From Planctomycetota bacterium (GTDB lineage Bacteria > Planctomycetota > SZUA-567): a stretch of DNA of 35,345 nucleotides. The stretch spans positions 1 to 35,345 of the forward strand of contig JAISXA010000250.1 in the NCBI GenBank assembly GCA_031270685.1, given 5' to 3'. The stretch's first letter is position 1. Every line of letters starts with the position of its first letter. The position numbers and the translations under genes were made by a program. The notes beneath the pieces were generated by a model that made no database searches, was not told the DNA's origin, and was given only the letters and a program-made list of their open reading frames with translations. Of this stretch, positions 1 to 35,345 are shown piece by piece.

Positions 1-1349
1 CCGCTCGGCGTCGGTTCGACGCAGCCGACGACGCTGTAATCCATGGCGTCGCCGTGTTCGACGCCGTCCTTTTCGAGCGCGGGGATGATGGCGTCGTCGT
101 TGAAGATGGGATACTTGCCGCCCTCGCGCGCGGCGAGATTGTCCAGCGCCATTTCGATCATCGCGTCGGGCGTGTCGGCGCTCACGCGCAAACCGATGTT
201 CGGCTCGCTGTTGAAGACGTTCCGGTCGGCTTCGAGAACCATGCGGCTGAGTTCGTTGGTGGCGTCGTTGCCGTCCCGGTCGACGCCGGAAAGCGAGAGA
301 TGGATCGTCGTCGCGAAGCCGCCGTTGTTGCGCGCGGTCTCGTACGTCCCCGCCTTGATGATGTCGAGATGCTGGACCAGGAGCGCCTCGAGCAATTCCA
401 GCGCCTCCTCCCGCGCGATGCGGCCGGCCTTCAGGTCGGCGGCGTAGAACGGGAAAATGTATTGATCGAAGCGCCCCGCCGAAATGGCGGAGCCGTTTTG
501 GCCGATATAGTCGATCAGAATCGTGAACCAGTATGATTGCAGCGCCTCGTGATAGGTGCGGGCCGGGCGGTACGGCACCCGCGCGCAGACGGCGGCGATA
601 AGCTCGAGCTCCCTCCGGCGGCGCGGATCGCGTTCCTTCCCCGCCGCCTCCCGCGCGCAAGCGGCGTAGCGGTCGCCGAAGATCCTCACGCCTTCGGCGA
701 TGACGACGACGCTCTGGTAAAACAGCATTTTGTCGGCGTAATCCGGATCGTAGTCGTTCAGCGCCGCGAGCGCCTCCTCCGCCCGGCGCCGCACGCCCTC
801 GAACCCGGTTTCGAGAATGGCGGGAAAATCGGGAGTATAGTGGCCGTAGCCGCTGCGGGTCCGGCTCAGCGGATTGAAGATCCGGTTTTCGAATCCCAGC
901 TCGCGCTTGACGGCGTCGGGGAAATAATGCACCGTCAGGTCGCTCTGGCTTTTTCCCTTCCAGTAGGGATAAATCTCGTCAAGAAGGAAGCGCTTGTCCG
1001 CACCGGTTATTTGCAGCGTGTCCACTTTGCGGGTGGGACAGCGGTCCAGCTCCGCCTCGGAAAACGAACAGACCTCCGGGAACATCGGAGCATGCCGCAA
1101 CCGCGCCGCGTGGTGGCCGACGATCAGTTCGTCGTCGAGGATATAGACGCGCATGTTTTCCAGGATATGCCGCAACGCCTTGGCGCGCTTGACGACAACC
1201 GGCTCGCCCGCCGTCGCGCGGTCGGATTCGGTGACGAGGCGGGCGCGCTCGGTGCAAATGCCGGGGCGTTGCGCCCGGATGCGGGCGTTGAGTTCGCGGG
1301 TCCGTTCTTCCCGGCTTATTCCGCAAGGCAGATAGCGTTTCTCGTCCAT
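1..1349 (-). CDS. Glycyl radical enzyme of the lyase/dehydratase (PFL-like) family, C-terminus cut by window edge
   Basis: The frame runs off the left edge, so only the first 449 residues are visible; the family is normally about 780-850 aa. The visible part reads as the PFL-type barrel of a glycyl radical enzyme. The diagnostic stretch is VVGCVEP, just before the edge. It has one cysteine with a glutamate two residues later, as in choline lyase, glycerol/propanediol dehydratases, hydroxyproline dehydratase and isethionate lyase. True pyruvate formate-lyase has a Cys-Cys pair instead. These enzymes work only without oxygen and need a radical-SAM activase. Neither the C-terminal glycine loop nor an activase lies in the window. 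The ATG at 1349 is 14 nt after the stop of the upstream gene, with only a weak purine stretch as RBS. It is probably the last visible gene of an operon with the epimerase and the small unknown protein. The substrate cannot be assigned from this half. Confidence 0.85.
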   Translation of the reverse strand, partial: MDEKRYLPCGISREERTRELNARIRAQRPGICTERARLVTESDRATAGEPVVVKRAKALRHILENMRVYILDDELIVGHHAARLRHAPMFPEVCSFSEAELDRCPTRKVDTLQITGADKRFLLDEIYPYWKGKSQSDLTVHYFPDAVKRELGFENRIFNPLSRTRSGYGHYTPDFPAILETGFEGVRRRAEEALAALNDYDPDYADKMLFYQSVVVIAEGVRIFGDRYAACAREAAGKERDPRRRRELELIAAVCARVPYRPARTYHEALQSYWFTILIDYIGQNGSAISAGRFDQYIFPFYAADLKAGRIAREEALELLEALLVQHLDIIKAGTYETARNNGGFATTIHLSLSGVDRDGNDATNELSRMVLEADRNVFNSEPNIGLRVSADTPDAMIEMALDNLAAREGGKYPIFNDDAIIPALEKDGVEHGDAMDYSVVGCVEPTPS

Positions 1350-1363
1350 GGATCGCCCGACTT

Positions 1364-1774
1364 TCAAGGCCGAACCGCGCGATTGATGCGCGCCATGTAA
1401 TTGGCGAACGATCCGAGGCCGGCGCGATCGTTCGTCCGGCGCGGGAAAGCGAAACGTTCCAGCGCGCGCTCCAGGCTCCGCATCAGCCCGCCGTCGTTCC
1501 GGGGCGCGTAAATCGTCAGGCGCGCGCCGCCGAAGGTGGCGAACAGGTTGTTGAACCGGGCCAGCAGGTACCGCTCCCGCAGATCGAGCGCTTCGGAGTC
1601 GCAGTCGTCCGAACACGGAACCTGGAAGCGGCTCTGCGCATAGTCGCCCCGGCGGTTGACGACGTCAAGGAAAACGACTTGACGCGCGCGGGGAAGCGCC
1701 CCGTACGCCTCCTCCACCCGGTTCAGATACAGGGGCTGGTCGGCGGTTGAACAGGCGGAAGCCGCTGTCGACAT
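1364..1774 (-). CDS. Conserved-looking small hypothetical protein between an RPE-like epimerase and a glycyl radical enzyme
   Basis: This 136-aa soluble-looking protein is one I do not recognise. It has no signal peptide or membrane segment. It is rich in charged residues and Arg, with a predicted beta stretch (QVVFLDVVN) followed by a region containing two nearby cysteines (VPCSDDCDSE). A later stretch, GGARLTIYAPRNDGG, could form another strand and loop. I chose the ATG at 1774 because GGAG lies six bases upstream of it. An in-frame ATG at 1819 would add 15 residues but has a poorer site. It lies 66 nt after the epimerase stop and 14 nt before the glycyl radical enzyme, so the three are probably co-transcribed. 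That suggests, without proving, a role in the same sugar or polyol pathway. The codon usage looks like that of its neighbours and the reading frame is clean. Confidence 0.6.
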   Translation of the reverse strand: MSTAASACSTADQPLYLNRVEEAYGALPRARQVVFLDVVNRRGDYAQSRFQVPCSDDCDSEALDLRERYLLARFNNLFATFGGARLTIYAPRNDGGLMRSLERALERFAFPRRTNDRAGLGSFANYMARINRAVRP

Positions 1775-1840
1775 CTTTTTCTCCATGGCGGCGATGCCGT
1801 CGACGCGCCTGGCCGCCATGCCCGGGCAGCCCCCGCCGGG

Positions 1841-2533
1841 TCATGCGCCGGCGGCGCGGGCGAGCATGGCGCGGGCGTTGGCGGCGATATCGCCGCCCCT
1901 GAACAGTCCCGAAGTGCCGCCGGTGAGGATGTCGGCCCCCGCCGCGACTATGGCCGGTATGGTGTCGAGGTTGACGTTCCCGTCGGCCTGCAGGCCGACG
2001 CCCGGCGCGTGCCGACGCAACAATCCCGCTATATGCCCGAGCGAATCGATCGACCCCGCGCCCAGTTTCTGGCCGGCATGACCCGGCTGCACCAGAAGTT
2101 TCAGCACCCATTCCACCGACCCGAGCACGGGGATATATGAATCGTCGAGGTTGGTTTCCGCCCTCAGGGCGAGAATCGGCGCCGCGCCGAGATCGCGCAC
2201 CCGGCCGCACAGACGAAGCGTTTCAGCGGCGTTCTGCGTCTCGGCGTGAAAGGCGACGTAATCCGCGCCGGCGTCGACGTATTGCCGCAGAAACAATTCC
2301 GGCCGCATCACCGCGAGATGCGCCTCGATGGGCAGTTCCGTGCCTTTCCGCAGCGCCGCGAGGGTGGGGCCGCCGAGAATGAAGCAGCTATTGAACTCCC
2401 CGTCCACGACATCAAAATGTAGAAACGAGACCGGACTGGCCTTGACCTTGTCAAGGTCGTCGGCAAGATGCATGAGATCCATGCAGCTCACCGATGCCGA
2501 CAAGGTGACGGGATTGCGGACCACCCTTCGCAT
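1841..2533 (-). CDS. Ribulose-phosphate 3-epimerase family protein
   Basis: A 230-aa TIM-barrel protein of the RPE family. The family landmarks appear in order: LSASVSCMDL (usual LAPSILSADF) near residue 12, LHFDVVDGEF (HVDVMDG), IEAHLAV (DVHLM), VQPGHAGQKL (V-PG-GGQ), LQADGNVN (vDGGI) and AGADILTGGTSGLF at the phosphate-binding end. The metal ligands His and Asp of HFD, His of EAHL and Asp of QADG are all present, so it is likely active. RPE interconverts ribulose-5-P and xylulose-5-P; relatives epimerise allulose-6-P or similar ketose phosphates. Several motifs deviate from canonical RPE, and it sits in front of a glycyl radical enzyme. It is therefore probably a pathway-specific epimerase and not the housekeeping one. 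The ATG at 2533 has GGGAG eight bases upstream. It heads the minus-strand operon that continues to the left edge. Confidence 0.8.
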   Translation of the reverse strand: MRRVVRNPVTLSASVSCMDLMHLADDLDKVKASPVSFLHFDVVDGEFNSCFILGGPTLAALRKGTELPIEAHLAVMRPELFLRQYVDAGADYVAFHAETQNAAETLRLCGRVRDLGAAPILALRAETNLDDSYIPVLGSVEWVLKLLVQPGHAGQKLGAGSIDSLGHIAGLLRRHAPGVGLQADGNVNLDTIPAIVAAGADILTGGTSGLFRGGDIAANARAMLARAAGA

Positions 2534-2570
2534 CGGTACGTCTCCCTAAGGTCATGAATGCAAATGCGCA

Positions 2571-2593
2571 AGGCCCGGCATGATGCCGGGCCT
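2571..2593 (-). terminator. Stem-loop downstream of hppA, probable terminator
   Basis: A perfect 10-bp inverted repeat, AGGCCCGGCA and TGCCGGGCCT, with a 3-nt loop, starts 30 nt past the hppA stop codon. On the minus strand it is followed by TTGCGCATTTGC, which is only weakly U-rich. It is a plausible but not ideal rho-independent terminator separating hppA from the epimerase operon. Confidence 0.55.
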
Positions 2594-2622
2594 CGCGCCT
2601 GGTCCGGATTCCTCGCGGCGCG

Positions 2623-5130
<2,508 letters not shown>

Positions 5131-5223
5131 GTCGACTCCTCTCAAAAAACCCTTCCGGGCTCCGTCGGTAAACTCTCCGCAAGCCTCGCACAAGGCGCGG
5201 TTGTCATATGCCGCTGTCGATGC

Positions 5224-5300
5224 TTACGGAAAACCGGGCCGGCCGCCGCCCGATTCCCCGTAAATTTACAAATTGGGCATTCGGCGGTTGAATGCCCAAT
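5224..5300. repeat. Two tandem stem-loops of the GGCGGTT-loop family in the hppA leader
   Basis: Hairpin 5272-5300 has a perfect 11-bp stem (ATTGGGCATTC) around the loop GGCGGTT. Hairpin 5224-5263 has arms TTACGG...CGGGC and GCCCG...CCGTAA around CGGCCGCC. On the other strand that loop reads GGCGGCCG, a decayed version of GGCGGTTG. Both lie between the proposed hppA promoter and its start codon, so they would be transcribed in a leader of about 185 nt. No recognised riboswitch was found here. The rest of the 286-nt gap between mnmG and hppA holds only the promoter. Confidence 0.8.
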
Positions 5301-5323
5301 CGGCGAAACTCCGGTTTCCATAC

Positions 5324-5351
5324 ATGATAATTCCGCGTTCCTTGCGGTCAA
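5324..5351 (-). promoter_or_regulatory. Probable sigma70-type promoter of hppA
   Basis: On the minus strand, TTGACC (plus 5346-5351) is followed after 16 nt by TATCAT (plus 5324-5329). Each box has one mismatch to consensus. Transcription would start near 5317 and give a leader of about 185 nt carrying the two hairpins at 5224-5300. Confidence 0.55.
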
Positions 5352-5416
5352 GGGGGATTTGGCGGATTGCGCGGTCCGGCGTCCGCATGACGCCGCCTCC
5401 CCGGCCGGGAACGACC

Positions 5417-7210
5417 TCACCGCCGCAGCTTCACCAGCAGCAGCGCCGCGTCCGCCGGACTCACGCCCGGGATGGACAGCGCCTGGTCGAGCGTTTCCGG
5501 GCGGATCAGCGACAATTTCTCCTTCGCCTCCCGCGACAGGCCGGAGATCGCGCCGTAGTCGAAATCGGCGGGGACGGCCAACCGCCGATTTCTTTCCAGG
5601 CGCGCGATCTGCCGCCGCTGGCGCTCGACATAGCCGGCGTATTTGATTTCGATTTCGATTTGTTCGGCGGCGCGCGGCGGCGCCGCCGCCAGTTCGGGGA
5701 ACCGCGCCGCGACCGTGCCCCAATTCTCCTCCGGGCGGAGCAGAAGCTGGCCGGGCCGGTCGCCGTCGGCGGCGTGAAGCGCCTCCATCACGCCCCGCAC
5801 CGCCGTGATCGCTCCCTCGAGCCGCAGCACCCGCTCCATGCGGTCCTGCCCGACCAGCCCTATTTCGCGAGCCTTCCCGGTGAGCCGGAGGTCGGCGTTG
5901 TCCTGGCGCAGCAGGAGCCGGAATTCGGCGCGGCTGGTGAAAAGCCGGTACGGTTCGTCCGTGCCCCGCGCGGTGAGATCGTCGATAAGCACGCCGAGGT
6001 ACGCCTCGCCGCGGGAAAGGCGGAACGGCGGCCGTCCCGACGCGAGCAGCGCGGCATTGGCTCCGGCCATGAGGCCCTGCGCGGCGGCCTCCTCGTAGCC
6101 GGACGTCCCGTTCACCTGTCCGGCGGTGAACAATCCGCCCACCCGCTTGCTCTCGAGCGTGTCCCGGAGCTGGGTCGGCCGCACCGCGTCGTACTCTACG
6201 GCGTAGCCGTAGCGCACGATCCGGGCCTTTTCAAGGCCGGAAACGCTATGGACCATCTCCTCCTGGGCGTCCGGCGGGATGGAGGTGGAAAAGCCGTTGA
6301 GATACATCTCGCACGAGTCCCTGCCTTCGGGTTCGATGAAGAGATGGTGCGTCCGCTTCTCCGGGAAGCGGGCGACCTTGGTCTCGATGTTGGGGCAGTA
6401 GCGCGGCGGCTGGCCCTCGATTTTACCGATGATGGCGGGGGAACGGTCGAGCGCGTTTTTTACCGCCTCGAAGGTGCGGTCGTTGGTCCAGGCCGAGTAG
6501 CAGGGAACCTGCTCCGTCCGCGCCCGATCGTTGAGAAAACTGAAGGGCTGCGGCTTTTCATCGCCCGGTTCGACGACGAGTTTGGAAAAATCCACCGTCC
6601 GGCCGTCGATCCGCGGACAGGTATCGGTGCGGAGCCGGAACAATTCAAGGCCAAGAGCGGAAAGGGATTCGGACAATTGCCGCGCGGGCGGCTCGCCGTT
6701 TCTGCCGCCGGGCCATTCGCGCCCACCCAGATGCAGCTTGGCGCGGGCGAAAGTGCCGGAGCAAACGACGGCCGCGCGGCAACGGATATGCCGGCCGAAA
6801 AAGGTGCGCACCCCGGCGACGACGCCGTCCCGGAGTTCGACGGCAACGGCCAGGTCCTGGCAGCAGCGCAGGCGTTCCTCGCGTTCGAGCCGCGCCTTGA
6901 CCCAGTTCTGGTAGGCCCAACGGTCGATCTGCGCCCGGGGACTTCGCACCGCCGCGCCCTTGCTGGAGTTGAGCATTCGATACTGCATCGCGTTGGCGTC
7001 GGCCGCCTGGCCCATCATGCCGCCGAGCGCGTCGATCTCGCGGACCAGCTGTCCCTTGCCGACGCCGCCGACGGCCGGATTGCAGGAGACGTGCCCGATC
7101 TGGTCGGGGTTCATGGTGAGGAGAAGCGTATCCGCCCCCAGCCGCGCCGAGGCAAGGGCGGCTTCGCAGCCGGCGTGGCCGCCGCCGATGACGACCACCT
7201 GGGCGCGCAC
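5417..7210 (-). CDS. mnmG: tRNA uridine-5-carboxymethylaminomethyl modification enzyme, FAD-dependent subunit MnmG
   Basis: A 597-aa FAD enzyme that, together with the GTPase MnmE, modifies uridine 34 of several tRNAs in the cytoplasm. The FAD-binding motif VVIGGGHAGCEAAL is at the N-terminus. It is followed by the family blocks HVSCNPAVGGVGKGQLVREI and MLNSSKGAAVRSPRAQID, then NGTSGYEEAAAQGLMAG. The C-terminal domain ends in IPGVSPADAALLLVKL. The length is slightly below the usual 620-630. I chose the GTG at 7210 because GGAGG lies nine bases upstream and the Rossmann motif begins at once. The longer frame from another GTG at 7234 would only translate the repeat arm GTGGACTTTTGGAGG. That repeat copy appears to supply the ribosome binding site. 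No mnmE or rsmG is adjacent, and the gene seems to be transcribed alone or with hppA. Confidence 0.96.
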   Translation of the reverse strand: MRAQVVVIGGGHAGCEAALASARLGADTLLLTMNPDQIGHVSCNPAVGGVGKGQLVREIDALGGMMGQAADANAMQYRMLNSSKGAAVRSPRAQIDRWAYQNWVKARLEREERLRCCQDLAVAVELRDGVVAGVRTFFGRHIRCRAAVVCSGTFARAKLHLGGREWPGGRNGEPPARQLSESLSALGLELFRLRTDTCPRIDGRTVDFSKLVVEPGDEKPQPFSFLNDRARTEQVPCYSAWTNDRTFEAVKNALDRSPAIIGKIEGQPPRYCPNIETKVARFPEKRTHHLFIEPEGRDSCEMYLNGFSTSIPPDAQEEMVHSVSGLEKARIVRYGYAVEYDAVRPTQLRDTLESKRVGGLFTAGQVNGTSGYEEAAAQGLMAGANAALLASGRPPFRLSRGEAYLGVLIDDLTARGTDEPYRLFTSRAEFRLLLRQDNADLRLTGKAREIGLVGQDRMERVLRLEGAITAVRGVMEALHAADGDRPGQLLLRPEENWGTVAARFPELAAAPPRAAEQIEIEIKYAGYVERQRRQIARLERNRRLAVPADFDYGAISGLSREAKEKLSLIRPETLDQALSIPGVSPADAALLLVKLRR

Positions 7211-7213
7211 GTT

Positions 7214-7271
7214 CGATTTCCTCCAAAAGTCCACTTATTAAAGGAAACCGCATTTCCCTTCAAAAGTCCAC
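7214..7271 (-). repeat. Double copy of the GTGGACTTTTG repeat arm directly upstream of mnmG
   Basis: On the minus strand two direct copies of AGTGGACTTTTGRAGG stand 37 nt apart. Between them, AAGGGAAA and TTTCCTTT form a short stem around TGCGG, resembling a decayed GGCGGTT loop. The second copy contains the Shine-Dalgarno sequence used for mnmG. The outer arms match those of the composite elements at 13355-13552 and 34146-34357. Confidence 0.7.
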
Positions 7272-7338
7272 TCTTTTCGTCCCCGCGACACGGCTTGATC
7301 CGGTCGCGCTCCAGTCATGTCCCCGGATATCCGCGCGG

Positions 7339-8628
7339 TCAGGCTATCGCCTCGAAGGCCTGTTTCAAATCGCCGACGATGTCGTCGATATGCTCGGTCC
7401 CGACGGAAAGGCGGATGGTGTTGGGCTTGATGCCGGATTCCAGCAGTTCGCTTTCACTCATCTGGGAATGGGTGGTGGAAGCCGGATGGATGACCAGCGA
7501 CTTGACGTCGGCGACGTTGGCCAAGAGGGAAAACAGTTCGAGGTTGTCTATGAAGCGGCGGGCCTTGGCGGCATCCCCCTTTATCTCGAAGGTAAAGATG
7601 GATCCGGCCCCCCGGGGGAAGTATTTTTTGTATAGCTTATGGTCGCGATGCTTGGGGAGGGAGGGGTGGTTGACCTTCTCCACCTGCTTGTGACCGGCGA
7701 GGAACTTCACCGTTTTCAGGGCGTTTTCCACATGCCGCTCGACCCGGAGCGACAAGGTTTCCAGCCCTTGGAGAAAGAGAAAGGAGTGGAAGGGGCTGAG
7801 CACGGCGCCGGTGTCGCGCATCAGGGTGGTGCGTATCTTTATGATGTAGGCCAGGTTCCCCGCCGCCTTGGTGAAGACGGCGCCGTGATAGCTGGGGTTC
7901 GGTTGGGAAAGCCCGGGAAACTTGTCGTTCTGATCCCAGTCGAAGCGGCCGCTGTCCACGATGACGCCGCCGATGGAGGTGCCGTGGCCGCCTATGAATT
8001 TGGTGGCCGAATGGACCACCACGTCGGCCCCGAAGTCTATGGGGCGAAGAAGGTAGGGGGTGGCGAAGGTATTGTCGGCGATGAGGGGAATGCCGCGCTG
8101 GTGGGCGATGTCCGCCACCGCCCCGATATCGATGATGGTGGAATTGGGATTGCCCAGCGTTTCGATGAAAATGGCCCGGGTGTTGTCGCGGATGGCCTTT
8201 TTGAAATTCTTGGGATCGCCGCCGTCAACGAAGGTGGTGGCGATGCCGTAATCGGACAGGGTGTTGGCGAAATAGTTGTAGGTGCCGCCGTAGATGGCGT
8301 TGTCCGACACCAGGTGATCGCCGGTCCGGGCGATGTTTTGGACGGCGTAGGCGGTGGCGGCGGCGCCGGATGCGGTGGCGAGGGCGGCGGCGCCGCCTTC
8401 CAGGGCGGCGATGCGCTTCTCGAAGACGTCGGAGGTCGGGTTCATCAGCCGGGTGTAGATGTTGCCGGGTTCGCTGAGGGCGAAGCGGCCGGACGCCTGG
8501 GCCGAATCCTTGAACACGTAGGAAGTGGTTTGGTAAATGGGCACCGCCCGCGCGTCGGTGGTCGGATCCGGCTTTTCCTGCCCCGCATGGACCTGCAGGG
8601 TCTCGAACTTATACGCCTTGTCGCTCAT
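7339..8628 (-). CDS. metY: O-acetylhomoserine sulfhydrylase (internal start within the fused frame)
   Basis: This 429-aa PLP enzyme of the Cys/Met metabolism family makes homocysteine from O-acetylhomoserine and sulfide. It begins MSDKAYKFETLQVHAGQ, the classic MetY N-terminus, and has the usual MetY length. Seen in order are the substrate and cofactor regions YQTTSYVFKD and IYTRLMNPTSDVFEKRIAAL, ASGAAATAYA, the Asp-containing IADNTFATPYLLRP, and the PLP lysine in VHSATKFIGGHGT. The C-terminus contains LVIHPASTTHSQMS and the Arg of IRLSVGTEH. The start at 8628 is supported by AAGGAGG six bases upstream, the best ribosome site in the operon. The same frame continues upstream without a stop, so a longer fused product is also possible. 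It is the last gene of the sulfur operon. Confidence 0.9.
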   Translation of the reverse strand: MSDKAYKFETLQVHAGQEKPDPTTDARAVPIYQTTSYVFKDSAQASGRFALSEPGNIYTRLMNPTSDVFEKRIAALEGGAAALATASGAAATAYAVQNIARTGDHLVSDNAIYGGTYNYFANTLSDYGIATTFVDGGDPKNFKKAIRDNTRAIFIETLGNPNSTIIDIGAVADIAHQRGIPLIADNTFATPYLLRPIDFGADVVVHSATKFIGGHGTSIGGVIVDSGRFDWDQNDKFPGLSQPNPSYHGAVFTKAAGNLAYIIKIRTTLMRDTGAVLSPFHSFLFLQGLETLSLRVERHVENALKTVKFLAGHKQVEKVNHPSLPKHRDHKLYKKYFPRGAGSIFTFEIKGDAAKARRFIDNLELFSLLANVADVKSLVIHPASTTHSQMSESELLESGIKPNTIRLSVGTEHIDDIVGDLKQAFEAIA

Positions 8629-9438
8629 GGTGAACCTCCTTCTTTCCTGTAGGAATTTTTCCCGGCTCCAGGAGCCGTAGCTCTGGCAATGCCTGACCCC
8701 TATTTCCGACACCGAGGCCGACCCGTAAAGCCCGCGATCCTCGCCCACTGGGCACACCAGGGTGCAGATCCCGCAGGGATAGCGCAGTTCGTTCCTCAAC
8801 AGGCTGTGATAACGGGCGCATTTGCGCCTGTCCATGTCGGCAATGAGCGAGTCCGGCCGGGGAGTGAAGGCTTTGGCCGGACAACTCCGGAGGCACCGGC
8901 CGCAGCCGGTGCAAAGATTCCGGGCGGCCGGAGGATCGGGCGGCAGGCCGGCGTCGGTTATGACCGAGACCAGCCGCACCCGGGGGCCGAAGCGGGTAGT
9001 GAGCAGGGTGTGGCTGGCCCCGATGGTCCCCAATCCGGCGTAATGGCCGGCGATGACGTGGGAAAAGGCGGCGGCGGGCTCCCGCACCAGGGCCTCGATG
9101 TGGCCATAACCGTCCCGGGGAAAGAAAAAGGCCCGGTGGCCCCGGTCGTTCAAAAACACGGAAAGGCGGTGGGATGCTTCATCGAGCAGGCGGTTGACCA
9201 CATTATAATGCTCCGAATAAACAATGGAGGGGGTGGTCTCCAAGGCCGGCAGCGACACCCGGCCGCCCAAGGCGATGACGCTCCTGGCCCAGGGCCAGAT
9301 GACGGATGGGTAGAAGGACCGCTCGTAGTCGGAGGCGCCCGGAGTCTCCCAGCGTCCGACGTCGGCGAAGCCGATCAAGTCGAATCCCAGGCGCGCGGCC
9401 TCGCGCCGGATGGCGGTTTTCAGGATCGGGGCTCTCAT
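7339..9438 (-). CDS. Open-frame fusion: QueG-like [4Fe-4S] protein joined to O-acetylhomoserine sulfhydrylase
   Basis: A 699-codon frame with no internal stop joins two proteins that are usually separate. Residues 1 to about 260 resemble the epoxyqueuosine-reductase (QueG/COG1600) type: an N-terminal cofactor-binding region, then CTGCGRCLRSCP and later C-ARYH...PCGICTLVCPVG. Those cysteines could hold two [4Fe-4S] clusters. Residues 271-699 are a complete O-acetylhomoserine sulfhydrylase, described in the next entry. The ATG at 9438 overlaps the stop of the upstream PLP-enzyme gene (ATGA), with GAGGAGG about 12 nt before it. The junction reads QERRRFT-MSDK and encodes a perfect AAGGAGG six bases before that ATG. 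The locus may therefore make a fusion, MetY alone, or both. A separate Fe-S gene whose stop codon was lost is an equally good reading. The Fe-S part is too short and divergent to be called QueG with confidence. Confidence 0.75.
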   Translation of the reverse strand: MRAPILKTAIRREAARLGFDLIGFADVGRWETPGASDYERSFYPSVIWPWARSVIALGGRVSLPALETTPSIVYSEHYNVVNRLLDEASHRLSVFLNDRGHRAFFFPRDGYGHIEALVREPAAAFSHVIAGHYAGLGTIGASHTLLTTRFGPRVRLVSVITDAGLPPDPPAARNLCTGCGRCLRSCPAKAFTPRPDSLIADMDRRKCARYHSLLRNELRYPCGICTLVCPVGEDRGLYGSASVSEIGVRHCQSYGSWSREKFLQERRRFTMSDKAYKFETLQVHAGQEKPDPTTDARAVPIYQTTSYVFKDSAQASGRFALSEPGNIYTRLMNPTSDVFEKRIAALEGGAAALATASGAAATAYAVQNIARTGDHLVSDNAIYGGTYNYFANTLSDYGIATTFVDGGDPKNFKKAIRDNTRAIFIETLGNPNSTIIDIGAVADIAHQRGIPLIADNTFATPYLLRPIDFGADVVVHSATKFIGGHGTSIGGVIVDSGRFDWDQNDKFPGLSQPNPSYHGAVFTKAAGNLAYIIKIRTTLMRDTGAVLSPFHSFLFLQGLETLSLRVERHVENALKTVKFLAGHKQVEKVNHPSLPKHRDHKLYKKYFPRGAGSIFTFEIKGDAAKARRFIDNLELFSLLANVADVKSLVIHPASTTHSQMSESELLESGIKPNTIRLSVGTEHIDDIVGDLKQAFEAIA
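8635..8641 (-). promoter_or_regulatory. Strong internal Shine-Dalgarno site for metY
   Basis: AAGGAGG on the minus strand, six bases before the ATG at 8628, lies inside the longer open frame. It decides that MetY can be made independently of the upstream Fe-S domain. Confidence 0.8.
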
Positions 9439-10631
9439 ATGCGGCTCAAGCCCTCCTCCAGGACGGCGAGGATGTCTGCGGCGTCCTCCAGTCCGGCCGA
9501 AAGGCGGATCTGGCTTGCGGTGATGCCGGCCTCCGCCAGTTCCTTTCGGGAGTAGAAGCGGTGCGATGTCTTGATCGAATAGGACAGGGTGGTGGCCGCG
9601 CCGGCCAGACTGGGGGCGAAAGGAATGCCGTCCAGGGCCCGGATAAGGCCAGTCGCCTCAGTTTCGCCACCCCGCAGGTTGAAGCTCAACATCCCCCCGA
9701 AGCGTCCGCCCGGGAATTGCCGGACGGCGGCGGAATGCGAAGGTGAGGATGCGAGGCCCGGGTAAAACACCTTTTCCACCTTTGGATGGCTTTCCAGAAA
9801 AAGCGCCGTCTTCAAGCCGTTCTCCGAATGACGGGCCATGCGGATATCCAAGGTGCGCAGGCTTCGGGCCAGCAGCCAGCTTTCCACCGCTCCCAACCCG
9901 TTTCCGTAAAGTTTGCCGAGCCGGCGGATACCATCAAGCCTTTCCCGGCTTCCGGGCACGGCGCCGGCCAAGATGTCGCTGTGGCCGCCCAGGTACTTGG
10001 TGGCGCTGTAAACGGCGAGATCCGCGCCCAGATCCAACACCTTCGCCACCGCCGGGGTGGCGAAGGTGTTGTCCACAACCAGGGGAATCCCCAGCCGCCC
10101 GGCCGCGTCGGCCAACCGGGCAATATCCGGTACCCGCATCAAGGGGTTGCTGATCATTTCCGTGTAGATCAGGCGGGTGGACGGTCGGGCCAAGTCGACG
10201 ACGCCCTCTCCGTCTGGTCCAGTGAAAGACACCTCCACCCCAAAGCGTTTCAGTTCGTTGGCGAAGAAGTCATGGACGCCGCCATAGATCGCCGGGGAGG
10301 AAATAATGTGATCCCCCGCGCGGACCAGGGAAAGGATGGCTGTGGTGATGGCGGCCATGCCGGAGGAGAAGACCAGAGCGTCCTCGCTTTCCTCCGCTGC
10401 CGCCATGATGGCGGCCGCCGCGTCGGCATTGGGGGATCCGAGCCGGGAATAAATATAGCCGTCGGCCCGTTTTTCGTAAATGTCGTCCACCGCTCCGGGG
10501 TCGGTGAAGGCGAAAACGGATGTAAGGTAGATTGGGAAGGTTTCCGGGAGGGAAGCCGAGGCGGCGAGCTTTAGCTGGAAGCGGCCGTCCCCATTGTGGA
10601 TGAGCCTGCTGGCGGGCCTATCCCAAGTCAT
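9435..10631 (-). CDS. Cys/Met metabolism PLP-dependent enzyme (cystathionine synthase/lyase or sulfhydrylase family)
   Basis: A 398-aa fold-type I PLP enzyme homologous to MetB, MetC, MetY and methionine gamma-lyase. It contains YIYSRLGSPNADAAAAIMAA (phosphate-binding Tyr/Arg region), FSSGMAAITTA, and the cofactor Asp in VVDNTFATPAVAKVL. It also has the PLP lysine in YSATKYLGGHSDILAG and the C-terminal substrate-binding Arg in IRLSAGLED. The family cannot be split by eye into synthase, lyase or sulfhydrylase. Because a full MetY follows, this one may supply the transsulfuration or lyase step that releases or uses sulfide. I chose the ATG at 10631 since GGAG lies nine bases upstream and the family core begins here. 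It starts four bases after the permease stop, and its own stop overlaps the next start (ATGA). It is thus translationally coupled in the operon. Confidence 0.88.
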   Translation of the reverse strand: MTWDRPASRLIHNGDGRFQLKLAASASLPETFPIYLTSVFAFTDPGAVDDIYEKRADGYIYSRLGSPNADAAAAIMAAAEESEDALVFSSGMAAITTAILSLVRAGDHIISSPAIYGGVHDFFANELKRFGVEVSFTGPDGEGVVDLARPSTRLIYTEMISNPLMRVPDIARLADAAGRLGIPLVVDNTFATPAVAKVLDLGADLAVYSATKYLGGHSDILAGAVPGSRERLDGIRRLGKLYGNGLGAVESWLLARSLRTLDIRMARHSENGLKTALFLESHPKVEKVFYPGLASSPSHSAAVRQFPGGRFGGMLSFNLRGGETEATGLIRALDGIPFAPSLAGAATTLSYSIKTSHRFYSRKELAEAGITASQIRLSAGLEDAADILAVLEEGLSRI

Positions 10632-10635
10632 GAAT

Positions 10636-11427
10636 TCATTCTCCCGTCCGGATGTCCCGCCGCCAAGAGGTGAAGCGGCTTTCGATGGCGTGGAGGACAA
10701 AGTTCAGTCCCAGCCCGAGCGCCGCCAAACTGACGATGCCGGCGTACATTTCCGCCACGCTGAAAGTCTCCTGGGAATACAGGACCAGATAGCCCAAACC
10801 GGAGGTGGCGCCGATCATCTCCGCCGCCACCACCGCCATGACGCAATAGGAGCCACCGAGGCGGATGCCGGTGAATATTTCCGGCGCCGCCGCCGGCAGG
10901 ATGATTTTCCGGAATATGAAGGAACGGGAAGCCCCCATGGACTTGGCCGAGCGAATCAGCACCGGATCCGCGTTTTTCACCCCGGAACAGGTGTTGAGGA
11001 GAATTGGCCAGAGGGAGGCCCAGAAAATGATGATGGTTTTCGAAAGCTCCCCCAGTCCGAAAAGGAGGATGAACACGGGGAAGAGGGCGAAGGCCGACAT
11101 CTGCCGGAACGACTGGAAAAGCAAATCCAGATACAGTTCCAGGCGGCGGAAATATCCGATGAAGATTCCGAAAAACACTCCCGCCAAGGTGGAAGCGAAG
11201 AGGCCCACGACCACTCGCTGGAGGCTGATCAGGAAGTGCGCCACCAATTCTCCGCGCAGGAAAAGCAGGTAAAGCGCCCGCGCCACCCCGGTGGGGGGGC
11301 TCATGTAGGTGGAATTAACCCACCCCAGCCGGGGCGCCGTCTCCCAGAGGGCAAGAAAAAGAATCAAGCCGATGCCGCGTACGCCCAGATTGGCCAGGCG
11401 CCTCCCCAATCTTCCTCGCCAATTCAT
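10636..11427 (-). CDS. ABC transporter permease of the SsuC/TauC (nitrate/sulfonate/taurine) type
   Basis: A 263-aa inner-membrane permease with about six hydrophobic segments. The conserved EAA loop appears as AKSMGASRSFIFRKIILPAAAPEIFTG, with the typical A---GA---G spacing, and contacts the ATPase. The N-terminal pattern LWETAPRLGWVN resembles the LWE----LG---- start of SsuC/TauC proteins. It sits between the ATPase gene (one base apart) and the PLP-enzyme gene (four bases apart), so it belongs to the same operon. The substrate is probably an organosulfur compound, judged from the neighbouring methionine-biosynthesis enzymes. Thiamine-precursor importers use the same permease family and cannot be excluded from this protein alone. 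Confidence 0.9.
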   Translation of the reverse strand: MNWRGRLGRRLANLGVRGIGLILFLALWETAPRLGWVNSTYMSPPTGVARALYLLFLRGELVAHFLISLQRVVVGLFASTLAGVFFGIFIGYFRRLELYLDLLFQSFRQMSAFALFPVFILLFGLGELSKTIIIFWASLWPILLNTCSGVKNADPVLIRSAKSMGASRSFIFRKIILPAAAPEIFTGIRLGGSYCVMAVVAAEMIGATSGLGYLVLYSQETFSVAEMYAGIVSLAALGLGLNFVLHAIESRFTSWRRDIRTGE

Positions 11428-11428
11428 G

Positions 11429-12235
11429 TCAGGCCCGGATCCTCTGACTTTGCTCGGTTTTGCCGACCTCGTCCCGGATAAGGAGCCAGACCGCCTGGCG
11501 AATGCGGGCGAATTCCAGCGAGTTGCGGATATCCTCCGAACGCGGACGGGGGAGGTTGATATCGATTATCTTCTTGACCCGCCCGGGGCGGGCGGTCATG
11601 ATGGCCACGCGATCCGAAAGGATGATGGCCTCGTCGATACTATGGGTGACGAAGACGATAGTCTTCTTGTCGGCCTCCCAGATGCGGAGTAGTTCGATCT
11701 GGAGCGACTCCCTGGTTTGGGCGTCCAGAGCGGCGAAAGGCTCATCCATCAGAAGCAGGTTGGGCCGGTACGCCAACACCCGGGCGATGGCCACCCGTTG
11801 CCGCATGCCCCCGGAAAGCTGGTGGGGATACTGGTGGGCGAAGGCGGAAAGCCCGACCAGTTGCAGATAGCGCTGAGCCGTCTCCCGCCTTTCCCGCCTC
11901 GGCATGCGGCGTATCTCGAGGCCGATTTCCAGGTTTTGCAGCACGGTTCGCCAAGGCAGCAGGGCATAGCTCTGGAAGACCATCCCCCGGTCGAAATTAC
12001 GCTTCTTCAGCCTTTCCGAATCCACCAGGATGCTACCCTGATCAAAATCGTCAAGCCCGGCCAGAATATTCAAGAAAGTCGACTTGCCGCAACCGCTGGG
12101 GCCGAGGAGGGAAATGAACTCCCCCTCCCGGATGTCCAAATTGAAATCGTCCAAGACGCTCAGGACATCCCGCCCGCCCTGCCGGTTCCGGATTTGAAAA
12201 CAGCGACCCACCCGATCCGCCCGCACCTTTAACAT
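11429..12235 (-). CDS. ABC transporter ATP-binding protein of the SsuB/TauB type
   Basis: A 268-aa cytoplasmic ATPase that powers the importer. It has Walker A LLGPSGCGKSTFLNIL, the Q-loop in MVFQSYALLPWRTV, the ABC signature QLSGGMRQRVAIARVL, Walker B LLLMDEPFAALDAQTR and the switch His in VFVTHSIDEA. The PW after the Q-loop and the FAALDAQTR stretch are typical of the nitrate/sulfonate/taurine ATPase subfamily. The gene ends one base before the permease start and begins 84 nt after the binding-protein stop. No second ATPase is present, so it should act as a homodimer. Confidence 0.93.
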   Translation of the reverse strand: MLKVRADRVGRCFQIRNRQGGRDVLSVLDDFNLDIREGEFISLLGPSGCGKSTFLNILAGLDDFDQGSILVDSERLKKRNFDRGMVFQSYALLPWRTVLQNLEIGLEIRRMPRRERRETAQRYLQLVGLSAFAHQYPHQLSGGMRQRVAIARVLAYRPNLLLMDEPFAALDAQTRESLQIELLRIWEADKKTIVFVTHSIDEAIILSDRVAIMTARPGRVKKIIDINLPRPRSEDIRNSLEFARIRQAVWLLIRDEVGKTEQSQRIRA

Positions 12236-12319
12236 GGCGATTGCCTCTCGGCCGGAGACGGGGAAAAACGCTTCCCGCGCGGTTCCGGCTGCCGCGCGGA
12301 AGGCCGACCGGATGCCGGG

Positions 12320-13303
12320 TCAATTCTTCCGGAACGCCGGATTGTATTCGTTGGTGTAAACCTGGTCCGGGGTTATCTGGCCTCGGGTCAGCTTCTTTTC
12401 CGCCACCAGGCGGTCAATCCAGTATTGGATATAAGGTTCGGGAGTGAGTTGATCCGGGAAGAACTCGAACCTTTCCGTCTCCTCCAGCTTGAAATTGAAG
12501 CGCTTGGCCATAAGCTGGCGGGCCTCCTCCGGGTGTTCGTTATTCCAGACCGCGGCCCGGGACAGTATATCGATCAACTCCCGAACCGCTTCGGGGTGTT
12601 CCCGGGCGAAGGCGCCGCGTATGCTGTAGGGGCACATGCCACTCACCCCGCCGTCAATGTCCCAGTCGCTGAAAAGGAGCCGGAAGTCGCGCTTGTTGGC
12701 GCTGGCCCGGCCCGAGGCCAAGGGATGGATGATGGCGATTTGGGTGTCTCCCCGGAGAAGGGGCGTCTCCTGCTGGCTGTCGGGAGCGGTGGTCATCTTG
12801 ATCGAAGCGGGATCCAGCCCGTTGTCCAGCAGGTATTTCTTGGTGACGTACTCCGAGCAGGCGCCGAAACTGTTGATGCCCAGGGTTTTCCCGGGGAAAT
12901 CCTTGATGCCCTTGATGTCGGAGTCGGCGCGCACGAAATATTTCATGTGCGGGAAATCCTTGGTGGATTCGCTTCCGGCGGCGAAAATCTTGATATCGGC
13001 CCCGCTGGCCACAGCGGCCACCACCAGTGGCGTATGCCGGTTGGCGACATCCAGATCCCCGCTGATGAGCGAAGGAATCATCTGCCCGGCCGGAATCTGT
13101 CCGGCGTAGTGCGGCCTGATGCCGGCGTCCTTGAAATAGCCAAGGTCCTCGGCCAGGTAAATGAGATCGTAATACACCCATTCCGGATAATTGAACTCAA
13201 CCACTTGCTTCCGGGCTGATGCGGCGACAGCAATCCCGTGAACCCCGGACCAGCCGAGCAACGCCGTCAACAGAATCGGCAAAACCGCTTTTCCCTCGCG
13301 CAT
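12320..13303 (-). CDS. Substrate-binding protein of a sulfonate/taurine-type ABC importer (SsuA/NMT1-like)
   Basis: This 327-aa secreted binding protein is the first gene of the sulfur operon. The N-terminus (MREGKAVLPILLTALLGWSG) is a signal peptide with likely cleavage after IAVAASA. The mature part follows the SsuA/ThiY pattern: EWVYYDLIYLAEDLGYFKDAG, then a Gly-Gln binding loop, LISGDLDVA, DFPGKTLGIN and a hinge near the middle. The ATG at 13303 has GGAG six bases upstream; an ATG two codons earlier sits directly on that site and is unlikely. Known relatives bind alkanesulfonates, taurine, nitrate or pyrimidine precursors. The ligand here is unknown, but the metY and MetB-type genes downstream argue for an organosulfur compound. 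No flavin or Fe(II) desulfonating oxygenase is present, in keeping with an anaerobe. Confidence 0.88.
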   Translation of the reverse strand: MREGKAVLPILLTALLGWSGVHGIAVAASARKQVVEFNYPEWVYYDLIYLAEDLGYFKDAGIRPHYAGQIPAGQMIPSLISGDLDVANRHTPLVVAAVASGADIKIFAAGSESTKDFPHMKYFVRADSDIKGIKDFPGKTLGINSFGACSEYVTKKYLLDNGLDPASIKMTTAPDSQQETPLLRGDTQIAIIHPLASGRASANKRDFRLLFSDWDIDGGVSGMCPYSIRGAFAREHPEAVRELIDILSRAAVWNNEHPEEARQLMAKRFNFKLEETERFEFFPDQLTPEPYIQYWIDRLVAEKKLTRGQITPDQVYTNEYNPAFRKN

Positions 13304-13354
13304 GTCCATCTCCTTTCCCGACTCAAAAACTTTATTATTATTCGGTTCTTCTCC

Positions 13355-13552
13355 GTCAACTTTTGGAGGAAATCGGGCCAACCGCCGCCCGATTTTCTCC
13401 AAAGATGTTACCGCTTACGGGCCAATGGGTTGGTTTTCCGTCAGGTCGGGCGATACCGCCGACTTTGCAATAATTCCCGACGGGAAATGGAACCACAGGA
13501 AACTTTGGAGAGAAGCAAACGGCGGTTTGTTTGATTTTCTCCAACCGTCCAC
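13355..13552. repeat. Composite two-hairpin interspersed element, copy A
   Basis: About 198 bp bounded by inverted ends: GTCAACTTTTGGAGG at the left, and on the opposite strand GTGGACGGTTGGAGA at the right. Hairpin 13360-13404 has arms CTTTTGGAGGAAATCGGGC and GCCCGATTTTCTCCAAAG around CAACCGCC (GGCGGTTG on the minus strand). Hairpin 13504-13544 has arms TTGGAGAGAAGCAAAC and GTTTGATTTTCTCCAA around GGCGGTTT. The core between them (GCTTACGGGCCAATGGGTTG, then TTGCAATAATTCCCGACG) recurs in copy B at 34146. It would be transcribed as part of the sulfur-operon leader. Confidence 0.9.
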
Positions 13553-13619
13553 ACTTGTAACCCATTATTCTTTAGATATATAAGATAATATAAATGGCTT
13601 CCTTGTAATTCCGATAGAA

Positions 13620-13648
13620 ATAGTAGGATATTACTGTTTCCTTGTCAA
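13620..13648 (-). promoter_or_regulatory. Promoter of the sulfur operon
   Basis: On the minus strand a perfect TTGACA (plus 13643-13648) is followed, after exactly 17 nt, by TACTAT (plus 13620-13625). The start would be near 13613, giving a leader of about 310 nt that carries the whole of repeat copy A. The sequence over and after the -10 box, CCTACTATTTCTATCGG, is a possible repressor site. I cannot assign it to a regulator family with confidence. Confidence 0.7.
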
Positions 13649-13723
13649 GTCCTTTTTTCAATTTTTTTTGCCAAGTGCTCAGTCAGCGTTGAAATTGGGG
13701 TGTTTTTGAATGTCGCTTGGCGG

Positions 13724-13782
13724 GTCGACTTTTAGCGAAGGAAATTAATCGTGGGTTCGATTGATTTTCTTCAAACGTCCGC
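13724..13782. repeat. Palindromic repeat overlapping the znuB stop codon
   Basis: Left arm GTCGACTTTTAGCGAAGG continues to AATC. The right arm runs GATTGATTTTCTTCAAACG to TCCGC, around the loop GTGGGTTC, a variant of GGCGGTTC. The arms are imperfectly complementary and resemble GTGGACTTTTGGAGAAAATC. The right arm encodes the last residues of ZnuB (LKKINRTHD), so the element has apparently replaced or formed the natural C-terminus. Confidence 0.65.
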
Positions 13783-14584
13783 TCACATATATCAATACGA
13801 TAAGATAGCACGCCACATTCGCCGCCACCACACTGGCGCCGACCGGCCAATCGAGCGCGAAGGATCCGGCCATTCCGGCCGCAAAGCAGACGACGGAGAT
13901 GATCGCGGCGAAAACCGCCATGCTCCTGAACCCGGTCGCCAAACGGCGGGCGGTGACGCCGGGGAAGATGATAAGGCTGGAAATGAGGAGCGTCCCCATC
14001 ATCCGCATGCCCACCACCACGGTCAACGCGGTGAGAAAGGAGATAAGGAACTGGTAGAAGGCGAGATTGACGCCGCCGGCCCGGGCGAAGGTTTCATCGT
14101 AGGCGACAAGAAACAGGCGGTTGTAAAAAAGTATGAACAGAAGCAGCACCGTCAGCGCGAGACCGATGGAGAGCCAGGCGTCCGCCCGGCTGGTGGCGAG
14201 GACGCTTCCGAACATATAGTCGTATACGTCGACGTTGAAGCCTTTGGTGCGGGCGGCGACGATCACCCCCAGCGCCAGCGCCCCGGTCGAGGACACGCCG
14301 ATCGCCACATCGCCGCTCGCGCCGTAGCGCTGGCTCACCAGCATGATGACGAAGGAGGCGGCGATCACCACGGGCGCGGAAAACAACAGCGGGGAAAAGC
14401 CCAGCGCCAGGCCGATGGTGAGCGAAGCGAAGCCGACATCCGCCAGCCCGTGGCCGATCAGGGCATAGCGCTTGAGGACGAGCACCATCCCCAGGAGCGA
14501 AGCGCACAGCGAAACCAGCGTTCCCACCAAAAAGGCGCGCTGCACGAACGGCAGGGCAAGGGCGTCGAGAAACCCGGCCATCAT
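13745..14584 (-). CDS. znuB: Zinc/manganese-type ABC transporter permease (ZnuB family)
   Basis: A 279-aa membrane permease of the ABC-3 metal family with about eight hydrophobic segments. Family features include LLGMVLVLKRYALIGHGLADVGFA near residue 30, with its His/Asp, and MRMMGTLLISSLIIFPGVTARRLA near residue 195, the conserved coupling region. It forms the channel through which the metal handed over by ZnuA enters. Two adjacent ATGs (14584 and 14581) are possible; the first gives an ATGA overlap with znuC. The last codons are formed by a palindromic repeat arm, so the C-terminus may differ from relatives. Zinc versus manganese or iron cannot be settled from the permease. Confidence 0.9.
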   Translation of the reverse strand: MMAGFLDALALPFVQRAFLVGTLVSLCASLLGMVLVLKRYALIGHGLADVGFASLTIGLALGFSPLLFSAPVVIAASFVIMLVSQRYGASGDVAIGVSSTGALALGVIVAARTKGFNVDVYDYMFGSVLATSRADAWLSIGLALTVLLLFILFYNRLFLVAYDETFARAGGVNLAFYQFLISFLTALTVVVGMRMMGTLLISSLIIFPGVTARRLATGFRSMAVFAAIISVVCFAAGMAGSFALDWPVGASVVAANVACYLIVLIYVSGRLKKINRTHD

Positions 14585-15264
14585 TCCCCTCCCGACGCCC
14601 GGTCGCGCCAGCCGGACGCCGGGCCGTCGTACAACAGCCTGCCGTCCAGCGCGACCACCCGGGAATCCCGCCGCGCCAGGCCGGGATGGTGGGTGGTCAT
14701 CATCACGGTCAAACCGGCCTCGCGGTTGAGCCGGTCCAAAAGCGCCAGCAGCCTCTCCTCCGAGTCGTGGTCAAGCCCCGAAAGCGGTTCGTCCAGGATC
14801 AGTAAATCCGGTTCCCGCGCCAGGGCGCGCGCGATAAGCGCCCGCCGGCGCTGCCCGCCGGAAAGCTCGCCGATGCGCCGTCCCGACAATTCCCCCATGC
14901 CGACGCTGTCGAGCGCCTTGAGCGTTTCCTCGCGGTCGCGCCTGGTGTAAAAAGGGATGATTTTTCCAAGATGCTGCCGGCCGGCCAGCGCAACCTCGAG
15001 GACGGTGGCGGGAAAGGACGGGTCCGGCCCGTCGCCCTGCGCGAGATAGCCGACGCGATCCCGCGGGACGTCGAGCGTAACCGTCCCCGACCACGGCGCG
15101 ATAAGCCCGAGAACCGCCTTGACCAGCGAGCTTTTCCCCGATCCGTTCCGCCCGGCGACCTGCACGAACTCGCCCTTCCCGATCGCCAGGGAAAGCTTGT
15201 CCACCGCCAGGTGGTCGTGGTATCCGAGGGTGAGATCGCGCACGCTCAGGATCGGCGGGATCAT
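14581..15264 (-). CDS. znuC: Zinc/manganese-type ABC transporter ATP-binding protein (ZnuC family)
   Basis: A 227-aa ATPase of the metal importer. It shows Walker A VAGRNGSGKSSLVKAV, a Q-loop at VGYLAQGD, the signature GELSGGQRRRALIARAL, Walker B DLLILDEPLSGLD and the switch His in MMTTHHPGLA. It overlaps both neighbours by ATGA (znuA stop at 15261, znuB start at 14584), so the three are translated as a unit. The short C-terminus without an extra regulatory domain fits the ZnuC/MntB size class. Confidence 0.92.
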   Translation of the reverse strand: MIPPILSVRDLTLGYHDHLAVDKLSLAIGKGEFVQVAGRNGSGKSSLVKAVLGLIAPWSGTVTLDVPRDRVGYLAQGDGPDPSFPATVLEVALAGRQHLGKIIPFYTRRDREETLKALDSVGMGELSGRRIGELSGGQRRRALIARALAREPDLLILDEPLSGLDHDSEERLLALLDRLNREAGLTVMMTTHHPGLARRDSRVVALDGRLLYDGPASGWRDRASGGE

Positions 15265-16223
15265 TCCAAGCCCTTCGCGAGCGCCGCGATGTTCGCGCGC
15301 ATCAAATCCACGAAGGTGCGGCCGGCGGCGAACTCGTCCCGGGAAAGATTGTGCAGGCTGTGAAGCATGACCGTCGCGGCGCCGGTTTCCGCCGCGATGG
15401 CGCGGGCGATTCGCGGTTCGGCGAGTTCTTCGTGATAAACGGCGGGAATGGCATGGTCGTTCACATAGCGGACGACTTCGACGATGCGCCGGACGCTCGG
15501 TTCGACGCCGGGACCGCAGCCATCATATACCCCGACCTGTTCCAGGCCGTAACGGCGGAAAAAATGGGCGAACGCGAACCTTCCGCCGAACACCAGCGTT
15601 TTGCGCTTCGCGCGCTTCACCAGCGCTTCGCTTTCCCGGTGCAGGCGGCCGAGATCCTCGATCAGGCGCTGCGCATTCCGGTCGATCGCCGAAAAGGCGT
15701 CTTCGTCGGCAGCGAGTTTCCCAAGCGCCCGGGCGATGTTCCCCGCCATCAGCCCGGCGAGCGGCGGATCCAGCCAAAAATGCGGATCGAAGGCGTGAAA
15801 ACGGCCTTCCCCGCCATGGTCACCGTCCCCGCGGTCGCGATGCCCGCCGCGGTCTTCCGCGGCGATGGGCTTCACCCCGGCGGAAACGTCGAAAAACTTG
15901 CGCACCCCGTTCCGTTCGCCGTCGCCGACGGCTTCCCGCACCCGCGCGACCCAATGCTCATTGTCGTCGCCGGTGTACAGCGCCAGATCCGCGGCGGCAA
16001 GCCGCGCCAGATCGCTTGGACCAGGCTCATAGGAATGGCTGTCCGCGCCGGGCGGGAGCAGCAGGGAAACGTCGACCAGGTCGCCGCCGATGCTTCGCGC
16101 GAAATCGTACAGCGGAAACAGCGTGGCCACGACGCGCAGCTTCCGCCCCGCCTCCCCGGAACAAGCCGCGCCCCACCCCAGCGCGCCGATTCCCAGAACG
16201 CACAGCAACAGATTGCGCCGCAT
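15261..16223 (-). CDS. znuA: Metal-binding lipoprotein/periplasmic protein of a zinc/manganese ABC importer (ZnuA family)
   Basis: A 320-aa cluster A-I solute-binding protein. The N-terminus (MRRNLLLCVLGIGALGWGAAC) is a signal sequence ending in Cys21. The preceding GAA is not a perfect lipobox, so lipid attachment is likely but unproved. Metal ligands appear as His63 in GADSHSYEPGPSD, the second His in FDPHFWLDPPLAG, and the HEEL motif near residue 270. The family's charged loop is present but holds few histidines (GGHRDRGDGDHGG), shorter than in typical ZnuA, so manganese or iron is also possible. The ATG at 16223 has GGGGGG a few bases upstream. The longer frame overlaps the ispE coding end and lacks a signal peptide. 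It starts 25 nt after the ispE stop and probably shares its transcript. Confidence 0.88.
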   Translation of the reverse strand: MRRNLLLCVLGIGALGWGAACSGEAGRKLRVVATLFPLYDFARSIGGDLVDVSLLLPPGADSHSYEPGPSDLARLAAADLALYTGDDNEHWVARVREAVGDGERNGVRKFFDVSAGVKPIAAEDRGGHRDRGDGDHGGEGRFHAFDPHFWLDPPLAGLMAGNIARALGKLAADEDAFSAIDRNAQRLIEDLGRLHRESEALVKRAKRKTLVFGGRFAFAHFFRRYGLEQVGVYDGCGPGVEPSVRRIVEVVRYVNDHAIPAVYHEELAEPRIARAIAAETGAATVMLHSLHNLSRDEFAAGRTFVDLMRANIAALAKGLE

Positions 16224-16248
16224 CCATCCCCCCGAGCCATGGCTGACG

Positions 16249-17157
16249 CTACAACGCCATATTCGCGGCGGACCGCGACACAAAACGCGCTTCCACCGTC
16301 CGCAATGCTAGCGAATTCCGCAGTTCCTGGAAAGCGCATTCGCGCTCCAGCCGTTCCAGCGCGGGACCGGCCGGCCCGACGCTCCACAGGGTGGAGCCGC
16401 TCCCGGTGAGCAGCACCCGCCGGGCCAGCGCTTTTTCGAGAAAGCGGTGCAGTCCGCCCAATGCGGGGATATCCGCCAGCACCGTTTTTTCAAAGCGGTT
16501 GAAGGAGACGGCGGAGACGGCGGCCGGATCGCCGGAACGGAGCGCGTCCAGAAAACCGTCGACGCGCGCCGTTTGACCGCGCCCGGGAAGCCGCAAACAT
16601 GAATAGGCGCGGGCGGTGCGGGAATGGATGTTGGTAAGAAAGAGGGTTATGGGAAAATCCGGCGGCGGCAGGTCCAGGGGGGTGAGGATTTCGCCCCGCC
16701 CCTCGGCCAGCGCCAACCCCCCCCTGACGAAAAAAGGCGCGTCCGATCCGATCCGGGCGGCAAGTTCGGAAAGCGCCGCGTCGGACAATCCGGCCTCCCA
16801 CAACCGGTCCGCCAGGCGCAGCGCGGCCGCCGCGTTGGAGCTGCCGCCGCCGAGGCCGCCGCCGACGGGGATGTTTTTCTCAAGGAGGAAATGCAAGCCG
16901 CGCCGCGCGCCGAGGCGCCGCGACAAGAGCCGGGCGGCGGCGAGGATATGGTTGTCCCCGCCGATGGGCAGCGTCGGATGCGCCGTTTCCAGGGTCAAGT
17001 CCGCATCGTCGCGCGGCCGGCAGGACAGGCGATCCGACAGGTCTATCTCGTGCATGACGCTGACGATGTCGTGGTAGCCGTCCGCGCGCCCGCCGACCAC
17101 TTCGAGAAACAGGTTTATTTTCGCGTTCGAGACGATCGACGTTGCCGGATGACGCAT
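16249..17157 (-). CDS. ispE: 4-diphosphocytidyl-2-C-methyl-D-erythritol kinase
   Basis: A 302-aa GHMP kinase that phosphorylates CDP-methylerythritol in the MEP route to isoprenoids; dxr of the same pathway lies at 22373-23518. It has the N-terminal NAKINLFLEVVGGRADGYHDI, which carries the catalytic Lys and the substrate-binding YH. The ATP-binding PVGGGLGGGSSNAAAAL is near residue 105, and the C-terminal glycine motif is LLTGSGSTLWSV. The ATG at 17157 is favoured because the IspE pattern begins about ten residues later, although GGAGAG is a rather distant 11 bases upstream. The ORF track's 32-residue extension is not family-like. It is divergent from the GH57 gene and is followed closely by the zinc transporter genes. 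Confidence 0.94.
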   Translation of the reverse strand: MRHPATSIVSNAKINLFLEVVGGRADGYHDIVSVMHEIDLSDRLSCRPRDDADLTLETAHPTLPIGGDNHILAAARLLSRRLGARRGLHFLLEKNIPVGGGLGGGSSNAAAALRLADRLWEAGLSDAALSELAARIGSDAPFFVRGGLALAEGRGEILTPLDLPPPDFPITLFLTNIHSRTARAYSCLRLPGRGQTARVDGFLDALRSGDPAAVSAVSFNRFEKTVLADIPALGGLHRFLEKALARRVLLTGSGSTLWSVGPAGPALERLERECAFQELRNSLALRTVEARFVSRSAANMAL

Positions 17158-17222
17158 GACCGGGGGCTCTCCGCGCGGGGCGCAAAACAATTGTTCATTT
17201 CCCAAAATTCCATGGCGCATGA

Positions 17223-17228
17223 TATAAT
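17223..17228 (+). promoter_or_regulatory. Perfect -10 box upstream of the GH57 gene
   Basis: TATAAT lies 56 nt before the GH57 start codon in an AT-rich patch between divergent genes. No convincing -35 was found at 16-18 nt; TTCCCA at 18 nt is weak. Confidence 0.45.
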
Positions 17229-17284
17229 GCGGCGGGCGGCGCGACCCGGCCAAGCGGGAACAGCGGCGCGTTCAGGAGTCGGCC

Positions 17285-19984
17285 ATGCCGAAAAACCGTT
17301 TTCTCCTCATGGTGCACGGACATTTTTACCAGCCGCCGCGGGAAAATCCGTGGACCGGGCGGATCGACCCGCAGCCCTCGGCGAGCCCCTGGGACGACTG
17401 GAACCGGCGCATCGCCGCCGAATGCTATCTGCCGATGGGCCGCAGCCGCGTCTACGGCGCGGGCGGCGGGATCGTCGACCTGCGCAACAACTATTCCCGC
17501 ATTTCGTTCAATTTCGGGCCAACCCTGCTGGCTTGGGCGGAGAAGGAGGCGCCCGACATCATCCGCGACGCCGGCGCGGCGGCGCGGGCCAATCCCGCCT
17601 CCGCGCTCGCGCAGTCCTACAGCCATTCCATCCTCCCCCTTTGCGACGCGCGCGACAAGCACACGCAGATCGCCTGGGGCCTGAAGGAATTCCACGCCCG
17701 CTTCGGCGCGTTTCCGGAGGGCATGTGGCTTCCGGAATGCGGCATCGACAATGAAACGGTCAGGGCGCTGATCGACCACCGCGTCAAGTTCGTCATTCTT
17801 TCCCCGCACCAGGCGAGTCGCGTCCGGCCGTTCGGCGAGGCGGACTGGCGCGACGCCGCGATGGGCGCGATCGACACCCGGAGAAGCTACCGCCTGTTCG
17901 AGATCGACGGCGGCGGACGCACCCATTTCGACCGCGGCCTGGACGTCATTTTCTACACTCCGGGGCTGAACCTCAAGATCAGCTTCGACCATCTCCTCGC
18001 CCGCCCGGACGATCTCGTCCGCGAGCTCCGCGCCTGCTACGACCCGGACCGCCCCGAAGTCCAAATCGCTTCCATCGTCACCGACGGCGAGATTTACGGC
18101 CACCACGAAAAAGACGGCCAGGAAGCGCTGACCCGCCTGATCGACGCCATCGCGCCCGCCCACGGCTTCACCGTCGTTTCGGCCGGCGAATGCCTCGGCC
18201 TCGCCCCCCCGTCCTGGGAGGTCAAGCTTTGGAGCGGCGAGGACAAAATGGGCACCTCCTGGAGCTGTCCGCACGGCGTCGGGCGCTGGTTCCGCGATTG
18301 CGGCTGCCGCCTCCAGGACCTCCCCGGCCGGGACCAGGCGTGGCGGCGTCCGCTGCGAAACGCTTTCGACGACCTCCGTTCCCGGGCGCGCGCCATCGTC
18401 CGCGGGGAAATAGGTCCGCTTTTCCGGGACGTCCTCGAAGCGCGGGACGATTATATCCGGGTCGTCCTCCGGCCGGACGCGAAAACGCGCGCCGCATTCC
18501 TCGACCGGCACGCGCGCCGCCGACTGACCGCCGAGGAAATCGGCCGCGTCTGGGCCCTGTTCGAGGCGGACCGGAACGCGATGCTCATGTACGCCTCGTG
18601 CGGATGGTTTTTCGACGAACTGTCCGGCATCGAGCCGGTGCAAAACATGCGCTACGCACTGCGCGCCGCCGAGCTTCTCCAGCCCTACGCGGACGAGGAT
18701 CTCATCGCGCTTTTGCGCAACCGACTCGCGTCGGCGAAGTCCAGCCTTCCCCGGTTCGGGGACGGCGGCGACGTCTTCGACCGCCTCGCCGCTGCGGACC
18801 GGCGGGGGGACGCGGCCATCCTCGCCGCCATCGCCGCTTGCCAGGCCGCCGAAATCCCGCCCGGCGGAACGGCGTGGAAAACGCTTCCCCAAAGCCTCGT
18901 CCGGCGCGACGGCCGCGGCCGCGCCTGGGGCCGCCTGGTCGCGAAGGATGAAATCCTCGATCGGACCCTTGCCTGCGCCTGGTTCGTTTCCCTCGCCGAC
19001 CACGACTCCTCCGGCGTGATTCTCCGGGAACTTGCGGTCCGTCAAAACACCCCCTACGACCAATCGCCGCCGCCGGAAACGGACGATATGCCCGCCTGGG
19101 CGGAAGGGCTGTCCGGCGTCCCCGAAAGCGAGTTGTCGGAAATCGTGCGCCGCGACGGAATCGCCGTTCACCAACTGCCCGCCCGGGAAGCGGGTGCGCT
19201 GCACCGGCTCGCTTCGGCGAAGCGGTTGCGCGACCATCTCGAGCGTTCGGCGGATCTCGGGACGAGCGCCATCGCCATCTGGCGCGCGGGCCGCCGCCAT
19301 GGAGACGAACCGCCTGATCCGATACCGGCCGAGGCGGTCTTCGCGGTCGAACACCGGGTGGAGGCCGTCATCCGCGACGCCATCGCCGACTTGCGCTTCG
19401 ACGACGCCGCGCTGCGGGCGGTGAATGAAGCGCGCCGGCCGGCGGAAGAACTGGATTTCCGGGCCGCGCCCGACCGGCCGGCGCGGCGCCTGGCCCTCGC
19501 GTTCGGCGAATTCCTGCATCTCCTCGGCAAATCGCCGGCGCCCGGATGGTTGCGGGACTTGCCGACGCGCACCCTCGACGGCGGCGCGGAGTGGAGTCTC
19601 CCCTCCGACCGCATGAACGCCATCCGGTCGCATCCCGACGCCAGCCCCTTCGCCCTCGCCCTGGGCAAGGGCCTGGCCTCGGCGCGGCGGCTGCTGCTCA
19701 AGGCGGATCCGCCCGGACCGGCCGCGCTCACCTTGCTGCCGTTGCCGGAGCTTCTCGCCTTCGCGAGGCGCGGCGGCTTCATGTTCCCTCCCGACGTCGG
19801 CGCCCACCGGGCGTTTTGGGATTTTCTCAACGGCCCGCTGGCGGATCTTGCCGCTTCGGATCCTTCCGGCATCGCGGCGGGAGAGCCCGGCGACCGTTTG
19901 CGCCGCATCGGCGCGGAACTGGGGTTCGCGGAAGAAACGCTCGACCGCCGGCTGGCGGCGGCGGTCGAGCGCGCGCTAAGCTGA
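17285..19984 (+). CDS. Glycoside hydrolase family 57 protein with DUF3536 C-terminal region
   Basis: An 899-aa cytoplasmic enzyme with no signal peptide. GH57 motif 1 is HGHFYQPPRENPW at residues 11-23. Motif 3, with the likely nucleophile Glu151, is MWLPECGID. Motif 4, with the likely acid/base Asp267, is TDGEIYGHHEKDG. The C-terminal half carries the DUF3536 block MLMYASCGWFFDELSGIEPV near residue 435, followed by a long helical region. Family members act on alpha-glucans (amylase, branching or transferase activity), so a role in storage-polysaccharide metabolism is likely; the exact reaction is unknown. The ATG at 17285 is preceded by CAGGAG at a good distance. It is a single gene, divergent from ispE and convergent with rseP, whose stop lies only 41 nt away. 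The 870-aa ORF on the opposite strand is its shadow. Confidence 0.92.
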   Translation: MPKNRFLLMVHGHFYQPPRENPWTGRIDPQPSASPWDDWNRRIAAECYLPMGRSRVYGAGGGIVDLRNNYSRISFNFGPTLLAWAEKEAPDIIRDAGAAARANPASALAQSYSHSILPLCDARDKHTQIAWGLKEFHARFGAFPEGMWLPECGIDNETVRALIDHRVKFVILSPHQASRVRPFGEADWRDAAMGAIDTRRSYRLFEIDGGGRTHFDRGLDVIFYTPGLNLKISFDHLLARPDDLVRELRACYDPDRPEVQIASIVTDGEIYGHHEKDGQEALTRLIDAIAPAHGFTVVSAGECLGLAPPSWEVKLWSGEDKMGTSWSCPHGVGRWFRDCGCRLQDLPGRDQAWRRPLRNAFDDLRSRARAIVRGEIGPLFRDVLEARDDYIRVVLRPDAKTRAAFLDRHARRRLTAEEIGRVWALFEADRNAMLMYASCGWFFDELSGIEPVQNMRYALRAAELLQPYADEDLIALLRNRLASAKSSLPRFGDGGDVFDRLAAADRRGDAAILAAIAACQAAEIPPGGTAWKTLPQSLVRRDGRGRAWGRLVAKDEILDRTLACAWFVSLADHDSSGVILRELAVRQNTPYDQSPPPETDDMPAWAEGLSGVPESELSEIVRRDGIAVHQLPAREAGALHRLASAKRLRDHLERSADLGTSAIAIWRAGRRHGDEPPDPIPAEAVFAVEHRVEAVIRDAIADLRFDDAALRAVNEARRPAEELDFRAAPDRPARRLALAFGEFLHLLGKSPAPGWLRDLPTRTLDGGAEWSLPSDRMNAIRSHPDASPFALALGKGLASARRLLLKADPPGPAALTLLPLPELLAFARRGGFMFPPDVGAHRAFWDFLNGPLADLAASDPSGIAAGEPGDRLRRIGAELGFAEETLDRRLAAAVERALS

Positions 19985-20025
19985 ACGGGATCGGAAGGAC
20001 GGATCGGCAAACGGCTTCGGCGTAG

Positions 20026-22233
20026 TCATCCCGTTCCCTTGAACAGGTGGAATATGTCGTAGCCGGTCACCGTGAGCATCAGCGTCAGCAGACAGACCAA
20101 GCCCACCCATTGCGCCGCCTCGCGCACGATCCGCGGGGTGGGACGGCCGATGATCCACTCGACCAGCAGGAATGCGAGATGGCCGCCGTCCAGCACCGGG
20201 AAGGGCAGCAGGTTGCACACCCCGAGATTGACGCTGATGAGGGCGACTATGTAAAGGAAGTAGGCGAAACCGCGATCGTCGGCGATCTTGATGATGCGGA
20301 ACAATTGCACCGGGCCGCCGATCGCGTCCAGCGGAAGGGCGCGGACGACCAGTTTGTGGATGACGCGATAAACCATGAGCGAGAGGTCCACCCATTTCCG
20401 CCCGGCGGCCGCGACCGCGGGGAGGAACGGGAGGGGAACGACGGTTTCGGCGGTTTTCAGCGATACGGGAAGCCTGCTTCTGAGGCCGGCGGCGAGCGGC
20501 GCGTCCATAACGGATTCGGGGGTTTTCGCGGTCAGCCGCTTGACCGCGAATCCGCCCTTGCCGTCGGGAAACGCCAGGCCCAGGGTAACCGCGGCGAGAT
20601 CCGGGGAATAATGGAGCATCGACAATCTGCCGCCCCGCAGGCTCGCCAGGCCGCCGAGTTCGCGGTCCGCGAAGCTGTCCGGCTCGACGGCGACCACCGG
20701 CCCCTGGGCGAGATCGACGCCGAGCATCGGACGGCGGTATTCGTCCAGAATGCGCGGCGCGATTTCGATGACCAGGTTGGCGTCCCGCAGCTCCGGAATC
20801 GGGTCGCGGAACCCCCCGTCCTCCGCCGGCCGCTGCACATAATAGCGAACCTTTTCCGATGCCGCGTCCTCGACCAGCTCGCGGAGCGACATGCCGTCGG
20901 GAAGCGGGCGGTCGTTGATGCCGACCAGGCGGTCCCCGGGGCGGAGCACGCCGTCGGAGGGAGAGTCTGGCCGCACGCCGTCGACGCGGAAGCCGCCGTC
21001 GCCCTCCATGCCGCCGACGACGCCAAGGAGCGAATCCGTCTCCGGATCCGCCGCCGCCGATCCCGGCATGAATTCGGGCCTGACGATGGCGAATTTTTCC
21101 TTGTCGTCGTGGATGAAATTGAGCTTGACGCAGCGCAGGGCCGAACTGTTCACCACCTCCTGGAAATCCTTCACCCGGGAGAAGCGCAACGGCCCGGGAT
21201 CATCGGGGCGCCGATAGGCGACCACCAGGTCGCCCGGGCGGAACCCCGCCTGGTCCGCCGGACCGCCCGCCATTACGTTGAGGATGTTGATGCCGACCCG
21301 CAGTCCCATATCCCATTCGCCGTACGTTTCGAGCGGCACGCGGACGTCTCGGAGCGCCTGGTCGCGGCCGTCGCGGATGGTGAGGTCGACCATTTTCCCC
21401 GGCTGATTTTCGAGCATTCCGGGGAGCAGATGGCCCATGCTTTCCGGAATTTCGACGCCGTTCACGGCAAGGATTTCGTCGCCGACCGCGATCTTCCCCT
21501 TCAACGTTTCGGCGAAGGCGGGATCGTCGACGACCCCGGCGATGACGCGGGAGCGCGCCGGTTCCGCGCCGATGGTGTTGAGGTTGCCCCGGAGGGCGCT
21601 CGCCCTGCCCTTGACCCGGAAAACAAGCTCTTCCACTCCTCCTTCCGGAACCGCCCTGGCGACCCGGATGTCCACCTCGCCGCCGGCCCCGGAAAGGGCC
21701 ACCGCCTCGGCGGCCTCCTCGAAGGATTCGACCCCCTTCCCGTTCACCGCCAGGATCCGGTCGCCGGATTTAAGCCCGTGGACGGCGGCGGGGCCGGTAG
21801 GATCGAGCGCGCCCAGCGTGGCGGGAATGAAGGGAATGCCGTACCTATAGGCGGCGACGAGCACCAGGAACCCGAAGATGAAGTTCAAGATCACGCCGCC
21901 GGCGAAGACCAGCGCCCGCGCCCGGAGGGGCTTTGAATACAGCTCGTCCGGCGCGCCGGTTCGCTGTTCCTTGCGGGGATCGTCGTTCTGCCCGGCCAGC
22001 GCGCAATAACCGCCCAGCGGGAGAATGCCGATGCCGTACACGGCGCCCCGGTATTCCTTCTTGAGGGCGAGCCCGAAAATGTCGAACCCGATGAAAAACC
22101 GCTCGACCCTGACTCCGGTGAGGATCGCCGCCAGATAATGGCCCAGTTCGTGAACGAAGATCAGCACGGAAAACGCGACCACCACCACCGCGATCTGGGG
22201 GATGGCGCCAAGAATTGAGGCGAGGTAGCTCAT
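20026..22233 (-). CDS. rseP: Enlarged RseP-type site-2 membrane metalloprotease with multiple PDZ-like regions
   Basis: This 735-aa intramembrane zinc protease cuts membrane-bound regulators inside the membrane. The N-terminal helix contains HELGH (His28, Glu29, His32), and the third zinc ligand is in VLDGGH near residue 682, followed by the last helices. Between them are PDZ-like segments with GDRILAVNGKGVE, GDEILAVNGVEIP, GFRPGDLVVAYRR and GDRLVGINDRPLP. That gives about four, compared with two in the 450-aa E. coli protein. A further region of roughly 150 residues (about 470-620) has no motif I know. The size resembles RseP-like proteins of Planctomycetes. The ATG at 22233 is preceded by GAAGGAAACG, derived from the TTTTGAAGG repeat. 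It follows argH and dxr on the same strand with a 139-nt gap. Substrate unknown; no anti-sigma factor gene is in the window. Confidence 0.9.
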   Translation of the reverse strand: MSYLASILGAIPQIAVVVVAFSVLIFVHELGHYLAAILTGVRVERFFIGFDIFGLALKKEYRGAVYGIGILPLGGYCALAGQNDDPRKEQRTGAPDELYSKPLRARALVFAGGVILNFIFGFLVLVAAYRYGIPFIPATLGALDPTGPAAVHGLKSGDRILAVNGKGVESFEEAAEAVALSGAGGEVDIRVARAVPEGGVEELVFRVKGRASALRGNLNTIGAEPARSRVIAGVVDDPAFAETLKGKIAVGDEILAVNGVEIPESMGHLLPGMLENQPGKMVDLTIRDGRDQALRDVRVPLETYGEWDMGLRVGINILNVMAGGPADQAGFRPGDLVVAYRRPDDPGPLRFSRVKDFQEVVNSSALRCVKLNFIHDDKEKFAIVRPEFMPGSAAADPETDSLLGVVGGMEGDGGFRVDGVRPDSPSDGVLRPGDRLVGINDRPLPDGMSLRELVEDAASEKVRYYVQRPAEDGGFRDPIPELRDANLVIEIAPRILDEYRRPMLGVDLAQGPVVAVEPDSFADRELGGLASLRGGRLSMLHYSPDLAAVTLGLAFPDGKGGFAVKRLTAKTPESVMDAPLAAGLRSRLPVSLKTAETVVPLPFLPAVAAAGRKWVDLSLMVYRVIHKLVVRALPLDAIGGPVQLFRIIKIADDRGFAYFLYIVALISVNLGVCNLLPFPVLDGGHLAFLLVEWIIGRPTPRIVREAAQWVGLVCLLTLMLTVTGYDIFHLFKGTG

Positions 22234-22240
22234 TATGCGA

Positions 22241-22274
22241 CGTTTCCTTCAAAAGACCGCCAAAAGACCGCTTT
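22241..22274 (-). repeat. Degenerate copy of the TTTTGAAGGAAA repeat arm upstream of rseP
   Basis: On the minus strand GGTCTTTTG occurs twice in tandem, and the second copy continues as AAGGAAACG just before the rseP start. It matches the arm GTGGACTTTTGRAGGAAAT seen at mnmG and at 25681 and provides the ribosome site. The remaining gap up to dxr (to 22372) shows nothing recognisable. Confidence 0.5.
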
Positions 22275-22372
22275 TCGGCGAAGCCGGACCTGTGACCAGT
22301 TCAGTTGCCGGCGGCGGTCAAAGCGGCATATTGTACCCGAACGGCGGACACCGGAAAAGAAGATTCACGCTC

Positions 22373-23518
22373 TCATAAGCTGCCGCGCGCGAATTCGTCC
22401 ACGAACGCGGCGGCGCGCGCATGAAGATCGAGTATTTCGTCGAGGCTTGCCGGTTCGCCTCCCTGCTCGCGTTCCAAGGCGTGCGCCACCGCCGGCGCGA
22501 TCCCGGAAAAGCGCAACTTCCTTTTCAAAAAGAGACTTACGGCGCGCTCGTTGGCGGCGTTGAAGCACGCGGCGCCGCGATCGCCCGCTTTTCCGGCATC
22601 CACCCCCATGGAGAGGAGGGGAAACGCCTCGTTGCGCGGTTCCTCAAAAGTAAGCTGTCGGAATTCCAGGGGATTCAGTCGTGGAAGATCGTTTTCCCCG
22701 ACTTGAGGGTGGAAAAGCGCATAGTGGGCGGCCAGCCGCATGTCGGCGCGGCCAAGGTGCGCCAGCCATGATCCGTCCCTGAACTCGACCATCCCGTGAA
22801 TCGCGGACTGTGGATGCACCAGCACGAGAATGCGCTGGTAGGGCATGGAGAAAAGATGGTGCGCTTCCATGACCTCGAGCGCCTTGTTCGCCAGGGTGGC
22901 GGAGTCGACGCTGATCTTGGGCCCCATTTTCCATATCGGGTGGTTCAACGCGTCTTCCGGCGTCGCTTCCGCGATCCGCTCGACCGGCCAGGTCCGAAAC
23001 GGGCCGCCGCTGGCGGTGAGCGCCAGGCGCTCCACCGCGTCGGGATCGCGATCGCGGAGGCATTGATGCAATGCGGAGTGTTCGGAATCGAGGGGAATGA
23101 CCTCCGCCCCATTAGCGGCGGCGAGGGCGAGGAACAGCGAACCGGCCGACGCCAAAACCTCCTTGTTGGCGAGGAGAATCCGCAGTCCGCGACGCGCGGC
23201 GGCGAAGGCGACGGGCAGGCCGGCGGCGCCCGAAATGGCGAGGACCGCGACGTCGGCGGCGACCGCGTCGAGAAGGTCCTGGTTCGCCCCGGCGCCGTGA
23301 AAAAAACGCCGGTCCGGGAATTCGCGGCCGGCGGCGGCGCCGCCGTCCGCCAGCGCCAGGGCGGCGCCGGGGAACTCGGCGGCGAGAGCAAGGAATTTCG
23401 CGCCTCCCCCGCCCGCCGCGAGCCCGATTACCTCGAAGCGGTCCGGATTGGCGCGCAACACCGCGAGCACGCTGTCCGCCACCGAACCGGTCGCCCCGAA
23501 CACCGCCACCCGTTTCAT
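22373..23518 (-). CDS. dxr: 1-deoxy-D-xylulose 5-phosphate reductoisomerase
   Basis: A 381-aa NADPH enzyme catalysing the first committed step of the MEP isoprenoid pathway. It has the nucleotide-binding VAVFGATGSVADSVLAVL at the N-terminus, LLANKEVLASAG near residue 120, and the metal and substrate motifs IPLDSEHSALHQCL and LTASGGPFR. NHPIWKMGPKISVDSATLAN follows near residue 200. The first motif reads GATGSVADS where most Dxr have GSTGSIG, a conservative change. The ATG at 23518 overlaps the argH stop (ATGA), which argues for this start and not the one seven codons upstream. A Dxr next to an RseP-type protease is a common bacterial arrangement; here a 139-nt gap with repeat remnants separates them. 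Confidence 0.96.
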   Translation of the reverse strand: MKRVAVFGATGSVADSVLAVLRANPDRFEVIGLAAGGGGAKFLALAAEFPGAALALADGGAAAGREFPDRRFFHGAGANQDLLDAVAADVAVLAISGAAGLPVAFAAARRGLRILLANKEVLASAGSLFLALAAANGAEVIPLDSEHSALHQCLRDRDPDAVERLALTASGGPFRTWPVERIAEATPEDALNHPIWKMGPKISVDSATLANKALEVMEAHHLFSMPYQRILVLVHPQSAIHGMVEFRDGSWLAHLGRADMRLAAHYALFHPQVGENDLPRLNPLEFRQLTFEEPRNEAFPLLSMGVDAGKAGDRGAACFNAANERAVSLFLKRKLRFSGIAPAVAHALEREQGGEPASLDEILDLHARAAAFVDEFARGSL

Positions 23519-24891
23519 GCGGACAGCCTCTTTTTCCACCTGGCGATCGCCCTGCCCACTTCGCGGACGCCGGACCCGCCGGCGGAAACGTAGCTCCCGG
23601 GCGTTTTCGCCGGATCGAGCCGGCGGAACACGTCCGCCTCGAACAGCGGCGAAACGGAGAGCATTTCGTCGAGGGTCAGGCCGCCCAGCCCGCGGCCGCT
23701 GTCCTCCGCCAGCCGCACCAGCCTGCCGGACGCCTCGTGCGCGGAACGGAACGCCAGGCCGCGCTCGACCAGGTATTCGGCGAGAACGGTGGCGTCGAGG
23801 AACCCGTCCCCGAGCATCGCCGCCGCGATCGCGCGGTCGAAGGCGAGCGTCGGCAGGAACAGGGCGAGGCTTTCAAGCACGAGGTCGACGGTCCCGACCG
23901 CGTCGAACAACGGTTCCTTGTCCTCCTGAAGATCCTTGTTGTAGGTCATGGGCAGGCCCTTGAGCAGCGTCAGCAGCGCGACCAGCGCCCCGAAGACCCG
24001 CGCGCTCTTGCCCCGGGCCAATTCAAGCAGGTCGGGATTGCGCTTCTGCGGCATGAGCGAGCTTCCGGTCGACCAGGCGTCGTCCAGCCTGGCCAGCCGC
24101 CATTCCGACGACGTCCACAGGATCGCGTCCTCGGCGAGGCGGCTCGCGTGCACCGCCGCGAGCGACAGGCAAGCCAGCGTCTCGACGACGAAATCGCGGT
24201 CGGAGACCGCGTCCATGGAGTTTTCGCACAAGCCGTCGAAGCCGAGTTCCCGGCGGACGAATTCGCGGTCGATGGGAAGGGTGGTCCCGGCCAGCGCCCC
24301 GGACCCGAGCGGAAGCCGGTTGGTGCGGACCCGGCAATCGCGAAGGCGCTCGCGATCGCGGGAAAACATCTCCACGTAGGCGAGCAGGTGATGGGCGAGC
24401 AGCACCGGCTGGGCGCGCTGGAGATGGGTGAACCCCGGCAGCACGACGTCCTTTTCGCGCTCGGCGACGGAAACCAGCGCCCGCATGACGTCCAGCAGGC
24501 GGCCGGAAATCGCGTCCTGCTTGTCGCGCGTCCACAACCGCAGATCGGTCGCCACCTGGTCGTTCCTGGAGCGGGCGGTATGGAGTTTTTTCGCCGGCTC
24601 GCCGACGCGGCGGGTAAGCTCCGCCTCCACCGCCATATGGATGTCCTCGTCGTCCTCCCCGAACGGATCCTTTCCCGCTTTCACGGCGGCGAGAATCGAC
24701 TTCAGACCCCCGGCGATCGCCCGGTGATCCCTTTTCGAAAGCAGGCCGACCTTCAGCAACATCGCCGCATGCGCCAAGCTGCCCCGGATATCCACCTCGG
24801 CCAGCTCCCGGTCGAACGGCAGGGACTGGTTGATCTTTTCCATGACCGGATGCGTGGCGGCATTGAACCGCCCCTTCCATAACTTTGCCAC
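23515..24891 (-). CDS. argH: Argininosuccinate lyase
   Basis: A 458-aa enzyme of the fumarase/aspartase superfamily that splits argininosuccinate into arginine and fumarate in the last step of arginine synthesis. It starts VAKLWKGRFNAATHPVMEKIN, as ArgH proteins do. Family motifs are TARSRNDQVATDLRLW near residue 110, PGFTHLQRAQPVLLAHH near residue 155, and the signature loop GSSLMPQKRNPDLLELARG near residue 278 with the catalytic serine. The GTG at 24891 is chosen because GGAG lies eight bases upstream and the length then equals the usual 457-460. The ORF track's 131-residue extension runs through non-coding leader and repeat sequence. Its stop overlaps the dxr start. No argG is present in the window. 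Confidence 0.96.
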   Translation of the reverse strand: MAKLWKGRFNAATHPVMEKINQSLPFDRELAEVDIRGSLAHAAMLLKVGLLSKRDHRAIAGGLKSILAAVKAGKDPFGEDDEDIHMAVEAELTRRVGEPAKKLHTARSRNDQVATDLRLWTRDKQDAISGRLLDVMRALVSVAEREKDVVLPGFTHLQRAQPVLLAHHLLAYVEMFSRDRERLRDCRVRTNRLPLGSGALAGTTLPIDREFVRRELGFDGLCENSMDAVSDRDFVVETLACLSLAAVHASRLAEDAILWTSSEWRLARLDDAWSTGSSLMPQKRNPDLLELARGKSARVFGALVALLTLLKGLPMTYNKDLQEDKEPLFDAVGTVDLVLESLALFLPTLAFDRAIAAAMLGDGFLDATVLAEYLVERGLAFRSAHEASGRLVRLAEDSGRGLGGLTLDEMLSVSPLFEADVFRRLDPAKTPGSYVSAGGSGVREVGRAIARWKKRLSA

Positions 24892-24968
24892 GGGATGGTC
24901 TCCAAACGGCCAAAGACTCAATTGGCAAAACTCGCAACCCTTGCGGACACGCGCGGTTTTGTTTTTGC

Positions 24969-24999
24969 AAAGCGGCGATCGGCGGTTAAATCGCTCTTT
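24969..24999. repeat. Stem-loop with conserved GGCGGTT loop upstream of argH
   Basis: AAAG-CG-GCGAT pairs with ATCGC-T-CTTT around the loop CGGCGGTTAA. The arms share no sequence with those of the other family members, but the loop is the same. TTTCGCGG follows, similar to the TTCGCG that flanks the hairpins near rbsB. Confidence 0.6.
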
Positions 25000-25071
25000 C
25001 GCGGAATTTCCGATCTTCACACATCCCCGCCCTCCGCGCAAGGACAATTCGCCGCCGGAAAAACGCGGCCA

Positions 25072-25100
25072 TTGTGCGGCGCGCCGCAAACGGCTATAAT
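25072..25100 (+). promoter_or_regulatory. Promoter of the 25219-28909 operon
   Basis: TTGTGC (25072-25077), 17-nt spacer, perfect TATAAT (25095-25100). Transcription would start near 25107, about 110 nt before the first gene. Confidence 0.7.
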
Positions 25101-25218
25101 GTCGAACCCGAACAATCGGTCGGCGACATGGCCGCCCCGCGCCCATGGACGTCCGGAGTTCGCCGCCGCGCCGGCTCCCCGCCATGACGGGAAGCCGTGA
25201 ATTTTGTATTGGAGACCA

Positions 25219-25680
25219 ATGCCGCAGGGTAACGGAAACGTCCCTCCCGGGGCGGAAGGCGAAAAAACGGCCGCCCCCGCCCATGCGTCATGGGGAATAA
25301 TCGCGCTGCTGACGGCCGCGAGTTTCGCGCTCGCGTTCGGGCTGGCCTGGCGCCTGTTCGGCGGGCGGCCGGACGCGCCCGCCGCGCCGCCCGCCCGGGC
25401 CATCCGCGCCGCCGATCTGCGGCCGTTCATGGCCGCGGTTCGCGCCGAGGATTATCCGCTCATGTCGAAGCTGGGCGGCGAGCTTTTCACCGCGGGGTCG
25501 AAAATCCTCGACCGGGAAACCGCGCTTTCGGAGTTCGCGGTCGACAGCTTCCCGCCGCATCAGGTGTACGCCTTTTACACCGCGCTGAAGGACGGGACCG
25601 TGTACCGGGTCCTGCTTACGCTCGACCGCGAGGACCGGGTGGCGTCGTTCCTCGCCGAGGACATGCCGGTGGTCCCGTGA
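25219..25680 (+). CDS. Small membrane-anchored hypothetical protein
   Basis: A 153-aa protein that I do not recognise. A hydrophilic N-terminus of about 25 residues is followed by one membrane segment (WGIIALLTAASFALAFGLAW, about residues 27-46), a Pro/Ala-rich linker and a C-terminal soluble domain of roughly 90 residues. That layout suggests a single-pass protein with its C-domain outside the cytoplasm. The C-domain has an alpha/beta look: DLRPFMAAVRAEDYPLM, FTAGSKILDRE, VYRVLLTLDREDRVASF. I chose the ATG at 25219 since GGAG lies four bases upstream; an ATG five codons earlier lacks a site. It is the first gene of a four-gene operon. The next gene starts 24 nt later, with a repeat arm between them. 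Confidence 0.7.
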   Translation: MPQGNGNVPPGAEGEKTAAPAHASWGIIALLTAASFALAFGLAWRLFGGRPDAPAAPPARAIRAADLRPFMAAVRAEDYPLMSKLGGELFTAGSKILDRETALSEFAVDSFPPHQVYAFYTALKDGTVYRVLLTLDREDRVASFLAEDMPVVP

Positions 25681-25701
25681 AGTGGACTTTTGAAGGAAAT
25701 C
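25681..25701 (+). repeat. Half copy of the GTGGACTTTTG repeat acting as ribosome binding site
   Basis: AGTGGACTTTTGAAGGAAAT fills the gap between two genes of the operon. Its AAGGA stands seven bases before the ATG at 25705. The same arm precedes mnmG, where the continuation is AAATCGAAC. Confidence 0.7.
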
Positions 25702-25704
25702 AAA

Positions 25705-27084
25705 ATGCCCTTTCTCGACGAAGCCGTCCGCCAAGCGCAAAACGCGGTGGAAACCAAGTTCCTGTTCCGCAAGCTCGGCCTCCCCTTCGACTTCGCGTCC
25801 GGCCCGGACGATTTCCCCTCCCGCAATTTCGCCGCCGCCAGGGAGACGCGCGTCGGCGAACCGAACCCGCATGGCCTGGGCGCCGGTTTTTCCCATTCCT
25901 GCCGCAATCACGCGCTTCTTTTCGACGGCTATCTGGCGCGGATTGAACTCGGCATCGAGACCCCCTCGGACGAAATGATCCTGGACCGGCTGATCGGCGG
26001 ACTGATCCGTCTGGCGACCATGGCCCCGAAATCCTTCCTGGTCGGCGGGCTCGCCGCCGACGGGCGCGGTTTCTACGGCGCCGCCGATTGGCGCAATCAC
26101 GCCGCCTGGAGCTTCGCCGCGCTGCGCGGCCACCAGACGGCGGCCATTTCCCCGGAAAGCCAGGAAAAATTCCGCTCCATCGCCGGCAAATGGCTCGAGC
26201 GGCTGAAGCGCGACCAATACCGGGTTCTTTCCGTGGACGGCAAGCCTTCCCCGGACGGGGATCTTTCCGCCGACAATCCCCTTATCGGCCCGGTCTATCT
26301 CGCGATCCTGCTCGCCGGCGCCCTGGCGGGCGGCGACCCGGAGGCGCTGGCGCTCTATGCGGCCGCCGCCTCGCCCGGGGGCTCCGCGCGCCTGTCCCCC
26401 GCGCCGGAGGACTGGTCCGGCGCCGACGACGCGATGCTCTGGCGCCAAGTCGGGTTGTCGGTCGTCGCCAAGCACGATCCGGACCCCGACCGGGCCGCGA
26501 CCGCCAAAAAGCGCATGGCGGAAAGCGCCCGTTCCGCGCTGCGCGGCATCGGGCGCTGGCGTGAATGGGACGACTCGCTGCTCGGCGTCGACGTCGACCT
26601 GAATTGGCGCGACCGCCCGCGCGCGCCCGAGGCGGAAACCGGCGGACTTGGCTTCCGGCCCCACCAATCGTGGGAGCGCATCGCCCGGGAGCGGGCGATT
26701 CACGACGCCCTCGCGTCGATGCTGATCGTCCTGCTCGCCGGGGACCGGGAGCTTGCCGAAGCCGCCGAACCGGAGATCGGGGCCTGCATCGGAGGCATCC
26801 CCTGGAACGGCATGGTCTGGCTCGACGCCGTCGCGCCGCTTATCGCGATACACGCCCGGGGCGCGGAGCTGGAGTTGTGGGACCGCGGTCTGTACGCCGC
26901 GCGCCGCGTCGAAGACCAGGCCGAAGTCTCGATCGCCGCGAAGTATCTCGAACCCGCTTACGACCGGGACCACCCCGACCAGGCCGGGCACCGCGCCCCG
27001 CCGCCCGGCAAGGCCGGAAGGAACGACCCCGCCAAACCGGAGCCCGGCGCCAGACGCAAAAAAAGAAAGCGGCGGAAAGCATGA
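25705..27084 (+). CDS. Hypothetical helical protein, possibly an alpha/alpha-toroid glycosidase-like fold
   Basis: A 459-aa soluble protein without a signal peptide; I cannot name its family. It is rich in alternating amphipathic helices with conserved-looking turns: [20 protein letters not shown] near residue 60, then [18 protein letters not shown] with [34 protein letters not shown] and [16 protein letters not shown]. This layout recalls alpha/alpha-barrel proteins, but that is inference. The C-terminus is a very basic Lys/Arg tail (KKRKRRKA), perhaps for nucleic acid or membrane-surface contact. The ATG at 25705 uses the repeat-derived AAGGA. Its stop overlaps the start of the nucleotide-sugar dehydratase gene (ATGA), so the two are translationally coupled. 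A role in surface-sugar metabolism is possible but unproved. Confidence 0.75.
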
Positions 27085-28130
27085 ACATTCTCGTCACCGG
27101 CGGTTCGGGATTCATCGGTTCGGCGCTGTGCCGCCTTATCGCCCGGAACAGCCCGCACCGGGTGGTGAACTACGATCTCCTTACCTATGCGGCCAACCCG
27201 CTCTCCACCGCGGATTTGGCGGGCGCGGACAATTATGTTTTCGTGCGCGGGGACATTCGCGACGCGGACGCGCTGGCCCGGGTTTTCGCGCGGAGCCGGC
27301 CGGACGGGGTGATCCATCTCGCGGCCGAATCCCACGTCGACCGGTCGATAGACGGCCCGCGGGCGTTTCTCGACGCCAACGTGATCGGCTCTTATCGGCT
27401 CCTGCAGGCGGCGCGCGAATATCGGGATTCGGGAAGCGCTCCGGAAAATTTCAGGCTGGTGCACGTCTCCACCGACGAAGTTTTCGGGTCGCTCGGGCCG
27501 GAAGGGAAGTTCTCCGAAGCCACGCCCTATGACCCGAGTTCGCCCTATTCCGCGAGCAAGGCGGCGGCCGACCATCTGGCGCGGGCGTGGCGCCGCACCT
27601 ACGGCCTGCCGACCATCGTCACCAACTGCTCGAACAATTACGGACCGCGCCAGTTCCCGGAAAAGCTCGTGCCCCTCGTCATCCTCAACGCCGTCGAGGA
27701 GCGGCCGCTGCCGGTCTACGGCGACGGCATGAACGTGCGCGACTGGCTGTACGTCGAGGACCATGCGCGCGCGCTGCTGGCGGTACTGGAATCCGGGCGC
27801 GTCGGCGAAAGCTACAACATCGGGGGGGACGGGGAGATGACCAACCTCGAACTGGTGCGGGCGGTCTGCGCGGAGCTCGACCTTCGGCGGCCGCGCCGGG
27901 GCGGAAAACGCCACGCGGAGTTGATCGAGTTCGTCCGCGACCGGCCCGGGCACGACCGGCGCTACGCCATGGATTCGCGGAAGATCCGGCGCGAGCTCGG
28001 CTGGGCGCCGCGCGAAAGCTTCGCCGCCGGAATCGCGAAGACCGTCGACTGGTACCTGGAAAACGGGGCATGGCGCGCCGCGATCCCGGCGGCAAGCTAC
28101 CGCGCGCGCCTGGGGGGGGCGGAAACATGA
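27081..28130 (+). CDS. rfbB: dTDP-glucose 4,6-dehydratase (RmlB/RfbB family)
   Basis: A 349-aa extended short-chain dehydrogenase that converts dTDP-glucose to the 4-keto-6-deoxy sugar, a precursor of surface polysaccharides. It has the NAD-binding [13 protein letters not shown] at residues 5-17 and [12 protein letters not shown] near residue 82. The catalytic triad region [10 protein letters not shown] (Thr-Asp-Glu) comes next, then [11 protein letters not shown] with the YxxxK pair. Substrate motifs are [15 protein letters not shown] and [10 protein letters not shown]. These are specific enough to favour RmlB over general UDP-sugar epimerases. It overlaps both neighbours by ATGA. The usual rmlA, rmlC and rmlD partners are absent, so it either works with genes elsewhere or serves a dedicated sugar. 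Confidence 0.9.
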
Positions 28131-28909
28131 GCTTGAGCCTCGAGCAATGGGCGGCGCTGGCGTTCACCGCCTTCATGCACGGATTCAACAAGACCGGAAT
28201 CCTCGGCTGCGCCATCGTCACCACCCCGCTGTTATTGATGTTCTTCTCCGCCGGCGAAACGCTCGGAATCGTGCTGCCGCTCCTGGTGCTGGCGGACATC
28301 CTCACCCTGCTGCTGCTCGGCAGGTCGGCGTGCTGGCCGTGCGTGCTGCGGGCGTTGCCGTGGGCGATCCTCGGCATCGGCGCCGGCTGGCTGCTGGCGC
28401 GGGAAACGGTGCGCATGGGCGGCGCCGGCGACCTTCTGCTGCGGAGGACGATCGCCGTCGTCCTGGTCGGCGTGGTCGCCGCAAGCTTCATTCAGCGCCG
28501 GCGGCGGAACAACCGACCCGCATCCGACGCGGGCGGGGCGGCGCCCGCGACGCCCCCGAAAACCTGGTTCGCCGCCGGCATGGGCATTCTCGGCGGCGTC
28601 ACCACCATGCTCGCCAACAACGGCGGCCCCGCCTGGGTCGCGTACCTGATGGCGGTCGGGCTTGGGCCGCGGCAGTTCCTGGGCACCGCCGCCTGGCTGT
28701 TTTTCATCCAGAACGCGGTCAAAATCCCGTTCGCGGCCAGCCTCGGCTTCATCAACGCCGACACGCTCCGCGCCAACCTCCCCCTGGCGCCGTTCGTGTT
28801 TCTCGGCGTGTTCACCGGAGGGCTGGCGGTCAAACGCCTGAGCCAGCCGTTTTTCGAACTGTTGACCCAGCTCATGGCGCTCGGCGGCGCCCTGTACCTG
28901 CTGGCGTGA
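28127..28909 (+). CDS. TSUP (TauE/SafE) family membrane transporter
   Basis: A 260-aa inner-membrane protein with about eight hydrophobic segments in two halves. Each half starts with a related motif: [21 protein letters not shown] in the first and [19 protein letters not shown] in the second. The paired G-x-x-K/T-x-x motifs and the two-fold repeat are typical of the sulfite exporter TauE/SafE family, which moves sulfur-containing or small organic anions. A charged loop (RRRRNN...) lies between the halves. The start overlaps the rfbB stop. It is the last gene of the operon, ending before an inverted repeat in the convergent gap. The substrate is unknown, and its pairing with a sugar dehydratase is unexpected. 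Confidence 0.85.
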
Positions 28910-28913
28910 AAAA

Positions 28914-29010
28914 TTCCCGGCCGCCCGCTTCCCGGGGCGGCAAAGGCGGCGGCCGGCCGCGCCTGGCGGCGCCCGCGGATTTTCCGGATCGCGCCCCGGG
29001 AAGCCGGGAA
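28914..29010. terminator. Large inverted repeat between convergent operons, possible bidirectional terminator
   Basis: GCTTCCCGGGGCG (28927-28939) is perfectly complementary to CGCCCCGGGAAGC (28992-29004), with outer TTCCC/GGGAA pairs. The loop of about 50 nt is GC-rich. There is no T-tract on either side, so a classical rho-independent terminator is not shown. Its position between the TSUP and lacI stop codons makes a terminator or mRNA-end role plausible. Confidence 0.45.
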
Positions 29011-29026
29011 CGGCGGGCGTCCGGAA

Positions 29027-30031
29027 TCATCCGCCGCCCGGCGGGGCGGCGCTTTCCCGCGCCACCAGTTCCGGGGGCAGGAGGATGTCGCCGCCGCCGG
29101 GGACGGTTTTTTGGGCGAGCAGCCGCAATGCCTCCCGGGCGATGTCGGCGTAGGGTTGGCGGACGGTCGTGAGCGGCGGATACATGTAGGAGCTTTGCGC
29201 CACATCGTCGGTGCCGACCAGCGAAATGTCCCCGGGGATGCGCAAACCCGCCTCGAAGACCGCCTGCATCGCGCCGAAGGCGAGCAGGTCGTTGGTGCAG
29301 TACACGGCGGTCGGCCGCGACGGCGAACGTTTGCGGATCAGGCGTTGCATGGCGTTCCTGCCGTCGGCGATGCGCGGCCCGCCCTCGACGATCGACGCCG
29401 GCCCGACCCCGACGCCGCGGCGCGCCGCCTCCGCGACAAATCCCCTGACCCGCCTCGCGAAGGGCAGGCTGCGCCGGTCTTCCATGACGCAGGCGAGGCG
29501 CCGGTGGCCAAGGGCCAGGAGGTGCCGGGCGGCGAGGACGCCCACGGCGGAATTGTCAACCATCACCGAACGGCGGTCGTCGCCCTCTTCCTGTTTTTCC
29601 AGAAAAACCAGGGGAATGGCCTTGCCGCCGGAAACGGTCAGGGAAGAGGCGCGCACCGCGCTGCGGCAGAGGAAGATGCCGTCCGCAAGCCTGCCGGACA
29701 GGAGCTTCAGGTAATGGTTCTCCGTTTCGATGCGGCCGTCGGTGTTGCAGAGGATGAGGCTGTAGCCGGCGCCGCTCGCCTCGCGCTCCATGTTCTTGGC
29801 CAGGGTCGCGTAGAAGGGGTTTTCGATGTCCGGAACCAGCAGGCCGAGCAACTTCGCGCTCCGCCGCTTGAGCGACCGCGCGGCGAGGTTGGGGCTGTAG
29901 CCGAGGCGGTCCACCGCCCACTGGATGCGGCGGCGGGTTTCGCCGGAGACCACGTCGAGATTGTTGACCGCCCGGCTGACCGTCGCGATGGACACTCCGG
30001 CCAGGCGCGCCACATCCTTGATGGAAGTCAT
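29027..30031 (-). CDS. LacI family transcriptional regulator, likely of the adjacent sugar importer
   Basis: A 334-aa DNA-binding repressor. The N-terminal helix-turn-helix and hinge are canonical: SIKDVARLAGVSIATVSRAVNN, then GYSPNLAARSLK with the minor-groove hinge helix. Residues 60-330 form the periplasmic-binding-protein-like sensor domain (LLGLLVPDIENPFYATLAKN, DGIFLCRS, TAVYCTNDLLAFGAM, LVGTDD). It should bind the operator TGTAAATGTTTACA found over the rbsA transcription start and release it on binding a sugar. It lies at the end of the rbsA-rbsC-rbsB cluster, separated from rbsB by 185 nt of hairpin repeats, so it may be transcribed by read-through or from its own promoter. The C-terminal tail is Pro/Gly-rich and of no known meaning. 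Confidence 0.93.
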   Translation of the reverse strand: MTSIKDVARLAGVSIATVSRAVNNLDVVSGETRRRIQWAVDRLGYSPNLAARSLKRRSAKLLGLLVPDIENPFYATLAKNMEREASGAGYSLILCNTDGRIETENHYLKLLSGRLADGIFLCRSAVRASSLTVSGGKAIPLVFLEKQEEGDDRRSVMVDNSAVGVLAARHLLALGHRRLACVMEDRRSLPFARRVRGFVAEAARRGVGVGPASIVEGGPRIADGRNAMQRLIRKRSPSRPTAVYCTNDLLAFGAMQAVFEAGLRIPGDISLVGTDDVAQSSYMYPPLTTVRQPYADIAREALRLLAQKTVPGGGDILLPPELVARESAAPPGGG

Positions 30032-30089
30032 GATTGCCCGTTCAGCGCCGGGGGCGAAGCGCCGCTTCGACCTTTAGCGCCGAAGTTTC

Positions 30090-30206
30090 GCGAAACGGCG
30101 GTTAAACCGCCGCTTCGCCGCCTCGCGAAAAGCGAAAACGCCCGCGCCGCTAAGGATCGTGATTGCCGCGAATTGGGCGTTCGGCGGTTTGAACGCCCAC
30201 TTCGCG
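30090..30206. repeat. Two GGCGGTT-loop stem-loops between rbsB and lacI
   Basis: Hairpin 30167-30206 has CGCGAA plus TGGGCGTTC paired with GAACGCCCA plus TTCGCG, one mismatch in 16 positions, around loop GGCGGTTT. It ends 11 nt from the rbsB stop codon. Palindrome 30090-30118 has GCGAA, CGGCGGTT, a single A, AACCGCCG and TTCGC. Here the conserved loop sequence itself has become a stem arm. They may protect the rbsB mRNA end or be inserted repeats. The rest of the 185-nt gap shows no gene. Confidence 0.8.
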
Positions 30207-30216
30207 AATGTCCGGC

Positions 30217-31107
30217 TTAGAGGTTGTCCTTGGTCAGGAGCTTCACCGGAACGTAAACGGTCTCTTCCAGCTTTTCGCCGGCAAGCGCGCGGACCGCCAT
30301 GTCCACGCCCATCTTGCCGATCGCGTATGGCTGCTGCGCCACCGAGCCCGCGAGGCCGCCGGCCTTGATCGAAGCCACGGCGTCGTCGGTGCCGTCGAAG
30401 CCGATGACCAGGATGTCGCTTCCGCGCCCGGCGGCGTTCAGCGCCTCGAGGGCGCCAAGCGCCATCTCGTCGTTCTCGGAGAAGACGGCCTTGATGCCGG
30501 GGTTGGCCTGGAGGATGTTCTGCATGACGGTCATGCCCAGGCTGCGCTGCGAATCCGCGGGCTGGCGGGCGACGACCTTCATGCCGTTGGCCTCGACCAC
30601 GTCGGTGAAGCCCTGGCCGCGCAGGGCGGTGATGACGTAGCCGAGCTGGCACTGGATGTGCGCGACCTGGTGCGGGCCCTTGCCCAGCTTTTCGACCGCG
30701 AATTCGCCGGCCAGCCTGCCGCCGCCGAGGTTGTCGGAAATGATGAAGGTGTCGATCTTGCCCTGGGTGACGCCGACGTCCAGGACCGACACCGGGATGC
30801 CGGCGCGGTTGGCGACCTCGACCACGTTGGAGCCGGAATCCGGATCCCACGGCGAGAGCAGGATGTAGTCGACCTTCTTCTGGATCAGGTCCTCGGCGTT
30901 CGCGAGTTCGCGGGCCGCGTCGGTGCGCGCGTCGAGGACGGTGACCTCAATGCCCTTTTCGGCGCAGCCGGCCTTGACGCCCTCGGCGACCGTCACCCAG
31001 AACTGGTTGCCCAGGTCCTGCACCAGATACCCGAAGCGGTACTGCCCGGCCGAGGCGGACAGACCGGCCATGAACGCAACCGCAAACAATAGCGACAATC
31101 TACGCAT
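30217..31107 (-). CDS. rbsB: Sugar-binding protein of a ribose-type ABC importer (RbsB family)
   Basis: A 296-aa secreted protein with a signal peptide (MRRLSLLFAVAFMAGLSASA, cleavage near residue 20). The mature protein has the RbsB/LsrB-type two-lobe fold. Key stretches are YLVQDLGNQFWVTVAEGVKA, then EDLIQKKVDYILLSPWDPD, IPVSVLDVGV and FIISDNLGGGRLAGEF. Near the C-terminus FSENDEMALGALEAL and VIGFDGTDDAVASI follow the usual periplasmic-binding-protein pattern. The ATG at 31107 has GGGAGGG six bases upstream. It follows rbsC by 173 nt that contain a strong hairpin, so it may be expressed at a different level from the transporter core. The exact sugar cannot be read by eye; ribose, galactose-type and autoinducer-2 binders share this family. 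Confidence 0.9.
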   Translation of the reverse strand: MRRLSLLFAVAFMAGLSASAGQYRFGYLVQDLGNQFWVTVAEGVKAGCAEKGIEVTVLDARTDAARELANAEDLIQKKVDYILLSPWDPDSGSNVVEVANRAGIPVSVLDVGVTQGKIDTFIISDNLGGGRLAGEFAVEKLGKGPHQVAHIQCQLGYVITALRGQGFTDVVEANGMKVVARQPADSQRSLGMTVMQNILQANPGIKAVFSENDEMALGALEALNAAGRGSDILVIGFDGTDDAVASIKAGGLAGSVAQQPYAIGKMGVDMAVRALAGEKLEETVYVPVKLLTKDNL

Positions 31108-31280
31108 GCGAAGCCCTCCCTATCGACACCATGAAAAACCCGGCGGCGGCCATCCGCCGCCGATACCAATCCACCGCGCTTCGCCCGCCGCGCGCCGCGC
31201 AACCGCGAAGCGACTCCCCGTCGCCGCCGCGCCCGCCTTGAAGCCGCGACCGCGCCTGCCGCGGCGCGCGCCGCAAAGCG
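31108..31280. other. Intercistronic region between rbsC and rbsB with strong hairpins
   Basis: Hairpin 31141-31162 is CGGCGGCGG, loop CCAT, CCGCCGCCG (9 bp). Further out, CGCTTCGC and GCGAAGCG form an 8-bp inverted repeat. Either could block degradation or attenuate read-through, allowing separate amounts of binding protein and permease. I see no gene. Confidence 0.5.
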
Positions 31281-32224
<944 letters not shown>

Positions 32225-32228
<4 letters not shown>

Positions 32229-33709
32229 TTGACCGCCCCTCCCGCCGCCGCGAGCATGACCTTTTCCGCCGTCGCCTCGGCCCGGGCGAACACCCCCGCC
32301 TCGGCCCCGCGGCAGATCACCATGATCCGGTCGCTTATCGCCAGCAGCTCCGGCAGTTCGGAGCTGACCATGACGATGGCCACGCCGTTCGCCGCCATTT
32401 CCCCCAGCAATTTGTATATTTCCGCCTTCGCGCCGACGTCGATGCCGCGCGTCGGCTCGTCCAGCAGCAGCACCCTCGGCTCGGCGCCGATCCATTTCGC
32501 CACCGCCGCCTTTTGCTGATTCCCGCCGGAAAGGTTCGCCGCCCTGACGTCCACGCCCGCCGCCTTGATGCCGAGGCGCTCGGACAGGCGGGCGCTCTCC
32601 CTCCGGAGCGCCTTGCGGTCAAGGCGGCCGCCCCTGAGAAATTTCCGGAGGCGGGGGAGCATGATGTTGTCCGCCAGGCTGGACTCCAGTATCAACCCCT
32701 CGCCCGCGCGGTCCTCGGGGATATAGGCCAGGCCCAGCTCCACCGCCCGCCTGGCGCTGGCGATGACCGTCGGGACGCCGTCCAGCCGGATCTCCCCCGC
32801 GCTTTTCGGAAGTTCCCCGAATATGGTTTTAAGAATTTCCGTGCGCCCGGCGCCGACCAGGCCGCCGATGCCGAGAATCTCCCCGGCGCGCACGCCGAAG
32901 CCGACCTTCGAGAATTTGCCCGGGGACGAAAGGCCGCGAACCTCCATGACCACCTCGCCAAGCGGCAGCGTTCTTTTTGGAAACAGGTCGACGACCGGCC
33001 GGCCGGCCATGGCCGACGCCAACTGCTCGCCGGTCATGGACGGCGTATCCCAATCGCCCACCAGCCCGCCGTCCCGGAGCACGGTGACGCGCTCGGTGAC
33101 GGAGAAGATCTCCTCGAGATGGTGGCTGATGAAGATCAGCGAGACGCCGCGCTCCTTGAGCGAACGGACGACGGCGAAAAACGCCTCGACCTCGCGCGGC
33201 GTAAGCGTCGAGGTCGGTTCGTCCAGGATCAGGATGCGCGTTTCCGGGGTGATGGCGCGGGCGATGGCGACCAGTTGCCGGTCGGCGATCGAGAGCGAAC
33301 CGAGCCTGGCGAAGGGATCGATGCCGGCGCCCAGGTCCCGCAAGCGCTCGCGCGCGGCATCGGCCATGCCTTTCTTGTCGAGGCGCCAGCCCCGGGTCCG
33401 GAATCCCGACAGGTGCAGATTTTCCGACACGTCGAGGTCGGGGATCATGTTGAGGTTCTGATAGACGATCCCGATGCCGAGATTGCGGGCGGCGAGGGCG
33501 TCGGGGATCTCCACCTCGCGCCCGTCGATGCGGATGGCCCCCGCATCCTTCCGCAGCGCTCCGGCGAGGATGTTCATCAGCGTGCTCTTCCCCGCCCCGT
33601 TCTCGCCCACCACGGCGTGGATTTCACCCTTTCCGACCCGCAACGTCACCGCGTCCAGCGCCTTGACGCCGGGAAAGGATTTCGAGATCGCTTCCATTTC
33701 CAGAAACAT
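32225..33709 (-). CDS. rbsA: Two-domain ATPase of a ribose-type sugar ABC importer (RbsA family)
   Basis: A 494-aa cytoplasmic protein made of two ABC ATPase domains, as usual for RbsA/MglA/XylG. The first domain has Walker A GENGAGKSTLMNILAG, signature LSIADRQLVAIARAI, Walker B LILDEPTSTL and switch His in FISHHLEE. The second has the typical degenerate Walker A GLVGAGRTEILKTIFG, signature LSGGNQQKAAVAKWI and Walker B LLLDEPTRGIDVGAK. The ATG at 33709 gives MFLEMEAISKSFPGVKALD, which matches family starts; a Met four codons later is possible. No good Shine-Dalgarno is visible for either. It is the first gene of the operon, with promoter and operator about 100 nt upstream. The longer ORF is leader sequence. 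Confidence 0.94.
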
Positions 33710-33800
33710 GCGCGGTCCAATCGCGGAACCGGGTGCGGCGTTCGCCGGGGACGGTGCGGGCGCGGCGGGCAAAGGCGAACGAAAACGACGCCGGAAAACG

Positions 33801-33816
33801 ATGTAAATGTTTACAT
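33801..33816. promoter_or_regulatory. LacI-family operator over the rbsA transcription start
   Basis: ATGTAAATGTTTACAT is a perfect inverted repeat of two 7-nt halves around TG. It matches the common LacI/CcpA-type consensus TGTAAACGTTTACA except at one central base. It begins two bases downstream of the -10 box, where a bound repressor would block initiation. A LacI regulator is encoded at the end of the same cluster. Confidence 0.8.
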
Positions 33817-33818
33817 TT

Positions 33819-33847
33819 TTCGTACAGGCTTTCCCCGGTTTTGTCAA
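33819..33847 (-). promoter_or_regulatory. Promoter of the rbs operon
   Basis: On the minus strand a perfect TTGACA (plus 33842-33847) and a 17-nt spacer lead to TACGAA (plus 33819-33824), a weak -10. The adjacent operator supports the assignment. Confidence 0.65.
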
Positions 33848-34145
33848 GGGGTTTTTGGGATGGATTTTGGCGACGGGCATCCGGGCGCAAAGCGGGACCG
33901 GCCATTCCCTGACGGGATGGCCGGCGAAGTTGGGAAGGAGGAAAGCCGCGTTGCGCAACGCCAATATCAAACGCTGTTTTATCCCCTGGCGTAGTGTTGC
34001 CTGTGCGCGGATCGGGTGTTGACGCCAACCATGTCGTTTCCCCATATTACGCCGGCAAGGATAAAACAGCATGTTTATCGCATGAATTCATAGTATCCCG
34101 GGATTTCCCGCTTTGTCGGGAGAAAATAAAAAAAACTCTAAAACA
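33848..34145. other. Gene-free region upstream of the rbs promoter
   Basis: The GC content is visibly lower than in the genes. It contains a strong hairpin at 33898-33924 (CCGGCCATTCC, loop CTGAC, GGGATGGCCGG, with one T-G pair) and the long inverted repeat at 33973-34070. Next comes an A-rich run, AATAAAAAAAACT, before composite repeat copy B. ORFs reported here do not look coding. Confidence 0.6.
33973..34070. other. Long two-part inverted repeat enclosing about 54 nt
   Basis: GCTGTTTTATCC (33973-33984) and GGCGTA (33988-33993) are perfectly complementary to GGATAAAACAGC (34059-34070) and TACGCC (34048-34053). That makes a 12-bp and a 6-bp stem separated by small internal loops. The 98-nt unit could fold into a closed RNA or be a small inserted element. 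No family is recognised. Confidence 0.65.
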
Positions 34146-34357
34146 GTGGACTTTTGGAGAAAATCGGGCCAACCGCCGCCCGATTTCCTCCAAAGATGTC
34201 ACTCCAAAGATGTCACTGCTTACGGACCAATGGGTTGATTTTTCGCCCTGTCGGGCGATAGCGCCGACCTTGCAATAATTCCCGACGCAAAATGTAAACC
34301 CAAGAAACTTTGGAGAGAATCAAACGGCGGTTCGTTTGATTCTCTCCAAAAGTCAAC
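34146..34357. repeat. Composite two-hairpin interspersed element, copy B, next to the CRISPR array
   Basis: About 212 bp, clearly homologous along its length to copy A at 13355-13552. Hairpin 34151-34195 has CTTTTGGAGAAAATCGGGC paired with GCCCGATTTCCTCCAAAG around CAACCGCC. Hairpin 34309-34350 has a perfect 17-bp stem, TTTGGAGAGAATCAAAC, around GGCGGTTC. ACTCCAAAGATGTC is partly duplicated in tandem after the first hairpin, which explains the extra length. The outer ends are GTGGAC and, inverted, GTTGAC. The second hairpin ends 39 nt before the first CRISPR repeat and could terminate an array transcript made from the right. Confidence 0.9.
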
Positions 34358-34389
34358 CGGAAAGACATCCTCGAAAGCCCGGTCGCGGT

Positions 34390-35345
34390 ATTTCAATCGC
34401 CTTTCACCTGCAAGGGAGATTCTCGGGTTAACGGCAACATTACGCTTAATTTCCCTACCGTGGATCTCAATCGCCTTTCGGCTGTGGGGGAGATTCTCGG
34501 GGTGGAGAATTTCGCCGACGACCTGTTCCGGCAATACCGAGTCTCAATCGCCTTTCGGCTGTGGGGGAGATTCTCGGCGGCACCGGTTGTTCGAAACCAA
34601 CTTCCCGCTTGCGGGTCTCAATCGCCTTTCGGCTGTGGGGGAGATTCTCGGCTTGTCGGCACCGGTCTTGGATCGTTGCTCGGAGGACGTCTCAATCGCC
34701 TTTCGGCTGTGGGGGAGATTCTCGGATCCCGCGAAATATTTCTCTTCGGTGGACGACCTCCGCGTCTCAATCGCCTTTCGGCTGTGGGGGAGATTCTCGG
34801 GTCGTTTCGACGACGCCACCGACGCCTGGGAGCGCGTGTCTCAATCGCCTTTCGGCTGTGGGGGAGATTCTCGGAGCGATACTGGCTGGTATATCCGTTT
34901 TAACCGCTGCGAGTCTCAATCGCCTTTCGGCTGTGGGGGAGATTCTCGGCTCGAGGCGGCCGGACATCTCGCGCATCGCCTCGGGTCTCAATCGCCTTTC
35001 GGCTGTGGGGGAGATTCTCGGTTGGCACTATATCTTCTGCTGTTGGCAGGAGTGATTAGTCTCAATCGCCTTTCGGCTGTGGGGGAGATTCTCGGCGCCG
35101 CCGCGAACAAGAAAAGCCTTAACCTCGTGGAGTGGTCTCAATCGCCTTTCGGCTGTGGGGGAGATTCTCGGCCGCCAACAGCGTGCCAATGCCGACTGGG
35201 ACGAGTACGGTCTCAATCGCCTTTCGGCTGTGGGGGAGATTCTCGGTCTGTTTGCGTTACAGGGTGTGCAACTCCCCCCCGAGCGTCTCAATCGCCTTTC
35301 GGCTGTGGGGGAGATTCTCGGAAAACGATGGATGCAATCACCCGT
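34390..35345 (-). CRISPR. CRISPR array, 13 repeats and 12 complete spacers, continuing past the right edge
   Basis: Repeats of 37 nt begin GTCTCAATCG and end GAGATTCTCGG on the plus strand. They start at 34390, 34464, 34541, 34615, 34689, 34764, 34838, 34913, 34985, 35059, 35135, 35210 and 35285. Spacers are 35-40 nt and all different; a 13th is cut by the edge. The first repeat has about seven changes and the second one; the other eleven are identical. Degenerate repeats normally mark the end far from the leader. On the minus strand the repeat ends in GATTGAGAC, close to the ATTGAAAC tag of many type I and III crRNAs, and contains GCC-GAAA-GGC as a hairpin. Both facts suggest transcription right to left, with the leader outside the window. 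No cas gene is present here. Confidence 0.98.

Follow-up and report, generated by a model that had tools for sequence, protein, structure and literature searches.

A CRISPR Array at a Contig End in a Planctomycetota Bacterium: Type III Gene Linkage of Its Repeat Class and a Probable Antisense Bias of Its Spacers

Introduction

Spacers of type III CRISPR systems are known to prefer the strand which lets the crRNA pair with mRNA, with an average of 65% and a value of 88% in Moraxella III-B (Vink et al. 2021, PMC8482600). In the type III arrays of Thermus thermophilus, whose adaptation is free of reverse transcriptase (RT), the orientation bias has been ascribed to counter-selection of spacers that are unable to pair with mRNA (Artamonova et al. 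2020, as described in PMC9048733). The III-B system of Marinomonas mediterranea possesses an RT-Cas1 and is described as taking up spacers in either orientation (PMC5576922).

Here we analyzed a CRISPR array of a Planctomycetota bacterium, in which the same mRNA-pairing bias as that of Vink et al. (2021, PMC8482600) was observed. The two studies differ in that the bias here comes from codon usage and theirs from mapped protospacers, and on this different basis the value for our repeat class (0.96) is higher than their reported average. The case of T. thermophilus was built on infection experiments, whereas ours is built on genome sequence alone; M. mediterranea resembles the present case in having a type III-B effector, and RT-Cas1 occurs in some relatives with the same repeat class, but no RT was found beside cas1 in this host genome. 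The antisense bias is thus already known for type III systems, and the array fits the known pattern. With a probability of about 78%, we consider it to be part of a type III-B (Cmr) system whose leader lies off the contig to the right and whose crRNAs are mostly antisense to phage mRNA.

Architecture and Polarity of the Array

The window, i.e., the whole stretch of 35,345 nucleotides that was analyzed, corresponds to the complete contig C256 of a draft genome, which totals 3.18 Mb in 283 contigs with a completeness of 88.65%. Its last 957 bases form an array on the minus strand (34389–35345; the initial annotation had placed the start at 34390) which runs into the right-hand contig end. It comprises 13 repeats of 37 nt and 12 complete spacers; of a further spacer, 24 nt are present before the contig breaks off (35322–35345, minus strand), and the leader must lie beyond it. 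The spacer lengths of 35–40 nt that had been given earlier were seen in all 12 complete spacers. Having direct repeats of constant length and unique spacers of similar length, this is a real CRISPR array.

The repeat, read on the minus strand, is CCGAGAATCTCCCCCACAGCCGAAAGGCGATTGAGAC, and 11 of the 13 copies are identical. The mismatched copies are the two leftmost ones, both on the minus strand: the first (34389–34425) is the most degenerate with seven mismatches, and the second (34464–34500) has a single mismatch. The exact repeat is absent from the other contigs of this genome and from 148 relatives, and its 33-nt core gave no match in the public genome collection. A scan of 20 predicted proteins of the window revealed no cas gene, and no Rfam family was found in a search of the window.

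The degenerate repeats mark the left end as leader-distal and place the leader side beyond the right contig end. We defined a repeat class as arrays whose repeat ends in AGGCGATTGAGAC. A scan for such arrays gave 24 loci, mainly from Lentisphaerae, Kiritimatiellae, and Verrucomicrobia, most of which have the 3' half AGCCGAAAGGCGATTGAGAC in common. In seven of them (L154, L155, L156, L163, L165, L171, and L172), cas1-cas2 immediately precede the array and are encoded on the same strand. Transcription of the window array from right to left, which had previously been proposed on the basis of the left degenerate repeats and the minus-strand repeat end, is well supported: this gene order agrees with the degenerate left end of the window array, with the other arrays of the same genome, and with the nature of the left flank, the last two being described below. 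Two further arrays are present in the same genome. The repeat of the C212 array has the same GATTGAGAC end as that of the window array; there the leader precedes the first repeat, and the opposite end of the array has a degenerate repeat. The C47 array shares its repeat with the C212 array, has a very similar leader, and is placed after cas1 and cas2.

A leader on the left side, which according to the initial annotation would refute its reading, was rejected because the left flank (34144–34357, no strand assigned) is a dispersed repeat, of which the examined 21% of the genome contains approximately 37 near-full copies. This element of about 200 bp forms strong hairpins (DNA fold z = -7.7) and is also present at 13359–13552 and at the start of contig C47. 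A second family of dispersed short repeats is represented at 30082–30211 and 24901–25019 and has more than 20 near-full copies in the examined part of the genome.

Type III Genes Linked to the Repeat Class

Contig C208 of the same genome contains a Cmr (III-B) operon composed of Cas10, Cmr3, Cmr4, Cmr5, Cmr6, and Cmr1, followed by a CARF-RelE gene that is cut by the contig end. The Cas10 protein has both GGDD and HD motifs. Thus, Cas10 and Cmr genes coexist with the window array in one genome. One cas1-cas2 pair was found on C47; this cas1 has no RT alongside, and neither of the two RTs of the genome is beside a cas1. The cognate cas1 of the window array may be located in an assembly gap. An SNF2-type helicase gene adjoins the cas1-cas2 pair directly upstream (L014, G000:C47, 1496–4395).

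In at least 10 of the 17 public genomes with this repeat class, type III RAMP genes share a contig with the array, contigs being matched by their length, and are no more than 10 kb away from it; an eleventh such genome is probable. RAMP genes are present anywhere in the genome in 16 of the 17, and one genome lacks them. Most of these same-contig neighbors are Cmr operons, whose proteins resemble Cmr3–Cmr6 of our organism. In both L165 and L171, the Cmr genes are followed by one or two genes and then by cas1, cas2, and the array. Such adjacency of array and Cmr operon was seen only in the other genomes of the repeat class, and the window contig ends within the array. C208 and C256 may represent the two sides of one Cmr locus, in which case the gap between them would hold cas1-cas2 and the leader. 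The window array almost certainly belongs to an RNA-targeting type III system. A type III effector had been suggested before from the array itself, and both the Cmr operon in the genome and the linkage of the repeat class to RAMP genes support it.

Several observations were counted against the III-B reading: the contig contains neither a cas gene nor a leader, the significance of the antisense bias in the window spacers alone varies with the codon model, one spacer is sense to an exact chromosomal target, one genome of the repeat class lacks RAMP genes, and I-C and III-D-like systems are also present in the genome. The III-D-like operon is located on C33 (Cas10, fused RAMPs, Cas6, and Csx16), and its Cas6 is the only one observed next to type III genes. 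It is unlikely that the window array serves this system, or is shared by both type III systems, in which case RNA would still be targeted by antisense crRNAs. The Cas10 of L157, whose repeat is a variant of ours, does resemble that of C33, and a Victivallales genome of the same repeat class (G397) has a similar III-D operon; however, operon and array are on different contigs in G397, and the neighbors found on the same contig as the array are mostly III-B, as described above.

That the array feeds the DNA-targeting type I-C system, the antisense signal being incidental or a result of sharing with type III, is highly improbable. Genes for Cas3 and Cas5c of this type are indeed present in the genome (C275), but that contig is 3 kb long and has no array, and nothing ties the system to the window array. 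Moreover, the search of the 24 repeat-class loci found RAMP genes but gave no match to Cas3 or Cas5c.

Strand Bias of the Spacers

The initial annotation had quoted three spacer peptides, all of which are present on the plus strand, and had conceded that the argument from open frames is weak. We found that 35 of 39 frames are free of stops on the plus strand versus 32 of 39 on the other, which is uninformative alone. The strand of each spacer was assessed by a codon-usage likelihood ratio that compares the spacer with its complement and asks which is more like coding sequence; in calibration, host 37-mers were given the right strand approximately 80% of the time.

In the window, 9–10 of 13 spacers score antisense, and the maximum-likelihood antisense fraction is 0.97–1.0. 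Sign-flip P-values were 0.0047 when 33 curated host genes were used, 0.048 for 211 automatically called genes, and 0.067 under a generic codon model. The bias seen in the window spacers alone is suggestive. In the arrays of the relatives it is strong: the antisense fraction of 213 repeat-class spacers from other genomes, with arrays masked from codon training, was 0.96 (0.87–1.0; P < 1e-5). The same P-value was obtained with a composition control and with the generic codon model, and leaving out any one genome changed the bias little. On the other hand, the C212 array of the same genome gave a fraction of 0.33 (0.12–0.57) by the same method, indicating that the codon test does not favor antisense by itself. 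The newer part of that array (L053, G000:C212, spacers 1–25) looked sense-biased with the curated gene set (P = 0.007), the split having been chosen post hoc.

Most crRNAs of the window array appear to be complementary to phage mRNA. The evidence for this complementarity consists of the statistical bias and one antisense target family, and one sense exception stands against it. The earlier claim of antisense crRNAs holds statistically, although the bias is not absolute, as the spacer at 34950–34984 is sense to its exact target.

Such a bias could also be made at acquisition, by an RT-Cas1 that copies RNA, instead of by selection. RT sequences were detected in four repeat-class loci (L157, L167, L169, and L170), and in L167 and L169 they share one reading frame with cas1. 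However, when loci with RT were left out, the bias in the remaining 126 spacers was equally strong (antisense fraction 0.94, 0.81–1.0; P < 1e-5), and the RTs found in our genome are, as noted, not beside cas1. In addition, published accounts of RT-linked type III acquisition report no general strand bias (PMC9048733) or uptake in either orientation (PMC5576922). We regard this origin of the bias as very unlikely. A further idea is that the repeat class represents a type III lineage, mostly without RT, in which adaptation itself picks the orientation, so that new spacers would be nearly all antisense before any selection; this appears rather doubtful. In L170 (Lentisphaerae), a 993-aa frame that follows cas1-cas2 (1933–4911) contains an RT motif and, as judged by eye, a putative primase-like region further on.

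Targets of Individual Spacers

The spacer at 34578–34614 (minus strand) encodes RHRLFETNFPLA on the plus strand, and its crRNA is antisense to the matched gene, a viral DNA cytosine methyltransferase. Four IMG/VR contigs (L199, L204, L205, and L206) have methyltransferase-like genes that encode exactly the peptide RHRLFETNFPL, and related proteins of cultured phages carry the annotation DNA cytosine methyltransferase. The best match (L206) covers 30 of 37 nt and all differences within the 11 codons are synonymous, a type of match which is favored because the search pattern presupposed the reading frame; the strand of the matched genes was left free. Another spacer (35172–35209, minus strand) has a homolog in the C47 array, namely spacer 4, and each of the two is antisense to RANxDWDEY. 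Spacers 30 and 35 of the C212 array (L053) are also homologous to each other (GH[FL]GADRN on the complementary strand), and one gene was therefore seemingly sampled twice.

A different situation was observed for the spacer at 34950–34984 (minus strand), which is identical over 35 of 35 nt to the V/A-type ATPase subunit A gene of the host (L086) and whose crRNA is sense to the mRNA. It may be tolerated because its crRNA cannot pair with the V/A-ATPase mRNA, although this is one case. Self matches were checked by blast in 21% of the genome. A further search for matches in this genome or its relatives found none, which is weak evidence as it scored two regions per genome and missed the known self match. 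The PAM expected for type I-C is TTC. The self match is instead preceded by TGG on its 5' side, which disagrees with a I-C assignment, but a single self match says little, and no close phage protospacer with readable PAM flanks was found.

Searches for other targets were negative: no cultured phage was matched significantly by the array or by any spacer in blastn, and neither tblastn of the joined spacer peptides nor three long codon-degenerate patterns searched against IMG/VR gave any match. Pattern matches of spacers W_6, W_11, and W_2 stop short of the full spacer and were regarded as chance. That of W_12 (26 of 37 nt, in frame) is weak and was left uncounted. A match of W_11 to G012:C54 and several matches of C212 spacers in relatives were gapped or unconvincing and were rejected.

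Proposed Mechanism and Implications

Based on these analyses, a reasonable model is that transcription of the array is driven by a leader beyond the right-hand contig end, and since the leader would be on that side, the crRNAs would be minus-strand molecules with ATTGAGAC as 5' handle, presumably cut by a Cas6. The Cmr operon on C208 would be the partner of the array across the assembly gap. Most crRNAs would then pair with phage mRNA, which would be cut by the Cmr complex, and pairing would induce Cas10 to make cyclic oligoadenylate for a CARF effector, e.g., the product of the CARF-RelE gene after cmr1. The antisense bias most likely reflects selection, because only spacers that pair with transcripts would protect the cell and persist.

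The sense self spacer is consistent with tolerance of self spacers that are unable to pair with mRNA, again as one case. More generally, our results show that, even without protospacers, an orphan array on a broken metagenome contig can be assigned a polarity and a targeting mode, by combining its repeat class with the gene neighborhoods of relatives and with codon-based statistics of the strand. The strong bias in RT-free loci makes the choice between selection and orientation-aware acquisition a testable question.
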